The notes under the pieces: generated by a model | The model's database searches: none | What the model saw: the letters and a program-made list of their open reading frames with translations, nothing else | Told to the model about the DNA's origin: nothing | In this document: positions 1 through 64,000 of the stretch, piece after piece | Position numbering within the stretch: the stretch's first letter is position 1 | Layout of the letters: every line of letters starts with the position of its first letter | Position numbers and translations under genes: made by a program | Source of the DNA: an uncultured Clostridia bacterium | Lineage (GTDB): Bacteria; Bacillota; Clostridia; Oscillospirales; Acutalibacteraceae | Direction of reading: 5' to 3' | Assembly: GCA_946407065.1 (NCBI GenBank) | Contig: CAMJMQ010000001.1 | Span: 1-64,000, forward strand | DNA: 64,000 nucleotides

Positions 1-6
1 CAATTA

Positions 7-45
7 AAACCCGAAATCCATTTTGCCTGAATTTCGGGTTTTTCT
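7..45 (+). terminator. Rho-independent terminator
   Basis: A 10-bp stem (AACCCGAAAT paired with ATTTCGGGTT) closes a loop of about 13 nt and runs into a T tract. It probably ends a plus-strand gene lying left of the window. A second perfect hairpin of 11 bp with an ATGA loop follows at 55-80 without a T run. I see nothing else before the first gene. Confidence 0.6.
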
Positions 46-216
46 ACAGTCTGAATCAGGATCACATGAGTGATCCTGATATTAAAAAATATTGAGCATT
101 TTACATCTCAAACTTAGCAAAGTGAGAAAAAATTTATATTTGATTTTGAATAATTTAGACCCTATGAGTTAAACTGGTATATTTTGGGAACACACAAAAT
201 TGTTGTATATAAATAG

Positions 217-432
217 TTAATCAGATTTTGCTTTACTTAGTTGTGATATTTCTGTACCCAACTCTGAAAAACTCAGATTCCCAACTATAGCTTTTCCTAA
301 AAAATTAAAGTCCGTACGGGGAAGAGCTTTTTTATTTTTTTTTCTTATAGGAGGCAGGAAAAATTTATTTTTACTATCAATTATTATATAAGTGTTTCCG
401 TTTACCATAATTGAAATTGCTTTTGTTTTCAT
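217..432 (-). CDS. small protein coupled to GAF-like membrane protein
   Basis: A 71-residue basic protein of unknown function. I place the start at the ATG at 432, giving MKTKAISIMVNG, because the upstream gene stops at 434-436. The two genes are then one base apart and probably translationally coupled; a longer reading would run into the neighbour. The N-terminal half is beta-prone, followed by a lysine-rich PPIRKKNKKALPR stretch. No family is recognised. Tight coupling suggests it works with the membrane sensor-like protein upstream, but that is inference. Confidence 0.5.
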   Translation of the reverse strand: MKTKAISIMVNGNTYIIIDSKNKFFLPPIRKKNKKALPRTDFNFLGKAIVGNLSFSELGTEISQLSKAKSD

Positions 433-433
433 A

Positions 434-1489
434 TTAATTATCTGCCTCGTTTCCATTAGTTTTATATTGATGATAGAAATAATCAAAAATGATTGGGAAA
501 TACATGCTAACATTATGATAATAAGTAGCTAAAATATCTGAATAGCTTTGTAAAATTGATAATAGTTCATTAGGGTTAAATATTTCTTTTTCTGATGCTT
601 TAGCATCTATGCAAAGAAAACCATAATATATTTTTTCAGTTAAAATGTTTTGACAAATCGGAACAACCATAGTTGCATTGTAAGTTCCTTTTGCTATTAT
701 TTCATCTTGGTTTTCACATACATAACTATGTCCGGCCAATGCTTTTTTTATATCATTTTCAATATAGTATGCTTCTCTTGATGCTTGAGAAGTCAAACAA
801 GAAAAGAATGGGGTGTTTTTATTTACGGTATAGGGCTTACCAATTTCTCTATCATCATTATATGATTTATTATCTCGATAAATTGCAAAAGCATGAAGAT
901 CATCAGGTATTGAGTTGCTTTTACGATTATAGCAACGGTCTAATTGTTTAATACAAACGGAAACGCTTTCCGTATTTTCGGAGAATCCAAAGTGATTATC
1001 TATGACTGATTTTAAGGATTCTACAACTGATTTAAATAGTTCATTACTTGTCTTTTTTATATCTTTATAAAAGACTTGCATTTCATTACTGTCTATTATA
1101 ATATTTCCTTCTTCATCTTTTGTGGACGAATTTTGAATATTCTCGGCAAATTCAGTATATGAATTCCATAGATTGTTTTCACAATCCTTTAATTTTGCGA
1201 TTACTCCTTTGATGTTTTTCGTAAATAAAAAATTAGTGTTATTAAGATGCTCTTTTTTTATTGTATCATACTTCTTGTGGATTGTATATGAATATAACAA
1301 AAGAATTAAGCTAGAAACATATGGAATAAAATAAAGGATAAAGAACAATACATCATTCTTAAACGATAATAAACCTAAAACAGCAAGAACGAGAGTTAAT
1401 AAGTTAAAAAAGATTGTTGCAATAGTTTTTATTCCATTTTTGTGTTTTTTACAGTATTCAACAATTCCATTTTTTTCACAATTGTTCAT
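434..1489 (-). CDS. membrane protein with C-terminal GAF-like domain
   Basis: About 351 residues. Two hydrophobic segments lie near residues 23-66 (ATIFFNLLTLVLAVLGLL and ILYFIPYVSSLILLLYSY). A charged helical linker follows, then a C-terminal domain of about 170 residues whose end (GFLCIDAK...FNPNELLSILQSYSDILATYY) is typical of GAF sensor domains. It is therefore a likely membrane-anchored ligand or redox sensor. No kinase, cyclase or nuclease domain is attached, which is unusual for GAF proteins. The ATG at 1489 is preferred because AAGGAG sits 6-9 bases before it, while the ATG at 1498 abuts the Shine-Dalgarno. It is followed at once by a small coupled gene. Function unknown. Confidence 0.55.
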   Translation of the reverse strand: MNNCEKNGIVEYCKKHKNGIKTIATIFFNLLTLVLAVLGLLSFKNDVLFFILYFIPYVSSLILLLYSYTIHKKYDTIKKEHLNNTNFLFTKNIKGVIAKLKDCENNLWNSYTEFAENIQNSSTKDEEGNIIIDSNEMQVFYKDIKKTSNELFKSVVESLKSVIDNHFGFSENTESVSVCIKQLDRCYNRKSNSIPDDLHAFAIYRDNKSYNDDREIGKPYTVNKNTPFFSCLTSQASREAYYIENDIKKALAGHSYVCENQDEIIAKGTYNATMVVPICQNILTEKIYYGFLCIDAKASEKEIFNPNELLSILQSYSDILATYYHNVSMYFPIIFDYFYHQYKTNGNEADN

Positions 1490-1654
1490 TTCTTCCATCT
1501 CCTTGTAAAAATACTTAAAGTCCGATAATATTATAACAGAATAAGATAAGTAATTCTATAGAATAAAACGATAAAATGAAAAAATGGAATTTGTTGTAAT
1601 CTAACAAAATAATATGTACAATTTTGTGAACATTTCATTATAATTCTGCAAATG

Positions 1655-1688
1655 AAAATACCGTCCTGATTTACTCAGAACGGTATAA
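1655..1688 (-). terminator. terminator after the AraC gene
   Basis: A 12-bp imperfect stem (ATACCGTTCTGA with TCAGGACGGTAT, minus strand) is followed by TTTTC on the minus strand, just downstream of the AraC-family stop codon. It probably ends the long minus-strand operon. The rest of 1505-1735 is AT-rich and shows nothing else. Confidence 0.6.
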
Positions 1689-1735
1689 CAAATTCTGTTC
1701 AATTGAAATACGTAATACAATGATTCAAATGACCA

Positions 1736-2605
1736 TTATTTCTTTTTTACAGGCACCCAAATCTCACTTTTGTAGTTCGGATCTGTCATTACGCCTGCGG
1801 TATAGGCTTCGATATCCATCTCATAAGTCGGCTCATAATCAGATGTCGGAAAAAATTCCGAAGTGATTTTCCGCCATAAATTCTGCACGGCGTTCGGCAT
1901 TGCGCCTACAATCTCGAACACCAGCCAAGTCCTCGCCGGAATTTCGTTAATGCGAAATCCATCAGGAGCTACACAGTCATCATCACACTTTGCTCCGATA
2001 CCATATTCAAACTCATTGGCGTTATCCGGATAATTCCCATAGCAAACGCCGAAAATGTATGAGTTATCATTTGTCAGTTTAAGCAGAGTTCCGATTGTAC
2101 CATCCTGATGACTTCTCGCCCAAAAATCGGGAATTGTGTTGAAGTTTTCCTCATTGACAATCCGGTGTGTTTCCATCTTTTCAAGCACCTTAAACGCCTG
2201 TTTCTCTACAACCTTGTAATCCATTGCGTTACCGCCTTTCATAGTAATCTGTACCGAAAGTCGGGTAAAGGATTTAAGCTTAGAGCCATCGAGCTTTGCT
2301 TCACTCGGCGTTATTCCGTGGAATTTTGAAAAAGCCCTTGTGAACGATTCGGGACTTTCATATCCGTATTTCAAGGCAATGTCAACGACCTTTTCTTTAT
2401 TAACGTTCAAATCTCTGCCGGCAAGAGTTAAACGGCGTTTGCGGATATAATCGCCAACCGACATATCGCACAGTGCGGAAAAGATTCGCTGGAAATAAAA
2501 CGTAGAGCAAGCCGCCTGTTGTGCGATTCTCTCATAATCAATCTCATCGGTCAGATGGTTCTCAATATAATCAATCGCACGCTGTAAGCCTTTTATGAAA
2601 TCCAT
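1736..2605 (-). CDS. AraC family regulator with GyrI-like effector domain
   Basis: A 289-residue transcription factor. Residues 1-110 form the AraC/XylS double helix-turn-helix (IDYIENHLTDEIDYERIA..., then DIALKYGYESPESFTRAFSKFHGITPSEAK). Residues 125-289 match the GyrI-like small-molecule-binding domain (YKVVEKQAFKVLEKMETHR ... AGVMTDPNYKSEIWVPV). Proteins with this architecture (Rob and SoxS relatives, BltR-like) sense drugs or other small hydrophobic ligands. It is last in a minus-strand cluster of modifying enzymes, 83 bp after the preceding gene, and may regulate it; no operator was identified. The start ATG follows GAGGAGCG. Confidence 0.9.
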   Translation of the reverse strand: MDFIKGLQRAIDYIENHLTDEIDYERIAQQAACSTFYFQRIFSALCDMSVGDYIRKRRLTLAGRDLNVNKEKVVDIALKYGYESPESFTRAFSKFHGITPSEAKLDGSKLKSFTRLSVQITMKGGNAMDYKVVEKQAFKVLEKMETHRIVNEENFNTIPDFWARSHQDGTIGTLLKLTNDNSYIFGVCYGNYPDNANEFEYGIGAKCDDDCVAPDGFRINEIPARTWLVFEIVGAMPNAVQNLWRKITSEFFPTSDYEPTYEMDIEAYTAGVMTDPNYKSEIWVPVKKK

Positions 2606-2688
2606 AATATCGCTCCTCTCAGTACGATTTGATTATACCGTAATCTACAAGACAATTCCTGATATTCTGTGCTTTCTTTGGCAAGACT

Positions 2689-3117
2689 TTATTGTAGTTT
2701 CTTCTTCAAATAGTATCTGCAATGATCTTTCGGACAATCTTCTAATACGCCAAACACCTTATAGCCTTGCTTTTCATAATACTCTTTTGCCTGAAAATCA
2801 AAGGTGTCGAGGTGTATCAGGTGACAGCCTTTAGCTTTGGCTGTTTTCTCAATTTCCGCAAGTAGCTTTGCGCCTAACCCTTTGCCACGATAAGTTTCAT
2901 CAACCCAAAGTGTGTCTATATAAGCGACATTCCAACAATACATTTTAGCGACACAACCGGCGATAATATTTCCATTATCGTCGGTTATCTTTTTGTCGAG
3001 CGTGTCGAACAAAACCTCCTGTTTAGCCGGAACTTGGGAAAGATTATACTCTACAAGTCTGTCAATGATATATTCAGCGTCGCCGTCTTTGCAATTCTCA
3101 ATGCAGTAATACATCAT
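2689..3117 (-). CDS. GNAT family N-acetyltransferase
   Basis: About 142 residues with a GNAT fold. The acetyl-CoA pyrophosphate-binding loop is clear (VDETYRGKGLGAKLLAEIEK, the R-G-x-G-L/G-A motif), and a motif B-like end follows (YYEKQGYKVFGVL). The substrate cannot be predicted. ATGs at 3117 and 3114 follow GAGG; a further ATG at 3141 would overlap the S66 peptidase gene by 14 nt. It belongs to the run of modifying enzymes read leftward. Confidence 0.85.
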   Translation of the reverse strand: MMYYCIENCKDGDAEYIIDRLVEYNLSQVPAKQEVLFDTLDKKITDDNGNIIAGCVAKMYCWNVAYIDTLWVDETYRGKGLGAKLLAEIEKTAKAKGCHLIHLDTFDFQAKEYYEKQGYKVFGVLEDCPKDHCRYYLKKKLQ

Positions 3118-3127
3118 AACCTCGAAT

Positions 3128-4057
3128 CTAATGTTTGACAATCTCGATCTGCAGATTATCGGTTGCGTTGATTTTTATTCTTCCTCCAATCGGGAAAGTA
3201 ATCATAGGGAAAACGTGTCCGAAATCTACGCCGAACAATACAGGAATGTCTTTAGGAAGTTTATCGGCTATGAGTTTTTTCACGGTATCAGTATTCATTT
3301 TGCAGCTATCAACAAATCTGCCGAACACAACGCCTTTTATACGTTCAGTTCCGTAAGCCTGCAACAACGACTGAAAATTACGGTCAAATTCGTAAATAAA
3401 GTAATCGCCCATAATGTTATCGTCCTCAAGGAATAAAACGATCTCATCTGCTTGCGGCATGAATTGCGTACCTTGCAGCAAATTAAGCGTACAGAGATTT
3501 CCGCCTATTATTGTCCCTTCACAGGTTCCTCTTTGAATTACGGTATAATTCTTTGCAGTTTGAGAAGGTTTCAGCGTTAAGCTGCCCTCTTTCATCACGC
3601 AATCATAGAATGCATTTTGTGTATATTCCGGCTCTATATCAAAACCAAAGGTGCTGAAATGTGCACCGTGATAGGTGATTAGTCCTGTCTTGGCATATAT
3701 GGCATTGAGTAAAGCGGTAATATCCGAATAGCCGCATAGAATCTTAGGGTGTTGTCTGATGATGTTATAGTCAATGTGCTCTAAGATTTGATTCACATTG
3801 AAACCGCCGATAGCAGTCAGGATTGCCTTGACATTGTTATCAAGAAACGCCTCGTGTATATCCTCGACTCTGGATCGTATGGATGACGAATTCCAATCAT
3901 CTATTTCACGACTATGCTTTGAAAAGGCAACGTGAAAGCCCTGCTGTTCAAGATAACGTAAAGCTTTTTGAGATTTTTCTTCCCATACATGAGACAAACT
4001 GTATGACGGCGCAATAACTTTGATTTCGTCGCCTTTTTGAAGTTTTGGTGCAAGCAT
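3128..4057 (-). CDS. S66 family LD-carboxypeptidase/MccF-like peptidase
   Basis: A 309-residue protein of the LdcA/MccF family. It has the N-terminal LQKGDEIKVIAPSYSL block, the nucleophile elbow region GYSDITALLNAIYAKTG, the GGNLCTLNLLQGT segment and the LFLEDDNIMGDYFIYEFDR region that supplies the catalytic Glu. Family members either trim murein tetrapeptides in the cytoplasm or inactivate peptide-nucleotide antibiotics such as microcin C. The neighbourhood of resistance-type enzymes favours the MccF-like role, but this is inference. The start ATG has GGGAGG upstream. The tam-like gene stops 16 bp before it. Confidence 0.88.
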   Translation of the reverse strand: MLAPKLQKGDEIKVIAPSYSLSHVWEEKSQKALRYLEQQGFHVAFSKHSREIDDWNSSSIRSRVEDIHEAFLDNNVKAILTAIGGFNVNQILEHIDYNIIRQHPKILCGYSDITALLNAIYAKTGLITYHGAHFSTFGFDIEPEYTQNAFYDCVMKEGSLTLKPSQTAKNYTVIQRGTCEGTIIGGNLCTLNLLQGTQFMPQADEIVLFLEDDNIMGDYFIYEFDRNFQSLLQAYGTERIKGVVFGRFVDSCKMNTDTVKKLIADKLPKDIPVLFGVDFGHVFPMITFPIGGRIKINATDNLQIEIVKH

Positions 4058-4072
4058 TTATTAATCCTCCCA

Positions 4073-4843
4073 TCAGCTCTTTCTAACCATAAAATACAAC
4101 CTCGGGAAACGAAAAAGTATTTCACCGTTCTTTTGTATTTTATAACGCTGTTTCAATTCGATATACACGTCATTTACAAAATCATTTGCATCATATTCAG
4201 TAAGCTGTTCAAGATAAGGTCGCAGTCCTGTGCCCTTGTACCATTCAATGATACTTTCACAACTCGGCATACGATGACAGTATGTTGTTTCCCATATTTC
4301 AAAGTCATTAGAAATATCAGAAAGGACATCAAAGTATTCCTCTGTTGTAAGGATGTTATACTGCCTCGGAGTAAGTTTCTCACTCCACTTTGCTGTGTTC
4401 ACAAGCTCGTTAATGATGATATGAACAGGGTGCTCACGCTGCATAGGTATCTGAATCGCAAGAATGCCGTTTGGGTTTAACAATGTCATCAGTTTCGGTA
4501 ACAGCTCATTATGATTTGGCAACCACTGTATGCAGGCGTTTGAGAATACGATATCAAACTTTTCGTTTATTTCGTGCAAATCACCATTCGCATCGAGATT
4601 GATAAACTCAATATCGGGATATAATCCTCTTGCCTTTTCAAGCATTTCATCTGAATTATCCGCACCGATTATCTTGGCGTTTGGAAATTTATCTTTTAAT
4701 ACCTTTGTGCTGTTACCGGGACCGCAACCCAAATCAAGTATGCTGTTAGGAGCTAACTCTTCAAGTCTGTTTGCTAAATCAATAGCAGGCTGTGTTCTGT
4801 CTTTCAAAAACTTTTCATATTGTATGGGATTCCAATTTGGCAT
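4073..4843 (-). CDS. tam: trans-aconitate 2-methyltransferase-like SAM methyltransferase
   Basis: A 256-residue class I SAM-dependent methyltransferase. The N-terminal WNPIQYEKFLKDRTQPAIDL and motif I LDLGCGPGNSTKVL are typical of Tam. FSNACIQWLPNHNELLPKLM matches motif IV and the post-IV region. Tam methylates trans-aconitate, an aconitase inhibitor, but clostridial members in such cassettes may have other acids as substrate. Start ATG follows GGAGAAG. It is one of a tightly spaced series of single-domain modifying enzymes. Confidence 0.85.
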   Translation of the reverse strand: MPNWNPIQYEKFLKDRTQPAIDLANRLEELAPNSILDLGCGPGNSTKVLKDKFPNAKIIGADNSDEMLEKARGLYPDIEFINLDANGDLHEINEKFDIVFSNACIQWLPNHNELLPKLMTLLNPNGILAIQIPMQREHPVHIIINELVNTAKWSEKLTPRQYNILTTEEYFDVLSDISNDFEIWETTYCHRMPSCESIIEWYKGTGLRPYLEQLTEYDANDFVNDVYIELKQRYKIQKNGEILFRFPRLYFMVRKS

Positions 4844-4871
4844 TTATTCTCTTCTCCTACGGAATGCAATT

Positions 4872-5360
4872 TTAGTGTAAAGTGTATTCGGATTCTATGT
4901 ACAATCCAAACTGATTACTGGCTGGATTTTGACAAACTAATATCATAAATCCTGCTTTGTAGCAATAGCCTTTTGTAATGTCAGTTAATTTATTTAATCG
5001 TTCTTTATCATCTTGAATCTCAACTGAAGGTCTTTTTTCTTTTTTCATTTCTATACAAATCAAATTATCAAATCCATTATCAGGAGTTGGAAGGATTTTA
5101 ACTATATTTAAATCCAAAGAAATAGGTTTATTATCTAGTTTCTTCGTTTGTTTCAAATCACCATTCATTCCTCTGTTATATTCAACATTTACTGAATAAT
5201 CTGAAAATTCAGTTTTACATAATTCTGCCTCAAGAAAAGTTGCTAATTTATAGCAAAGATTTCTCTCGCTTATATCGCATAAAACTAATTCCTTGCAATC
5301 ATCATCATTGTTAAAATTATTAATTGCATTTTGAACAATGTTTTTATATCCTTGATACAT
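4872..5360 (-). CDS. hypothetical protein with PD-(D/E)XK-like motif
   Basis: About 162 residues. The central part holds SLDLNIVKILP followed about 15 residues later by NLICIEMKKEKRP, so an Asp and an E-x-K stand at restriction-endonuclease-like spacing. A hydrophobic strand AGFMILVCQNP follows. This suggests the PD-(D/E)XK nuclease fold. The fold assignment rests only on the motif pattern. I chose the ATG at 5360, nine bases after GGAG, rather than the upstream TTG at 5375. It could be a solitary nuclease or an abortive-infection type factor; no partner methylase is next to it. Confidence 0.45.
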   Translation of the reverse strand: MYQGYKNIVQNAINNFNNDDDCKELVLCDISERNLCYKLATFLEAELCKTEFSDYSVNVEYNRGMNGDLKQTKKLDNKPISLDLNIVKILPTPDNGFDNLICIEMKKEKRPSVEIQDDKERLNKLTDITKGYCYKAGFMILVCQNPASNQFGLYIESEYTLH

Positions 5361-5383
5361 ACCACAAATCTCCAATTAATATT

Positions 5384-5621
5384 TTAATTTCTTTGTTTTG
5401 CACAATACGAATCAATCGCTTTTTTCATATCTTTTTTTAATGCAAACATATATGTAGGCGGTATCGATGTCAAGATTGTCACAATGCTCCGCAATAGCTT
5501 TGGCGCACAAGGCGGTAGTTTTGCTATGACCAATCCAAGCGCCAGGGTTGCGCTGTTCAGATTCAGATAATAGTTTTTCTGTTTCAATAATTGTTGGTAG
5601 TTTCATAAAGTGCTCTTTCAT
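5384..5621 (-). pseudogene. broken HD-domain phosphohydrolase gene
   Basis: The first frame (5412-5621) encodes MKLPTIIETEKLLSESEQRNP followed by GAWIGHSKTTALCAKAIAEHCDN, the usual start of small HD-domain hydrolases. Family members continue with the LHDIGR metal motif, which is absent. The product instead ends quickly at KKRYEKSD, and a neighbouring frame carries a plausible C-terminal end (DMKKAIDSYCAKQRN). The gene therefore seems to have lost its core and shifted frame. It overlaps the ASCH gene by 4 nt, so it still sits in the operon. Confidence 0.6.
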
Positions 5622-5965
5622 AGGTTAAGTACTTTCAATTCTATGCCTAACACTCCATACTTTTCTTGCTGTTCGGGAGTATAGTATAAATTCATATCTT
5701 CGGGTTTAGCGGTTGTAATATCCGATTCTGTGTATCCACATTTCAGTAAAGGTAGTTTCTGATACAATTCAGCAAAGGAATCAAATTTATGTAAAGCGAT
5801 TACTTCTGCGGTCAGCTTTTCTCCGGTTTCGGTTTGTGAAAACTCAATCATATCGCCGACTTTTATCTTCTGTCGCTTTTCATCATTCAAGCGCAACTCA
5901 ATAGTCTTTTGACCGTTGCATATCATTTCAAATGGTTCTTGATATAGATTCATTTTATGTACCAT
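5618..5965 (-). CDS. ASCH domain protein
   Basis: A 115-residue protein with the ASCH (PUA-like) fold: MNLYQEPFEMICNGQKTIEL then RLNDEKRQKIKVGDMIEFSQ, ending in YTPEQQEKYGVLGIELKVL. ASCH proteins bind or hydrolyse modified nucleosides or RNA; the best-known relative, YqfB, is an N4-acetylcytidine amidohydrolase. The E-x-R (IELRLND) triad region is kept. It overlaps the next downstream (broken HD) frame by 4 nt, as expected within an operon. Confidence 0.85.
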   Translation of the reverse strand: MVHKMNLYQEPFEMICNGQKTIELRLNDEKRQKIKVGDMIEFSQTETGEKLTAEVIALHKFDSFAELYQKLPLLKCGYTESDITTAKPEDMNLYYTPEQQEKYGVLGIELKVLNL

Positions 5966-5990
5966 ATCTCATTTCCCCCTCACTGGTTTA

Positions 5991-6431
5991 TCATTTTATC
6001 TCTTGATACTCACATGTTATTTCAATCGGATTCCCGTCAGGATCTGCAAAAGTAAAATACCAATAAGGCGCAAACACATTGAGATATCGAATCGGTGTTA
6101 TTTTCTCTGCGATTCCCAAGCTGATGATTCGGTCATACTCTTTCTGTAAATCAGGCACAACTATATTGAGAAAAGCCTTTCGGTTGTTTTCGCTGTCTAC
6201 TATTGAAACTGTGTCATCATAAATCGGAAAAGATTCACCCTTCTTTTCAATCTGTTCGGGGTGTTTAGCATCGTAATACCCATTCAGCAAACAAATATTC
6301 AGACCATCATTATTAAAAACGGCGAAGCGTTCACCATTTGTTTCGCTGACTTTCATATCTAACACCTTTTCATAAAAATCAAGGCTGCACAAAAAGTCTT
6401 TCACTACTAAATAAATCATTCCGTATCTCAT
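5991..6431 (-). CDS. VOC family (glyoxalase/bleomycin-resistance-like) protein
   Basis: A 146-residue protein with two beta-alpha-beta-beta-beta modules. It begins MIYLVVKDFLCSLDFYEKVL and ends with YWYFTFADPDGNPIEITCEY, the classical VOC C-terminal block with metal-ligand Glu. Members are glyoxalases, dioxygenases or antibiotic-sequestering proteins. The setting among resistance-type genes makes a bleomycin-resistance or fosfomycin-like role possible, but the substrate is unknown. Start ATG follows AAAGGA; the Nudix gene stops 4 bp upstream. Confidence 0.88.
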   Translation of the reverse strand: MRYGMIYLVVKDFLCSLDFYEKVLDMKVSETNGERFAVFNNDGLNICLLNGYYDAKHPEQIEKKGESFPIYDDTVSIVDSENNRKAFLNIVVPDLQKEYDRIISLGIAEKITPIRYLNVFAPYWYFTFADPDGNPIEITCEYQEIK

Positions 6432-6435
6432 TTTC

Positions 6436-6924
6436 TTATCCTTTCAATTCGTCAATAAATAACTGCATTCTATCTGTGATAAGCTCATCCTTTTTCATTT
6501 TTAGCAGAGTTTCTCTGTTTACCCAACGAAAGTCAGACGTTTCGCCCTCTTGCAGCTTAACAGAATTTTTATCGCAATCCGTAATACAAAGATATTCGAC
6601 ATAAGCAGAATGACATTCTGTATCTATCACTCTGCCTACCTCGGTCAGTGTTTCTGCGTAGATTCCTGTTTCTTCAAACAGCTCTCTTGCGGCACACTGT
6701 AACGGTGATTCTCCCACAAGCGCAGAACCGCCTGCAGTAGCTTCCCACATACCGCCGTAATGCTTCCGAGCGTCACGCTGCATAATAAGATAATCTCCGT
6801 CCGCGTGGCGCACGATAATATCACAAACAAGATGAAAAACGTCGTCGTTGATTTTCTCTCCTCTTGTTAAGGTAACACCTTCTATGAGATTGAAATTTTC
6901 GTCATATGCGTCCCAAAGTTCCAT
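6436..6924 (-). CDS. Nudix hydrolase
   Basis: A 162-residue Nudix protein. The Nudix box is complete: GGSALVGESPLQCAARELFEETGI fits G-x5-E-x7-R-E-U-x-E-E-x-G-U. The N-terminal LWDAYDENFNLIEGVTLTRG resembles the isopentenyl-diphosphate isomerase-like Nudix subgroup common in Firmicutes. It hydrolyses a nucleoside-diphosphate-X compound whose identity I cannot predict. It sits between the VOC gene and a GNAT gene with short spacers, co-directional. Confidence 0.9.
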   Translation of the reverse strand: MELWDAYDENFNLIEGVTLTRGEKINDDVFHLVCDIIVRHADGDYLIMQRDARKHYGGMWEATAGGSALVGESPLQCAARELFEETGIYAETLTEVGRVIDTECHSAYVEYLCITDCDKNSVKLQEGETSDFRWVNRETLLKMKKDELITDRMQLFIDELKG

Positions 6925-6937
6925 ATTCTTCTTTACC

Positions 6938-7393
6938 TCATATTTCCTTTAGTAATTTCAAATATTTTCCTTGTTCATCCTCACCAATATAGATAACCCT
7001 ATCAAAGCCTGCTTCCATATAGAGCTTTAACGCAGGATAATTATCCAAGTCAACACCAATAGACATTTCGGTATAACCCTGTAATTTTGCTTTTTCAGTA
7101 ATGAAGTCAACCAATTCCCTGCCAATACCTTGCCGTCTATATTCGTATTTTACAATAAGACGGGAAACGTAAATACGCTGGTTAGGAATTGTATAATCAG
7201 AATCATTCATTTCTTTAACAAGAGAAATCTCGCCAACAAACTCATTATCAATAGTGTAGATATATGTAGTCCGATTACCTGTTAAAAGCTCGTTATAAAA
7301 CTTTTCCGCAAGCTCACTTTGGCGTTCTAAATTCCAAATATTGCTACACTTTTGATAATCAGTAATATCTAATTTAATTATTTCTGATTTCAT
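6938..7393 (-). CDS. GNAT family N-acetyltransferase
   Basis: A 151-residue GNAT. The acetyl-CoA loop is IVKYEYRRQGIGRELVDFIT, followed by DLDNYPALKLYMEAGF, the helix-strand-Phe/Tyr motif B. The N-terminal region (WNLERQSELAEKFYNELLTG) resembles Firmicutes GNATs near resistance genes. Substrate unknown. Start ATG lies after GAGGAA, 2 bp from the end of the previous gene, which implies translational coupling. Confidence 0.87.
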   Translation of the reverse strand: MKSEIIKLDITDYQKCSNIWNLERQSELAEKFYNELLTGNRTTYIYTIDNEFVGEISLVKEMNDSDYTIPNQRIYVSRLIVKYEYRRQGIGRELVDFITEKAKLQGYTEMSIGVDLDNYPALKLYMEAGFDRVIYIGEDEQGKYLKLLKEI

Positions 7394-7395
7394 AA

Positions 7396-7869
7396 TTATT
7401 CCTCACATAAAGGACACTCAAATATTTCATTATTCCCGTTAAAGCCGTTACGCTGATACCAAGCGATTGAATTATCACTCGGCCACGCAAACAGAAGCTC
7501 ACACTTTTTCTCAATCAAATTGCTTTTGATGTAATTCATCATTTGCGTGCCGATACCTTTATTCCTATACTCTTTCTTTGTATATACATTAGTAAGATAA
7601 GCAATGTATTTGGCGTATCCATTTGGCTTTGGCAGCTTCGGAATTAAATATACAAACATTGCAGACACAACAATGCTGTTTTCCTCGGCAACAATTATCT
7701 CATACTCCTTATGTTCTTTAAGAAATGCGACGAATTCTTCTATAAATTCATCTTTATTTACTCCGTCAAGATTATGTTCGCCATAATCAATATCATCTTC
7801 CGCTCCGTGTTCCCATTTCATTAACGCAAGCTCGTTATAATCTGCCTCATTAGCACATCTGATTATCAT
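7396..7869 (-). CDS. GNAT family N-acetyltransferase
   Basis: A 157-residue GNAT with the CoA-binding motif YTKKEYRNKGIGTQMMNYIK and a short C-terminal motif (AWPSDNSIAWYQRNGF). It starts MIIRCANEADYNELALMKW, a common N-terminus of the family. Its first bases overlap the last codon of the upstream gene by 4 nt, so the two are translationally coupled. The ligand is not predictable from sequence. Confidence 0.87.
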   Translation of the reverse strand: MIIRCANEADYNELALMKWEHGAEDDIDYGEHNLDGVNKDEFIEEFVAFLKEHKEYEIIVAEENSIVVSAMFVYLIPKLPKPNGYAKYIAYLTNVYTKKEYRNKGIGTQMMNYIKSNLIEKKCELLFAWPSDNSIAWYQRNGFNGNNEIFECPLCEE

Positions 7870-8579
7870 AATTTAATAAACCCTTCATTGGATAATTCAA
7901 AGAATTCTTTCGGTGTTGTATGCTCATCAATACCCAGCATCTCAGGAGTAGAATACCAAATAAGATACTTATCTAATTCGATATAATCTCTGACTTTGAT
8001 GTGTGCGCCGTCACGAAGCAACAAACCGTCTTTGGCAAGTTTCTGTGCATCTAAATAAAACCTCGCTCCTGCAACATACGATTGATTTATGTCAATGTTT
8101 ATAGTTTTGTTTGTTTTTGAAGCAATGATAATTTCATTGTTTTGTGAAAATCCCGACAGCATAACATAATTTGAAAAATCCTCAATATCGCCGAGTAAAG
8201 CACCGATAGGATTTTTCTCCCAATCTGCTTTTTCTGCACTCAGCAGATTCCAAGATTTCAATTTCATTGAAGATAATATGCTTTCGATATTTTCTTTTGT
8301 TGTACTATGTACCATTACTGCGGTTTCATATTCTCTTAAAGTTTGTTCATTGTATCGATGACTTCCATATAGTTGTCTGGCAAGAGATAAATCATTATCA
8401 TCAATCTCTAACACAACCTCAATATTCGTATCATTGTAGAAATCAATTAAGTCGCATAAATCGTAATACCAATAATCATAATCCTTGCTGATTTTTAGTG
8501 TGTATATTGAGTTTTCAAAGCAATTAAATTGTCTGTATTCTGTTGAATCAGTTAATACACATCTTATTTTCATTTCCAT
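7866..8579 (-). CDS. hypothetical protein, possibly ADP-ribosyltransferase-fold
   Basis: A 237-residue protein of unknown function, expressed within the operon (5 bp after one GNAT, 4-nt overlap with the next). In the second half, MVHSTTKENIESILSSMKL is followed by segments GARFYLDAQKLAKDGLLL and LIWYSTPEMLGI. This spacing of an H-x-T strand, a short helix and later beta strands resembles Tpt1/ART-type proteins, but the resemblance is weak. The N-terminal third (KIRCVLTDSTEYRQFNCFEN) has no recognisable relative. ATG at 8573 is an equally good start. Confidence 0.45.
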   Translation of the reverse strand: MEMKIRCVLTDSTEYRQFNCFENSIYTLKISKDYDYWYYDLCDLIDFYNDTNIEVVLEIDDNDLSLARQLYGSHRYNEQTLREYETAVMVHSTTKENIESILSSMKLKSWNLLSAEKADWEKNPIGALLGDIEDFSNYVMLSGFSQNNEIIIASKTNKTINIDINQSYVAGARFYLDAQKLAKDGLLLRDGAHIKVRDYIELDKYLIWYSTPEMLGIDEHTTPKEFFELSNEGFIKL

Positions 8580-8583
8580 AACC

Positions 8584-9126
8584 TTAAACTGCTATCCAAT
8601 ACCGCTTTATTTCTATCCCGTCAACAACAATCGTTTTTTCATAAACACCACCATTTGCAAGTATCGTTTTCTCGCTTGCTTTATTGTCGGAATGACAGGT
8701 GATTAAGAGCTTATCTATCCAAAGTTCTTTGGCATTATTGAGAATGAGTCGCAACATTTCCTTAGCATAACCGTGTCCTCGTTCAGAGGGGCGGACAGTA
8801 TAGCCACAATGACCGCCCCAAGTACCGAGAATAGGATGATTGATATGGTGGCGTAAATCTATAATACCGACAAGCCAATTATCATTCTTGTGTACAGCAA
8901 AGTAGGTGGTTGACGGGACATCAACGCCTGTTTGTTTGTAAGTTGTTTCACTCCTTCTCAACTGACACAATCGTATCCATTCTTCGGCAGAAGCTGCTTC
9001 ATCAAGAGATAAGCAGCCAGCAAATGGACTTTCGCTGTCTTTATCGCAATCAAAAATTTCCTGACGAAATTGCCAAACTTGTTTTGCGTATTCGGGTGTA
9101 GCTTCAATCAAATATATATCAGTCAT
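8584..9126 (-). CDS. GNAT family N-acetyltransferase
   Basis: A 180-residue acetyltransferase of the larger RimJ/L-like subgroup. The core is GHCGYTVRPSERGHGYAKEM followed by LRLILNNAKELWIDKLLITC and KTILANGGVYEK. The pattern V-R-P-S-x-R-G-x-G-Y-A is common in Firmicutes GNATs annotated as streptothricin-like or general acetyltransferases, and the substrate is unknown. Its ATG overlaps the stop of the adenylyltransferase gene by one base (9126), indicating coupling. Confidence 0.88.
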   Translation of the reverse strand: MTDIYLIEATPEYAKQVWQFRQEIFDCDKDSESPFAGCLSLDEAASAEEWIRLCQLRRSETTYKQTGVDVPSTTYFAVHKNDNWLVGIIDLRHHINHPILGTWGGHCGYTVRPSERGHGYAKEMLRLILNNAKELWIDKLLITCHSDNKASEKTILANGGVYEKTIVVDGIEIKRYWIAV

Positions 9127-10001
9127 TAGATATTTATCTCCTTTGCGTCTTTAGGCAAATTCTTTACAGCGTTTAGGAATTTCTTACAGTTTTCCGCTTC
9201 TTTATCATTAAATGGATATTGTAATTCTTCGGCAACCCAAACAGCGGTTTCTTTGAATAAAGAGCACATTTCATCTACCGACTGCCAAATATCATTTATA
9301 TCAGCTCTACAATATGTTCTCAAGTATATTTTCCATTCCTGCTCAGAAAGCCATTTATACATATACTTTGCCGACTTGCCAACGCTGACCGAGTAATCGG
9401 TTATTACGCCAACCTTCCAAGACAACATTTTCTCCAACTGCTTTCTGACAACATAATTCAGCATATCTTGAACATAAGGGATTTCCTCACGCCACAAACC
9501 TTTTGCAACATTGTTTAGGCACCACCAAAACTCTGTGCAAGTGCAAACAAATTGTGATTCCGAGGGTTTAGCTACCCAATACGTCCTATCGGAGGATTCA
9601 GGAATAGTGGGCAAGCAATTATCTTTATCCAATAAAACTTTGCAAAGACTGTCGTCTACTATATTTGCCCTTGCGTGTTCAATGCTTTCAATGTGCAAAT
9701 CAATTCTGTTGCCATCTGTAAACTGCATTAACCAACCGTAGAAATTATCCTTATCGCTTGGATAATCAGGGTGTTCGTCAGGAAATTGCATAAATAAAAT
9801 TTCGCCAAATTGGTTGATCCAATCTTTATCCACGATAAATGGCTTTGTTTCAGTAACTACATATACAACATCATAATCTTGAAAAATATCTTTCGGCACA
9901 TTCGGATTTGTTCTTGAACCATTGAGATAAACGGCTCGTATCCTTTCGTCGCTATGAGCAATGCTTATGATTAAATCATACATTTCTTTTTCCGTTCTCA
10001 T
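9126..10001 (-). CDS. ANT(6)-like aminoglycoside 6-adenylyltransferase
   Basis: A 291-residue protein similar along its length to AadE/ANT(6)-I, the streptomycin nucleotidyltransferases. The start MRTEKEMYDLIISIAHSDER, the nucleotidyltransferase motif LNGSRTNPNVPKDIFQDYDV (G-S-R and D-Y-D), and EFWWCLNNVAKGLWREEIPY with MLSWKVGVITDYSVSVGK all have counterparts in AadE. It likely adenylylates the 6-position of streptomycin, or a related natural aminoglycoside, in the cytoplasm. Similarity by memory is moderate, so this is a chromosomal-type variant rather than a classical aadE allele. It is 2 bp downstream of the nucleoside phosphorylase gene. Confidence 0.85.
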   Translation of the reverse strand: MRTEKEMYDLIISIAHSDERIRAVYLNGSRTNPNVPKDIFQDYDVVYVVTETKPFIVDKDWINQFGEILFMQFPDEHPDYPSDKDNFYGWLMQFTDGNRIDLHIESIEHARANIVDDSLCKVLLDKDNCLPTIPESSDRTYWVAKPSESQFVCTCTEFWWCLNNVAKGLWREEIPYVQDMLNYVVRKQLEKMLSWKVGVITDYSVSVGKSAKYMYKWLSEQEWKIYLRTYCRADINDIWQSVDEMCSLFKETAVWVAEELQYPFNDKEAENCKKFLNAVKNLPKDAKEINI

Positions 10002-10003
10002 AA

Positions 10004-10768
10004 CTAAACCTCCACCGCTGCGTCCATCGCTAAATCCATAGCCAAAGCAAAATGACGATTACCCCAATTTCGTGTGTCGTGTGATTCAATATTTGCTAAT
10101 GAATCCGCAGTGAATAATAATTGACCGAATATGATGTTACGAAATTCTGCACAGGCGGCAAGTGAAGCACACTCCATTTCCACCACGGAACACCCCTCTG
10201 CTTTGCGATACTCTACCATTTCTTTCGTTTCACGGTAAAAGCCGTCTGTAGTCCACGTTTTACACTTTTTGTAGTGAAAACCACGATTATTCAGCACCTC
10301 GGCTATCGCATTTATAGCATTATCATTGAGCGATACTTCCCGTGAAGGCTGCAAATAATGATAGGATGTTCCTTCCTGTCGCAATGCAGAAACAGGAATA
10401 TAAAAGTCACCTTCATTATCAGCGAACAAAGCACCGCAACAACCTGTGGCAATAATCTTTTTCACACCGCCTGCAATCAACTGTTCCATAATTTGAGTTG
10501 CCGCCGCACCGCCTAAGGGAGCCTGACAAACAGCAAGCTCAACACCGTTATGAATCGTTTTATATACAGGAAATAGTTTTGTTATCGTGATGAATTGACC
10601 GATGATTTCGCATTCATTTTCCAACGCATAGTTCTCAACTTCTGTTTCCATAAACAGCATAACCGCTCTTTCGGGAAAATGAAAATCGGTACTGTGACCG
10701 GGCATAATGATTGCGTTGCATTCGGTATCATATTCTAAAATTGGGTAGTCATTTTTAATTAAACTCAT
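10004..10768 (-). CDS. nucleoside phosphorylase (PNP/UDP family)
   Basis: A 254-residue member of the purine nucleoside/uridine phosphorylase-1 family. Seen: AVCQAPLGGAAATQIMEQLI, IIATGCCGALFADNEGDFYI (the glycine-rich phosphate/ribose region), and VVEMECASLAACAEFRNIIF, the M-E-x-E/C-A-A substrate signature, with late Asp (FTADSLANIESHD). It cleaves nucleosides with phosphate in the cytoplasm; base preference is uncertain. Its place in a resistance-type operon is odd for a salvage enzyme, and it might act on nucleoside antibiotics (inference). Confidence 0.85.
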   Translation of the reverse strand: MSLIKNDYPILEYDTECNAIIMPGHSTDFHFPERAVMLFMETEVENYALENECEIIGQFITITKLFPVYKTIHNGVELAVCQAPLGGAAATQIMEQLIAGGVKKIIATGCCGALFADNEGDFYIPVSALRQEGTSYHYLQPSREVSLNDNAINAIAEVLNNRGFHYKKCKTWTTDGFYRETKEMVEYRKAEGCSVVEMECASLAACAEFRNIIFGQLLFTADSLANIESHDTRNWGNRHFALAMDLAMDAAVEV

Positions 10769-10828
10769 AATAACCTCAAAATTTTACTATAATACACAAT
10801 TCTTATGTGCAATAGTTGTGTACTTATA

Positions 10829-11308
10829 TTATATCTTTGACACAATATTAATTACTTTTGTAAAGAAACAATCCGTATCATTAATGTTTTCAAAAAATGG
10901 GATATGGATAAAAATCATTCTTGTTTTTAAATGGTTGTTCTGTATATATGATAATCCGTTATAATAAAGGCAATTACAATATGATGTGCCTGCGTTATGA
11001 GAGATTTTGGATTTAATATCGTTTGATTCAAATAAATCTTGTAATCGCTCACAATCAAAGGCTGTTGCTACAATACTTTCTTTGCTTCTCGCATTTGTTT
11101 CTATATACACTTTGTTTTTTATATTTGGTTTTTGCCCAAAGCTGAAAACATAGTCATATGTACTGTATGCAATCTTTTTGATTAACTTTTCAGAATCCTT
11201 GATCTTGTCGTTGGGTAGAACCAAAGTATCAAACCCATTTGCGTATTTTATAAGCTGTTCTGCCGAGCTACCTCGAAATGCAGTTAATAATACTCTTGAT
11301 TCTATCAT
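10829..11308 (-). CDS. short pyroglutamyl-peptidase (C15)-like protein
   Basis: A 159-residue protein that keeps the landmarks of peptidase family C15. They are an N-terminal LLTAFRGSSAEQLI, VLPNDK, DYVFSFGQKPNIKNKVYIET (where the family has its catalytic Glu region), SHNAGTSYCNCLYYNGL (Cys nucleophile) and RMIFIHIPF (catalytic His). Normal enzymes have about 200-215 residues; here the segment between the Glu and Cys blocks is shortened. Activity is therefore uncertain. It is the first gene of the long minus-strand operon. Confidence 0.7.
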   Translation of the reverse strand: MIESRVLLTAFRGSSAEQLIKYANGFDTLVLPNDKIKDSEKLIKKIAYSTYDYVFSFGQKPNIKNKVYIETNARSKESIVATAFDCERLQDLFESNDIKSKISHNAGTSYCNCLYYNGLSYIQNNHLKTRMIFIHIPFFENINDTDCFFTKVINIVSKI

Positions 11309-11347
11309 AATAACTCTTCTTTCAAAAACTCAAAAAACTATATCTAA

Positions 11348-11376
11348 ATTTTACCACGAAACAAGAAATATGGCAA
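11348..11376 (-). promoter_or_regulatory. promoter of the 9.5-kb modifying-enzyme operon
   Basis: On the minus strand TTGCCA (11371-11376) and TAAAAT (11348-11353) are separated by 17 bp, about 40 bp upstream of the first gene. I found no comparably good promoter inside the cluster, so this may drive most of 11308 to 1736. No operator repeats were seen. Confidence 0.5.
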
Positions 11377-11558
11377 TTGAAATATTAATTAAACACTGGA
11401 CTTTATTGATAACTTGAGGTAAGGAAAGTAAAGACAATGACAGTTTTGAGGATTTATACTACAGTAATATTGCATCGTATGAAGCTCATAATTTCGTACT
11501 AAGGTAGCAACAGAACGCCATACTTCAAAAAATCAAAGACAATCATACAGAATTGATA

Positions 11559-11596
11559 AACCTCGGCGAACGCGACGCGTTTTGCCGAGGTTTTTC
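11559..11596. terminator. bidirectional hairpin terminator
   Basis: AACCTCGGC at 11559 pairs with GCCGAGGTT ending near 11592, followed by T residues on the plus strand and a short T stretch on the minus strand. It lies between the modifying-enzyme operon and the mobilizable element and may end the minus-strand DUF6076 transcript. The remainder of 11400-11850 has no gene; the left end of the element probably lies here but I could not identify it. Confidence 0.5.
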
Positions 11597-11850
11597 ATTA
11601 GCCGTCAGACTTCTGACAGAAGCCATGAGTTTCAAAACCTAACGCGCGAAATTTCGCCCTGTTTAGCACAAATAAAAAGTTCGCAGTTGTACCCGAAGTC
11701 ATGAAACAAAGCCAACACAACCGATTTGTCGCAGTTTGTGGGCGCAAAAAGTCACAAGCTCAGAGTTCATAGAGATTCTTAGCTTGTGCCTTTATTGTTG
11801 ATAGTTCCAACGGTCAAAATCTGATACGCTGTAATCAAAGAATACGGAAT

Positions 11851-13194
11851 TTATTTATCCTTCCTCTTTCTGTTGGGGAAACAGCCCTCAAGCCACTCAA
11901 TGTACTCATCGGGAGTTATATCTCCGGCAGAGCATTCATCACGTTTGACAAGAGCTTCATACTTCCATTTTTTGAAATCATCTTTCTTGATTTGGTTAAC
12001 TTTCACGCGAGCGGAATAACGGCGATAGTATTTTCTGTAGATTGGCAGCGCCTCGTTCTTTTTCATTTTCATTTTATAGTTCTCCTCGGCAGCGAGGTCG
12101 CGGCAGGAACGCAATTCGCCTAAATGAACCCGGTTGCAGTATCGCGCGTCATAGTTGCCCTTATAGGTAAACCACTGTCCGCAACGTTTACAACACTTTA
12201 ATTTGATGTCGTATTCAATCAGCTTGCTAAGCTCAAGCTCCAAGAATTCGTGCAGGCTCTCACAGCGGTAACGGAGAACCGGATTATGATTGAAGTTATG
12301 AAAATATATTAGTGTGGTTGTATCTATACCATGTTCCTGCGCAAAATCAGAAAACGCTGAAAAATCATAATCCGCCTGAGCCTTTTTGTCTCTCATTATC
12401 AACCGCTGCTCTTCGTTGAACTCAACAAAGGGCGGCATGTTGTTTATCTTCCGATAAAGATAATACCGCGCGGAAGGCGTCATATCGCTCAACACTTCAG
12501 AATAATACTTCGTTTCAAAGCAGAACTCCAAAATATCTTGATATTCTTTTTGCAACATTATCAGGTATTTATAATAGTCAAGCATAGCTGACGCTAAATC
12601 CGCATCCTGCGTAATAGCAGGCGGAAACAACGCGGAAGCGGTTGAGCCAAACGCCAAGTGATTAATCAACCACTTATAGTTGCGGTAGATTCGATAACGA
12701 TTAATCATCTCCTGTACTTCATTATCAGCATTTGGTAAATCCATATCTTTATACAAGCAAAGGCATACTTTGACCTCCTCGTACAGCGAGTCGAAATCTG
12801 CATAAACAAATTCAAACAACGCTTCACCCAACGGCAGTGTAACCTTGCTTCCGCTGAGCGGGTTATTTTTCGGCTGTGGTTCAATATCGGGATTGTGATG
12901 ATAGAACATCTTTTCAAATTCATCTCTTTCGGTTGAGTCAACCGGAAAGCGAATACAATCAAGCCATTCCGAATCATCTTCATTTTTGTGCTCCTGCAAG
13001 GAACATACCTGTTCTTTTGCGTTCATGCAAAGCATGATGAATTCATCGTCATTAGATTTCATCAACTCGGTCGAGTTGTTATCCCTATGATACGTAACAT
13101 AAACCATACCATCAGTAAACGCAACATTCTCTGTTCTGGTTCGTTCCAGTAAATACTCTTCATATTCAGATAACTGATAATTTTTTAAATCCAT
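11851..13194 (-). CDS. DUF6076-like protein with C-terminal zinc-binding motif
   Basis: A 447-residue protein starting at the ATG at 13194, six bases after CGAGGT. The N-terminal 300 residues have no recognisable enzyme motif. The C-terminal part contains LKCCKRCGQWFTYKGNYDAR and YCNRVHLGELRSCRD, a Cys-rich treble-clef-like zinc site, then a lysine-rich tail. I recognise it as the type of protein usually labelled DUF6076, which often accompanies relaxase modules in Firmicutes. It is divergent from the RepA gene and shares the intergenic control region; a DNA-binding or regulatory role is plausible. Confidence 0.65.
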   Translation of the reverse strand: MDLKNYQLSEYEEYLLERTRTENVAFTDGMVYVTYHRDNNSTELMKSNDDEFIMLCMNAKEQVCSLQEHKNEDDSEWLDCIRFPVDSTERDEFEKMFYHHNPDIEPQPKNNPLSGSKVTLPLGEALFEFVYADFDSLYEEVKVCLCLYKDMDLPNADNEVQEMINRYRIYRNYKWLINHLAFGSTASALFPPAITQDADLASAMLDYYKYLIMLQKEYQDILEFCFETKYYSEVLSDMTPSARYYLYRKINNMPPFVEFNEEQRLIMRDKKAQADYDFSAFSDFAQEHGIDTTTLIYFHNFNHNPVLRYRCESLHEFLELELSKLIEYDIKLKCCKRCGQWFTYKGNYDARYCNRVHLGELRSCRDLAAEENYKMKMKKNEALPIYRKYYRRYSARVKVNQIKKDDFKKWKYEALVKRDECSAGDITPDEYIEWLEGCFPNRKRKDK

Positions 13195-13250
13195 TTTGAT
13201 ACCTCGTTTTGTACAATCCAAATTTTGCGTTAAATCAACAATCTAACTGA

Positions 13251-13303
13251 GTACAATTTATATTGTACAAAACTATTGCAACTTTGTCAATCGCCGTTAT
13301 AAT
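13251..13303. promoter_or_regulatory. operator-like palindrome and RepA promoter
   Basis: GTACAAT and ATTGTAC arms separated by 4 bp form a palindrome at 13251-13268. Directly next to it on the plus strand lie TTGCAA (13276-13281) and TATAAT (13298-13303) with 16-bp spacing, the likely RepA promoter. The palindrome also lies upstream of the divergent DUF6076-like gene, and half of it recurs (TTGTACAA) near 13209. This looks like an operator for shared control. Confidence 0.5.
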
Positions 13304-13426
13304 AAAAATTGTTAGAACGTTCTGAACTTTATAAAAACGAGGTGAAGTCATATATCTGATTACGATATTATTGATTTAGACATTAGAAAAACATTCAACT
13401 CCATTGACGGAGACACGCTTCTTGAT

Positions 13427-14371
13427 ATGGACTTGCCCGCGACAAAATTTGTGATTAAAGATTTGTTGCCGCAAGGACTTGCTATTATCGGCGGCGCACC
13501 GAAGGTCGGCAAGTCTTGGCTGATGCTCGACTGGTGTGTTCGTATTGCAAAGGGCGAAACGATATGGAACTTTCCTACTACGAAAGGAACAACACTCTAC
13601 GTCAGTCTTGAGGATACCGCAAGCAGGCTGCAGGAAAGACTGCTGTCCGTTACCGACGAGGCTCCCAATGTTTTCTTTACAACATTCAGCTTCAAAATCG
13701 GTGAAGGGATTGAAGAACAAATCGAAAGCTTTGTCACCGACCATCCGGGGACCGCTTTGATTGTCATTGATACGTTCCAGATGATTCGTAACACAGGAAG
13801 CGAGGTCAGTTACGCAAGCGACTATAACGAGATTGAGATTCTTAAAAAGCTCGCGGAAGAATTGAAGATAACAATTCTCCTCGTCCATCATCTGCGCAAG
13901 CAGGGTGACAGCGACCCGTTCAATATGCTCTCAGGCACCAACGGACTTGCCGGTGGTGTGGACACAATGTTTGTTCTCGACAAGAGCAAGCGCTGTTCTA
14001 CAAACGCTACGCTGTACTGCTCGGGGCGCGACATTGAGGACAGAGAAATTGAACTTCGCTTCGACAAGGACAACTGTGTTTGGAATTTCGTTTCCGACAG
14101 CTCGGACAACCCCGAAATGCTGCTGCCGGATGAAATGCAAAAGCTCATTGAGATGATGAAGGAAAACTCTTTCTTCTCCGGAAGTAATTCTGACTTCATT
14201 GAACAGTACAATCAATATACAGGCAGAGAAATCAAAGCCAATTCTCTAAAGCGGATGATGAACCGCTACCGTTCGGAGTTGGAAGATAACAACATTTATT
14301 TTGAGTCATCCAAGCGCAACAACGTCCGCGTTATCGACATCTACTATGAACCGAACACAGACGATTCGTAA
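13427..14371 (+). CDS. RepA-like RecA-fold ATPase
   Basis: An AAA_25/RepA-type ATPase of 314 residues from the first ATG. Walker A is IIGGAPKVGKSW, Walker B ALIVIDTFQMI, and the sensor region ILLVHHLRKQG with SGTNGLAGGVDTMFVLDKS is typical of plasmid RepA helicases. It probably unwinds the element's replication or transfer origin. The open frame continues upstream to 13346, and GAGGTGA is placed correctly for an ATA codon at 13352. That would add about 25 residues (SDYDIIDLDIRKTF...) that look genuine, so the true start may be non-standard. Iteron-like 9-mers follow the stop codon. Confidence 0.88.
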   Translation: MDLPATKFVIKDLLPQGLAIIGGAPKVGKSWLMLDWCVRIAKGETIWNFPTTKGTTLYVSLEDTASRLQERLLSVTDEAPNVFFTTFSFKIGEGIEEQIESFVTDHPGTALIVIDTFQMIRNTGSEVSYASDYNEIEILKKLAEELKITILLVHHLRKQGDSDPFNMLSGTNGLAGGVDTMFVLDKSKRCSTNATLYCSGRDIEDREIELRFDKDNCVWNFVSDSSDNPEMLLPDEMQKLIEMMKENSFFSGSNSDFIEQYNQYTGREIKANSLKRMMNRYRSELEDNNIYFESSKRNNVRVIDIYYEPNTDDS

Positions 14372-14374
14372 AAA

Positions 14375-14455
14375 GTACGATAGGTACGGTATGTACGGTA
14401 TGTACGATATTATACCGCCCTCAACAACATCGTCTTTATCGTCCATATCGTCCGC
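14375..14455. repeat. two sets of tandem 9-bp iterons
   Basis: Four tandem 9-mers run from 14375 to 14410 (GTACGATAG, GTACGGTAT, GTACGGTAT, GTACGATAT). Three tandem 9-mers follow at 14429-14455 (ATCGTCTTT, ATCGTCCAT, ATCGTCCGC). The second set resembles the first in inverted orientation (ACGAT core). Their place just after repA suggests an origin of replication for IME-A. Confidence 0.55.
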
Positions 14456-14540
14456 GGCGAAATTTGCGCACTGTTCGCCCGAATTTAAATGAGTATGCAA
14501 CGCCGGTTTATTTAACGGCAGATTTAACCGCAGGGAAAAT

Positions 14541-14670
14541 TAAATATCTGTAACAAACGAGGGTTAGGGTTACGCAGGTCACAGACTTCGGTCTGTGGCA
14601 AGCATCGCATTCGACTGGTCGCTCAGCGCCCTGCCGATGCAGCTTGGCGGGACACCCGCACCCGTTTGTT
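14541..14670. other. candidate oriT/leader upstream of mob genes
   Basis: Non-coding stretch before mobC. It contains a GGTTAGGGTTACGC sequence, a perfect hairpin CACAGAC-TTCG-GTCTGTG (14580-14597) and a C-rich segment GGGACACCCGCACCCG. Structured DNA directly upstream of the mobC-relaxase pair is where origins of transfer usually lie. No nic site could be assigned. Confidence 0.35.
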
Positions 14671-14687
14671 ACGGCGGAAAGGTTAAT

Positions 14688-15002
14688 ATGAAGAATAGAA
14701 AACTTAGCATCAGAATCAGTGAAGAAGATTTGCGAACGCTTCATCACAAGGCAGATAAAGCCAAACTATCAATAACAGACTACGTTACCAAATGCAGTTT
14801 AGGAAAACAGATTTTTGTTATCAACGGATTAGATGAAGTTATCCGTCAGCAAAAAGCCATCGGCAGAAATCTTAACCAACTTACTACACTCTGTAATATG
14901 GGCAAAGTGAATTGCGTGAATCTGCAATCGTTGGTCGATGAGTACGCTAAACTCAGCCAAACGCTGACCGAGTTGCTTGACCGAAAGAGGTGGTCTGCAT
15001 AG
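14688..15002 (+). CDS. mobC: MobC-like relaxosome protein
   Basis: A 104-residue protein (start ATG 14688 after GGAAAGG). It opens with a ribbon-helix-helix-like MKNRKLSIRISEEDLRTLHH, then HKADKAKLSITDYVTKCSLG, and a helical IRQQKAIGRNLNQLTTLCNM segment. This is the usual composition of Firmicutes MobC accessory proteins that bind oriT and help the relaxase. Its end overlaps the relaxase frame. Confidence 0.8.
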   Translation: MKNRKLSIRISEEDLRTLHHKADKAKLSITDYVTKCSLGKQIFVINGLDEVIRQQKAIGRNLNQLTTLCNMGKVNCVNLQSLVDEYAKLSQTLTELLDRKRWSA

Positions 15003-16342
15003 CGGTTGTAAATTTTATCTCTCGGCAGAAAACACAGACGAGGCAAGGGCTGAAAGCACTGCTCAACTACTGCTCCAAGAATGCAAAAACAAATCACAAC
15101 GGAAGACGGTTGGTGACAGGAATTAACTGTGTAGCACAATCCGCCTACAACGAAATGATGAACACCAAGCTCCGCTTTAAGAAAGCTGACGGACGGATGT
15201 ATTATCATTTGCTCCAATCCTTTCACCCCGATGAAAAACTCACGCCCGAAACCGCGCACGAGATTGCGTTACGTTTCGCGGAGAAACACTTCAAAGGATA
15301 TGAAATTTTAGTTGCTACTCACGTTGACCGCAACCATATTCATTCACATTTCGTTATCAATTCCGTGAACGCCGAGGACGGTTACAAGTACCATCCTGAC
15401 AACAATGAAATTCAAAAACTCCGAGATAATTCGGACAAGCTTTGTCTGGAATACGGACTGTCGGTTATTGAATCCGCTCCGTCAAAAGTCAACGGTATGT
15501 CCTCTCGAGAGTACAGGTCAGCCGATAAAGGTCAGAGCTGGAAGTTGGATTTGGCTATGGCGATTGATGAAGCAATGCACTACGCTGTCAGCCGCGAACA
15601 CTTTATTAAGTTAATGGAGTTGGAAGGTTACAAGGTTAACTGGAGCGATACAAGAAAATATATCACCTACACTTGCCCAAACGGTATGAAGTGCAGGGAC
15701 AACAAACTACACGAGGAAAAATATTTGAAGGAGGCTATGACGAATGAGTTTAGAATCAGGCAGAAAATCACCAAGCGAATTGAAGGCTCAGGCGAAGATG
15801 AATTTAGCGCAGGCGGCTCAGACAGAAACATACGTTTCGATAACGGAGAAGAACTGGCGGGCGCTGATCCAGTCTCAACAGACGCAGATAGAGATGCTCA
15901 GTACAATGATGAACACGATGGAAACGTTGGCGACAAAGGAACAGATGATGGATTTTATGAATCAGCAAATCGACGTCCTTCAGGAGAACGCCAATCAGAC
16001 CGAACAAGCTTTGACGGAGTTTCAGAATACACTTCAGAAACAAGCGGAGCAGATTCAAGCGGCGACCTCAACTTCAGTGGAGAGCTTCCAATCACAGGCT
16101 GGGAAAACGAGCGAGGAATTCTCGAAGAAGCTCTACTTGGCAGCGGAACAGATGAACAGTCACTTGAAGAAAATGACAGCGGTTTCGTTTATCCCAACGA
16201 TTCTCTTAATCATCTGGGAATTGATACGGCATACCTGGTTGCGGACATGATGAATATACTCGACAACGATACCCACACCGAAGATTGTACTACAACGAAA
16301 AAACCGCGCCACGAGCATAAGAACACTCTGGGCGGTATGTAA
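14990..16342 (+). CDS. MobP-type relaxase of IME-A
   Basis: A relaxase/mobilization nuclease. The N-terminal domain has AVVNFISRQKTQTRQGLKAL and the metal-binding triad block THVDRNHIHSHFVINSVN (H-x-D...H-x-H). It nicks oriT and pilots the strand in conjugation, using a helper element. The first 250 residues look conserved. The last 200 are an acidic, Gly/Ser-rich, apparently unstructured tail, and that tail is exactly where another gene lies in a second frame. GTG at 14990 has a poor Shine-Dalgarno; ATA at 14999, overlapping the mobC stop as ATAG, is 8-9 bases after AGAGG and gives the family-typical (M)AVVNF start. Confidence 0.85.
   Translation: MVCIAVVNFISRQKTQTRQGLKALLNYCSKNAKTNHNGRRLVTGINCVAQSAYNEMMNTKLRFKKADGRMYYHLLQSFHPDEKLTPETAHEIALRFAEKHFKGYEILVATHVDRNHIHSHFVINSVNAEDGYKYHPDNNEIQKLRDNSDKLCLEYGLSVIESAPSKVNGMSSREYRSADKGQSWKLDLAMAIDEAMHYAVSREHFIKLMELEGYKVNWSDTRKYITYTCPNGMKCRDNKLHEEKYLKEAMTNEFRIRQKITKRIEGSGEDEFSAGGSDRNIRFDNGEELAGADPVSTDADRDAQYNDEHDGNVGDKGTDDGFYESANRRPSGERQSDRTSFDGVSEYTSETSGADSSGDLNFSGELPITGWENERGILEEALLGSGTDEQSLEENDSGFVYPNDSLNHLGIDTAYLVADMMNILDNDTHTEDCTTTKKPRHEHKNTLGGM
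15744..16250 (+). CDS. nested MobB-like coiled-coil membrane protein
   Basis: A 168-residue frame lying wholly inside the relaxase gene in the +1 frame. It has an ideal ribosome site, AAGGAGG at 15728-15734, nine bases before ATG. The product is polar at the N-terminus (MSLESGRKSPSELKAQAKMN), then a long Gln/Glu-rich coiled coil (about residues 45-135), and ends with a transmembrane segment (AVSFIPTILLIIWELI). This organisation parallels mobB in RSF1010 and mbeB/mbeD in ColE1, which are also nested in relaxase genes. I infer a membrane-associated mobilization accessory protein. The relaxase tail in the same DNA is low-complexity, so selection seems to act on this frame. Confidence 0.7.
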   Translation: MSLESGRKSPSELKAQAKMNLAQAAQTETYVSITEKNWRALIQSQQTQIEMLSTMMNTMETLATKEQMMDFMNQQIDVLQENANQTEQALTEFQNTLQKQAEQIQAATSTSVESFQSQAGKTSEEFSKKLYLAAEQMNSHLKKMTAVSFIPTILLIIWELIRHTWLRT

Positions 16343-16356
16343 TCGGAGAAAAGAAT

Positions 16357-16551
16357 ATGAAAGAAAAATCATATACTACAGAAGAAAGAGAAAACACTCT
16401 CCCAAGCGGTATTCGCTACGCCTACTTCGGCTCGCGCGTTGAAATTGACGGGACAGGTTATCCCGTAGTCGCGGTGATTCCTTTCGGAAGGCTCTGCAGT
16501 CAGCTGCTGACAGCAACGGAAGAACTGAAAAAATTAGTAGCAGGAAAATGA
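16357..16551 (+). CDS. small protein between relaxase and recombinase
   Basis: A 64-residue protein beginning at ATG 16357 after GGAGAAAAG, 14 bp after the relaxase stop. It has a compact, folded-looking sequence (TLPSGIRYAYFGSRVEIDGTG followed by YPVVAVIPFGRLCSQLL). I do not recognise the family. Its position suggests an accessory role in transfer or excision, but there is no direct evidence. Confidence 0.55.
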   Translation: MKEKSYTTEERENTLPSGIRYAYFGSRVEIDGTGYPVVAVIPFGRLCSQLLTATEELKKLVAGK

Positions 16552-16588
16552 AAAAAGGTCTGGAATTTCATACTGAAATAGGGTATGA

Positions 16589-18364
<1,776 letters not shown>

Positions 18365-18385
18365 CTAAGCCACTATATATACAAA

Positions 18386-18496
18386 GTCGGAAGGCAACAC
18401 GCCTTCCGACTAAAGAAAAACACATAAGTTCCGTTATCGACATCGCCCTAATCGGAGCTGTGTTTTTGGCGCAGGCTTCGGCTTGCGCTTTTTTAT
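18386..18496. terminator. two hairpins after the serine recombinase
   Basis: GTCGGAAGGC-AACAC-GCCTTCCGAC forms a perfect 10-bp hairpin at 18386-18410, with its T-run on the minus strand. GCGCAGGC-TTCG-GCTTGCGC plus T6 at 18469-18496 is a good plus-strand terminator. The right end (att) of IME-A is expected between here and 18590, but I could not find its left-hand partner. Confidence 0.6.
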
Positions 18497-18602
18497 TTGT
18501 CACACATAGCAATTATGCGTGTATATACATTTGTAAATCATAAAACTTTTCTACACTTCAAATCATCTATACAATAGAAAAGCCCAAGAAAGGAAGATGA
18601 AA

Positions 18603-21600
18603 ATGAAGAAAAAACTATCGCTGTTCCTCGCGGTTCTGATTGTGGTTCTCACAGTCTTGACCGCCCTGCCGACTGCCGCCGCGAAATCCGTCAATCTCGC
18701 CGACAGCGGCGCGGACGTTTCACAGCTTGCCGACAGCGGCGTGGACGCTCCGACAATCACTAAGATAGAAAACCGAAGTAACGGAATCTATCTGGAATGG
18801 TCGAACGTCGGCGCGTATCAGTACGGCGTTAATGTCTACGATTATAACAACGAGGTAACGACCTACACCACCTCTTGCAGTCTACTTTACAAGAACGTCA
18901 AGGTCGGCACTACCTACTATTTTTATGTGTTCGGCGCGGACAAAAACAAAGACCCTGTCACCACTTTTGGCGAAACCTTTATCAGATACACGAATCCTAC
19001 TCAGCCGACGGTTGCTCCTACCACAAAGCCCACCACGGCACCCAAGCCGACGGTCGCGCCCACCACAAAGCCGACTACTGCTCCCACACCGACCAAGCTC
19101 AGCACCCCCATGATTACCGGCTTTGACAGCGTTGACAGCGGCGTGAAAATCACTTGGGGAAAAGTATCGGGTGCAGAGATATATCGTGTCTACTATAAAA
19201 GCAGTGACGGATGGACGAAGATAGGCGAAACTTCTTCAAATACATTTGTTCATCCCAATGTCAGCTCGGGCGCAACCTATACCTATACCGTTCGCTGTCT
19301 GAACGCGAATATGACCGAATTCACCAGTGATTTTTATTCTGCGGGATGGTCGTATACTTATAATATGGACACGCCGCAAATCACCAAATTAGAGAGTATG
19401 ACAAACGGCATCAAAATCACATGGGGCAAGGTTCCCAATGCCGCCAAGTATCGTGTGTATTATAAGAATGGCAACGGCAACTGGGTCAAGATGACCACTA
19501 CCGCCGCGACCTCATACCTCGATACCGATGTAACCAAAGGCACAACCTACACCTATACCGTTCGCTGTATCAGTGCCGATGAAAGCCACTTTACCAGTGC
19601 CTATAATAATAGCGGTTGGCGGTATGTTTATTCGCCTGTTCCATTGGGCGAATCGGCGATTTACACCGCGGGCGATACCGACCTTGACGGACAGGTCACC
19701 GTCATGGACGCGACCATGATTCAGTATGTTCTTGCCAACCTCAAAGCCGACACCTACAACGCGGTCGCCACACTCGGCAACGTCAATCCGTCCGATGATT
19801 TTGATATCTCCGACGCAACCTTTATAATGAGGAAGGTCGCGTCTGTCGCGATACCGTCCACCGTCACGGTCGGCAAGAAAAATGTCACGCTCGCGCTACC
19901 CGAATCGAGCACCTATTCCGCTCCCGCCGTAACCGCCGCTTCTACCGCTGACGGTATCAAGCTGACATGGAACAAGGTATCTGGCGCACCGCTCTACCGC
20001 ATATTCCAAAAGTCGGGCGGCAAGTGGTACCACATGGCTGATACGACCGCTTTGTCTTATACTGACACGAACGTCAAAGGCGGATCATCATACAGCTACG
20101 CCGTCCGTTGCGTGACGGCTGACCATCAAAAGCACCTTTCGCCGTTTTCTTCCCTTTTAACTCATACCTATTCCCCCTCTGTGGCTCCCACACAGGCTCC
20201 CACTCAGCCTGCGACTCAGGCCCCGACTGTAAAGCCTGCTGACCCGACTCCTACAGCAACCGTTACTCCTACTGTTCATGTCTATGACGGTAAGATTTCC
20301 GTTTCATGGAAGGCTGTAACAGGTGCTACGAAGTACGTTGTCAAGACCTACTTCGCGAGTCAGGGTATTAACAATCCCTTTGACACGAAAACCGTTACAA
20401 CGACCTCTACTACGATGAACCACGTGTTCACGAAAAAGGCAAACCAGTCTTACTACGGCGAAACGTTCCTCACAGCAGTCATCGCGTACAAAAACAACAT
20501 GGCTATTACGACTGCAAAGCCTATCAGCACAACAACTGTGCAGAAGGCTATCAGCCGCAGAGGCAACGAACGTATCCGTACTATTTTTACTGTCGGCAGA
20601 GATATCAACTTCTGCAATACCTGTGGTAAATGGATGAAGAACGCATACCAGACTAACCTGATGGGCAAAATCAGCCCTGATGAAGCTTGTATGAGTCATC
20701 AGCCTTATCACAAAGGCGCCGACAACTGCGGTGCCGGGTCCTACAGATGTTGGACTGTTCAGTGGCCTTCAGGTCTGATGAACTACGAACAGAGTGACAA
20801 TGCTAATTATCATCAGTACTGGAGTATTGTCGATACTAACTGGGCGTATGATTATTATCCCACTATTACAACTGCTCCGAGCATCTCTTCTATTCAGAAG
20901 GTAAGCTATACAAAGGAAATCCATCCTCAGCAGTTGGATAATACTATTTCTGTAAGTGACAGAACCGATTCCGCTCCGCTCATGCAGGCGGACGGTGCTC
21001 TGGAAATCTCCTTCAAGCCTGTTGACAGCAGTATCAAAATCTATGACATCTGGGTCAAGACAACTGACGCAAAGTCCGTCAATAAGCTCACTCAGATTCC
21101 CGCTGAGGGAGACAAGTATAATAACATCCCCCGATACAACGGTTTTGACGGCAGATGGACTTATGACGAAAAATACAACGACTGGGCTGTTATCGGTTAT
21201 GTCCTCGTGACAGACAGCGGCTATGAAAGCTATTGCTATTTCACCGATACACGTACAGGCAGTTTCTGTAATAAGACTGTCACTACGTCCAACCTGTCCA
21301 CTCTCGTATACACTTTGCCTAACTGGTATGGCAACGAGTATAATTCCTGCTATGACTGGAACATGCTCGATAACAATACCAAATACGAGTTTGCTATCCA
21401 GCCCCGACTGGACAGAGAAAGTGAAAACAAGTACTATTCCGACACTGTCCCGGCGGCACCCAGAGGTCAGTCCAAGTCCTATACCTGGACCGGTCGTGAC
21501 TATGAGTATTATACAGAAAATAATGCTTATTTCCAGGGAGCATCATTCAGAGATGACGGTTTCAAAACCAAATCTCTTGAATTGTATGCGGAACAGAGAA

Positions 21601-22160
21601 ATCTGAACTGGAAAACATGGGGCAACTTCGAATTGTTCCAGCTTGGTCATGATGACCATACGGGAAAAGACTATATCAAAGACTCAGTAAACATGGCTCT
21701 TACCAACGGATACCGCATTCCCGCTCGTACCAACTTCCAACACAATGGAGACATTTACGAATGGAAAGGTTACAATCAAGACGGTAACTATGCGCTGACA
21801 ACACGAACCGCTGTAATCAAACATGCAAGCACGCATCATGAAGGAAACACAGTCAACATCACCATTGCATCAAACGGCGTTTATGCAAGAACCTCTCTGT
21901 ATGATATCTGGTCCAAACGTAATAACTATGGCAAACACATCACATTGACTGACCATAATATTCCGTATTATGACCCGCTGTGCTATGAATTCACTATTGA
22001 CGGTCAGTACAGATATTACTATGAAGATATCGACGCGAACTTCGTGAAACAAAAACCGTCCAACTACACGCCTGCGGTACCGGATTCGAAGGCTACAAGA
22101 AAGAGTACGAATGAACATTTGTATGAAAGTGAGATTCGTCCGGACCTGTATAAAAAGTGA
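18603..22160 (+). CDS. secreted FN3-repeat protein with internal dockerin
   Basis: A 1185-residue extracellular protein. Signal peptide: MKKKLSLFLAVLIVVLTVLT, processed near AAA-KS. FN3-like modules lie at about 48-130, 165-255, 258-345 and 435-525 (YRVYYKSSDGWTKIGE, YTYTVRC repeats), separated by Pro-Thr linkers. A type I dockerin sits at about 355-415 (AGDTDLDGQVTVMDATMIQY, then FDISDATFIMRKV). The last 550 residues are unlike any domain I know and contain Cys pairs (FCNTCGKWMK). Dockerins usually lie at a terminus, so the internal place is odd. Start ATG 18603 has GGAAG six bases upstream. Likely attached to a cohesin scaffold at the cell surface. Confidence 0.82.
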   Translation: MKKKLSLFLAVLIVVLTVLTALPTAAAKSVNLADSGADVSQLADSGVDAPTITKIENRSNGIYLEWSNVGAYQYGVNVYDYNNEVTTYTTSCSLLYKNVKVGTTYYFYVFGADKNKDPVTTFGETFIRYTNPTQPTVAPTTKPTTAPKPTVAPTTKPTTAPTPTKLSTPMITGFDSVDSGVKITWGKVSGAEIYRVYYKSSDGWTKIGETSSNTFVHPNVSSGATYTYTVRCLNANMTEFTSDFYSAGWSYTYNMDTPQITKLESMTNGIKITWGKVPNAAKYRVYYKNGNGNWVKMTTTAATSYLDTDVTKGTTYTYTVRCISADESHFTSAYNNSGWRYVYSPVPLGESAIYTAGDTDLDGQVTVMDATMIQYVLANLKADTYNAVATLGNVNPSDDFDISDATFIMRKVASVAIPSTVTVGKKNVTLALPESSTYSAPAVTAASTADGIKLTWNKVSGAPLYRIFQKSGGKWYHMADTTALSYTDTNVKGGSSYSYAVRCVTADHQKHLSPFSSLLTHTYSPSVAPTQAPTQPATQAPTVKPADPTPTATVTPTVHVYDGKISVSWKAVTGATKYVVKTYFASQGINNPFDTKTVTTTSTTMNHVFTKKANQSYYGETFLTAVIAYKNNMAITTAKPISTTTVQKAISRRGNERIRTIFTVGRDINFCNTCGKWMKNAYQTNLMGKISPDEACMSHQPYHKGADNCGAGSYRCWTVQWPSGLMNYEQSDNANYHQYWSIVDTNWAYDYYPTITTAPSISSIQKVSYTKEIHPQQLDNTISVSDRTDSAPLMQADGALEISFKPVDSSIKIYDIWVKTTDAKSVNKLTQIPAEGDKYNNIPRYNGFDGRWTYDEKYNDWAVIGYVLVTDSGYESYCYFTDTRTGSFCNKTVTTSNLSTLVYTLPNWYGNEYNSCYDWNMLDNNTKYEFAIQPRLDRESENKYYSDTVPAAPRGQSKSYTWTGRDYEYYTENNAYFQGASFRDDGFKTKSLELYAEQRNLNWKTWGNFELFQLGHDDHTGKDYIKDSVNMALTNGYRIPARTNFQHNGDIYEWKGYNQDGNYALTTRTAVIKHASTHHEGNTVNITIASNGVYARTSLYDIWSKRNNYGKHITLTDHNIPYYDPLCYEFTIDGQYRYYYEDIDANFVKQKPSNYTPAVPDSKATRKSTNEHLYESEIRPDLYKK

Positions 22161-22260
22161 TTAGGTAAACCAAACAACCCTAGGACAGGTAATTTTCCTG
22201 CCTTGCGGCAGGAAGGTAAAAGGTAAAAGGTTTTCCCAAAAAGTTAACATCCAGTACATC

Positions 22261-22324
22261 AAATTCACCTCGAAAAATGGTATAATCTAAGTAGATTGAA
22301 TCCCATTGAATCCGAGGTGAATTT
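22261..22324. promoter_or_regulatory. 12-bp inverted repeat flanking a promoter
   Basis: AAATTCACCTCG at 22261-22272 and its perfect complement CGAGGTGAATTT at 22313-22324 flank a TATAAT at 22281-22286. The right arm contains the Shine-Dalgarno of the four-helix-bundle gene. The left arm is upstream of the -10, so the pair cannot form one RNA hairpin from this promoter; it looks like a two-site DNA operator. A GC-rich hairpin (TTCCTGCC-TTGC-GGCAGGAA) is at about 22193-22212. Confidence 0.45.
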
Positions 22325-22330
22325 TTGTTT

Positions 22331-22687
22331 ATGGCTGAAAGTTTAATGTTCACGAAAGCTCGAAAATTGGCTCCTAAAATTGTGATTCTCTCTGACTTTA
22401 TCCGTAAGAGATACGGCGAGAAAGATATGACCAACCAACTGAAAAGAAGTGCAACGAGTATCGGGGCAAACTTAGCCGAAGCCCACTACGCCGAAAGCAC
22501 CGCCGACTTGCTCCACAAGCAAAAGATAGCCCTCAAAGAGGCGAACGAAACCAAGTATTGGCTCGAAGTCCTCTGGGAGAGCGGCTACCTCGCCGAGGCA
22601 GATTACAAGGGTGCAAGCGGAGCGGTCGAGGAAATCATCAAGATAGTAGCAAAATCCGTCAGCACATTATCGAAAAGGTCATCTTAA
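22331..22687 (+). CDS. four-helix bundle protein (23S rRNA-IVP/Avd-like)
   Basis: A 118-residue helical protein. LTKxARK-type start, then TNQLKRSATSIGANLAEAHY and KIALKEANETKYWLEVLWES are hallmarks of the S23/IVP four-helix-bundle family. Relatives are found inserted in 23S rRNA genes or beside diversity-generating retroelements (Avd), but most are stand-alone genes of unknown role. There is no reverse transcriptase nearby. ATG 22331 or TTG 22325 can serve as start after GAGGTGA. A strong terminator follows. Confidence 0.85.
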   Translation: MAESLMFTKARKLAPKIVILSDFIRKRYGEKDMTNQLKRSATSIGANLAEAHYAESTADLLHKQKIALKEANETKYWLEVLWESGYLAEADYKGASGAVEEIIKIVAKSVSTLSKRSS

Positions 22688-22704
22688 ATATGTAAAGAAG
22701 AAAG

Positions 22705-22747
22705 CCCACATGACACGCGCAACGCGCGTGATCATGTGGGTTTTTTG
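22705..22747 (+). terminator. Rho-independent terminator
   Basis: CCCACATGA pairs with TCATGTGGG around a GC-rich inner stem (CACGCGC/GCGCGTG), followed by TTTTTT. It ends the four-helix-bundle gene. Confidence 0.85.
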
Positions 22748-22839
22748 TTTGTATGCAATATACAAAATACAAGGGTGGAATAATAGAAAGACGGTTGCCG
22801 CCGTCGGCTTTACTTTGGCGGTACGCACGATGTTGTATA

Positions 22840-23345
22840 GCAGTATAAACCCTATACTTTAAATCTTATATTAATTATATATATAGTATATATCGCGCGC
22901 ACGCGCGCGGGTACATTATTATATTTATGCGCGTATGCGCGCACGTGAGAATTAACGCATGAAAGCCCTACAAGCATAGGTTAGAAGATAGTGTGTACCG
23001 CATTGTCGTACCGATCAGGCGGTACGGACGATGATGTTTCGCGGGTGTTTTTTACTACGTTTATTCTCTCAACTTCGTAGTTTTTACTACGTTCGCCGCG
23101 CCGTCCTACAAAAAAGGAGCAGGAAGAAGTGGGGGCGTTTCGTTTAAACCAGTCGTTTTGAACTACACAAACTACGATGTTACTACGATTACAACTACGT
23201 TTTTTTATTGTTAAAAATCGCTTAAACAGTGGATATTATATGTGTTTACTACGTTTACTACGATAATATAAAGTTAATATAGAAAACTTGAAAAAAGTAA
23301 AATATATATAGTAGATTTTAAATTAACGTAGTTTTCGTAGTAACG
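22840..23345. repeat. alternating GC tract and ACTACG repeat cluster
   Basis: A 690-bp gap without genes. At 22870-22950 AT-alternating DNA is followed by CGCGCGCACGCGCGCG and TATGCGCGCACGTG, purine-pyrimidine alternation of the Z-DNA type. From 23050 to 23340 the hexamer ACTACG occurs about seven times on the plus strand and its complement about three times, in AT-rich surroundings. The cluster precedes the primase gene of element B and resembles iterons of an origin of replication. Confidence 0.5.
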
Positions 23346-23432
23346 ACCGATTTGACAAGTAATGATTCATACCCACATCCCCTTTCCCATGCTGTATTTT
23401 TGGGGGTGCAGGGGGAGATAGGGCGTTTAAGA

Positions 23433-24545
23433 TTACCTCTTGTTTTGATTTTCCTTTGGGTTTATCACCGTGTAGTAATTAGATAAATCCTGTAATCGTA
23501 TTCTGTATTCAAGCTCAACAGGGTGTGCCGGTATGGATTCAGAAGCGTACTCCATGCTGATATCATTACGCAGCTTTTCTTCGTCTATGCTGATACAATG
23601 TTTTGTAATGTAATCAAAAACGATATCCTGTTTTGCTTGCTCGACCATTTCTTCTATTTCATCTATAATCGCGCGCTCTCTGGAATTATGGTATCGTTCT
23701 ATCCAATTATTTTGCTCCTCTTCTGGTAATGAAAGTATATATTTGGTTGTGGTCTCAGAGATATTCGCTACTCTCATTCCTATCCGATTAAAGGTTATAA
23801 CATCGTATACTATCTCAGCAAAACGGTCTCTTAATTTTTCTAATTCATCTTCCTTACTTCCGTCAATCTCACTCTCAAACAGTTCATCTTTTTCCTTTTC
23901 GATGTGCTTGTATTCATTGGCTCTAGCTTGTAACCCCTCAAGATACTTAATTGTTTCAGTGAGATTATTTATTTCTTCTAGCTTCTTAGTTTTCTCCTTT
24001 TGTTGATTTTTGGCATCGTATGAAGGATATTGCTTTTGACTAAGATGGTTTAAGGATTCTGTTTTATATTTCTTAATTTCTGTATTTATTCCTATACTCC
24101 ATTTAATGAATATGTCATAAAGATAGGAATTCAATAACAATTCTACAACGTCTGAATCGAGAAAGTAATTATTTCCTTTTTTATGGTATGGAAGTACGCC
24201 TGTCTTTATGAATTCGCGGATATAATGAGAAGAACTATTGTGGTATTTATCATATAAAGCCAGAGCTTTTGCAGATTCTATATCTTCGATTTCAGCGAAG
24301 TCGCTTTTCAAAACAATATCAACCAGTTTAGATGTGCTTTGTTTTTCCTTTGACTCGGAATCAATATGCTTATCCTCAAACGCTTCTTTCAAGCGCTTCT
24401 TTTCTTTTTTATAATTTGTGGGTGTTAATAAACCAGTAAATCTAAAAGGTTTACGTGCCAATTGGAGCAAATCATTTATATCAAATTCCTTTTTATCTTT
24501 GGGTGCGGAAATATAGCCTTGTTGTGAGGCAAAATGTTTTTTCAT
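23433..24545 (-). CDS. unknown coiled-coil protein of element B
   Basis: A 370-residue, highly charged protein. The N-terminal KPFRFTGLLTPTNYKKEKKR is followed by a region with a helix-turn-helix-like element (ALYDKYHNSSSHYIREFIKTG then VLPYHKKGNNYFLDSDVVEL). A long coiled coil (KEKTKKLEEINNLTETIKYL and on to about residue 240) and a helical C-terminus come after. No family is recognised. It is divergent from the primase and shares the repeat region side, so a replication, partition or regulatory job for element B is possible. Start has AAAGGA upstream. Confidence 0.5.
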   Translation of the reverse strand: MKKHFASQQGYISAPKDKKEFDINDLLQLARKPFRFTGLLTPTNYKKEKKRLKEAFEDKHIDSESKEKQSTSKLVDIVLKSDFAEIEDIESAKALALYDKYHNSSSHYIREFIKTGVLPYHKKGNNYFLDSDVVELLLNSYLYDIFIKWSIGINTEIKKYKTESLNHLSQKQYPSYDAKNQQKEKTKKLEEINNLTETIKYLEGLQARANEYKHIEKEKDELFESEIDGSKEDELEKLRDRFAEIVYDVITFNRIGMRVANISETTTKYILSLPEEEQNNWIERYHNSRERAIIDEIEEMVEQAKQDIVFDYITKHCISIDEEKLRNDISMEYASESIPAHPVELEYRIRLQDLSNYYTVINPKENQNKR

Positions 24546-24834
24546 ATTTTTTTCCTTTTTTTACGTACATTTGGATTTCTGAGCGTGTCGCAAAACATGT
24601 TTTACGTACTTTTTTGATTGCCATTTTTATTTTCACATCAATAATACAAGAAAATTGTTCAAAAATCAAGGAAATATGCGGCTTTCGGGATGTACGTCAT
24701 TTTTTCTGAAAAAAATTCATTATTATGCTAAAATGAACTCGCTTTCGAGGGCGACGGTACCGAATAAGCTCTTGCGAGCAAGAAAGAATCAGCGCTGACC
24801 TTTCGACCCAAATACAGAAAAGGAGGTCATCTAT

Positions 24835-26529
24835 ATGAATGATGACATCACCGCTGTCCTTGACAGCGGCGGGCTTGACCCGCCAGACAATACGCATAAC
24901 AACATTAACGGAACGTCAACAACGAGGAGATATATTTCTGCTTCGCTGGATGGTATACTCCAAGACGTAACTGTCAACTACTTAAACAGCTTAGACCCAG
25001 ACAACCCCCCGTTACCCTCTCAGATTCGCGCAGAGCTTCTCGGAGAAATGCGTCACGAGATTAAACTGCATAATGCGTGTGTTGATAAGGAAGATAGATT
25101 TCCCTTGCCTAAGGTGATATGTGCGCCAAGTATTGCAGACATTTTGATACGCTGTCATTCGGTAAAACATATCCTTTATTCAGAGGATGACGAACTTGAA
25201 AATACCAATATTTTTGGGTACTATTCTAACTCTGGTTCACATTTAGGAGTTTATGTCACCTCAGAGACACAAATCGCACGTCTTTCTAGGCTGTACAATT
25301 ATTCTATTAAGAAAGCAGAACTTAACGACATTTATCAGAATTTAGCTGAACGCGCTCCAAGAGTTTACCGGTGTGACAACCCCAACCTTGTTCCGGTTAA
25401 TAATGGGATTTTTGACTACAAAGCAAAACAACTTCTCGACTTTTCGCCTGAGTATGTTTTTACAGCGAAATCAAAGGTGAATTATAATCCGTCTGCTCAA
25501 AACATCGTCATACACAATGATGTGGATGGAACAGACTGGGATATCGAATCGTGGATGTCTAGCTTGTCTGATGACCCCGAAATCGTTAATCTGTTATGGG
25601 AAATCTTAGGTGCTGTTTTGCGATGTAATGTCAAATGGGATGTTGGAGCATTTTTTATGTCGTCACTCGGCAACAACGGCAAGGGTACGCTCTGCGAATT
25701 ATTGCGCGGACTATGCGGGAAAGGTTCATATGTTACTTTACCGTTATCGGAATTTAGCAAAGAATTCTCAATGTCCACCCTAGTAAGAGCAAATGCCATC
25801 ATCACAGATGAAAATGACTTTTTGTATCTGGACAAAGTTGCTCGAATTAAGGCAGTTATCACTTCCGACCCGATTTATGTTAACAGAAAACAAATGGTTC
25901 CAATAACCCTTCGCTTTAAAGGGTTCATGGTTCAGTGTTTGAATGATGAATCGCCGCGCTTCAAGGACAAGACGAATTCTTTGTATCGGCGAATTCTGCC
26001 AGTTCCTTTCACAAAGTGCTTTACGGGCAAGGAACGTAAATACATAAAAGGTGATTACGTTCATCGTCAAGAAGTCCTCGAATACGTTGTATTTAAGGTA
26101 CTCAATATGAATTACGATGTATTATCCTTCCCAACTGCGTGTCGTATGTTGTTGGACGACATTATGCTGAATAATGATTTTGTCAGCCAATTTCTTGAAG
26201 ATGTTTTGCCGCAGTGCAAATGGAATCTTGTTCCCTATGAGTTCCTTTACCAACTGTACTGTACGTACTTAAAGAAATGGAATCCATCTGGTACTCCTGA
26301 AGGATTTTACTCGTTTAACAAACGAGTGCGAGAGCTATTACACAATAGTCCTGATTGGGATGCTAAAAAAGTTCCCGTGAAAACAGGAACAAAGATGGAC
26401 GCTCCAGAACCGTTGATAGTAAAATATCAACTCGAAGAGTGGTATAATCCTTTATATAAAGGTCCGGATGTTGATAAGTTAGCACATCCTCCTTTAAAGT
26501 ATGAATATCGAGGAATTGTCCGCAAATAA
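24835..26529 (+). CDS. P4-type primase/SF3 helicase replication protein
   Basis: A 564-residue protein of the phage/plasmid primase P4 family C-terminal part (D5_N plus SF3 helicase). The D5_N-like region is at about 170-260 (NPNLVPVNNGIFDYKAKQLL). The helicase has Walker A GAFFMSSLGNNGKGTLCELL, Walker B-like ANAIITDENDF, and the C motif FMVQCLNDESPRFKDK with Arg finger SLYRRILPVPF. It would open and unwind the origin of element B. No zinc-toprim primase domain is seen at the N-terminus. Start ATG follows AAAGGAGG. A GC-rich hairpin follows the stop codon. Confidence 0.9.
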   Translation: MNDDITAVLDSGGLDPPDNTHNNINGTSTTRRYISASLDGILQDVTVNYLNSLDPDNPPLPSQIRAELLGEMRHEIKLHNACVDKEDRFPLPKVICAPSIADILIRCHSVKHILYSEDDELENTNIFGYYSNSGSHLGVYVTSETQIARLSRLYNYSIKKAELNDIYQNLAERAPRVYRCDNPNLVPVNNGIFDYKAKQLLDFSPEYVFTAKSKVNYNPSAQNIVIHNDVDGTDWDIESWMSSLSDDPEIVNLLWEILGAVLRCNVKWDVGAFFMSSLGNNGKGTLCELLRGLCGKGSYVTLPLSEFSKEFSMSTLVRANAIITDENDFLYLDKVARIKAVITSDPIYVNRKQMVPITLRFKGFMVQCLNDESPRFKDKTNSLYRRILPVPFTKCFTGKERKYIKGDYVHRQEVLEYVVFKVLNMNYDVLSFPTACRMLLDDIMLNNDFVSQFLEDVLPQCKWNLVPYEFLYQLYCTYLKKWNPSGTPEGFYSFNKRVRELLHNSPDWDAKKVPVKTGTKMDAPEPLIVKYQLEEWYNPLYKGPDVDKLAHPPLKYEYRGIVRK

Positions 26530-26534
26530 TCTGC

Positions 26535-26562
26535 TATCCCCGCTCGCTAGCGGGCGGGGATC
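26535..26562 (+). terminator. intergenic hairpin after the primase gene
   Basis: ATCCCCGC and GCGGGGAT pair around a short loop containing GCTAGC, 6 bp after the primase stop codon. There is no T-run, so it may be an attenuator or RNA-stability element rather than a terminator before the next gene. Confidence 0.45.
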
Positions 26563-26584
26563 AAGAATGAAAGGAATTTTTAAT

Positions 26585-26941
26585 ATGAACAAATATTACT
26601 CACTTGTAGATTTAGATAATCAAGAAGAAATTACATATCAGATGAATATTGACATCAATGACAGAAACGTCGTTGTTATTGATATTGCCTTAGAGCAGGA
26701 GAAGATTGACATTTGCCATTTTTCTCAGGATTTACAGTTTGCTTTGCATATGGTTAACAATGTTTTGGGGAAAGATAGTACTAACCCTGCTTTGTATAAC
26801 TTTACTTCTTATTCTATCGCAATAGATAAGGAAAAGAAGAAGATCGTAACGACAATTACTAGTAAGAATTATCGTCCCGAACTCCTTTTCGCAGAGATTT
26901 CCAGTGCTTTTCACGAAGTTTATATGTCATTTTTTGTGTGA
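26585..26941 (+). CDS. small hypothetical protein of element B
   Basis: A 118-residue protein starting at ATG 26585 with AAAGGAA upstream. The sequence is acidic and beta-rich at the N-terminus (YYSLVDLDNQEEITYQMNID), then has a helix (HFSQDLQFALHMVNNVLG) and a second strand-rich part. I do not recognise it. It is co-directional with the primase and excisionase and so part of the element. Confidence 0.55.
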   Translation: MNKYYSLVDLDNQEEITYQMNIDINDRNVVVIDIALEQEKIDICHFSQDLQFALHMVNNVLGKDSTNPALYNFTSYSIAIDKEKKKIVTTITSKNYRPELLFAEISSAFHEVYMSFFV

Positions 26942-27040
26942 TGACTAACTAAAGTTTTATTACTGCATTTGTGAGCAGAAATAACGTAAGATTGGTGTTT
27001 GAATAAATAGAGAAAATTGTTAATATAGAAGGATTCTAAT

Positions 27041-27220
27041 ATGAATAATGAAATTGTATTATTGAACAGTTTTGAGGTTGCAAGTATTTTGCGAACCTCT
27101 CCTGCAACCGCCAGAGCCATAATGAAAAAGCGTGACTTTCCCTTGCTGAGAATTGGGCGAAATCTCATGGTAGAAAAAGGCTCATTTTACAAATGGCTAC
27201 AGAGTCGGCACGCTATATAG
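27041..27220 (+). CDS. xis: excisionase-like HTH protein
   Basis: A 59-residue protein: NSFEVASILRTSPATARAIM, then KKRDFPLLRIGRNLMVEKG and FYKWLQ. This is the winged-helix MerR-like fold of small excisionases, in which a helix-turn-helix reads the att arms. It lies 81 bp before the integrase, the usual xis-int order. A similar protein is at 40229-40444. Start ATG 27041 follows GAAGGA at proper distance. Confidence 0.82.
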   Translation: MNNEIVLLNSFEVASILRTSPATARAIMKKRDFPLLRIGRNLMVEKGSFYKWLQSRHAI

Positions 27221-27301
27221 AATATACCAAGAATATTGACAGGCGCGGACTGTCTATGATAGAATAATCACAGACAGTCCGTATCTGCCTAGCGGGAAAG
27301 G

Positions 27302-28474
27302 ATGGTTATTATTAATACAAAATCTTCAAGCAAGAAGAAAGCTAGGGCATCATACGGTACAGGTTCTTTATTTTATAGCGAGTCTAAGAAAAAGTGGGTC
27401 GGCGAGGTAACCTTAATGATTAATGGTGAGCCGAAACGCAAACGCGTTTATGGTAAATCCAAAACTGAGGTTCGCCATAAAATGGATGAATTAAAAATGC
27501 AAGAATCCTATGGTGAGTTTGTGAAAAAGGATAATACCACATTAACGGAACTTGCACAGGAATTGATTGATGGTCAGCTCGCCCACAATAAAATAATTGA
27601 GGCAACTTATATGCGAAAGGCTGATACGCTAAAAAAATTGGAACCTATCGGATTTTTCAAAATCCAAGAGATAACAGAAAAAATTGTGGATGATTTCCTA
27701 TTGGAACAACTCGACTATTCGCAATCAATGATTAACAAAATGTTTCAATTACTGAATGCGACTTTTCGTGAAGCAATGAGGAAGAAAATCATTTCTGAAA
27801 ATCCAATGGAATATCTTCCAAAGCCTAAATCGCGAAAGCCAAAGGAAGAAGTCCGCGCATTAACTATTGAGGAACAACGCAAACTGATTGAAGCATTGAC
27901 TGAAAAGCCTACATTGTATGGTGAACAACTCTTGCTTTCCATGTTTACAGGTATGCGTATGGGCGAAATCAACGCCTTAGAGGTTAGTGATGTCAACGTG
28001 AAAAAGCGCACTATTTCAGTTCGCCAGACAATCACCAAAGACAAGTATGAAAATGCTATTATTGGCAAAACGACAAAGACATACGCGGGTATGCGCACTC
28101 TATATGTTAGCCAAGACATAATAGCCCTTTTAGTTAAATGTATTGGCACTAAAAAATCGGGTCTGATTTTTCTCCAGAAAGGCGAGCTTATTACGACAAC
28201 AAAAGTGAATAATAAGTTTTCGCGATTTGTTAAGACTCACGGAATTATCGACAAAGCTATAAAGGGAAAGGTCGATACCCATAGTTTGCGACATACTTTC
28301 GCGACCAGATGTATTGAGGGTGGTATGGATGCTTTTGCACTGATGAAGATTCTCGGACATAAAGACATCAACGTCACAATTAATACATACTGCTCCGCTT
28401 TTGATGAATACAAGCAAAAAAATATGGTGTTGGCAGAGGATTACATGGCAAAGCAAAATCTGCGAATTGCCTAA
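27302..28474 (+). CDS. int: tyrosine integrase of element B (Tn916-like)
   Basis: A 390-residue tyrosine recombinase. The N-terminal arm-binding part (GTGSLFYSESKKKWVGEVTL), a SAM-like core-binding domain (ELAQELIDGQ...FLLEQLDYSQSMINKMF) and the catalytic domain are present. Catalytic residues: Arg in FTGMRMGEINALE, the H-x-x-R in DTHSLRHTFATRCIEGG, His in LGHKDINVT and Tyr in NTYCSAF. It integrates and excises element B together with the small Xis. Start region GGAAAGGATG is crowded; an alternative start a few codons later is possible. An att-like repeat lies 60 bp after the stop. Confidence 0.93.
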   Translation: MVIINTKSSSKKKARASYGTGSLFYSESKKKWVGEVTLMINGEPKRKRVYGKSKTEVRHKMDELKMQESYGEFVKKDNTTLTELAQELIDGQLAHNKIIEATYMRKADTLKKLEPIGFFKIQEITEKIVDDFLLEQLDYSQSMINKMFQLLNATFREAMRKKIISENPMEYLPKPKSRKPKEEVRALTIEEQRKLIEALTEKPTLYGEQLLLSMFTGMRMGEINALEVSDVNVKKRTISVRQTITKDKYENAIIGKTTKTYAGMRTLYVSQDIIALLVKCIGTKKSGLIFLQKGELITTTKVNNKFSRFVKTHGIIDKAIKGKVDTHSLRHTFATRCIEGGMDAFALMKILGHKDINVTINTYCSAFDEYKQKNMVLAEDYMAKQNLRIA

Positions 28475-28535
28475 GAATACGACCAACATTACGACCCATG
28501 TATTGAAAACCCAGTATTTAAGCCGATGTGTATTG

Positions 28536-28548
28536 TCACTCGGACCAC
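28536..28548. repeat. att-like core copy 1
   Basis: TCACTCGGACCAC lies 62 bp after the integrase stop codon. The same 13-mer recurs at 49441-49453 and 55713-55725. It ends like an encoded tRNA 3' terminus (CACTCGG-A-CCA). The integrase-proximal location supports an attachment-site core for this integrase family. Confidence 0.4.
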
Positions 28549-28607
28549 AGTCAAACTGCTCGAAGGAATCTTTCTACAGATAAAGATGCTGGATGAGGTA
28601 CTGAATA

Positions 28608-29033
28608 GTGGACGTTCACGACAAAAAGACCCGAAGCTATAATATGTCCATGATAAAAGGCAAAAACACAAAACCGGAGGAACTGGTGAGGAAGTATCTG
28701 TTTTCACAGGGATTCAGATACCGGAAGAATGTCCGTACTCTGCCGGGGTCTCCGGATATTGTTTTACCAAAATATAAAACTGTGATTTTTGTCAATGGGT
28801 GTTTCTGGCACGGTCATAAGGGGTGCAGATATTTTGTCTGGCCTGAGAATAATGCTGATTTCTGGCGTGAAAAGATTACAACAAATATTCAACGTGACGC
28901 CAGAAAGATTGCTTTACTGGAACAAGCCGGATGGCGTGTTCTGGTTATATGGGAATGTGAGCTGAAAAAGGGGAAAGCAGAAACTGTATTGGCGAATTTG
29001 GCAATACAGATCATTTCAAATTATCATTATTGA
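28608..29033 (+). CDS. vsr: Vsr-type very short patch repair endonuclease
   Basis: A 141-residue Vsr protein: KTRSYNMSMIKGKNTKPEEL, then FRYRKNVRTLPGSPDIVLPK (catalytic Asp), TVIFVNGCFWHGHKGCRYF (metal-site His and Cys residues) and the terminal WRVLVIWECEL. Vsr nicks next to T:G mismatches that arise from deamination of 5-methylcytosine. No cytosine methyltransferase is in the window, so it is an orphan. In many genomes Vsr-like nucleases are in defence islands. GTG start with GATGAGG upstream. Confidence 0.92.
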   Translation: MDVHDKKTRSYNMSMIKGKNTKPEELVRKYLFSQGFRYRKNVRTLPGSPDIVLPKYKTVIFVNGCFWHGHKGCRYFVWPENNADFWREKITTNIQRDARKIALLEQAGWRVLVIWECELKKGKAETVLANLAIQIISNYHY

Positions 29034-29071
29034 ATTACAAGTATAGGATTATGAAATAGGGAGAAATCCAT

Positions 29072-31432
29072 ATGAATACTTTAATTGAATGGCCGGGAAA
29101 AGCAGAAGACATCACAATCTCATACTATGCCGATTTATCCCCAGAACGACTCTTACCTGGTACAACTATCGGTTCGGGAGAAAGCAGCAAACAAATTGTA
29201 ATCCCTAGCGAAAGAAGCGGTGAATATCGAGAAATCACAGAGACGATATTTGAGAACTCTGTAAAGAAAGCAGATAAGATGGATTATCTGATAGCTATAG
29301 CCTGCGGATCGATTGCCGGATTGATTGATGTTTTTTACATCGGTGAGTTTTCTTTGGAAAGAGCACGTGGATGGGGCTCAAAAAAGGTCGACACATTTGT
29401 GATGAAGGTTGCTCATATGGTCGGCTATAAAGGCGATGACCTTTCCGACGCGATTCGTTTTTTAGAGAAAAAGTTTCCGATTGCGGCTGATAAAAACACT
29501 CCTGAATTTGGTGGAGGGAGACAGCATCACCTGAGAGATTTTTCTCATCACTTCAGTATCGGGGGACTGCTGTGTTCACTTTTTACCCAGTTTTCAGGTA
29601 TGGTTATCGGAACCGATACAGAGGGAAGAATCCAAATTGTTTCGGTAAAAGAAGACGCGTTGATCGGAAAAGACTTTCCCCAAAAACTGCTGTTCGGTAT
29701 AGTACAATGGTTTTTCCATATGGTCAGTGATATGGCCGGTTCAAGCTTCACTGCCGGTAAAGGAACAGGTATTCCCGGAGCGATTGTTGCTCTGATAAAA
29801 AAGCTCTCGGCGCTCCCCTGCTTCAGAGAAAAAAAGATAGGAGAAACCGAATTTCACACTTGGGTTTCAAAACTGTTTAACGGCACTATGTTAGCTAAGC
29901 GTGATAAAAACGGCAAGATAACGGAAGCGATGCCGTTTGATCTACGAACAGAGATAGGTATATTACATGAAGTCGGAAGGCAATCTATCCCTGTTTTAAT
30001 CAACGAATGTTTGGTAAGAGGGATATACTTTGTGCGCAGGTTGTATCTCGCTATTAAGGAAACAGAGATCCATTCTATCAGTGATCTGAAAAAGATAGAC
30101 AGCTCTGAGCTTTTACCGTTCAACAATCGAATCATCAGGCGAATGATAACTGTGTCAAGCGGTGTATTTATTGCGATTGATACATCAGACGCAGCCGTTC
30201 GCGCTGTGATCAAGAACGGTGGGATCAACAAAGGCTTTGCTAAGGATTTTATCGTCCGAATCAATATTGTCGGGATCGGTCGATTTGCGGTTGCCTGTGT
30301 AGCGGATGCACGACTGATTACAGAAGATATCATGACCGCTAAAGAGCAGAGAGACAAGACTGAAAAAGAGTGTGAAAAAGTAATCTCTGATTTTGATTGT
30401 CTTTCGCTTGATTATGAACAAACCCAAATCCTGTTATCGATCGAACAGTTGATTGTTTCTGACGATATTCAGACTACAAAAGACGACGAGATAAAAAAGC
30501 GGAAGTCACAGTGGAATGAAGAATGGAAACAACAGTGGAAATCGGAGTTAAGGTTGACAGAAGATGGCTATAACGAATACTTTTTGTCGGAGCAGGATAT
30601 TGCGGAATACCTTGACAGTAGAGAAAATGATTCATGGAAACAACTGATAGCCATGGAAGCGGCGCTGTTCAAGCCGTATTATCCGCTGAGTGAAACACAA
30701 GAGAAAAAAGAGCTATCAAAGCTAAAATCCAAAAGCAAGTATCTAACCGAGAGATTTGTTACAATCCAGAACTCCATTCATAAAGAAGATATCAAGGCAT
30801 TGATGGGAGCTTTTAAGCAGTCTTCTATGACAATAACCGGTACAACACAAAAATTGGTTATCGGTGCAGTCGGGACTACTGTTTTAGCCGCAGTAAGCGG
30901 AGGGCTGGCATATTTCTTTGCGCCTGCGATAGCAACTGCCATTGTCGGAGAGAGCGCAGGCGGTTTATATGGAGCAGCCTTGACCAGTTACAGCTTGGCT
31001 GCTATAGGCGGAGGTTCTTTAGCAGCAGGCGGGCTCGGCATGGCAGGCGGTACCGCGATTATTACAGGCGGAGGAGCCATTCTCGGCGCTCTCAGCGGTA
31101 CCGGAGCATCTGCTATCAGCACGATGACTGCAATCTCTAACGATAGTTTGGTATTGCTCGAGTGTTGTAAGCTTTTGTCGTTCAGTAAGGAAATCCTTAT
31201 CAAACGATATAACAATTATTTCGCAGTTGCTAATATTCAGGCAATGTTGGAAGAGCGTATAAGAACACTAAAAAACCAAATCGAGTCATTTGATGATAGT
31301 TCAAATACCGACAAAGAGAAAAACGATAAGGAAACAAAAAACAAGAAAAGCGCCGTTCAAAAAAGCCTGAAATATCTTGATCGTTGTAATAAATCGTTGC
31401 GTAAACTAATGCAGACAAAAAGTGAGAAATAA
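29072..31432 (+). CDS. large membrane-associated protein of unknown function
   Basis: 786 residues, no recognised family. Visible features: an N-terminal domain with hydrophobic helix DYLIAIACGSIAGLIDVFYI; a His-rich block GGGRQHHLRDFSHHFSIGGL followed by CSLFTQFSG and later WFFHMVSDMAGSS, which could bind metal; long charged helices in the middle (470-580); and a Gly/Ala-rich hydrophobic segment at about 610-690 (AAIGGGSLAAGGLGMAGGTA), like glycine-zipper membrane segments. The C-terminus is a charged coiled coil. It is 38 bp after vsr, co-directional. A membrane-perturbing or phage-defence effector role is speculative. ATG follows AGGGAG. Confidence 0.6.
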   Translation: MNTLIEWPGKAEDITISYYADLSPERLLPGTTIGSGESSKQIVIPSERSGEYREITETIFENSVKKADKMDYLIAIACGSIAGLIDVFYIGEFSLERARGWGSKKVDTFVMKVAHMVGYKGDDLSDAIRFLEKKFPIAADKNTPEFGGGRQHHLRDFSHHFSIGGLLCSLFTQFSGMVIGTDTEGRIQIVSVKEDALIGKDFPQKLLFGIVQWFFHMVSDMAGSSFTAGKGTGIPGAIVALIKKLSALPCFREKKIGETEFHTWVSKLFNGTMLAKRDKNGKITEAMPFDLRTEIGILHEVGRQSIPVLINECLVRGIYFVRRLYLAIKETEIHSISDLKKIDSSELLPFNNRIIRRMITVSSGVFIAIDTSDAAVRAVIKNGGINKGFAKDFIVRINIVGIGRFAVACVADARLITEDIMTAKEQRDKTEKECEKVISDFDCLSLDYEQTQILLSIEQLIVSDDIQTTKDDEIKKRKSQWNEEWKQQWKSELRLTEDGYNEYFLSEQDIAEYLDSRENDSWKQLIAMEAALFKPYYPLSETQEKKELSKLKSKSKYLTERFVTIQNSIHKEDIKALMGAFKQSSMTITGTTQKLVIGAVGTTVLAAVSGGLAYFFAPAIATAIVGESAGGLYGAALTSYSLAAIGGGSLAAGGLGMAGGTAIITGGGAILGALSGTGASAISTMTAISNDSLVLLECCKLLSFSKEILIKRYNNYFAVANIQAMLEERIRTLKNQIESFDDSSNTDKEKNDKETKNKKSAVQKSLKYLDRCNKSLRKLMQTKSEK

Positions 31433-31467
31433 GCAGTTTGCTTAATGTATGAATGAGAGGATTTTAT

Positions 31468-31878
31468 TTGACCGAAGTAGTAGCGGCGCTGATATGGGAT
31501 GGGGATCGGTTCCTGATCTGTCAGCGGCCGGAGCATAAGGCTCGCGGATTATTATGGGAATATGTCGGCGGCAAGGTCGAAGAGGGAGAAACAAAGGAAG
31601 AAGCTCTCATTCGGGAGTGCCGGGAAGAGTTGGGAGTGACTATCACCGTAGGAGATGTTTTTATGGATGTGGTACATGAGTACCCCGACATCACAGTTCA
31701 CCTCACGCTGTTTCACGGCAAGATCACCGAGGGTACGATCCGGCTCTTGGAGCATAACGCTGTCGCATGGATCACACCCGACGAGATCCCGAACTACTCT
31801 TTCTGCCCTGCAGATAAGGATATCAACGAGAGAATCCAAGCTGAAAATTTCGTGCAGATGGCAGGTGAATCAAAATGA
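31468..31878 (+). CDS. Nudix hydrolase (MutT/CTP pyrophosphohydrolase-like)
   Basis: About 136 residues. The Nudix box is complete: GGKVEEGETKEEALIRECRE then ELGVTI. The N-terminal VVAALIWDGDRFLICQRPEH and end VAWITPDEIPNYSFCPADKD are typical of MutT-like enzymes that clean oxidised or non-canonical nucleotides. I prefer the TTG at 31468, seven bases after GAGAGG, over the ATG at 31453 that overlaps the Shine-Dalgarno. It overlaps yaaA by 4 nt, indicating an oxidative-damage operon. Confidence 0.9.
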   Translation: MTEVVAALIWDGDRFLICQRPEHKARGLLWEYVGGKVEEGETKEEALIRECREELGVTITVGDVFMDVVHEYPDITVHLTLFHGKITEGTIRLLEHNAVAWITPDEIPNYSFCPADKDINERIQAENFVQMAGESK

Positions 31879-32645
31879 GGATCATCATCTCTCCCGCAAA
31901 GCAGATGCGTGTCGACACCGATACGCTCGCGTGTCCGGATTTGCCCGTCTTTCTTGAGAAAGCCACCGTTCTCAAAGACTATCTGAACAGCTTGTCTTAT
32001 GACGAGCAGAAAAAACTCTGGGCGTGTAACGATAAAATCGCAAGTGAGAATCATGAGCGATTCGCGCATATGGATCTGCATAAGAATCTCACGCCGGCGC
32101 TGCTCGCTTACGATGGAATCCAGTACACCTACATGGCGCCGTCGGTATTTGAGGACGCGTACTTCGATTACGTGCAGGAGCACCTGTGTATACTGTCGGG
32201 CTTTTACGGAGTGCTGAAGCCGCTGGACGGAGTGACTCCCTATCGTTTGGAAATGCAGGCAAAAGCATCGGTTAACGGCTTTAAAAATCTTTATGATTTC
32301 TGGGGCGATTCTTTGTATCGTGAGGTGCTTTCAGAGGACAGGGTCATTATCAACCTTGCGTCAAAAGAGTATTCGAAATGTATCGAAAAATATTTGCAGC
32401 CACAGGATACATACATCACCGTCGTGTTCGGCGAGCTGAGCCATGACAAGGTTGTGACCAAGGGCGTATATGCAAAGATGGCACGCGGCGAAATGGTGCG
32501 GTTTATGGCAGAGATCGGCGCGCAGCATCCCGAACAGATCAAAGACTTTGATCGAGGCTATCGGTTCGATGAAAAGCGCTCAACGGATTCGGAGTTTGTC
32601 TTTATCCGTAACGTGGACAAATCACACACTGAGGAAAGAACATGA
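31875..32645 (+). CDS. yaaA: YaaA family peroxide stress protein
   Basis: A 256-residue DUF328 protein. It has MRIIISPAKQMRVDTDTLAC, LYDGIQYTYM-like AYDGIQYTYMAPSVF, LSGFYGVLKPLDGVTPYRLE and FWGDSL, all hallmarks of YaaA. In Escherichia coli YaaA limits free iron during peroxide stress and binds DNA. Here it is translationally coupled to a Nudix hydrolase, which fits a common role in oxidative damage control. Length is as usual. Confidence 0.93.
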   Translation: MRIIISPAKQMRVDTDTLACPDLPVFLEKATVLKDYLNSLSYDEQKKLWACNDKIASENHERFAHMDLHKNLTPALLAYDGIQYTYMAPSVFEDAYFDYVQEHLCILSGFYGVLKPLDGVTPYRLEMQAKASVNGFKNLYDFWGDSLYREVLSEDRVIINLASKEYSKCIEKYLQPQDTYITVVFGELSHDKVVTKGVYAKMARGEMVRFMAEIGAQHPEQIKDFDRGYRFDEKRSTDSEFVFIRNVDKSHTEERT

Positions 32646-32649
32646 AACC

Positions 32650-33672
32650 ATGCTTTCCGAGATTGTTCTTAGGTTAGAAAGAGCTGATAACGGAGCGAGC
32701 AAAATGACATTTTCAGAAGCGCTGAAAAGCGGTAATATAGAAAACATCAGAAGATTCCCGAAGCCGGATGTGCACAATCATTTTGTGCTCGGCGGGAGCA
32801 GGGATTATATTTTCCATAAAACTGGAGTTGAAATCAAGCCGATCACAAAACCGCTGAATTCCATGAACGAGATGGATGCTTGGAGCAGCCAATATATAGG
32901 GAATCGCTTCAATAATTCAGAAGGACGCAAACTGTTGATAGAAGCAGCCTTTGCACAGGCAAAATCGGACGGTGTTACCGTTCTGGAGATCGGCGAGGAC
33001 GTTTGGGGACTGAGCGAGTTTTTCAACAATGATATCGGAGAATTGATCGCGGCTTTTCAAGAGGCGAATGAAATGATCTCGCCTGAGATCGAACTGCGCC
33101 TGCAGATCGGCTTGTCGCGTCATTGTCCCGTCGATTATCTGGAGAACTGTCTGAAACACTTTTGGGGACATAAGGAGTTTTATTCGATCGATCTATACGG
33201 CGATGAGCTGGCGCAGCCGATCGAAAACTTCATCCCGATATACAGGAAAGCCGAGGAAAACGGCTTAGTGCTGAAGGCGCACGTTGGCGAATGGGGCACG
33301 GCACAGGATATCTTGACAGCTGTCAAAACCCTGCACCTCGACGAAGTGCAGCACGGCATTGCCGCTGTTCAAGATGAAAAAGCGATCGACTTTCTCATCA
33401 AAAACAAGATCAGGCTGAACATCACACCTTCGAGCAATGTCCTATTGGGGCGTGTTCCCGATATGGCGCACCACCCGATCGCCGAACTGTACCGTAAAGG
33501 TGTGAACGTCACGATCAACTCCGACGATGTGCTGATCTTCGATTCCGATGTTTCAAAAGAGTATTTGCGTTTGTATCAGTCGGGCTGCCTGACAGCGGAT
33601 GAGCTGGACGATATCAGAATGAATGGATTGAGGGATCAAAATGAATGTTCAAATCAAAAAAGCCTACGCTGA
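32650..33672 (+). CDS. adenosine deaminase-like amidohydrolase
   Basis: About 340 residues, metal-dependent deaminase fold. Zinc ligands: H-x-H in PKPDVHNHFVLGGSRDYIF, His in VLKAHVGEWGTAQDI (with catalytic Glu), His in DEVQHGIAAVQDEKAIDFLI and Asp in VNVTINSDDVLIFDSDVSKE. It probably deaminates adenosine or a related purine. ATG 32650 is in frame after the yaaA stop with GAGGAAAG upstream; ATG 32704, with GGAG at good spacing, is an alternative. Its end overlaps the AAC(6') gene by 32 bp. It could also act on modified nucleosides. Confidence 0.85.
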   Translation: MLSEIVLRLERADNGASKMTFSEALKSGNIENIRRFPKPDVHNHFVLGGSRDYIFHKTGVEIKPITKPLNSMNEMDAWSSQYIGNRFNNSEGRKLLIEAAFAQAKSDGVTVLEIGEDVWGLSEFFNNDIGELIAAFQEANEMISPEIELRLQIGLSRHCPVDYLENCLKHFWGHKEFYSIDLYGDELAQPIENFIPIYRKAEENGLVLKAHVGEWGTAQDILTAVKTLHLDEVQHGIAAVQDEKAIDFLIKNKIRLNITPSSNVLLGRVPDMAHHPIAELYRKGVNVTINSDDVLIFDSDVSKEYLRLYQSGCLTADELDDIRMNGLRDQNECSNQKSLR

Positions 33673-34084
33673 AAGCTCGGAAGCTATCGCGATAATGGCA
33701 GTAAAGATGTGGACGAGCCATACGGTTGAAGAATTGGCGGAAGGTTTTGCTAAAGCCGTCAACGATCCCGACAGTGCGGTGTTTATTATGACGGACGACA
33801 ACAAAGCTGTAGGATTCGCTCAGTGCGGACTGCGACATGATTATGTCGAAGGAACCCAAAGCAGTCCGGTCGGTTATCTTGAAGGGATCTTTGTGGAGGA
33901 ACCTTACCGAAAGCAGGGCTGTGCCAAACAGCTTTTGGCTCGCTGTGAAGAATGGGCGCGGGGGAAAGGCTGTTCGGAGTTCGGGAGCGACTGCGAGATT
34001 AATAACGAGATCAGCCGACAGTTCCATCTTGGAGCAGGCTTCCGGGAAGCGAACAGGATCATCTGCTTTACGAAGAATTTGTAA
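33641..34084 (+). CDS. AAC(6')-I-type aminoglycoside acetyltransferase
   Basis: A 147-residue GNAT closely resembling the short AAC(6')-I enzymes of the AAC(6')-Ih/-Ij group. VEGTQSSPVGYLEGIFVEEP, YRKQGCAKQLLARCEEWARG, KGCSEFGSDCEINNEISRQF and the terminal LGAGFREANRIICFTKN correspond block by block to that group. It would acetylate the 6'-amino group of kanamycin- or tobramycin-type drugs. It is a GC-rich gene in keeping with its neighbours, so likely an old resident rather than a recent cassette. It overlaps the deaminase gene. Confidence 0.85.
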   Translation: MNVQIKKAYAESSEAIAIMAVKMWTSHTVEELAEGFAKAVNDPDSAVFIMTDDNKAVGFAQCGLRHDYVEGTQSSPVGYLEGIFVEEPYRKQGCAKQLLARCEEWARGKGCSEFGSDCEINNEISRQFHLGAGFREANRIICFTKNL

Positions 34085-34099
34085 ATAGAAGGAACTTCC

Positions 34100-34234
34100 A
34101 TGAATTATCCGTATGAAAACGAAGTCCGTGAGCGCCGGGGCAATACCACGGCTTACCGAGAGAGCGGGCAGCGTGCGGTAAATGAGTACATCAGCAAGTG
34201 CATCAAGAATGATTGCAGCCGGGCGAGTGAATAA
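34100..34234 (+). pseudogene. remnant of a TipAS-type regulator domain
   Basis: A 44-codon frame (MNYPYENEVRERRGNTTAYR then ESGQRAVNEYISKCIKN). The first part matches the E-x-x-x-R-W-G-x-T-x-A-Y-x-x-S pattern found in the antibiotic-binding TipAS domain of MerR regulators; the rest does not continue properly. I read it as a decayed fragment, though a small expressed protein cannot be excluded, as GGAAC precedes the ATG. Confidence 0.4.
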
Positions 34235-34259
34235 TGATTGTATTTGAGGAGGGTTCGGT

Positions 34260-34796
34260 ATGTCACGCTTTGTAGTATTCGACGTAGAAACGCCGAACCG
34301 GTATAACAATCGAATGAGCGCCATCGGTATCGCCGTGATCGAGGATGGGGTGATTGTCAACGAGTATTACTCCCTTGTCGATCCGGAACAGCCCTTCGAC
34401 TATTTCAATACGCGCCTCACCGGTATCAGCGAAGAAACGGTCATGGGCGCGCCGACCTTCCCGGAGCTTTGGGAGAGGATCGAGCCGATGTTCTCAAGCG
34501 GTCTGCTCGTGGCGCACAATGCCGTATTCGATATGGGTGTGCTGAAGAAGTGCCTGCGCGATTACGAAATCGACTGGCGACCGTATGTGCGCTACATCTG
34601 CACGGTGCAGATGGGCAGACGGCTGCTCCCCGGCATGAGTCACAAGCTCAACGATATGTGTGACCATTACGGCATCTCTCTCTGCCACCATCAGGCTGAC
34701 AGCGACAGCCATGCCTGCGCCGAGATCCTGTTGCACTATTTAGACGAGGGAGCCGACGTCAGGCAATACATAAGGACTTGCTCACTGAACAAGTGA
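34260..34796 (+). CDS. DEDDh 3'-5' exonuclease (DnaQ-like)
   Basis: A 178-residue exonuclease. Exo I: FVVFDVETPNRYNNRMSAIG (D-x-E); Exo II: LLVAHNAVFDMGVLKKCLRD; Exo III: CHHQADSDSHACAEILLHYL (H-x5-D). Stand-alone epsilon-like exonucleases of this size are common in Firmicutes and act in proofreading, RNA or DNA degradation. Start ATG follows GGAGGG. Terminator-like structures follow. Confidence 0.9.
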   Translation: MSRFVVFDVETPNRYNNRMSAIGIAVIEDGVIVNEYYSLVDPEQPFDYFNTRLTGISEETVMGAPTFPELWERIEPMFSSGLLVAHNAVFDMGVLKKCLRDYEIDWRPYVRYICTVQMGRRLLPGMSHKLNDMCDHYGISLCHHQADSDSHACAEILLHYLDEGADVRQYIRTCSLNK

Positions 34797-34825
34797 TAGA
34801 TAACACGCAATATTTGCGTAAATAA

Positions 34826-34983
34826 CTCCGACTGATATGCGATAGCATCGTATTTTAGCCGGAGTTTCAATACTCGAACATCTGTATTTGGAGAATAATG
34901 TGCTATTTTATTATGTTGCGCATACAGTAAAATCCGAGCAAGAGAAAAGGATCTGTTTTCATGATGAAAACAGGTCCTTTTTT
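34826..34983 (+). terminator. terminators after the exonuclease gene
   Basis: AACTCCG and CGGAGTTT enclose a long hairpin at 34826-34868. A clear terminator AAAGGATCTGTTTTC-ATGAT-GAAAACAGGTCCTTTTTT follows at 34946-34983. The next 450 bp have no gene but contain inverted repeats: ACGCCCGA...TCGGGCGT at about 35070-35119 and GGCAGGC-TGGC-GCCTGCC at about 35327. The left end of element C probably lies in this stretch. Confidence 0.65.
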
Positions 34984-35454
34984 GTTACCCGGAAACGACA
35001 AAATTGAAGATTGAGGCAAGGCAGGGGAAGTATCGCCCTGCCCTTGAGCGGTGCCTTAGAGCGAAGAAAAACGCCCGAAATCTACCCGAGAACGCACAGT
35101 TCAGGGAGGTCTCGGGCGTTTCTGCGTTTCAGGGTTAGGCATCCGATGCGATATCCAAACACGGTTTTGACGGGCTGATTTCCGCCTGCCCTTTGTTAAA
35201 ATCCGCGCAAACCCGTCAAGGGTTTGCTGTGGTTTTGCCTCGGTCAGACAAAAATCTGTTCCGTCAAAACTCCGAAGGACTGGAAATGAGCAAGATTTCG
35301 AGAAAAATTCGGTGCAGAAAGAGCAGGCAGGCTGGCGCCTGCCAAAATTGATAAGCCGAATTTTGCCGAAATATTGCCATTTGCAGCGTGTTCGGATATT
35401 GTATCGGATGCCCTGCCGACCGCAAGGTCGAGCAACATGAAGGAGGTGGCAAAT

Positions 35455-35628
35455 ATGCCGCGTATGCCAAAGTATCTCAAGAATGACTGGGCAATCTTTC
35501 TTGACGACAGAGGCCGCAGAGCCTACAACAAGCTGTGCCGCAGATGCGAGCACAACTGCAAGCAGAGCTTTCGCGCCACAATCATCCAATGCCCGGACTA
35601 TCTATCCAAAAGGAGGAAAAAATCATGA
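35455..35628 (+). CDS. small cysteine-rich protein
   Basis: A 57-residue basic protein starting at ATG 35455 with GGAGG eight bases upstream. It contains LCRRCEHNCKQSFRATIIQC, a four-Cys pattern (C-x2-C-x3-C-x11-C) suggesting a zinc knuckle. It overlaps the RepA start by 4 nt, so they are translated together. A DNA- or RNA-binding helper of RepA is a reasonable guess. Confidence 0.65.
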   Translation: MPRMPKYLKNDWAIFLDDRGRRAYNKLCRRCEHNCKQSFRATIIQCPDYLSKRRKKS

Positions 35629-36680
35629 AACCGAACACAAACTACACACAGCCTGAGCCCGAACTCGAGCTCATCAAGGCAAGCGAGATCACGCCCACAG
35701 AGGTGGAGTGGCTATGGTATCCGTACATTCCTTTCGGAAAAGTAACCATCCTCGAAGGTGATCCCGGCGACGGAAAGAGCAAGCTGCTCTTGGCGCTCAG
35801 CGCCATCCTCACGAAGGGAGCGCCGCTCCCCTTTGTCGGCGAAGAGGAGGTTCACGAGCCGATGACGGTCATCTATCAGACGACGGAGGACGCCGCAGAC
35901 GATACCGTTGTCCCACGCTTCATCGCGTCGAACGGCGACAGAAACAACCTCATTTTCATCAGCGAGGACAAGAAGCATCTGACCTTCGGCGACAGCCGAC
36001 TGGCGCAGGCGATCAAGCAGACGGGCGCGAAGCTCTTGATTCTCGATCCCCTCAGCTCGTACATCGGCGAGGATTGTTCGCTCAATGCTGCCAACGAAAT
36101 GCGAACGGAATTCAATCACCTGATCGAGACCGCGCGTGAGGAACACTGCGCCGTCGTAGTGGTGCATCACATGAACAAGAACGCGACGACGCCGCTGAAC
36201 CGCACGAACGGCAGTGTCGATATCGCAGGCGCTGCACGCAGTATTCTGGCGGTGACACGCACGCCGAACAAGGCAAATCCGCAGGAGAGAGTCATGGTTC
36301 AGGTGAAGTCGAATCTTGCGCCGACCGGCTCGGCGATCCTGTTTGAGGTTGCCGAACAGGGTGTGGATTTCATCGACGAAGTGGAGATGACAGCGGACGA
36401 AGCGTTCTCTGCAATCGCTCCGAAAATGGGGCGTCCGAGTGAGAAATCCGACGCCGCGACAGACTTTATTCTGAGCCTGCTTCGCGGCGGAAAGCAGCCT
36501 GCGACAGAATGCGAACAGCAGTTAAAAGCGGCGGGATTCAAGAAATCGACGATTAAAAAGGCAAAGCGAAACGCGGGCGTTTCATCTGTCAAAGAGGGCT
36601 TCACTTGGTACTGGATTCTTGAGGAAAACGTGTCCGATCAACCGATCTTCACTGCCGATGACGATCTGCCGTTTGAGTGA
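35625..36680 (+). CDS. RepA-like RecA-fold ATPase of element C
   Basis: A 351-residue AAA_25 ATPase. Walker A VTILEGDPGDGKSKLLLALS, Walker B KLLILDPLSSYIGED, then CAVVVVHHMNKNATTP and SVDIAGAARSILAVTRTP. The C-terminal 80 residues have a winged-helix-like part (PATECEQQLKAAGFKKSTIK). It probably acts in replication of the excised element. Start ATG follows AAAGGAGG. It is clearly related in type, but not close in sequence, to the RepA of IME-A. Confidence 0.9.
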   Translation: MKPNTNYTQPEPELELIKASEITPTEVEWLWYPYIPFGKVTILEGDPGDGKSKLLLALSAILTKGAPLPFVGEEEVHEPMTVIYQTTEDAADDTVVPRFIASNGDRNNLIFISEDKKHLTFGDSRLAQAIKQTGAKLLILDPLSSYIGEDCSLNAANEMRTEFNHLIETAREEHCAVVVVHHMNKNATTPLNRTNGSVDIAGAARSILAVTRTPNKANPQERVMVQVKSNLAPTGSAILFEVAEQGVDFIDEVEMTADEAFSAIAPKMGRPSEKSDAATDFILSLLRGGKQPATECEQQLKAAGFKKSTIKKAKRNAGVSSVKEGFTWYWILEENVSDQPIFTADDDLPFE

Positions 36681-36720
36681 AAGAGCCATGAAGGATTCTG
36701 TTTTTCAGGGACATAATCAG

Positions 36721-36852
36721 CGTGTAAGGCGCGGGGTTCCTGTGCCGCTCACAAGCGGTGCAGGAGCGTCTTACACTGTAGCGAGCATAGGCTTTGTACA
36801 TACAAAGCCGGCGGGTGTATCCCGAAAGGGGAAAATCCCCTGTCACCCCTAT
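36721..36852. other. structured non-coding segment, candidate oriT of element C
   Basis: Between repA and mobC. GTGTAAG (36721) pairs with CTTACAC (ending about 36778) around a long hairpin made by TCCTGTGCCGCT and AGCGGTGCAGGA. A second hairpin GGCTTTGT-ACAT-ACAAAGCC follows, then CGGGTGTATCCCG and a GGGGAAAATCCCC hairpin. Such nested inverted repeats just upstream of mobC are typical of oriT. No nic site was assigned. Confidence 0.45.
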
Positions 36853-36874
36853 TTCAAATCAAGGAGGAATTACC

Positions 36875-37183
36875 ATGCAAAGAAAACTGAGAATCAATCT
36901 TCGCGTCAGCGAGGATGAGATGAAGGTCCTGTTGCACTCGGCGAAGCGCGCAGGGCTTTCTTTATCGGCGTATCTGCGTCAGGTCGGTTGCAGTCAGCCG
37001 ATCAAAAAGAAACCGTGCAAGGCTCTCAAAGACTGTTTCCGAATGGTCGGTGAGCTGAGGCAAAACTTTCGTTGGGCAAGCGCCGCGTCAATGGATCGGG
37101 CGCTCGCGGATTTACAGGATAGATTGCTCGATGCGTATCACGAGGAGGCAGAAGATGGGAACAACAAAAATCTGGGCGATTAA
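36875..37183 (+). CDS. mobC: MobC-like relaxosome protein
   Basis: A 102-residue protein. The N-terminal MQRKLRINLRVSEDEMKVLL plus SAKRAGLSLSAYLRQVGC is a ribbon-helix-helix DNA-binding module, followed by a helical part (LKDCFRMVGELRQNFRWASA). This is the standard layout of MobC accessory proteins that bind oriT. AAGGAGG precedes the ATG at 36875. The stop overlaps the relaxase start. Confidence 0.82.
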   Translation: MQRKLRINLRVSEDEMKVLLHSAKRAGLSLSAYLRQVGCSQPIKKKPCKALKDCFRMVGELRQNFRWASAASMDRALADLQDRLLDAYHEEAEDGNNKNLGD

Positions 37184-38537
37184 GGACAGCCTGTCGCGCG
37201 TACTGGACTATGCCGCCAATCCGCATAAGACCATCTATTCCGATCTGCGAAACGTCTTGCATTATGCAGGTGATGAAGAAAAAACCGGCGGCGCGGAAAA
37301 AGCGTGCTTTGTCACCGGCGTCAACTGCTCTGCCGTTACCGCGTTTGACGAAATGCGTTCCGTGCAGGAGCGGTTCGGCAAGACAACAGGCAATGTCGCC
37401 TACCATGCTTACCAGAGCTTCAAGACCGATGAGGTTACGCCCGAGCTGTGTCATCAGATCGGCGTGGAGCTGGCAAGAAAAATGTGGGGCGACGGGTATC
37501 AGGTACTCGTCGCCACCCACTTCAATACGGGCACCTATCACAATCACTTTGTCGTAAACGCCGTGAATATGTGGGACGGCAAAAAGTTCAACTGCAACGA
37601 GGGCGCGTATTGGAAGTTCCGAGCGCTGTCGGATGAGCTGTGCGCCGAACATCGACTGACGATCATCAAGAACCCGCAGGGCAAAACGCCGCGCAGTATT
37701 TACTTTGCCGAGAAGCGCGGCGATCCGACAACCTTCAACCTCATGCGTGAGGCAATCGACTATGCGATCACCCGTTCACGCGGCTTCGATGACTTCAAGC
37801 GCATCATGTGCGCTCAAGGGTATTTCATCGACCTGAATCCAAACCGCAAATACTGGACGATCCGATCGGAGAACAGCAAAAAGGCGGTCAGGATGTATCG
37901 TCTCGGCGAGAGCTACTCCAACGATTCTATCAAGCGGCGGATCTATGAACAGGGCTTTGACACTTGGCAGCGCAACGCCGACTATACACACAGCCGCGTT
38001 ACGCTGCGCGACTATCGTCCGCCGAGGCGGCGATTTCTCGGCAGCTTCAAGCAGACAAAGAAGCGCACGGGTCTGGTCGCCCTGTACATGCACTACTGCT
38101 ATCTGCTCGGATATTATCCGAAGAACCGTCGGTACCAACCGCTCTCGCCCGAAATGAAGGAGGCGTGGCGGCATCTGGATCGGCTGTCGGATCAAGTGCG
38201 GCTGGTATCGCACAAGGGCCTGACCACGATCGAAGATGTCCATAGCTTCATCTCCGAGACCGATCAATCGATTCAGGATATTTCTGCTGATCGACAGAAG
38301 ATATACAACAAACTGCGCCGCTGTCATAACGATGATCGGCGCTCGGAGCTGTTGCACCGGCGCGACGACTGCACGGCAGCTCTGACCAATCTGCGCAAGG
38401 AGAAAAAGATCGCCCTCACGATCCTCGAGGACAATCCGACCGTCAAACAAAACATCCGCATCGAAACACAGATGCGGAACGAAGCATATGGCTTACAGCA
38501 GAAGCAGAGGCATGCTTTCAGAAGCCATGGAAGGTGA
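37155..38537 (+). CDS. MobP-type relaxase of element C
   Basis: A 460-residue relaxase. MGTTKIWAIKDSLSRVLDYA opens the nuclease domain; the metal-binding triad region is LVATHFNTGTYHNHFVVNAV (H...H-x-H). The C-terminal 120 residues form a coiled coil (SFISETDQSIQDISADRQKI and on). It nicks oriT and guides transfer; no coupling protein or secretion genes are in the element, so it must use another element's machinery. ATG 37155 has GGAGG upstream and overlaps mobC by 29 bp. No nested second gene like that in IME-A was found. Confidence 0.88.
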   Translation: MGTTKIWAIKDSLSRVLDYAANPHKTIYSDLRNVLHYAGDEEKTGGAEKACFVTGVNCSAVTAFDEMRSVQERFGKTTGNVAYHAYQSFKTDEVTPELCHQIGVELARKMWGDGYQVLVATHFNTGTYHNHFVVNAVNMWDGKKFNCNEGAYWKFRALSDELCAEHRLTIIKNPQGKTPRSIYFAEKRGDPTTFNLMREAIDYAITRSRGFDDFKRIMCAQGYFIDLNPNRKYWTIRSENSKKAVRMYRLGESYSNDSIKRRIYEQGFDTWQRNADYTHSRVTLRDYRPPRRRFLGSFKQTKKRTGLVALYMHYCYLLGYYPKNRRYQPLSPEMKEAWRHLDRLSDQVRLVSHKGLTTIEDVHSFISETDQSIQDISADRQKIYNKLRRCHNDDRRSELLHRRDDCTAALTNLRKEKKIALTILEDNPTVKQNIRIETQMRNEAYGLQQKQRHAFRSHGR

Positions 38538-38599
38538 GCATCATGAGTTGTTATCCCGACGAGACAGTCAACATATTGACCTCTTGACCACATTGAAAT

Positions 38600-38636
38600 A
38601 CCGCCGCCTTCTCACAGAGAAAGCGGCGGTTATTCT
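38600..38636 (+). terminator. terminator after relaxase
   Basis: CCGCCGCC and GCGGCGG form a 7-bp GC stem around a 14-nt loop, followed by TTATTCT. It ends the mob operon of element C. Confidence 0.7.
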
Positions 38637-38821
38637 ATCAAGATCACCTTTTTCGGTATGCCCATGTTCTCCCGCTGCGGAAACGAACAAGCATGATATT
38701 ATGCCACTTCATCTATCAAAAATTAATTCATCTATCAAATTATTGAATAAAACTGATAGATGAAGGCAAAGAAAGAATCGGTGGGGATAGATCATCATAT
38801 TCTATAAAAATCGGCACTTTG

Positions 38822-39790
38822 ATTTGTGCAGGGTAAATAAATTTGAAAGAATTCAAAATTCACCCTTTTATTTTGGCCTTTCCCGTGTCCGTATATTAGA
38901 GAGGCTTTTTTAGATATCTCTTCAAAACCACCCCTACAAAATCCGGATTTTTCTGCATATAGTGAAAGAATTTTATCTCGGTGGGTACCGTTTCGAGTTC
39001 TGCCGTGACCGTATTATAGAGGACTGACTTGATCGATTCATCTTGCACAAAAACATGACGCAACTTTTGTGCAGGGTTACAAAATCAAAAAAGTTTTCTT
39101 CCACTACCCTAATTTTCGGGGTCTCCCGTGACCGTATTATAGAGAGTCTTATTATTTCTTTAAACTACCCCCACAAAACCCGAATTTTTGTCCGTATAGT
39201 GAAGGAATCTTTCAGAAGCATTGATTCAAACCCTGACATTCTGATCTTTTGTGAGGAAACATATAGAGAGCTATAGTTTCAACAAAAAAATTTGAAAAAG
39301 ATTTCGGCAGTTCCTCAAAAAGTGTGGAAAAGGTGCACAAACCTTTCAAAAAATGGATGTACAAAACCTGATTTTATCTGCATATAGTGAAGGGCATAAA
39401 AAAAGTTAGAGAACGGTTCTAAAAATCGCTTTCTCACCGGCTATGTAATAGAAGGGAAAGCTAATCGCTGATAACACCTTCGACAAATCCTTTGGCAATA
39501 ACAACAAAAGGCGGATCATTCATTTGTGCAAAAGAACAAAATTTAAAAAAATTAGACTCAATTCTCAAAAAAGTGTGGAATATAGTAGTGAAAGGGCAAA
39601 AGAATTCTTGCACAAAAGCTCGAAGTTCGTTTTGTGCATAGTTACAAAAGTGAGGAAAAGGTGCACAAACCTTTCAAAAAACGCCCCCACAAAACCCGAT
39701 TTTTTCTGCATATAGTGAAGGGCTTGAAAAAAAGAATTGAAATGTTCGAATTTAAAGCCATTCTCACCGGCTATTTAATAGAAGGGTATT
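38822..39790. repeat. interspersed repeat tract with three repeat families
   Basis: About 1 kb without a convincing gene. Family 1, CCCCACAAAACCCGATTTTT then CTGCATATAGTGAAGG, occurs at 38928-38968, 39165-39207, 39353-39394 and 39681-39723. Family 2, CGTGACCGTATTATAGAG, is at 38884, 39004 and 39127. Family 3, CTCACCGGCTATNTAATAG, is at 39433 and 39763. Spacers repeat words such as TTTGTGCAGGGTTACAAAAT and AAAGGTGCACAAACCTTTCA. All families end in a TATA-rich -10-like box followed by GAGAG or GAAGG, so they may be serial promoters or iterons. Confidence 0.6.
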
Positions 39791-39844
39791 TTTAATGATT
39801 GCTAAACCGCCCAATCAATCCGTTTTCTACGGTCAGGGCTGTTG

Positions 39845-40215
39845 ATAAAAGAGCACCTTGAAAACAGAATAACAACATAACCTTCACGTTCTCTGCGGTG
39901 TGTGTAACACGAGAACCACATAAGCCACATGAGCGAACGCTCCGAAAGGAGCCTTCAGGACTCAGACGGTACGGATGCAGCCGTACCGAAGGCGACGACA
40001 GCCGCAGCAGGATAATGATACTTCCGTCCAGTCACAGTCCGAGCGGTAACCAACCCGTCGCAGGCAATGAGGGCGGCTGCGGGCGATCCTCGCGGCGGTC
40101 GACAGACCGATGGGCTGATGCACAGCCGAAGGTTATGTACAGATTAAGACATCCCGGCGCTGTGGGAAGACAAGCTCTTCTCAGAGCGGCAGGATGCCAA
40201 TAATAATAATTTCAT
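39845..40215 (+). ncRNA. structured leader upstream of excisionase
   Basis: A GC-richer 370-nt segment between the repeat tract and xis. Hairpins visible: GCTCC-GAAA-GGAGC (39938-39951), GGTACGG-ATGCAG-CCGTACC (39968-39987), and complementary words GCCGCAGC (40001) and GCTGCGGG (about 40075) for a long-range pairing. It begins with GAGCACCTTGAAAACAGAAT. No protein reading is convincing. I infer a structured RNA controlling xis or an RNA of the mobile element; family not identified. Confidence 0.45.
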
Positions 40216-40228
40216 AAGGAGGTAAACC

Positions 40229-40444
40229 ATGGAAACCAAAGGAACGAAGATCATCGAATGTCAGGAAGAGCACGAAGAGTTGAAATTCTACGGGACAAAG
40301 GACGTCGCAAGAATCCTGGGATGTTCTTTACCGACCGCCAGAGACGTAATGATGCGATATGACTTTCCGCTTATCCGAGTCGGCAAGAATATGAAGGTCA
40401 GCTCGAAGGCGCTGGAAGAATGGTCAATGAAAAGGCACACATAA
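40229..40444 (+). CDS. xis: excisionase-like HTH protein of element C
   Basis: A 71-residue protein: EELKFYGTKDVARILGCSLP, TARDVMMRYDFPLIRVGKNM, KVSSKALEEWSMKRH. It matches the 59-residue Xis at 27041 in layout (x-x-DVARILGxSxxTAR-x-x-M). It would direct excision together with the integrase. AAGGAGG precedes the ATG. Unlike element B, the integrase does not follow at once: a tannase-like gene lies between. Confidence 0.85.
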   Translation: METKGTKIIECQEEHEELKFYGTKDVARILGCSLPTARDVMMRYDFPLIRVGKNMKVSSKALEEWSMKRHT

Positions 40445-40531
40445 AGACGATGTCCATATTTAACCCGTCAATATAACAGCATGATGACTCAGTGAAAGCA
40501 TTTTGAAAGAGCCCCTGCGCAATATAGAATA

Positions 40532-40568
40532 GGCGCGGAAACTCAGTCTCCGCGCCTTGATTTTTATA
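40532..40568. terminator. convergent terminator
   Basis: GGCGCGGA-AACTCAG-TCTCCGCGCC followed by TTGATTTTT on the plus strand, between xis and the convergent tannase-like gene. Confidence 0.75.
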
Positions 40569-40581
40569 TCTCTTTTTTATG

Positions 40582-42402
40582 CTATTTCATACAGCTGTTG
40601 ACCCACTCGATAAAGTTGGATGTGCTGTCGCCGGTACGCTCGGCTTCGGTATGACCCTGACCCCATACGGTCTCAAAGTCTACATCTTTGACGCCCTCAT
40701 AGCTCTCGAGCGCTAATGCAAGGTTAACTTCCGTCGATAATGCCGTATCGCCTTGATTGATGCCGGTGCGGATGCGCCAGTATTTTGCCACGTTGGATGT
40801 ACCGTAGCCGCCCTGACTCTTTAGCAGATAATAGAGCGGTGTGTACATATTCACACGCTGCTCGGCGGTATAACCGACAGAATCCGTCTTGCTGAGATCT
40901 TCGCTGTAGGAGGAAGCATACTCGCTTTTAAGCTCGCTCAGGATAGTCGAAAGTGTGCTGTCAAAATGTGCGCCGTTGCCGTCACCGTAGCCAAAGAGTG
41001 TATTTTCACCCTGACCCGCGTCAAGCTGGTCAAATGCTCCGAGGTTTTTGGATGCGTTCTTACAAGCCTTGACAAATGCTTCTACGCTTGTAATCGTCGC
41101 TTTATTGGTGCTCGCGTCGTAGGTGATCCATTCACCGTCCGCGTTGAGCGCGTCGATATAATCCTGCGCGGTCTCATAGGTGCCGGAGGTGCTGACTCCG
41201 CTTGACGAAATATCGTTGCGCGTGATCTGATCGGCGTCCTCAATAGATGTTGCATCTTCTGCGCTATTACCGCCGTCAGGCTTGGATCCCGAAGGGGGAT
41301 CGCCTGAGGGCGCACCGTCGGGCTTTTCGCCACTCGGCATTCCGCCGCCGGAAGGGCCACCGCCCATACCGCCTTTAGAACTTGACGCGGTATATGGGAA
41401 CGTTGTATCAGAGAGGAAGTTGTTGAGTGATTCTTCAATCACGCTCTTCATGTAATCGTAATATGTTCCCGACTGATAAATACCGTCGGAGGATTCCGTG
41501 AGTGTCAGAGCGTTGCCGTTTTCATCGGTAAAGCCTGCGCTGTTGATATACGAGGCATATGCTTTGGCGAGGCTGTCGGATATCGCCTGCTCATCACTGG
41601 AGAGATTGGAGCGTGTAGCGCCCATCATCCATTCGTATGCCGCATCTGCTGTATCGAGGTTGGTGATCGGACACCAATCCATCGAGCCGAGCACCGCGTC
41701 GGATACGCCCTGCACCGCGCCGATCGCTTTCAGATAAGGATCATACAGTTCACTGTCACCGGTCGCGCCTACGATCGCCGACTGCGCTCCGCCGCCGCTC
41801 ATGCCGAACACGAAGATGCTTTCGCTGTCGCCTGCTATCTCTGCATCACAATAGCGGATATAACGGATCGCCGCTTTCAGGTCTGTCACACCAGCGGGGG
41901 CGCCGTCATCTCTGCCGCGGCAGCCCGCATGAACATAGACGAAGCCCTGAGAGGTGTAATCCGTCACACTCTTATACTCGGTCAGCGCGCTTTGTGCCGA
42001 ATAGCCGGGCGTATTGATCGGCATTACGACGGGAGCGGTGGTCGCAGTGTAACCATTCAGCTCTGCCGATGTGTTCAATTCGCAGGTGTAGGTACCGTCG
42101 CCGTTCTCGGTCGCTGTCATATAGGCGCCGGGGACGAATACTGCGAGTTTTTCATAATCTTCATTTGCCGGATTCTCACAGTATACGATACCGATTTGGT
42201 AATACACATTGTCATCGGCATTATACTGCCACTTGGTCATATCCAGCTTGGAGAGGTTTGTCGTTGCCGTGGTAGTTTTCGCGGCAGAGGAATCGGTTGT
42301 AGCGGCTTCGGTTGATTCTGTACTGCCGCCTGTGCTGCAGCCTGTCATCATCACTCCGAATAAACATAAGGTTATCATAATTGCCATTAGTTTTTTTAAC
42401 AT
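40582..42402 (-). CDS. subtype B tannase-like lipoprotein esterase
   Basis: A 606-residue exported lipoprotein. Signal MLKKLMAIMITLCLFGVMMT with lipobox MTGC-S, then a Thr/Ser linker. The alpha/beta-hydrolase core has YVHAGCRGRDDGAPAGVTDL, then SIFVFGMSGGGAQSAIVGAT with nucleophile Ser in G-M-S-G-G, and the late WGQGHTEAER His. A Gly-Pro-Ser-rich insertion (GGMGGGPSGGGMPSGEKPDG and on) splits the core. Bacterial tannases with this pattern hydrolyse gallate esters. It appears to be cargo between xis and int of element C. ATG 42402 follows GGGAGTGA; a GTG at 42411 is less likely. Confidence 0.8.
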   Translation of the reverse strand: MLKKLMAIMITLCLFGVMMTGCSTGGSTESTEAATTDSSAAKTTTATTNLSKLDMTKWQYNADDNVYYQIGIVYCENPANEDYEKLAVFVPGAYMTATENGDGTYTCELNTSAELNGYTATTAPVVMPINTPGYSAQSALTEYKSVTDYTSQGFVYVHAGCRGRDDGAPAGVTDLKAAIRYIRYCDAEIAGDSESIFVFGMSGGGAQSAIVGATGDSELYDPYLKAIGAVQGVSDAVLGSMDWCPITNLDTADAAYEWMMGATRSNLSSDEQAISDSLAKAYASYINSAGFTDENGNALTLTESSDGIYQSGTYYDYMKSVIEESLNNFLSDTTFPYTASSSKGGMGGGPSGGGMPSGEKPDGAPSGDPPSGSKPDGGNSAEDATSIEDADQITRNDISSSGVSTSGTYETAQDYIDALNADGEWITYDASTNKATITSVEAFVKACKNASKNLGAFDQLDAGQGENTLFGYGDGNGAHFDSTLSTILSELKSEYASSYSEDLSKTDSVGYTAEQRVNMYTPLYYLLKSQGGYGTSNVAKYWRIRTGINQGDTALSTEVNLALALESYEGVKDVDFETVWGQGHTEAERTGDSTSNFIEWVNSCMK

Positions 42403-42668
42403 TGGTCTCACTCCCTATCAGAATCTGTGACATTTTCGGTATGCTTGATTAACCGTGATTCTATCATAAAAGATGATTGTGTTTTTAATATGGTTACTAT
42501 GTGAAAAACAGGTGAATTTATCTTGTGTCCGACATTTCCTGATTACTGTCAGCCGGAGAAAGGTTGTTTGCGTCCGGTGACGAGAAATAATCCTGCATAC
42601 CGTCTTCTCTTTGTTTGCCTGCGGATTGATGATCGTCTTGATTTTGCGGGACATTCTCCTGCATAACA

Positions 42669-42696
42669 GGCGGAGTGCTGTTTCAACACCCCGCCG
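42669..42696. terminator. GC hairpin between tannase and integrase genes
   Basis: GGCGGAGTG and CACCCCGCC pair around CTGTTTCAA. There is no strong T-run. The remaining intergenic DNA (42403-42841) shows no gene. Confidence 0.4.
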
Positions 42697-42841
42697 TAAC
42701 AATTTTCAATAGTATTTCAGATTGATTTACTACATTTTTCAATATAAAAACCACTCTAAAAACTACACTTTGTCCATATTATGTGAGAAATCGCATATAT
42801 CAGTCATATTAAGTATTTCAAAAAGAAAGGAGTTCAAAAGT

Positions 42842-43984
42842 ATGGCAAAGAAAAAGCCGAAGGGCTACAGCATTTATTATTCGACGGAACGCGGATGTTA
42901 CGTCGGACAGACAAAAGGTCTCGTCTACGGCGAGGTCAAACGCAGATCCTTTTACGGCGCGACCGAAAAGGAAGTCCTGCGCAAAATTAAGAACTTTAAA
43001 AGTCAGGAGATGGCAGGCGAGTTCATCGAAGCCAATTTCATCACGCTGAACGAATTGGCGGAGCGCATCCTCGAGGATCAGCACGATCTCAACGAGATCA
43101 CCGAATCCACCTACACCCGCAAACGCGAGACGCTCAAGAAGCTCGCCCCCATTGGTGACAGACGCATACAGGATATCACCGAGGATATGATTAAGCGATT
43201 TCTGGTACAGCACATCCATTATTCGCAGTCGATCATCAACAAGATCTACCAGATGTTGAAGGCAACATTCGATGAGGCGGTGCGCAGGAAGATCATCACC
43301 GAGAGTCCGATGCTCTGCATCAAGAAGCCGAAGTCGAAGCAGGAAAAGGTGAAGGTGCGCGCGCTGACATTAAAAGAGCAGACGCGTCTGCTGAATCTGC
43401 TGAAAACCGAAGATGTCCTCTACGGCGATCAGATGCTGCTGTCGATGTTCACCGGTATGCGCATGGGTGAAGTCAACGCGCTGGAGGTCAAGGATATTGA
43501 TTTCAAGAACGGCATCATCAGCGTAAACAAAACCGTCTCGCTCAACGAAAACAAGGCAGACTGCATCCGAAAGCATACGAAAACAGCAGCCGGTATGCGC
43601 CGACTGCCGGTAGGTGATGATGTTTTGGTGTTCTTGAGAAGTATCATCGGGAAGAGGCGGGAGGGCAGGATCTTTTCAACCAAGGACGGCGATATCGTCA
43701 GCACCAACAAGGTGAGCGGTGCGTACTCGCGCCTCCTCAAACGGTATGATATCATCGATCACAGCGTCGACGGAAAGGTGGATCTACACAGCCTCAGACA
43801 TACCTACGCGACGCGATGTATCGAGGGAGGTATGCCGCCGCAGGTGCTCCAACATATTCTCGGGCATACCGACATCAGCACCACGCTCAATACTTACTGC
43901 GACACCTTTGACAGCTACGCCGAGGAGCACGTCGCAAAAGCAGACTTCTATATGAAGAATAATGACCTGTCGCTGGCCGGATAA
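42842..43984 (+). CDS. int: tyrosine integrase 2
   Basis: A 380-residue tyrosine recombinase with AP2-like N-terminal arm-binding region (GYSIYYSTERGCYVGQTKGL), core-binding domain and catalytic domain. Catalytic Arg lies in FTGMRMGEVNALEV, H-x-x-R in DLHSLRHTYATRCIEGG, His in LGHTDISTT and Tyr in NTYCDTF. It is very similar to integrase 3 (47248) and less so to integrase 1 (27302). It follows GGAG about 11 bases before the ATG at 42842. Likely integrase of element C, separated from xis by cargo. Confidence 0.93.
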   Translation: MAKKKPKGYSIYYSTERGCYVGQTKGLVYGEVKRRSFYGATEKEVLRKIKNFKSQEMAGEFIEANFITLNELAERILEDQHDLNEITESTYTRKRETLKKLAPIGDRRIQDITEDMIKRFLVQHIHYSQSIINKIYQMLKATFDEAVRRKIITESPMLCIKKPKSKQEKVKVRALTLKEQTRLLNLLKTEDVLYGDQMLLSMFTGMRMGEVNALEVKDIDFKNGIISVNKTVSLNENKADCIRKHTKTAAGMRRLPVGDDVLVFLRSIIGKRREGRIFSTKDGDIVSTNKVSGAYSRLLKRYDIIDHSVDGKVDLHSLRHTYATRCIEGGMPPQVLQHILGHTDISTTLNTYCDTFDSYAEEHVAKADFYMKNNDLSLAG

Positions 43985-44116
43985 GCTAAAAGAGATGTTC
44001 AATACAAAAAATGTGAAATTCATTCGAAATTAGTTTACAAATTTGTGAAATAAGGGTTGATATTTTTACAAAAAATGTGTAAAATAGGATTAGTCAATAC
44101 ATCGGAGGAATGACAC

Positions 44117-45472
44117 ATGTATCTGAAAAGAAAAGTTGACATTTTTTTGAAAGAGTGGAAAGCTGATCCTGACAGAAAACCTCTTATCATCAAGGGAAGT
44201 CGACAGGTCGGTAAAACAGAATCCATCAATCATTTCGCCAAGGAGCATTATGAAAGCGTTATCGAAATCAACTTTGTCAGAGATGAAAAATACAAAGGGA
44301 TCATTTCCGACGGATATGACGTATCGTCAATTATCAAGAATATTTCACTAATCGATCCGTCAAAGAAATTTATCCCCGGTAAAACGCTGATCTTTTTTGA
44401 TGAGATAACCGAATTTCCTGAGATCGCTACCTGCTTGAAATTCTTTTGTATTGACAGGAGTTTTGATGTTATATGTAGCGGATCTATGCTGGGAGTGAAT
44501 TACAAAAAGATTGAAAGCAACAGCGTGGGCTATAAAAAAGACTATAATATGTATTCGCTGGACTTTGAGGAATTCCTCTGGGCGAAAGGTTATTCTGATG
44601 ATACGGTCATTGATATGCTCACTCACATGAAAGAGCTGAAACCTTTCAGCGAGCTGGAGATGTCGGTGTTCCGCTCATTGTTTCTGGATTATAACATCTT
44701 GGGCGGCATGCCTGCTGTTGTGAGGGAGTATATTCAGAAAAACACTTTTGAAGGTTCTCTTGATACACAGAAGCAGCTTGTTGCGGACTATAAGGAAGAC
44801 ATTCGCAAATATGCCACAGGCGTCGATCAGACCAGAATCATCAATGTATTCAATCGTGTAGCCCCACAGCTTGCCAGAGAGAATAAGAAATTCCAGATAT
44901 CAAAAGTTGCTTCCGGTGCCAGATTTCGCGACTACCGGGGATGTGCCGAGTGGCTTGCCGATGCAGGTATGGTCAATATCTGTTACTGCATGGAGTTTCC
45001 GGAGCTGCCGTTGGGAGGCAATTTTGATCCGGATGTATTCAAGCTCTATTTTGCCGATACGGGACTTCTTGTGTCCTTATTGGATGATGAATCTCAGGAG
45101 GATCTGCGCGCCAACAAGAACCTGGGTGTATATAAGGGTGCGCTGTATGAGAATATGGTCAGTGAAGCGCTGATCAAGCAGGGATACAAGCTGTTTTATT
45201 ACAGAAGCGATGATTCAACGATGGAAACGGATTTCTTTATCCGTTCTATATCATCATTGATTCCGATCGAGGTAAAAGCCAAAAGAGGACGAGTTAAGTC
45301 GATGAACAGGTTGATCGAATCGGATAAGTATCCCGATATTCGATTTGGATTCAAGTTGTCCATGAACAATATCGGGCATGAAAACAGCATTTATACATTT
45401 CCGTATTTCTGTACATTTCTGCTTAAACGGTTTATGTCCGATTTTCGACCGACAGAGGAAAACGCAGAATAA
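44117..45472 (+). CDS. AAA ATPase with DUF4143 domain
   Basis: A 451-residue P-loop protein. Walker [19 protein letters not shown], Walker [16 protein letters not shown], a middle helical part, and C-terminal DUF4143 ([20 protein letters not shown] ... [20 protein letters not shown]) with nuclease-like strands [13 protein letters not shown]. Members are widespread in gut bacteria and archaea; their cellular role is not settled, with suggestions of NTP-driven DNA or restriction functions. A promoter-like AT-rich stretch and GGAGG precede the ATG. It is next to a cut-off parA gene on the other strand. Confidence 0.88.
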
Positions 45473-45509
45473 AAACGCCGATGTCGTTTGTATCAACATT
45501 GATCTCTTT

Positions 45510-45745
45510 TTTGGGGGGCTGTTGCGTTCTTCCCGGACGATGTCCATGAGCTTATTGGCAAGGGTAATGTTGAAATCATCCGCATGATAGCCGAGGCAGG
45601 TGGTCAAATCCCCCTGCGGATCGGCATCAACAAGAAGAACCTTTTTCCCTTGTGCTGCGAGCGCTACACCGAGATTGACGGCGCTGATCGTCTTGCCGAC
45701 GCCGCCTTTCTGATTGCAGATGGCAATGGTTTTACAATATGGCAT
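45510..45745 (-). pseudogene. parA: truncated ParA (first 78 codons)
   Basis: The start is intact: GGAGG, ATG, then [20 protein letters not shown] (deviant Walker A), [20 protein letters not shown] and [20 protein letters not shown]. After this the sequence no longer resembles ParA and runs antisense into the DUF4143 gene. The gene was therefore cut at about 45510, probably by integration or deletion. A full protein would need about 180 more residues. Confidence 0.8.
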
Positions 45746-45855
45746 ACGTTTTTTCCTCCTTTCTTCAGGTTTTGTATTTCCAACTACTCAAATAGTGTGT
45801 GCTAAAGAGTAGGTAATACACAAGTAACATTTTTATGAGAGTGGATTATATATAA

Positions 45856-45888
45856 AAGGGGCTGTCGCATAGTGAACCGCACCCCTTT
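45856..45888. repeat. left IS-like inverted terminal repeat
   Basis: GGGGCTGTCGCATAGTGAAC then CGCACCCC. A related sequence in inverted orientation is at 47112-47144 (read from the other strand GAGGCTGTCGCACTAAG...TGAACCGCAGCCC). The two look like the ends of a transposon enclosing the TRIC-channel gene. Confidence 0.5.
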
Positions 45889-46001
45889 CATTTTGCATAA
45901 TTACTGTGATAAAATGCAATAGTTGCGGTTGAAAAGTTAATACTACTCATGTATAATAAATCTATAGATGTCGAAAACTACAGAAAAAGGAGGGCTTGGA
46001 T

Positions 46002-46709
46002 TTGCAAACAATGCTTATGATCTTCGATATTCTCGGAACAGTAGCCTTTGCGATATCGGGCGCTCTTGTTGCGATAAAGCGAAGAATGGATATTTTCGGT
46101 GTAGTGGTCCTTGCTATCGTTACCGCTACGGGCGGAGGAATCCTGCGTGATGTATTGATCGGCCGCCTTCCGCCGGACGCTCTTTTATACCCGCGTTATG
46201 TTGCTATAGCTGCCGGAGTGGGATTGTTATGTTTTTTGGTGATGTACTTTCATCCCCGTATGCCGGAAAAGCTGACTACCGCTTACGATATGATGATGTT
46301 TATCTTCGATACCCTCGGTGTAGCGGCGTTTACCGTTGACGGTGTAGCGGTGGGAAAAAGCAGCAGCTTTGGCGGCAACTGGTTCCTTTTGGTATTTTTA
46401 GGAGTTATCACAGGAGTTGGCGGAGGTATGATCCGCGATATCCTTGCCAGCCGTGTGCCCGAAGTGCTTCAAAAGCATGTTTACGCTCTTGCTTCGATTA
46501 TAGGCGCGCTGATCACAGGCATAATGACTATCTACGGAATAGATGAACAGATAAGCGTAATTTGCGGCTTTGCGGCGATAGTTCTGCTAAGGATACTTGC
46601 CGCGCGATTTAGGTGGAATCTGCCGAGAGTCGGTAAGTCAAGCCGAAACAGAAAGCGCTCATCAAAGGATATCGGGATTGATGACGGCGATATTCAGGAT
46701 GATGAATAG
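46002..46709 (+). CDS. TRIC-type cation channel family protein (UPF0126/YadS)
   Basis: A 235-residue membrane protein with two homologous halves of three helices each, the TRIC layout. Signatures: TATGGGILRDVLIGRLPPDA and GVGGGMIRDILASRVPEVLQ (G-G-G-x-x-R-D). Bacterial members are trimeric K+/cation channels in the inner membrane. The C-terminal tail is basic. TTG at 46002 is favoured since GGAGGG lies seven bases upstream; TTG 45996 is too close and ATG 46011 too far. It stands alone, bounded by IS-like inverted repeats. Confidence 0.88.
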   Translation: MQTMLMIFDILGTVAFAISGALVAIKRRMDIFGVVVLAIVTATGGGILRDVLIGRLPPDALLYPRYVAIAAGVGLLCFLVMYFHPRMPEKLTTAYDMMMFIFDTLGVAAFTVDGVAVGKSSSFGGNWFLLVFLGVITGVGGGMIRDILASRVPEVLQKHVYALASIIGALITGIMTIYGIDEQISVICGFAAIVLLRILAARFRWNLPRVGKSSRNRKRSSKDIGIDDGDIQDDE

Positions 46710-46711
46710 AT

Positions 46712-46822
46712 CGGCGCCGGGCATATCGTCCTCAAAAAATATGGAAAGATCGGACTGGATATGAAAGCTCTGCGCTGTATCGGCAATCTGAAAGAGATCG
46801 AAAATCAGTATCACTGGATGTA
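46712..46822 (+). pseudogene. C-terminal gene remnant
   Basis: An open frame without start codon reads GHIVLKKYGKIGLDMKALRC then IGNLKEIENQYHWM and stops at 46822. It looks like the tail of a lost protein, followed by a proper terminator. The assignment is weak. Confidence 0.25.
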
Positions 46823-46835
46823 ACGGATCAATTAA

Positions 46836-46867
46836 AACTGTCGTGTATTAGCGCGGCAGTTTTTTTG
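46836..46867 (+). terminator. Rho-independent terminator
   Basis: AACTGTCGTG and CGCGGCAGTT pair (with G-U pairs) around TATTAG, then T7. It ends the TRIC transcript. Confidence 0.75.
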
Positions 46868-47111
46868 TTGAAAACAAAGCGAAAATACCAAATGAAATCA
46901 TCTTTATTTTTCCTATTCGGAATTAAACTAACGATTTTTGAACACTTTGTATGCTATAATACGACTGTCCGAAAGCAGACCAAATAATGAATCAGGAGTG
47001 AAAAAGATCTTAGAGTGCTGACTTATTTGTTATATAACACCAAATAGGTATTATCAAATTGGCGAGTTTGCACGATAAGATTCTTCGCAAAAGTTCAGAA
47101 TGACACGACTT

Positions 47112-47144
47112 AGGGCTGCGGTTCATTTCTTAGTGCGACAGCCT
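47112..47144. repeat. right IS-like inverted terminal repeat
   Basis: GGGCTGCGGTTCATTTCTTA then GTGCGACAGCC. It is an imperfect inverted copy of 45856-45888. No transposase gene lies between the two; the intervening 1.2 kb holds only the TRIC gene, a remnant and a terminator. Confidence 0.5.
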
Positions 47145-47247
47145 CTCTTTATGTTATTCTGCGATCGGTGAAATCGCAAACTTCACAAGCCATCCGTTTT
47201 TCTGTATAACATAGTCAAAAGCAGAAGATACAGAAAGGATGAGACTT

Positions 47248-48405
47248 ATGGCAAAGAGAAAAAGAGGCTACTCGCTGTACTTCAACAAACAGCGCAACAG
47301 GTACGTCGGACAGCTGAAATGTGAGATTTTCGGCGAGGAGAAGCGCAAAAGCTTTTACGGCAGGACCAAGGGTGAAGTCAACGAGAAAATCAGTGACTTC
47401 AAGCGCCGCCTGAAAGCGGGCGAGTTCAAGGTCGTCGAAGAGGAGGATCCGTCAGAGACGATCACCCTGCATGAGTTGGCAGAGAAAATCATTGAGGATC
47501 AGCATGATCTGAATGAGATCTCCGATTCGACCTACGACCGCAAATGCGAAACGCTGAAAAAACTCGCGCCCATCGGCAACATAAGGATCAAGGATATCAC
47601 CGAGGATACGGTCAAAAAGTTCCTGATCACCCAGATGGGCTACTCACAGTCCATCATCAACAAGGTTTATCAGATGCTGAAAGGAACGCTTGACGAGGCT
47701 GTCCGAAAGAAGTATATCACCGAGCATCCGATGATCAGCATCAAGAAACCCAAGACCAAGCAGGAGAAAGTTAAGGTTCGCGCATTGACGCTCGCTGAGC
47801 AGAACGAACTGCTCGACATCCTGAAAACGAAGAAGGTCCTATACGGCGATCAGATGCTGCTGTCGATGTTCACCGGTATGCGGATGGGCGAGGTCAACGC
47901 GCTGGATATCAGGGACGTCGACTTCAAGCACGGCGTGATCACCGTGAACAAAACCGTTTCGCTCAACACCTTCAAGGTGGAATACATCCGAAAACGGACA
48001 AAGACTGCTGCCGGTATGCGCCGACTGAGAGTAAACGATGAGGTGCTCGCCTTTCTTCGGAAGGTGATCGGAGATCGGACAGAGGGACGCGTGTTCTCGA
48101 CCAAGCAGGGCGGGATCGTCAGCACCAATAAGGTGAATTGCAGTTTTTCACGGCTGATAAAAGGATATGATGTGATCGATCCGTATGTCGACGGAAAGGT
48201 CGACCTCCACAGTCTCAGGCATACCTACGCGACGCGCTGTATCGAGGGCGGTATGCCGCCGCAGGTGCTGAAGCGGATCCTCGGTCATACGGATATCACG
48301 GTGACGATGAACACCTACTGCGATACCTTCGACCCCTACGCGGATGAGCATATCATCAAAGCCGACTGCTATATGAAGGACAAGAATCTTTCAATAATGA
48401 ATTGA
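47248..48405 (+). CDS. int: tyrosine integrase 3
   Basis: A 385-residue tyrosine recombinase, a close relative of integrase 2 (shared KTAAGMRRL, VDLHSLRHTYATRCIEGGMP and more). It has the complete catalytic set: Arg in FTGMRMGEVNALD, H-x-x-R in HSLRHTYATR, His in LGHTDITVT and Tyr in NTYCDTF. No excisionase or transfer gene accompanies it, so it may be the last trace of another element or act in trans. ATG 47248 is favoured over 47239 by the spacing from AAAGGATGAG. Confidence 0.92.
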   Translation: MAKRKRGYSLYFNKQRNRYVGQLKCEIFGEEKRKSFYGRTKGEVNEKISDFKRRLKAGEFKVVEEEDPSETITLHELAEKIIEDQHDLNEISDSTYDRKCETLKKLAPIGNIRIKDITEDTVKKFLITQMGYSQSIINKVYQMLKGTLDEAVRKKYITEHPMISIKKPKTKQEKVKVRALTLAEQNELLDILKTKKVLYGDQMLLSMFTGMRMGEVNALDIRDVDFKHGVITVNKTVSLNTFKVEYIRKRTKTAAGMRRLRVNDEVLAFLRKVIGDRTEGRVFSTKQGGIVSTNKVNCSFSRLIKGYDVIDPYVDGKVDLHSLRHTYATRCIEGGMPPQVLKRILGHTDITVTMNTYCDTFDPYADEHIIKADCYMKDKNLSIMN

Positions 48406-48445
48406 AGCGGAGACAATAACCATAATTAATCTATATCACTTCACA

Positions 48446-48485
48446 AAAGGGAGTTACGCGTCATCAAGCGTAGCTCCCCTTTTTC
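48446..48485 (+). terminator. Rho-independent terminator
   Basis: AAAGGGAGTTACGC pairs with GCGTAGCTCCCCTTTTT around GTCATCAA. It serves integrase 3 and probably, in the other direction, the toxin gene. Confidence 0.8.
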
Positions 48486-48493
48486 GTTTCATA

Positions 48494-48799
48494 TTACTGA
48501 AGAATAATGTGTATATAGTTCGTTCTTGCATCCCTGATACGGATAACACGGATAATATCATTGTCGATTTTATAAAACGCGATATGCTGATGGATAATCA
48601 AATACCGTATATCTGTATCTCGGTCAACTTTACCGCTCAACTCTGCGCCGAGCTTTGGATTTTCCTTTAACAGAGCACAGCTTTTCAAAATCTTCTGTGA
48701 AATGTTTTCAGCAGCCGATGGATTTTGTAAGTCATCGCGGATATACGCTTTTATCTCTCTCAGATCAGCCCTCGCCTGTGGCGAATAAATCAGCTTCAT
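48494..48799 (-). CDS. relE: RelE/ParE family toxin
   Basis: A 101-residue toxin: MKLIYSPQARADLREIKAYI, NPSAAENISQKILKSCALLK, GAELSGKVDRDTDIRYLIIH and the terminal IRVIRIRDARTNYIHIIL with late Arg residues typical of RelE/ParE. Either an mRNA-cleaving RelE or a gyrase-poisoning ParE; sequence alone does not decide. It overlaps the antitoxin gene by 4 nt, the usual arrangement. Confidence 0.9.
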   Translation of the reverse strand: MKLIYSPQARADLREIKAYIRDDLQNPSAAENISQKILKSCALLKENPKLGAELSGKVDRDTDIRYLIIHQHIAFYKIDNDIIRVIRIRDARTNYIHIILQ

Positions 48800-49113
48800 T
48801 CGCTCACACCGAATTCAGCGAGCATATCTTCTTCCGAAATCCAATCACTTTCAGATTTTGCAGAATCCTCACCGGCTTTCAACTCAGCCATCAACAGCGC
48901 AATCGCCTGTTCTCTGAGCACCTTGTCGCCGTCTTTTGTCATCAAGAACGGCAGACCGCCCACGTTAAGTGTCTGTTGTAAAAAGGCATTGAACGCTTCT
49001 GTTAAGGTCAATCCGCAATCAGCTAAAATCCCTTCAACTTCCTTTTTAACTTCGGGATTTATCCGTGCTTGAAAGGTTGATGTTTTCGGTGCGTTTGCAA
49101 CATTGATACTCAT
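48796..49113 (-). CDS. relB: RelB/DinJ family antitoxin
   Basis: A 105-residue antitoxin. The N-terminal ribbon-helix-helix (TSTFQARINPEVKKEVEGIL, ADCGLTLTEAFNAFLQQTL) binds the operon promoter; the acidic C-terminal part (SESDWISEEDMLAEFGVSE) would wrap the toxin. Start ATG after AAAGGGG. With the toxin it forms a type II stabilisation module, often found next to mobile elements, as here. Confidence 0.9.
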   Translation of the reverse strand: MSINVANAPKTSTFQARINPEVKKEVEGILADCGLTLTEAFNAFLQQTLNVGGLPFLMTKDGDKVLREQAIALLMAELKAGEDSAKSESDWISEEDMLAEFGVSE

Positions 49114-49232
49114 GGTATCGCCCCTTTCTGTTAATCTGATATTAATATAACCAATCCAGCGGGGAATGTCAATACATTGTCATTACATTTTGTAGGCTAT
49201 GGGATAGAATAAGTCAGTTGACGGATTCGCTG

Positions 49233-49280
49233 TTTTATCGCCGATTTTTATCACCGATTTTTTCTTTTATCGCCGATTTC
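49233..49280. repeat. short direct repeats ATCGCCGATTT
   Basis: TTTTATCGCCGATTT occurs twice (49233 and 49266) with a variant TATCACCGATTT between. The function is unknown; the stretch 49114-49440 has no gene. Confidence 0.35.
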
Positions 49281-49440
49281 AAAATATTTTTTCAGTGCAA
49301 AAAATCGCCATCGGAGACCTTAAATGACTCCTGTCAGGGTGACCAAACAAAGTCCTTTATCCTGTACCGTTTGAACATTAGTTTGAGCATTTTTTACGTT
49401 CCGAGCCCGCGAGACCGCATGGGGACTGGGATTTGTACTT

Positions 49441-49508
49441 TCACTCGGACCACCCTAAAACTCTCAAAAGTGTAGATTTTATCTCACTTTTGGGAGTTTT
49501 TCTTTTTT
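49441..49508. repeat. att-like core copy 2 with terminator
   Basis: TCACTCGGACCACCCTAA is followed by a hairpin ACTCTCAAAAGTG...CACTTTTGGGAGT and a T-run. Nearly the same 65 bp occur at 55713-55783. The site lies just after the 3' end of an integrase remnant on the minus strand, as expected for an attachment site. Confidence 0.5.
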
Positions 49509-49572
49509 GTGAATCAAAACTTTTTCATTATTTTTTCATTGTTTCAGACCGTTTTTCACGATTTTTCATTTT

Positions 49573-49790
49573 TCAAGCCGGCTTATCACATTTATTTCTT
49601 TGCTGATTCAGCAGATCGCTCATCACATTACATCCGAAAGCCGTCGCTTCTTTGAATTCGTGAGCATAAACAGATAAGGTTACATTTCCATTGATATGAC
49701 CAACGATGTTTGAAATCGTCGTGATGTCAACGTTGCTATGAATCAAATTAGTTAAGTCAAGTGAAATGCTACATGAATGATTGGAATCAG
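49573..49790 (-). pseudogene. C-terminal remnant of a tyrosine integrase
   Basis: The last 60 codons read LDLTNLIHSNVDITTISNIV, GHINGNVTLSVYAHEFKEAT, matching the end of tyrosine recombinases (H-x-x-R region lost, G-H-x-N...Y-A-H kept). The N-terminal two thirds are missing. It belongs to a different family from the three intact integrases. Confidence 0.65.
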
Positions 49791-49910
49791 AAGCAGAAAA
49801 AAGAGGATGGAGCTCACGCCCCATCCTCCAGAGGAATTTCAACGATACGTTTACATGATGCAAATAAACGCATCGTCTAAATGATGAAATCTAAAGAACT
49901 TATTTAGCTA

Positions 49911-52900
49911 TCAGACATACTCATTGATCGGGAATTTGACCTTGACACCGGCTAAGTAGCGCTGGATCAATGTCACGTCAATGATAGTTACTTCTCCATC
50001 GCTGTCAACATCCGCCGCCTTGATCTGCTTATCGGACAGATTGCCCATCGAAAGCAGATAGCGCTGGATCACGGTCGCGTCTGTAATCGTGACCACACCG
50101 TCGCCGTCGACGTCGCCCAGCAGGACGATATTGTCCACAGTGGTCTCCGCGTCGGTGAGCTTTTCGAGGGTCTCAGGTGTAACAAGAGCCTTCTGGTCGT
50201 CGGTCAGCGCTTCATAAGCCTGTCTTGCCGCCTCGATCTGCTCCTCGTCATCGACGGTCACGTCGGTCGGCAGGGCGTTGATCATATCCTCAACAGCCTT
50301 TGCAGCCTCGAGGTCTCTGATCATATCCTGAGCCTTGAACAGCTTGTCGATAGCGCTGAACGTGAGATAATCCGCCTGTGCGGGAGTGAGGTTCAAACGC
50401 GCCTCGTTTGCCGCGTCAACAGCCGCCTTATCGGCAAGGGTGATCTCGGTCGGCAGAGCGTTGATCTGATCCTCTACAGCCTTTGCGGCCTCACGGTCAG
50501 CGATTACTTCCTCGGCGTCTTCGAGCTTTTCAACAACGCTAAGGTCAATCAGGTCTTTCTGCTCGGGTTCGAGTGCGTCGTAAGCGGCGCGAGCGTCTTC
50601 TACGTCAGCCTTATCCTCGAGAAGAATGACATCGGGCAGAGCGTTAATTTTGTCCTCAACAGCCTTTGCAGCCTCGAGGTCTCTGATCATATCCTGAGCC
50701 TTGAACAGCTTGTCGATAGCGCTGAACGTGAGATAATCCGCCTGTGCGGGAGTGAGGTTCAAACGCGCCTCGTTTGCCGCGTCAACAGCCGCCTTATCGG
50801 CAAGGGTGATCTCGGTCGGCAGAGCGTTGATCTGATCCTCTACAGCCTTTGCGGCCTCACGGTCAGCGATTACTTCCTCGGCGTCTTCGAGCTTTTCAAC
50901 AACGCTAAGGTCAATCAGGTCTTTCTGCTCGGGTTCGAGTGCGTCGTAAGCGGCGCGAGCGTCTTCTACGTCAGCCTTATCCTCGAGAAGAATGACATCG
51001 GGCAGAGCTTTGATTTTGTCCTCAACAACCTTTGCGGCTTCGAGGTCTTGGATTTTATCCAGTGCGTCCAGGAGATCGTCAAACAGGTCGCCGTCAAGCA
51101 AAAATACCTGATCGTCGGTGAGTGCACCAAAAGCGTCGTATGTCGCGTTAACAGCGTCCTTGTCGTTGAGGGTGATGTCCTCAACTGCGGGCAGAGCTTT
51201 GATCATGTCCTCAACAACCTTTACGGCTTCGAGGTCGGCGATGGCTTTCTCAGCGGCAGCCAACTTTTCGAGGGTCTCAGGTGTAACAAGAGCCTTCTGA
51301 TCGTCGGTCAGTGCGTCATAAGCCCGTCTTGCTTCTTCTACGGTCGGCTTGTCGTCCAGGGTGACCTCGCCCAGCGCGTTGATCTGATCGGTCACAGCCT
51401 TTGCAGCCTCAAGATTCATGATCGCTTTTATCGCTTCTCCGAGCTTACCATGGGTGTCGAGAGTAATATATTCCACCTGCTCGAAGGTCAGGTTATCAAG
51501 AGCTTCGACAGCGGCGTCAACAAGCGGCTTGTCCGCGAGAGTGATCTCACTTGCGGCGGGCAGCGCGTTGATCTGGTCGGTAACAGCCTTGGCAGCCTCG
51601 CGGTCGGCGATGACCTTCTCGGCGGCTTCGAGCTTAGCGATGGAATCGTTATCTATGAGCGCCTTCTGATCGTCGGTCAGCGCGTCGAATGCGGCTCTTG
51701 CCGCCTCCACGTCTGCCTTATCGTCGAGAGTGACCACATCGGGCAGGGAGTCGATCTTGTCATCAACAGCGTCGGCAGCGTCCTGATCAATGGCCTCGGT
51801 GAGGGCAGCCTCGGCGTCGGTGAGCTTGCTCAGCGTCTCCGCGTCGATAAAGCTCTGTTGATCGTCGGTCAGCGCGTCATAAGCGTTTCTCGCCGCTTCG
51901 ATCTGCTCCGAGTCGGCGAGGGTCACGTCGGTCGGCAGGGCGTTGATCAGGTCGATCACGGCGGTGCTCTCGGCGGGAGGATTGCGCTTGGCAAAGATCA
52001 AGCCGTTATACCAGTCGTCGCCGCCCTGTCCGTCGGGACGGAAGTAGATATTGTAGGAGCCGTCTGTCGGGAAGCTCATGTTATTGCCCATGCCGTCGGG
52101 GAACCATTTCTTGCCCTTGCCCGGCTCTGCGTAGACGATCTTGATCTCGTCGGACGCGGTCAGCGCAAGGTCGTTGAGCATATACTCGCCCTCGACCGCG
52201 GGGTTCGCGGCGAGCTTGTAAGCGGGGTCGATCGCCCAGTTGTTCATGGTGCCCACGACATAGTAGCCCGCCTCATACTTCGCGACAGCGTCAAAGGTCG
52301 CGGTGTACTCAACGTCGCCTGTGACAGCAACAACTTCAGGAGTCCAGCCCGCGAAGGTATAGGTGAAGTCGTCGTCCTCGTCCTTCTCGGGAGTAGTGCC
52401 GTTGTACTCGGGCATATCGCCGTAGTAAACTGTAGTTGTGTCAATTGTGGCACCATCGTCGTTCAGCCAAGTGACAGTATAGCTCTTAGGAACATCATGG
52501 ATAGTGTCTTCCTTCTGAATATTGTAATCTACAAGTGTTTTAGTATCTTCAAGCTCCTGACCGGCATAAATCAATCTTTGCTGTGCGGCAGGAATTCCTA
52601 ATTCGTCGGCTAAGTCCGCCTTGATCTGTGCGATTGTTGTATTATTGGTTACCGTCAGGTTGTAAGAACTACCTTTGGGTGTTTTGATGATAACGACGTA
52701 CTTCTTAAAGCTATCAAATACGGCGGTATAGGTCACGTCGCCTGTGACAGCGCTAACCTCGGGAGACCAGCCCTTGAAGGTGTAGATATAGTCGCCGTCC
52801 TCGTCCTTTTCGGGAGTAACGCCGTTGTACTCGGGCATATCGCCGTAGTAAACTGTAGTTGTGTCAATTGTGGCACCATCGTCGTTCAGCCAAGTGACAG

Positions 52901-54560
52901 TATAGCTCTTAGGAACATCATGGATAGTGTCTTCCTTCTGAATATTGTAATCTACAAGTGTTTTAGTATCTTCAAGCTCCTGACCGGCATAAATCAATCT
53001 TTGCTGTGCGGCAGGAATTCCTAATTCGTCGGCTAAGTCCGCCTTGATCTGTGCGATTGTTGTATTATTGGTTACCGTCAGGTTGTAAGAACTACCTTTG
53101 GGTGTTTTGATGATAACGACGTACTTCTTAAAGCTATCAAATACGGCGGTATAGGTCACGTCGCCTGTGACAGCGCTAACCTCGGGAGACCAGCCCTTGA
53201 AGGTGTAGATATAGTCGTCGTCCTCGTCCTTTACGGGAGTAGTGCCGTTGTACTCGGGCATTGTACCCTGAGCTACATTCTCGTCGGTCTCGAGAACGGT
53301 CTCGCCGTTCTTCCATGTGACGGTGAAGGTCGGAGCCTCGGTGGGAGCCTCGGTGGGAGCGTAGTCGACTACAAGATTGCCGGTCAGCTCGCCTTTTCTG
53401 ATAAAATAGTTATACGCACTAGAATTTGAATAACCGCTTACAGTTAGAACAACATCTTTATCGGTATCCCAATTACCCCTTTCACCGATCGTCAGCGCGG
53501 TGTCACCCATTGTAATGGCAATATCCGACGCGTTGAAGGCAGTTCCGTTGGGTACGATAACACTAAACGCTACAGCCCAGTCATTATCATCAGGTTCATT
53601 TAAAATGTTATATGCAACGCCCTTTTCGGCATATACATCCCAGTTATCCTTTTCCACATCAAAGAACTGGGGCGTGACATTTACATCGAATGCGTCGATC
53701 AACGCGTCGGTGCAGGTCAGGGTGTAGGTGGGAGCGGCAGGAGCGTTCGCGCCTGCGAGGGTGATGGTCTTTGCATCATGGTCTGCCGATTCAACGTAGA
53801 AAGCGTTTCCTATTGCGTCGTCGACGAAAGGCACAAAATCATATCCCTCCATCCATTCCTGGAAACACAAAATGCCATCATTAGTAACGACCATGAACAT
53901 ACCGCTCTCAGCGGTGGAATCCGCATCGTAAGCTGAAGTGCCATCCGAATAGTCGGCGAATGTTCCGGCTTTCAGAGTAATTGTGTATTCACAATATCCA
54001 TCTGTAAGACTTTCGATACCACTGACAATATAGTCGCCGGTATTGAGTTCCGAAACATCGTGTTCGCCGCTGTTGTAGATCGTGCCGCCCTCCGCGCTCG
54101 CAGGAGCATGACCGCCGAGGGTGACTGTGCGGTTTTCAGTGTCATTGGAAAGGACATACCATTTGTCTGATATATTACCTTCTGCATCAAGAGGATAATA
54201 CTCATGCTGATTTTCATCAGCAGTCATTACAATCATTTTTGGACCGGAAGCATCTCGAGTTATACTTATCATTAGAACTTGTCCTTTTTGGAACTCAAGA
54301 TCATCTGCTTGAGGTTCAAAACCTAATCTCTCTCTGTAAGTATCGCCTTTAATGATAACGGAATAACCATAACCGCTTAAATTAAAATAGTTGCCGTACG
54401 TAGCAGAGAGTGTGTCCCCTGCGGCAAGCTCATCGAGCGATATGCCACTACCATCGACATAATCCGCCGCACTCGCCGAGATCGGAACCACGGTGAACAA
54501 GCTGACGATCATCATAAAGACCAGCAGAATACTGACGGGTTTTCTAATTTTTTTCATCAT
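49911..54560 (-). CDS. giant secreted dockerin protein with two ubiquitin-like domains
   Basis: 1549 residues from ATG 54560 (GGAGG 11 bases upstream). Order: signal peptide (about 1-32); two beta-rich unknown modules (33-390); InlB/Flg_new-like repeats at about 400-475, 551-618 and 692-758 (YTFKGWSPEVSAVTGDVTYT); ubiquitin-like domains at about 478-550 and 619-691 (TIAQIKADLADELGIPAAQQ, RLIYAGQELEDTKTL, DYNIQKEDTIHDV); a carbohydrate-binding-like module at about 760-860 (GYYVVGTMNNWAIDPAYKLA); ten about 61-residue three-helix repeats (866-1475); and a C-terminal type I dockerin (GDVDGDGVVTITDATVIQRY and a second Ca loop). It is exported and should dock to a cohesin. The ubiquitin-like parts lack a di-glycine end. 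Confidence 0.85.
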   Translation of the reverse strand: MMKKIRKPVSILLVFMMIVSLFTVVPISASAADYVDGSGISLDELAAGDTLSATYGNYFNLSGYGYSVIIKGDTYRERLGFEPQADDLEFQKGQVLMISITRDASGPKMIVMTADENQHEYYPLDAEGNISDKWYVLSNDTENRTVTLGGHAPASAEGGTIYNSGEHDVSELNTGDYIVSGIESLTDGYCEYTITLKAGTFADYSDGTSAYDADSTAESGMFMVVTNDGILCFQEWMEGYDFVPFVDDAIGNAFYVESADHDAKTITLAGANAPAAPTYTLTCTDALIDAFDVNVTPQFFDVEKDNWDVYAEKGVAYNILNEPDDNDWAVAFSVIVPNGTAFNASDIAITMGDTALTIGERGNWDTDKDVVLTVSGYSNSSAYNYFIRKGELTGNLVVDYAPTEAPTEAPTFTVTWKNGETVLETDENVAQGTMPEYNGTTPVKDEDDDYIYTFKGWSPEVSAVTGDVTYTAVFDSFKKYVVIIKTPKGSSYNLTVTNNTTIAQIKADLADELGIPAAQQRLIYAGQELEDTKTLVDYNIQKEDTIHDVPKSYTVTWLNDDGATIDTTTVYYGDMPEYNGVTPEKDEDGDYIYTFKGWSPEVSAVTGDVTYTAVFDSFKKYVVIIKTPKGSSYNLTVTNNTTIAQIKADLADELGIPAAQQRLIYAGQELEDTKTLVDYNIQKEDTIHDVPKSYTVTWLNDDGATIDTTTVYYGDMPEYNGTTPEKDEDDDFTYTFAGWTPEVVAVTGDVEYTATFDAVAKYEAGYYVVGTMNNWAIDPAYKLAANPAVEGEYMLNDLALTASDEIKIVYAEPGKGKKWFPDGMGNNMSFPTDGSYNIYFRPDGQGGDDWYNGLIFAKRNPPAESTAVIDLINALPTDVTLADSEQIEAARNAYDALTDDQQSFIDAETLSKLTDAEAALTEAIDQDAADAVDDKIDSLPDVVTLDDKADVEAARAAFDALTDDQKALIDNDSIAKLEAAEKVIADREAAKAVTDQINALPAASEITLADKPLVDAAVEALDNLTFEQVEYITLDTHGKLGEAIKAIMNLEAAKAVTDQINALGEVTLDDKPTVEEARRAYDALTDDQKALVTPETLEKLAAAEKAIADLEAVKVVEDMIKALPAVEDITLNDKDAVNATYDAFGALTDDQVFLLDGDLFDDLLDALDKIQDLEAAKVVEDKIKALPDVILLEDKADVEDARAAYDALEPEQKDLIDLSVVEKLEDAEEVIADREAAKAVEDQINALPTEITLADKAAVDAANEARLNLTPAQADYLTFSAIDKLFKAQDMIRDLEAAKAVEDKINALPDVILLEDKADVEDARAAYDALEPEQKDLIDLSVVEKLEDAEEVIADREAAKAVEDQINALPTEITLADKAAVDAANEARLNLTPAQADYLTFSAIDKLFKAQDMIRDLEAAKAVEDMINALPTDVTVDDEEQIEAARQAYEALTDDQKALVTPETLEKLTDAETTVDNIVLLGDVDGDGVVTITDATVIQRYLLSMGNLSDKQIKAADVDSDGEVTIIDVTLIQRYLAGVKVKFPINEYV
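50287..51018. repeat. nearly identical 366-bp tandem duplication
   Basis: Within the helical-repeat region, the stretch from 50287 reappears shifted by 366 bp (122 residues, two three-helix units) and appears identical over almost its whole length. It points to recent unequal crossing-over. Confidence 0.8.
52340..53190. repeat. 423-bp tandem repeat carrying the ubiquitin-like domains
   Basis: Copies offset by 423 bp (141 residues); the ubiquitin-like segments are at 52488-52706 and 52911-53129 and look identical at the DNA level. By eye they are AT-richer than the flanking coding DNA. Only the linking Flg_new-like parts carry a few differences. Confidence 0.85.
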
Positions 54561-54954
54561 TTTTTTGCTTTCCTCCTTTAGGAATTTTTTAGTTTGATTT
54601 AACTGTTTTCTTTGGGTCTGTCCGCTGACCGTATACAAAAGTATACCGGACATCGGCGGGTCACAGCCGTTTGCAGGGAAGGCGCGGGGAAGAGCGCCGT
54701 GAACAACCGAACAAAGGAAAACAAAAGTTAACGGAATAGGGGCACGCGCCCGGACAGTCGGGAGAGCGTACCGGTCTCTCAATAACGTACAAAGTCTTTT
54801 CACATAATAAATCTTTTTTATTATATCATACAAAATTTGTTCTATATTTACAATATGGAATATTCCGCGTTCGCTTCTATTGTCGCATATGTCAAAATTT
54901 CTAACTATATTTAGTTGTTTCGCATAGGTGGATTCGGGAAATAAATACATATTC

Positions 54955-55158
54955 ATAGCGGTCAGCAGATATTATTACAAGAACGGTGAGAGCTTCAACG
55001 GACTTTTCGTCGCGCCTGAGTATCAGGAGCGGTTTGAAAAGCTCGCCGAGAACGCCGTCGCCTACTACGATGAATAGGAGAGCGCTATGAAGATTAAACC
55101 ATCATTTGACGAAGTATGCCAAGCTGTTAAAGCATACATCAAAGATGTATTGCCTTGA
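54955..55158 (+). pseudogene. two gene scraps
   Basis: 54955-55077 reads, without a start, AVSRYYYKNGESFNGLFVAP then EYQERFEKLAENAVAYYDE and stops; it looks like the C-terminus of a lost protein. 55087-55158 starts after GGAGAGC with MKIKPSFDEVCQAVKAYIKD and stops after 23 codons, which could be the cut-off start of an enzyme such as an anthranilate-synthase-like protein. Both are low-confidence remnants. Confidence 0.3.
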
Positions 55159-55311
55159 TCCGCACCCTTCAGCCGTTCGGTTAAACGGATAGCTGTACTG
55201 ATCCAAAATAGGTATCATCATGATTCCCTCTGTACAGCTTAGTCTGCATACAGCTTACGCAATACAGCGACTATATTCATAAAATTCCCCGTAATAAACC
55301 ACGAAAAAATC

Positions 55312-55331
55312 CGCCTGATTTCAGGCGCATT
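55312..55331. terminator. hairpin
   Basis: CGCCTGA-TT-TCAGGCG with an A-run before and T-rich DNA after. It could terminate in either direction. The region 55160-55710 has no convincing gene; CGTCGTGAAA occurs twice (about 55627 and 55688). Confidence 0.45.
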
Positions 55332-55712
55332 TCGTATTGGCAACAGCGTGCATTTTCGACACTTATCTAACACTTTTTCTAACACTTTTCCGATTTTTCA
55401 ATAAAATCGCGCTTTGGCTTCTTTTCACGCTTTTCTCGGCTCATCGCTCACGAACCCGCATAAACAGTGACTTTTCGACGATAAAAAAATCCCTGACTTA
55501 TCATCAGAGAATAAATGATTATTTATATATCGAGTTTTACATAATTCGTTTGCTACCTGTGCTTCAACTCATTTTGGTTCATTATTAGTTCATTGTTTTA
55601 GTGAAATCTTATGCAATAAAGTGAAACGTCGTGAAAGCAAGAATGGCTTAAAGCCTGACTTTCTGACACTTCATGCAACGTCGTGAAACACCAATGTTTT
55701 GCTTCGACTCCT

Positions 55713-55783
55713 TTCACTCGGACCACCCTAAGGCTCTCAAAAGTGTAGATGATATCTCACTTTTGGGAGTTTTCTTTTTTTTT
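55713..55783. repeat. att-like core copy 3 with terminator
   Basis: TCACTCGGACCACCCTAA then CTCTCAAAAGTG...CACTTTTGGGAG and a T-run, a near copy of 49441-49508. Just before it, GCTTCGACTCC looks like a tRNA T-loop followed by CTTT-CACTCGG-A-CCA, i.e. the 3' end of a tRNA gene. No complete tRNA is present. Confidence 0.5.
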
Positions 55784-56093
55784 GAATCAAAACTTTCATT
55801 GTTTTCTTGAAATGATGATTGCTCATGATAGCGAAATCTTTTGTTTTCTTCATGCTGAATACCGGCTTTTTTCATCCTCCTATACATGAATCATACTATG
55901 AAATATCCCTGTGCAATTGGCTGACTTGATCCAAAATAAAGCAAAACTAAAATAAATTTCTAAAAAATTTTAAAGACTGACAGTTTTTGTCACTATTTTG
56001 TCATAGTGGGACTGATATACTGTAGTCACAACAGAGGGAAACACAAACGACGACGAGAGATCATTCTTTCGTATTCAAAAAGGAGGAAACATC

Positions 56094-57542
56094 ATGAAAA
56101 AGAACAACATCATCAAAAGAAGAGTAATCGCGGCGGTACTTTCGGCAATCACCGTATTTTCAGTAGGAACCATGGCGACAACCTCAGCCTTTGCTGCAGA
56201 GACCCGCGTCTCAGCCGGTACCACGATCACTAACGATAACAAGCTGAGCTTTGACAGAGATCTGCTCCAGGTCAAAAACATCTCCTCCTCCACACTTTTG
56301 AAGGTGCTGGAAGGCGTCACAAAGCACGGCAAATACGCGTGTCCCTTCATCAGCGGTATGCTGGACGCCTTCATTGAAAAGCCCGAGGAAAGAATCGAAA
56401 AGAAGCTCACCGAGCTCAGCGACAAGGTCGACAAGATTTTTGACAAGCTGGATGCTTCCGAGGCTTCGATTAAGACAAAGATCTCCAACGATCTCGGCGT
56501 ACAGAGCTTTTACAATGTATTCATCAAGTTCAAGACCGCTACCGAGAACATGAATAAGAAAATCAACGATATCTATGCGAGCAATCTTTCCAACGCGGAC
56601 AAGATCGCTAAGATCGCCAGCCTGACCGGTAATTATAACGAGTGGAGATCCAAGTTTGAGGATGTACTGGGCGAGCTGAACAGCTTCTGCGAGAAGCCCT
56701 CCATGACAAAGGACGGCAATATCTTTGAGCTTGCTTACAACTACCACACCAACTCGGTGATGTTCAGCGGCGAAGCACTCGACAAGGCAAAGCCCGTATG
56801 CAATCATGTGCTGCAGGTTTACGCCGCGGGATGTGCGACCCTGATGGAAAGCCTTGCCGCTCAGGTATGCTACAACAACCTGTCCGATGAAGCGAAGGCA
56901 ACCGTGAACCCCGAATTTGCCGCTCACATCTGCAAGGACGCAAACGATATCGAGAAAGAGATCAAGACCGTATCCGTCTTCTTGACCGGTGAGGAAAACG
57001 GTAAAAACGAAGACACCATCAAGGGCATGTATGATAAGCTGATGAACACCCCCAGAAATATCTTTGTCAACAAAGGACACGACAACACTCAGCTTGCCGC
57101 ACAGCTCAAGATGCGCAACCACAAATCAGCTTACGCGGACGGAAAATACCGTAATTACAAGGCAAAAGACGTTGCGAACGAGTTCAATAACGATTTAACA
57201 AAAGCCACGTTGACCTGCGACAAAGCTAAAGCGCTGGCGGATTACGCAAAGGCAAAGGATATCTCCATTCGCAAGCTGCTCGAAAACAACGGCATCAACA
57301 CTGCCAATCTCCCCAAAGGCACGAACCTTGTGACCGCAAAAGCGTGGGATGGTTCCATCTCTAAAGCCACCTGTGCTGTGGGCTACAATTACCAGAAAAC
57401 CTATTACAAGGGCGTGAACATTGACGCGAAGGGCGCAGACCAAACAGACATTCAGATCCTTGACTGCGGCTACAACTCCTGGAATTTTTCGGAATGGGGC
57501 TATTCCATCGGCGGCAACGCGTGCGCACTGGCTGTCAAATAA
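56094..57542 (+). CDS. secreted helical protein of unknown function
   Basis: A 482-residue exported protein. Signal peptide: NIIKRRVIAAVLSAITVFSV, cleaved after AFA-AE. The mature N-terminal part is alpha-helical (VTKHGKYACPFISGMLDAFI then a coiled coil LTELSDKVDKIFDKLDASEA). This arrangement recalls the helical domain of pore-forming toxins such as Cry-like proteins, but no diagnostic motif supports it. The C-terminal 60 residues are Tyr/Trp/Gly-rich (NYQKTYYKGVNIDAKGADQT, YNSWNFSEWGYSIGG), possibly a small beta module. AAGGAGG precedes the ATG. No dockerin or sortase signal. Two terminators follow. Confidence 0.6.
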   Translation: MKKNNIIKRRVIAAVLSAITVFSVGTMATTSAFAAETRVSAGTTITNDNKLSFDRDLLQVKNISSSTLLKVLEGVTKHGKYACPFISGMLDAFIEKPEERIEKKLTELSDKVDKIFDKLDASEASIKTKISNDLGVQSFYNVFIKFKTATENMNKKINDIYASNLSNADKIAKIASLTGNYNEWRSKFEDVLGELNSFCEKPSMTKDGNIFELAYNYHTNSVMFSGEALDKAKPVCNHVLQVYAAGCATLMESLAAQVCYNNLSDEAKATVNPEFAAHICKDANDIEKEIKTVSVFLTGEENGKNEDTIKGMYDKLMNTPRNIFVNKGHDNTQLAAQLKMRNHKSAYADGKYRNYKAKDVANEFNNDLTKATLTCDKAKALADYAKAKDISIRKLLENNGINTANLPKGTNLVTAKAWDGSISKATCAVGYNYQKTYYKGVNIDAKGADQTDIQILDCGYNSWNFSEWGYSIGGNACALAVK

Positions 57543-57556
57543 TCAAACAAAACATG

Positions 57557-57594
57557 ATACCGGCAGACCGTATGTCTGCCGGTATTTCTTTTGC
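57557..57594 (+). terminator. Rho-independent terminator
   Basis: ATACCGGCAGAC-CGTAT-GTCTGCCGGTAT followed by TTCTTTT, just after the secreted-protein gene. A second perfect hairpin, AGCGGGGATGACA-TCGC-TGTCATCCCCGCT at 57697-57726, lies between the convergent genes. Confidence 0.85.
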
Positions 57595-57780
57595 CGCATG
57601 CCGAATCCATCTGAGGCAGTGCGTTCCTTTGCGCTCTAAAACGAAACACCTCATACATAATCGAAGAGCTGATTCAGACGAACCCATGTAGTATAAAGCG
57701 GGGATGACATCGCTGTCATCCCCGCTGTTGTCGGTTCTGTTTGAGATAGCTGCGCTAAGGCTGTTTGAGCATGCTCCGTA

Positions 57781-58458
57781 TCACTTCATCCCCTTGAGCC
57801 AATCGGTTACCGTCGTCTTGACGCTGTCGGGATCCTTTTGTGTATCCGTTCCCGCTATCGCCAACACCTCTTTGACCTGAGCGTTCTTTGCGGCGGCTTG
57901 GATCTTGCTCTGTGTGCCCGCATTGCCGGAGCCCGCATGGGTACAGAAGGGCACGATGGTCTTTGAAGAAAAGTCGTAGCTCTCGAGGAAGGTGTAACAG
58001 ATCATCGGCAGATCGCCCCACCAGATCGGATAGCCGAGGTAGATGGTATCATATTGGTCAAAATTCTGAACCGTGTCCTTGATTGCGGGACGCGCGTTTT
58101 GATTCTGTTCCTCCTTTGCGACGTCGGTCAGCTCCTTGTAGGTTGTCGGATAGCTGTCTGTTTTCGGCAGGATCTCAAAGCTGTCCGCGCCGGTCTGCTC
58201 GACGATCATATCCGCTACGATCGCGGTGTTGCCCTTTTCGATCACGCCGACGCCGTACTGCTCGCCCGTTCGGGAGAAGTAGACGACCAGCGCCTTACTG
58301 CCTGAGGCTTTCTCAGGGGTATCTGTTTTTGTTCCGTCCGCCTGAGCGGTCGTTGCCGAAGCGGGAGCGGTGGTTTCTTTCGTGCTGTTATTCGCGGAAC
58401 ATCCGGCGAGAGCGAGCAAAAGCGCCAGCGCCGCTATGATAGCAATGATCCTTTTCAT
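57781..58458 (-). CDS. flavodoxin-domain lipoprotein
   Basis: A 225-residue protein with lipoprotein signal (MKRIIAIIAALALLLALAGC), a Thr/Ala linker and a flavodoxin domain: ALVVYFSRTGEQYGVGVIEK (phosphate-binding loop S-R-T-G), DTIYLGYPIWWGDLPMICYT, and TIVPFCTHAGSGNAGTQSKI. It would bind FMN at the outer face of the membrane and carry electrons. Last gene of the LysR-linked operon; a cytosolic relative is the first gene. Confidence 0.9.
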   Translation of the reverse strand: MKRIIAIIAALALLLALAGCSANNSTKETTAPASATTAQADGTKTDTPEKASGSKALVVYFSRTGEQYGVGVIEKGNTAIVADMIVEQTGADSFEILPKTDSYPTTYKELTDVAKEEQNQNARPAIKDTVQNFDQYDTIYLGYPIWWGDLPMICYTFLESYDFSSKTIVPFCTHAGSGNAGTQSKIQAAAKNAQVKEVLAIAGTDTQKDPDSVKTTVTDWLKGMK

Positions 58459-58470
58459 ATTTTTTCTCCT

Positions 58471-59313
58471 TTACGCTTTTTCAAATTCGGGACGCCACGC
58501 GGCAAACTGCACTAACTGTTCATCGGTGCGGTGATAGTAGCGTTCACCCTTATCAAGCTGCGCGATCTGCGCCATCTCGTCCTCGGTCAGAGAAAAGTCG
58601 AGGATGTCCAGATTGTCCTTGATGTGGTCGACATTTTTGCTGCCGGGGATAACGACAAAGCCCATCTGTGTGTGCCATCTGAGGATGACCTGCGCGGGGG
58701 ATTTGCCGTATTGTTTGCCGAGCTGAACAAAGACGGGCTCCTCCATCAGGCTCTTGTCGCCGTGACCGAGCGGATACCAGCTCATCAAACGGATATCGTA
58801 TTTGTCGAGTGTCGCGCGCAGCTCCTTTTGCGTAAAATACGGGTGCGCCTCCACCTGGATGAACTGCGGGACGACCTCCCATTTTTGCTGTAATTCTTCG
58901 ATATACTTGCCCTCAAAATTCGAGATACCGATGCTCTTGGCTTTGCCCTCCTTGTAGGCTTTTTCGAGCTGACGGTATCCGGCGAGCCAGTTGCCCGCGG
59001 GTTGGTGGATATAGAGCAGATCGACGTAGTCGACGCCGAGGCGTTCGAGCGTTTCATCGACCGCGTTCTCATTCTCATACTCACTGGGCCAGAGCTTGGT
59101 GGAGAGGAAGATATCCTCTCTGCTCACGCCGCTCTCGCGGATACCGCGTCCGACGGCGCGCTCGTTGACATAAGCGTTCGCTGTGTCGATCAGAGTGTAA
59201 CCCATTTTCAATGCCTCACGCACGCTGTTTTGCGCGTCTGCGGGCGCAAGCGTAAAGGTGCCGATGCCGACCACAGGGCACTTGATTCCGTTGTTCAATG
59301 TGATAGTTTCCAT
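58471..59313 (-). CDS. aldo/keto reductase
   Basis: A 280-residue NADPH-dependent AKR. Catalytic tetrad: Asp and Tyr in LIDTANAYVNERAVGRGIRE, Lys in LSTKLWPSE, His in LLYIHQPAGNW. NADP-binding end: GFVVIPGSKNVDHIKDNLDI. It reduces aldehydes or ketones in the cytoplasm (2,5-diketo-gluconate reductase-like subgroup). ATG 59313 follows AAAGGAGG; an upstream in-frame codon at 59361 would run into the neighbouring gene. It overlaps nothing but is 11 bp from the SnoaL-like gene. Confidence 0.92.
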   Translation of the reverse strand: METITLNNGIKCPVVGIGTFTLAPADAQNSVREALKMGYTLIDTANAYVNERAVGRGIRESGVSREDIFLSTKLWPSEYENENAVDETLERLGVDYVDLLYIHQPAGNWLAGYRQLEKAYKEGKAKSIGISNFEGKYIEELQQKWEVVPQFIQVEAHPYFTQKELRATLDKYDIRLMSWYPLGHGDKSLMEEPVFVQLGKQYGKSPAQVILRWHTQMGFVVIPGSKNVDHIKDNLDILDFSLTEDEMAQIAQLDKGERYYHRTDEQLVQFAAWRPEFEKA

Positions 59314-59324
59314 GTTATCCTCCT

Positions 59325-59699
59325 TTAATATGTCGATGCGCGGGAAGAGGTAAACTTCCATACACCGTTCTCTTTTCGCAACGTAAAATCGCCGCGCAGC
59401 CGCCAGCTGCTTTTTCTGCCGCCGTATACGGCAGCGGTGACGCGGCTCTTGCCGACCATTGTCGCGGTATCGCCGCTGACGGTCGCTTCGATGCTGTCAT
59501 GCTCGGCACTGTAATAGCGGAACGTACCGTCCGCCAACCCGGCAAGAAAGGTCTCTCTTGACTGTCTGACGCCGGTCATGTGCATGAGGACATAATCGTC
59601 CGTCATCATGCGGCACAGTCCGTCTGTATTTTTGTCGATCATATCCTGCCAGTATCGGCGGTACAGCGCGCGGATCATTTCTCTGTTATCCATGCTCAT
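59325..59699 (-). CDS. SnoaL-like/NTF2 fold protein
   Basis: A 124-residue protein of the NTF2-like superfamily: MIRALYRRYWQDMIDKNTDG, LCRMMTDDYVLMHMTGVRQS, WRLRGDFTLRKENGVWKFTS. Members are small isomerases, dehydratases or lipid-binding proteins; the present subgroup is a common companion of oxidoreductase operons in Firmicutes. Substrate unknown. It overlaps the acetyltransferase gene by 4 nt. Confidence 0.82.
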   Translation of the reverse strand: MSMDNREMIRALYRRYWQDMIDKNTDGLCRMMTDDYVLMHMTGVRQSRETFLAGLADGTFRYYSAEHDSIEATVSGDTATMVGKSRVTAAVYGGRKSSWRLRGDFTLRKENGVWKFTSSRASTY

Positions 59700-60289
59700 T
59701 CCCTCTGCTCACTCGGATCGAGATAACGGATGACCTTGGCGGGCACACCGCCGACTATCGCGTGATCGGGCACATCCTTTGTCACAACAGCGCCTGCGGC
59801 GACCACGGCGTATTCACCGATCGTCACGCCGGGGCAGATCGTGACGTTCATGCCGATCCACGCGTTCTTTTTGATCTTCACCTTGCCGTAGGTATAGATC
59901 GTATGGCGGCGGTTCATATCATGATTGATCGTGGCGATCCGCAGACCCGGCGCGGTCATCACACCGTCCTCGAATTCGATCCCGCCCGAAGCGGATAGGA
60001 TCGCGGAGTGATTGATAAAAACACCCTTGCCGAAGGTGACGCGGTTGCCGAAATCACAGATAAACGGCGTGAGGATACGGACGTCGTCGAGCTTTCTGCC
60101 AAAGAGCTCCTCTAAATAGGTGACATAGTTCGGATCGTCGGGCATCGCGGCGTTCGCTTTGGCGCAAAGAACGCGAGCGCGCATCATCTCATCGACAGCT
60201 TCCTTGAAATACGGTTCACGGTTATCGGTGGGACCGCCCTGATCCATCAGCTCATATACCAATCCCTTTTTATCTTCCATCTCGTTCAC
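59696..60289 (-). CDS. sugar O-acetyltransferase (left-handed beta-helix)
   Basis: A 197-residue maltose/galactoside O-acetyltransferase-like protein. The N-terminal Mac domain (EDKKGLVYELMDQGGPTDNR) is followed by hexapeptide repeats with catalytic His in RIATINHDMNRRHTIYTYGK and the end KNAWIGMNVTICPGVTIGEY, VVTKDVPDHAIVGGVPAKVI. It acetylates a sugar hydroxyl with acetyl-CoA. It is 3 bp from the upstream flavodoxin gene. Confidence 0.92.
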   Translation of the reverse strand: MNEMEDKKGLVYELMDQGGPTDNREPYFKEAVDEMMRARVLCAKANAAMPDDPNYVTYLEELFGRKLDDVRILTPFICDFGNRVTFGKGVFINHSAILSASGGIEFEDGVMTAPGLRIATINHDMNRRHTIYTYGKVKIKKNAWIGMNVTICPGVTIGEYAVVAAGAVVTKDVPDHAIVGGVPAKVIRYLDPSEQRE

Positions 60290-60292
60290 CCC

Positions 60293-60814
60293 TTACAGTA
60301 ACCCGTTGGCGCTCAGCCAGCGCTGTACGCTGTTCCTGGCATTTGCGGCATTACTGCCGGTAATGGGCAGACCGCTTTTCACGATTGCGTCGGGGCAAGC
60401 GCGCTTGATGTCGCGCTCACTGCCGCCCATCCCGCTGCCCTCGTTGGTGCACAGGGGCAGGATAGTCTTGCCGGAAAAGTCGAACGCCTCGAGGAAGGTG
60501 AACACCGCCATCGGCATCGTGCCCCAATAGTTGGGGTAGGCGAGCACGATGGTATCGTAGTCGTCGATCGAATCCGGCATGGATACGAGCGCCGGACGCG
60601 CCTTTGCGCGCAGATCCTTCTTTGCCTCGTCGATGCAGGTCATGTAGACCGGCGAGTAGGGGTGCTCCATCTCGATCTTGAAGGTATCAGCCGGGATCAG
60701 CTCGCTGATGATATCGCAAACGATCTCGGTGTTGCCGACCTTTACGTAGCGCATTGCGCCCGCAAAGTAATTTTCATCCGCTCGTGAGAAATACGCGATC
60801 AAAGTGTTAGCCAT
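60293..60814 (-). CDS. flavodoxin
   Basis: A 173-residue cytoplasmic flavodoxin: TLIAYFSRADENYFAGAMRY, IVLAYPNYWGTMPMAVFTFL and TILPLCTNEGSGMGGSERDI. FMN-dependent electron carrier; in this family some act as NAD(P)H:quinone-type reductases. ATG 60814 lies eight bases after GGAGG, better than ATG 60820. First gene of the minus-strand operon divergent from lysR. Confidence 0.88.
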   Translation of the reverse strand: MANTLIAYFSRADENYFAGAMRYVKVGNTEIVCDIISELIPADTFKIEMEHPYSPVYMTCIDEAKKDLRAKARPALVSMPDSIDDYDTIVLAYPNYWGTMPMAVFTFLEAFDFSGKTILPLCTNEGSGMGGSERDIKRACPDAIVKSGLPITGSNAANARNSVQRWLSANGLL

Positions 60815-60846
60815 TGTCATGACCTCCTGTTTGTTTTTCTGTCTCT

Positions 60847-60893
60847 ATTATACCCGAAACCTATTGCAAAGTCCAATTGAGATATGCTATAAT
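60847..60893. promoter_or_regulatory. overlapping divergent promoters of lysR and flavodoxin operon
   Basis: Plus strand: TTGCAA (60864-60869), 18 bp, TATAAT (60888-60893). Minus strand: TTGGAC (60871-60876 complement), 18 bp, TATAAT (60847-60852 complement). The -35 boxes interlock, the standard layout for a LysR protein that represses itself and activates its neighbour. Confidence 0.6.
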
Positions 60894-60925
60894 TGATTTA
60901 AAAATTAAATAGCAGAGGTATCGCT

Positions 60926-61813
60926 ATGACCACAAAACAGATCGACTATTGTATTGAATTAGCGCGGACGCTCAATTTCAGTCGCGCGGCAGAAAACCAA
61001 TTTGTCAGTCAGCCGACCTTCTCCTACCAGATCAGACTGCTCGAGGAAGAGATCGGCTTTTCCCTCTTTGAGCGCAGCGGGAAGGGCGCGTCGCTGACGC
61101 CCGCGGGCGCGCAGTTCGTGAGCTTCCTCTCCGGAATGCGGGAGGATCTGAAGCGTGCCGTCGAGCAGGGACAGAATTTCAGCGCGAAGTACAAGGACAG
61201 TATCACCGTCAGCCTGATGGTGCGTCAGGCGATCTACTTTTTGCCGGAGGCGATGCGGCTCTTTGAGCAAGCGGCGCCGGATGTTCAGATCGTACCGAAA
61301 TTCCAATACGAAAACGGTATGGACAGCTTCCTCAAGGGTGACGCCGACGTTTTGTTCTCGCTCAAAGAACACACGCGCCAGCTATCGAACGTCATCGTGC
61401 ACGACCTGTTTGACAGCCACATCTATTTGATCGCGCAGCGGGATGATCCGCTCGCTGAGAAGAACCTGATCACCGAAAGCGACCTGTACGGCAGGACGCT
61501 GATGGTCGGCGGCGGCTCTCCGGCGGCGTTGAAAGCGGTACAGCATCGGCTGATCGCGACCGGTCAGATCGACTACTTCAACAGCGCGGATCACGATACG
61601 ACCTATGTCAACATCGCCGCCGGTCGCGGCATCTGCTTAGCGCCCGGATTCCTCAACGACCACAGCGGTCAGTTCGCGTGGATCCCCTTTGACTGTGAGG
61701 AACATTTCAAGTGCGTTCTTTGCACACATAAAACAGATGCAAGGCAAAGCCTTGCATCGTTCATCAACATTCTCAAAAAATTGTATCGGGACGCGGTCGC
61801 GTTCCCGCTGTAG
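60926..61813 (+). CDS. LysR family transcriptional regulator
   Basis: A 295-residue LysR protein. The winged HTH is QIDYCIELARTLNFSRAAEN, QFVSQPTFSYQIRLLEEEIG, FSLFERSGKGASLTPAG. The effector domain follows (SITVSLMVRQAIYFLPEAMR ... NIAAGRGICLAPGFL). It is divergent from the flavodoxin-acetyltransferase-AKR operon and is very likely its regulator, perhaps sensing a redox-active or carbonyl compound. Confidence 0.93.
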   Translation: MTTKQIDYCIELARTLNFSRAAENQFVSQPTFSYQIRLLEEEIGFSLFERSGKGASLTPAGAQFVSFLSGMREDLKRAVEQGQNFSAKYKDSITVSLMVRQAIYFLPEAMRLFEQAAPDVQIVPKFQYENGMDSFLKGDADVLFSLKEHTRQLSNVIVHDLFDSHIYLIAQRDDPLAEKNLITESDLYGRTLMVGGGSPAALKAVQHRLIATGQIDYFNSADHDTTYVNIAAGRGICLAPGFLNDHSGQFAWIPFDCEEHFKCVLCTHKTDARQSLASFINILKKLYRDAVAFPL

Positions 61814-61819
61814 GGTCTA

Positions 61820-62082
61820 CGGCGAGTGCCGCCCATGTCGAGGATAAGGGAGCGGCCCTCCCCCATCAGTGCCTTACTCGGGCAGCTCGATCTTCGGCAG
61901 ACAGCGCGTATAGCGATCGAGATACCGTGGCCGTCGGCGTCCTTCATACGGAAGCCGGAATCGTGGTTTTCCGAAGCGTCTTTCTTTTCATGCTTCTTTG
62001 TGAAGCCGAGCGCCCCAAACACCTTACCGGCGTTCTCAGCGTCATTGGTCATGATCAGGGGGCTAAAACTGGTGATTTTCAT
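61820..62082 (-). pseudogene. broken VOC/glyoxalase gene
   Basis: MKITSFSPLIMTNDAENAGK, VFGALGFTKKHEKKDASENH, DSGFRMKDADGHGISIAI is a good VOC N-terminal module. After residue 59 the sequence turns into unrelated, frame-shifted DNA (RAVCRRSSCPSKALMGEGRS) and runs into the end of lysR. The second module is missing. Confidence 0.65.
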
Positions 62083-62269
62083 AGTTATCCTCCGAAAGAA
62101 TATTTATTCGGGGTACGCGCAACGCTGATATACGATCAAAAAGCAGGTATAGTCAAGTGGTATGCTGTATTTTATTTGATTTGATCTCCCTGTATGGCGC
62201 CGTATTGACACTCCTGTCACTGATTTGATATAATGCTTGTGGAATTTTGAAAAAGGAGAAGTTTTAGCC

Positions 62270-63178
62270 ATGGGGCTTATCAATAATTATCAGCGCAGTC
62301 TGATCGAGAGAACCAAGGAAAGCAAAGCGACATTCATTATTTATACCGTGCTCCGCGTCCTGATCGTCGTGATCATGATCAGAGCCATCTTCATCGGCAA
62401 CTATGAGGGTGTGTTCACCTGTGTTCTGACGCTGCTGTTGCTGCTCATCCCGTCGTTCTTGAAGGGTGCGCTGCGGATCAGCATCCCGCCGCTGTTTGAA
62501 TCGATCATCTACCTGTTCATTTTTTCGGCGAACATCTTGGGCGAGCTGGCGCATTTTTACTCACACATCCCGATCTGGGACACCCTGCTGCATACGCTCA
62601 ACGGCTTTTTGTTTGCCGCGGTCGGCTTCTCCACAGTCAATCTGCTCAACCACAACAGTAAGAAGATCAAGCTCTCTCCCCTGTATCTGACGCTCGTCGC
62701 GTTCTGTGTTTCCATGACCATCGGCGTATTATGGGAATTCTTTGAATGCGGCATGGATCTGTTCTTCGGCAAGGATATGCAAAAGGATTTTATCATCGAC
62801 ACCATCCGCTCCACCAAGCTCGACCCCACCAACAGCCAGAAGGTCATCGAGATAAAGGATATCGTCAACACGACCGTCACGACCCGATCGGGCGAGGTGA
62901 CCGCGATCGAGGGCGGCTATCTGGATATCGGACTGCTGGATACGATGAAGGATATGTTCGTCAACTTCATCGGCGCCGTCGTGTTCTGTATCTTCGGCTT
63001 CATCTATGAGAAGGTCGGCGCCAAAAACAAGGCCGCGGCGATGGTCGTGGAGGGTCTGAAGATCCAGCCCGCAACCGAGGAAGAGATCCGACAGATGGAG
63101 GGCAATAAACAGGCGGCGATCGAAGAAAGCAGGAAAAAATCCAAAAAGAAAAAGAAGAAGAAAAGATACTTAGTATAA
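62270..63178 (+). CDS. DUF2238/YjdF-like integral membrane protein
   Basis: A 302-residue protein with about six membrane segments (TFIIYTVLRVLIVVIMIRAI; VFTCVLTLLLLLIPSFL; ESIIYLFIFSANILGE; TLLHTLNGFLFAAVGF; LTLVAFCVSMTIGVLWEFFE; FVNFIGAVVFCIFGFIYEKV). H-F-Y-S-x-I-P-x-W-D-x-x-L-H and W-E-F-F-E are characteristic of this family of unknown function. The C-terminus is a lysine-rich cytoplasmic tail. ATG 62270 is preceded by AAAGGAG. Confidence 0.75.
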   Translation: MGLINNYQRSLIERTKESKATFIIYTVLRVLIVVIMIRAIFIGNYEGVFTCVLTLLLLLIPSFLKGALRISIPPLFESIIYLFIFSANILGELAHFYSHIPIWDTLLHTLNGFLFAAVGFSTVNLLNHNSKKIKLSPLYLTLVAFCVSMTIGVLWEFFECGMDLFFGKDMQKDFIIDTIRSTKLDPTNSQKVIEIKDIVNTTVTTRSGEVTAIEGGYLDIGLLDTMKDMFVNFIGAVVFCIFGFIYEKVGAKNKAAAMVVEGLKIQPATEEEIRQMEGNKQAAIEESRKKSKKKKKKKRYLV

Positions 63179-63179
63179 A

Positions 63180-63210
63180 AAAACGGACGCCGTGATGACG
63201 TCCGTTTTGT
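63180..63210 (+). terminator. Rho-independent terminator
   Basis: AAACGGACG-CCGTGATGA-CGTCCGTTTTGTTTT directly after the membrane-protein gene. A second copy of the same stem is at 63554-63588 and would serve the convergent gene. Confidence 0.85.
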
Positions 63211-63251
63211 TTTATCAAAAAAGCACATCGAACAGGGGCAGAGCGTTTTTA

Positions 63252-63490
63252 AGCCTCCCTCTGACGAGGGAGGTGCCGAGCAATCAAGCGAGGCGGAGGG
63301 AGAGATAACGCAACACCACAGCAACAAACTGCCTGCCGACTCAAGCCGCATAATAAGTATCATTACTCACCGTATTGAGTCAAACGCTTTCTTGCTGTGA
63401 TACAGTTGCGTTATCTCTCCCCCGCGAACATCATTGTATTCTCTTTTTGAGATTCAGCCCGCATGCCCCCTCGTCAGAGGGGGCTGAAAA
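63252..63490. repeat. MITE-like element
   Basis: Ends: CCTCCCTCTGACGAGGGAGG at the left and CCCCCTCGTCAGAGGGGG at the right, both palindromic. Inside, AGAGATAACGCAAC (63300) and GTTGCGTTATCTCT (63407) form an inverted repeat. There is no coding capacity. I take it for a miniature inverted-repeat element of a type common in Ruminococcaceae. Confidence 0.55.
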
Positions 63491-63553
63491 AGTCGCGCTT
63501 GCCCCGTGACACGTGTATCCATCAGCGGGGATGAATAGGTTTTTCTGCAAATT

Positions 63554-63588
63554 GAAACGGACGCCGTGATGACGTCCGTTCTTTTTTA
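63554..63588. terminator. second copy of the terminator
   Basis: GAAACGGACGCCGTGATGAC then GTCCGTTCTTTTTT, the same hairpin as at 63180-63210, on the far side of the MITE-like element. Confidence 0.7.
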
Positions 63589-63638
63589 TGATATGGGCGA
63601 TACCGGGAGCCGGTATCGCCCGCGAGAGGATGTGTGAA

Positions 63639-64000
63639 TCATTCCTTTGCGTCCCTGTTGATGAAATAGCCGCCGATACGGTTCTCTGTCACCATCACGG
63701 ATTCCTGCCCAAAGAACGTGCAGAGATCCTTGGCGATATTCTTGACGACCTCACGCTCCGTCCCGATCAGCAGCAGGACAAAGGAGTTCTCCTCCGTATA
63801 GGTGCCGTCCTCATGAAAGTAACCGCCCTGTTCCTTGTTGACGGAAAAAGGAACATGATAGTTGCGGCAGACCGTCTTCAATACGTCCATATACTTTTCC
63901 GTCTCAAACAACTGCTTTTTTTCGGTCGCGTCGTTGAGCCCGATATAGATCCGTGTTTCCGTCAGGCGGACAATGCCGTCCTCTTCCTTCTCTCCATACA
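63639..64000 (-). CDS. hypothetical protein, 5' part beyond window
   Basis: The open frame continues past 64000, so the start is missing. Visible sequence: TETRIYIGLNDATEKKQLFE, TEKYMDVLKTVCRNYHVPFS, VNKEQGGYFHEDGTYTEENS, FVLLLIGTEREVVKNIAKDL. A strand followed by a long helix and a G-G-Y-x-x-x-x-G-x-Y-x-x-E loop looks like a small ferredoxin-like (DUF3574-type) fold. Function unknown. Confidence 0.6.
   Translation of the reverse strand, partial: YGEKEEDGIVRLTETRIYIGLNDATEKKQLFETEKYMDVLKTVCRNYHVPFSVNKEQGGYFHEDGTYTEENSFVLLLIGTEREVVKNIAKDLCTFFGQESVMVTENRIGGYFINRDAKE

Follow-up and report, generated by a model that had tools for sequence, protein, structure and literature searches.

Introduction

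Ubiquitin is a hallmark of eukaryotes. The closest described bacterial system is BfUbb of Bacteroides fragilis, which according to PMC5705921 and PMC3352274 is exported and has a mature form that begins at ubiquitin residue 1 and lacks the terminal glycine; the title of PMC3352274 calls this homologue unique. Both sources also describe BfUbb as a free protein of 76 residues that has a cysteine at its C terminus and a toxic effect on other strains.

The gene analysed here lies in a stretch of 64,000 nucleotides, hereafter called the window, from an uncultured Clostridia bacterium. Like BfUbb, it encodes a bacterial ubiquitin of eukaryotic type with no terminal Gly-Gly; by eye, its protein also starts with a stretch resembling a signal peptide. 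In contrast to BfUbb, the window gene has its ubiquitin inside a dockerin protein, in two copies with B repeats on either side. We regard the window gene as a variant of the exported ubiquitin known from B. fragilis; a literature search excluding subscription papers and preprints had no title on dockerin-borne ubiquitin among the matches listed.

Other known systems resemble the window gene in part. The window domains share the PF00240 family and the fold with eukaryotic ubiquitin and largely keep its Ile44 face, and, like the integral ubiquitin-like domains of the Rad23 type, they are embedded in a larger protein and have no conjugating tail. Unlike either of these, they are bacterial and their export is predicted; their identity to human ubiquitin is about 51%. 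As in cohesin-dockerin proteins (PF00404, PF00963), a type I dockerin is found at the C terminus and cohesins are encoded in the genome, whereas ubiquitin as the cargo sets the window gene apart from other dockerin proteins. The gene also differs from InlB in that its B repeats alternate with two ubiquitins; to our knowledge, InlB itself has no ubiquitin domain. The likeness to B-repeat surface proteins of the InlB type lies in the B-repeat fold (2y5p; PMC8900821).

Results

Organization of the ubiquitin-dockerin gene

The gene is a single open frame on the minus strand, with the following features.

49911..54560, minus strand: whole gene, 1549 codons plus stop; open frame, Shine-Dalgarno sequence, ATGATG start at 54560
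54572..54579, minus strand: Shine-Dalgarno sequence AAAGGAGG, 11 bases upstream of ATGATG
54468..54560, minus strand: signal-peptide-like N terminus MMKKIRKPVSILLVFMMIVSLFTVVPISASA, recognized by eye; probable cleavage before ADY
53328..54467, minus strand: N-terminal region, no family over the cut-off
53124..53327, minus strand: B repeat 1, resembling B repeats 2 and 3; no Pfam match on its own
52908..53123, minus strand: ubiquitin domain 1 (Ub1), by PF00240, AlphaFold and Foldseek
52701..52907, minus strand: B repeat 2, InlB type
52485..52700, minus strand: ubiquitin domain 2 (Ub2), by PF00240; same DNA as Ub1
52278..52484, minus strand: B repeat 3, resembling B repeat 2
51978..52277, minus strand: 100-residue module
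50124..51977, minus strand: repeats of about 61 residues, no family over the cut-off
49914..50123, minus strand: type I dockerin; PF00404 at 49953-50120, E 1.5e-15

The order of modules from the N terminus is thus N-terminal region, B, Ub, B, Ub, B, 100-residue module, repeats of about 61 residues and dockerin. Ub1 and Ub2 are internal (residues 481-552 and 622-693), being neither at the mature N terminus nor a free protein. The sequence-only reading had placed two tandem ubiquitin-like domains at 52488..53129; this span does cover both domains and there are indeed two copies, but it also takes in the B repeat between them, so that the copies are interleaved with B repeats and are not directly tandem. 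The dockerin module that it named is matched by PF00404 at the C terminus. Its "carbohydrate-binding-like" module (here 51978-52277) stayed without a Pfam match when the threshold was relaxed to E 1. Of the 161 genus genomes, 13 have stretches related to the N-terminal region (53328..54467). An open reading frame on the plus strand (51048-52601) overlies the repeats of the ubiquitin-dockerin gene and was taken for a mechanical shadow rather than a gene.

Because Ub1 and Ub2 are identical in all 216 bases, with a copy spacing of 423 bp, a recent duplication of a 423-bp unit is indicated; B repeats 2 and 3 differ at 33 of 207 bases. The GC content at third codon positions was 0.42 in the ubiquitin domains, 0.64-0.71 in the flanking B repeats and 0.47 in the N-terminal region. 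The low value of the ubiquitin domains is compatible with a separate origin, but only weakly so, given the similarly low value of the N-terminal region. The InlB-type B-repeat fold was present in all three flanking repeats; PF09479 stayed below its cut-off (12.2 bits vs 27 for B repeat 2, and no match for B repeat 1). The InlB B repeat is described as a beta-grasp without the helix in PMC8900821, and the folds of the flanking B repeats and of ubiquitin are related.

The domains belong to the ubiquitin family

PF00240 was the best family for the protein (E 3.6e-41; 139.2 bits against a cut-off of 25.4, in two stretches), with 75.8 bits for each of Ub1 and Ub2. The predicted structure has the ubiquitin beta-grasp fold (AlphaFold, pLDDT 93.0), and in Foldseek the single ubiquitins among the matches listed align to the predicted domain at 0.6-1.0 Å. 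The window domains therefore belong to the ubiquitin family, as proposed from the sequence. A chance likeness is ruled out by the E-value; the PF00240 profile matched in 0 of 14 control genomes. A different bacterial beta-grasp family is ruled out by the best family match together with the fold comparison. The NCBIfam rad23 model reached 71.7 bits, far under its cut-off of 207.3.

Over the alignable positions 2-70, the identity to human ubiquitin was 0.51, in keeping with an earlier count by hand of about 35 of 69. The sequence also agrees with that count's residue assignments: I44, H68, V70, K27 and K63 are kept, and the substitutions L8P and K48Q are present. In addition, R42 is kept and Q49 is replaced by E. 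The chain after V70 reads PKSYTV, with no Gly-Gly to be freed, just as the sequence-only reading had stated. Since this tail is gone, conjugation is excluded so far as known chemistry reaches. The genome gave no match to the E2 (PF00179) or UCH (PF00443) families, but neither family gave a match in any control.

The domains were probably acquired from a eukaryote. Such a gain, raised in the sequence-only reading, fits the 51% identity to eukaryotic ubiquitin and, weakly, the third-position GC. From the tree (91 rows, 74 columns; 2 of 82 inner branches starred) no named eukaryotic donor was resolvable.

A second ubiquitin gene, dockerins and cohesins in the same genome

A profile search of the window's genome found 56 dockerin matches and 3 cohesin matches over the cut-off, and the dockerin of the window gene was the top scorer among the 56. 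The protein thus has a type I dockerin and cohesins are encoded in the same genome, which places it in the cohesin-dockerin group. Further dockerin genes lie on the window's contig, as far as 277 kb off.

The genome has a second ubiquitin gene (C10:19325-19540, 106.8 bits; L141 7203-9275, G000:C10), which encodes a signal peptide, a short spacer, a ubiquitin ending in LRLRGE, a long middle part and a dockerin. Its ubiquitin, near the N terminus behind the short spacer, is better conserved than the window domains.

Several neighbouring features of the window were also recorded. A phage-type integrase is encoded at 47239-48405 (PF00589, E 4.1e-22), and a short integrase-like fragment, under the cut-off (E 0.0047), lies directly behind the ubiquitin gene at 49573-49863. 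Two small overlapping open reading frames at 48494-49113 resemble a RelBE-like toxin-antitoxin pair, by eye only, and 56094-57542 encodes a protein of 482 residues for which no Pfam family exceeded the cut-off and which begins like a signal peptide. As regards mobile carriage, the domain region had no match at the DNA level in a plasmid collection, a design-A protein (defined below) had none in a phage collection, and a PHROGs search yielded nothing useful.

Relatives and their designs

The sequence-only reading had suggested a search for the same module in other Ruminococcus secretomes, and modules of this kind were found in related genomes. With the window's own genome counted in each sample, PF00240 matched in 33 of the 161 genus genomes, 20 of 398 in the family sample (19 of these over the cut-off), 5 of 394 in the order sample and 5 of 398 in the phylum sample (4 over the cut-off). 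We call the arrangement with ubiquitin at or near the mature N terminus design A, in which respect it resembles BfUbb, and the internal arrangement of the window gene design B. Sorting by design covered the 30 genus loci that were fetched besides the window's (L001 and L004-L032), further match places among the 33 genomes being excluded; 23 were of design A and 7 of design B (L025-L030 and L032). The family sample added L039, L041 and L043, giving ten loci besides the window's with an internal ubiquitin and at least one flanking B repeat. In G149, window-type B repeats flank further modules that appear leucine-rich-repeat-like by eye.

Signal peptides were called by a script with a simple rule of hydrophobicity and cleavage motif rather than by a dedicated signal-peptide program. 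By this rule the 23 design-A loci of the genus comprised 10 direct cases, 10 with a short spacer and 3 that were hydrophobic without a clear site. The wider samples, scored with the exclusion of frames under 60 bits and of design B, gave 14 direct cases and 1 with a spacer among 15 frames. A dockerin directly behind the ubiquitin was seen by eye in L005, L006, L008, L009, L010, L013 and L014.

In a public genome collection, 401 stretches matched; a relative is encoded by 328 of them, and 80 were retained. The script scored 85 frames from this collection: 56 were direct, 8 had a spacer, 4 were hydrophobic without a site and 17 had no signal peptide. The titles include those of ruminant-gut MAGs and, without a MAG tag, of records such as Dyella sp. 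OK004, Conexibacter sp. CPCC 206217 and Pseudohaliea rubra DSM 19751. Some broad-scan rows without a signal peptide look like contamination, which is likely for L096 (four ubiquitins in one frame) and perhaps applies to L095, L097, L112 and L119. In two large protein searches the best 120 rows were mostly eukaryotic polyubiquitins and B-repeat proteins. On this sequence evidence, predicted-exported ubiquitin is not limited to B. fragilis, the sole bacterium in which it was so studied in the literature found.

A further arrangement, design C, consists of four tandem small open reading frames with the leader LSEEELELVIGG in G252, 3 of which passed the PF00240 cut-off. At this locus (L142 6497-8003; G252:C22, same family), the leader, bacteriocin-like and of the double-glycine type by eye, is fused to ubiquitin-like domains, two of which end in LRLMG or LRLRG, and the open reading frames sit between housekeeping genes. 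They are perhaps leader-exported ubiquitins.

Other small forms were observed. L092, L117 and L137 (Dyella), without a MAG tag, encode hardly more than a signal peptide and ubiquitin, and L092 ends in Gly-Gly. L118, L125 and L128 have paired neighbouring ubiquitin paralogues with no visible signal peptide and a common tail with GVVTYQ, of which L135 has one copy; these paralogues were found in MAGs labelled Acidimicrobiales or Bifidobacterium breve.

Selection on the ubiquitin of design A

Over the 21 pairs formed by seven ubiquitin-dockerin loci, the mean pS and pN were 0.674 and 0.039 for ubiquitin and 0.657 and 0.402 for the part behind it. In nine loci with a long middle part (36 pairs), the values were 0.387 and 0.065 for ubiquitin and 0.504 and 0.286 for the rest. 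Ubiquitin is thus the most constrained part of the gene in design A and is under strong purifying selection. For distant pairs, this signal could be mimicked by repeated transfer from eukaryotes, the ubiquitins of which are alike. Close pairs were compared where the flanks could be aligned, and most show a low pN in ubiquitin: 0.000 vs 0.043 in the flank for L001/L088 and 0.000 vs 0.083 for L073/L074, with the exception of L080/L088 (raw pN 0.018 vs 0.015, pS 0.24 vs 0.06). From these comparisons, ubiquitin's own sequence appears to be under selection in the bacteria with design A.

The core and other surface are kept in the design-A loci L042, L044, L045 and L047, but nearly all of the Ile44 face is lost (patch 0 to 0.22). 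Their Ile44 face looks as if it had been remodelled.

The Ile44 face of design B

The ubiquitin patch (nine positions) and core (17 positions) used here follow lists known from the ubiquitin literature. Across the 11 design-B loci, the identity to human ubiquitin was 0.84 in the patch, 0.44 at the 43 other exposed positions and 0.57 in the core (permutation p 0.0016 for the patch contrast). Within residues 40-70 alone, the patch contrast was 0.84 vs 0.62 (p 0.072). In 11 rows of designs A and C of equal overall identity (0.52 vs 0.53), three of them from one locus, the values were 0.35 in the patch and 0.50 in the rest. The difference between design B and these rows was reached by 0 of 20,000 shuffles, which is not a probability because the rows are related. 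The window domain is among the lower design-B rows, keeping 6 of 9 patch positions (0.67; L8P, K48Q and Q49E lost) vs 0.45 elsewhere. When the window is counted twice, all 12 design-B rows keep H68, G47 and K27, and all 12 lack K29, K33 and R74-G76.

The substitution rates of design B give a different picture from its patch. The close loci L028, L029, L030 and L032 have 19 non-synonymous vs 4 synonymous codon states, with no purifying selection, and in 36 design-B pairs ubiquitin evolves hardly more slowly than the next B repeat (pN 0.223 vs 0.256). In the tree, nine design-B rows form a group, with a support of 66, that also takes in one design-A row; neither L026 nor the two rows of the window belong to it. 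Design B may lack a single origin, the tree being poorly resolved. In the same four close loci, the pS of the internal ubiquitin was 0.02-0.05 vs 0.21-0.35 for the following B repeats. The design-B ubiquitin module may travel between species independently of its flanks.

Discussion

We propose, with about even confidence, that a ubiquitin derived from eukaryotes has been reused in the window gene as a non-conjugating extracellular binding module on a predicted-exported dockerin protein. The signal-peptide-like start would direct export, and the dockerin would bind a cohesin, either that of a scaffold or one at the cell surface. The B repeats would be connectors that keep the ubiquitins outward and off the surface. 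A protein partner would be gripped non-covalently by what this protein keeps of the Ile44 face (R42, I44, A46, G47, H68 and V70). The recent doubling of the module would increase avidity. Our guess is that the partner would most likely be eukaryotic, from a plant, fungus or protist being digested or encountered in a gut community, and that it might be, for example, a ubiquitin-binding protein; a bacterial partner is possible. Design B, with its patch kept and its tail lost, fits best with non-covalent gripping through the Ile44 face. Ubiquitin's own sequence appears to matter in related bacteria, given that no other part of the design-A genes is as constrained.

The strongest alternative, although an unlikely one, is that the ubiquitins are passive spacers, very stable beta-grasp beads that can be swapped with B repeats and that lengthen a surface stalk. 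The related fold of the flanking B repeats fits such beads, as do the evolution of design-B ubiquitin at roughly the B-repeat rate (pN 0.223 vs 0.256), the 19 non-synonymous vs 4 synonymous states in close relatives and the lack of a significant patch contrast in the C-terminal half (p 0.072). However, design B keeps the Ile44 face that equally diverged domains of designs A and C lose, and a spacer needs no such face; moreover, most B-repeat proteins among the matches listed have no ubiquitin in Pfam's list, so stalks manage without it. The sequence-only reading had left the choice between a host- or protist-facing decoy and a stable adhesion module; the retention of the Ile44 face favours binding, though not conclusively. 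An assembly or contamination artefact, in which a eukaryotic ubiquitin stretch was misjoined to a bacterial gene, is practically refuted for the domain. Contamination-like rows do occur in the broad scan (rows without a signal peptide, and L096 with four ubiquitins in one frame), and the identity of Ub1 and Ub2 makes the copy number less sure than the domain. But both domains sit within one open frame that begins with a bacterial signal-peptide-like stretch and also encodes a dockerin, and the contig carries further dockerin genes. An internal ubiquitin with one or more B-repeat flanks recurs at ten other loci, and an identity of 51% is too low for a recent copy from a eukaryote.

It is rather improbable that the displayed ubiquitins are an antibacterial weapon that harms competing bacteria as BfUbb does. 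The exported BfUbb acts as an inhibitor of other strains of B. fragilis (PMC5705921), an oyster ubiquitin without the two C-terminal glycines is reported to be bacteriostatic (review PMC10892293), and a relative from the same family (G252) has small ubiquitin open reading frames behind a leader that is bacteriocin-like by eye. In contrast to the free 76-residue BfUbb, the window domains sit inside a 1549-residue dockerin protein and are only about half identical to ubiquitin. Mimicry directed at an animal host, with the displayed ubiquitin acting on receptors such as CXCR4, seems very improbable. Extracellular ubiquitin has immune effects, as the review PMC10892293 relates, and there are ruminant-gut records among the named relatives; the same review states, however, that CXCR4 activation has been challenged. 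Exported ubiquitins are also found in Dyella and in a pond MAG, which have no obvious animal tie, and tethering a soluble ligand by a dockerin would be an odd design.

Returning to the reading of the ubiquitins as extracellular binding modules, a broader form of it would be that gut Firmicutes run extracellular non-covalent ubiquitin recognition, in which ubiquitin displayed by dockerin proteins at the cell surface or on a scaffold seizes eukaryotic ubiquitin-binding proteins or a bacterial receptor. We offer this broader form tentatively, as possible but on balance doubtful. Within one genus, 33 of 161 genomes have ubiquitin-family domains, which in some cases belong to dockerin proteins, and the ubiquitin sequence of one design is under strong purifying selection. 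What reads ubiquitin outside a bacterial cell is thereby made a testable question. If the broader form is true, bacteria in general would use exported ubiquitin as a tool, in N-terminal, internal and leader-peptide arrangements, and BfUbb would be one special case.
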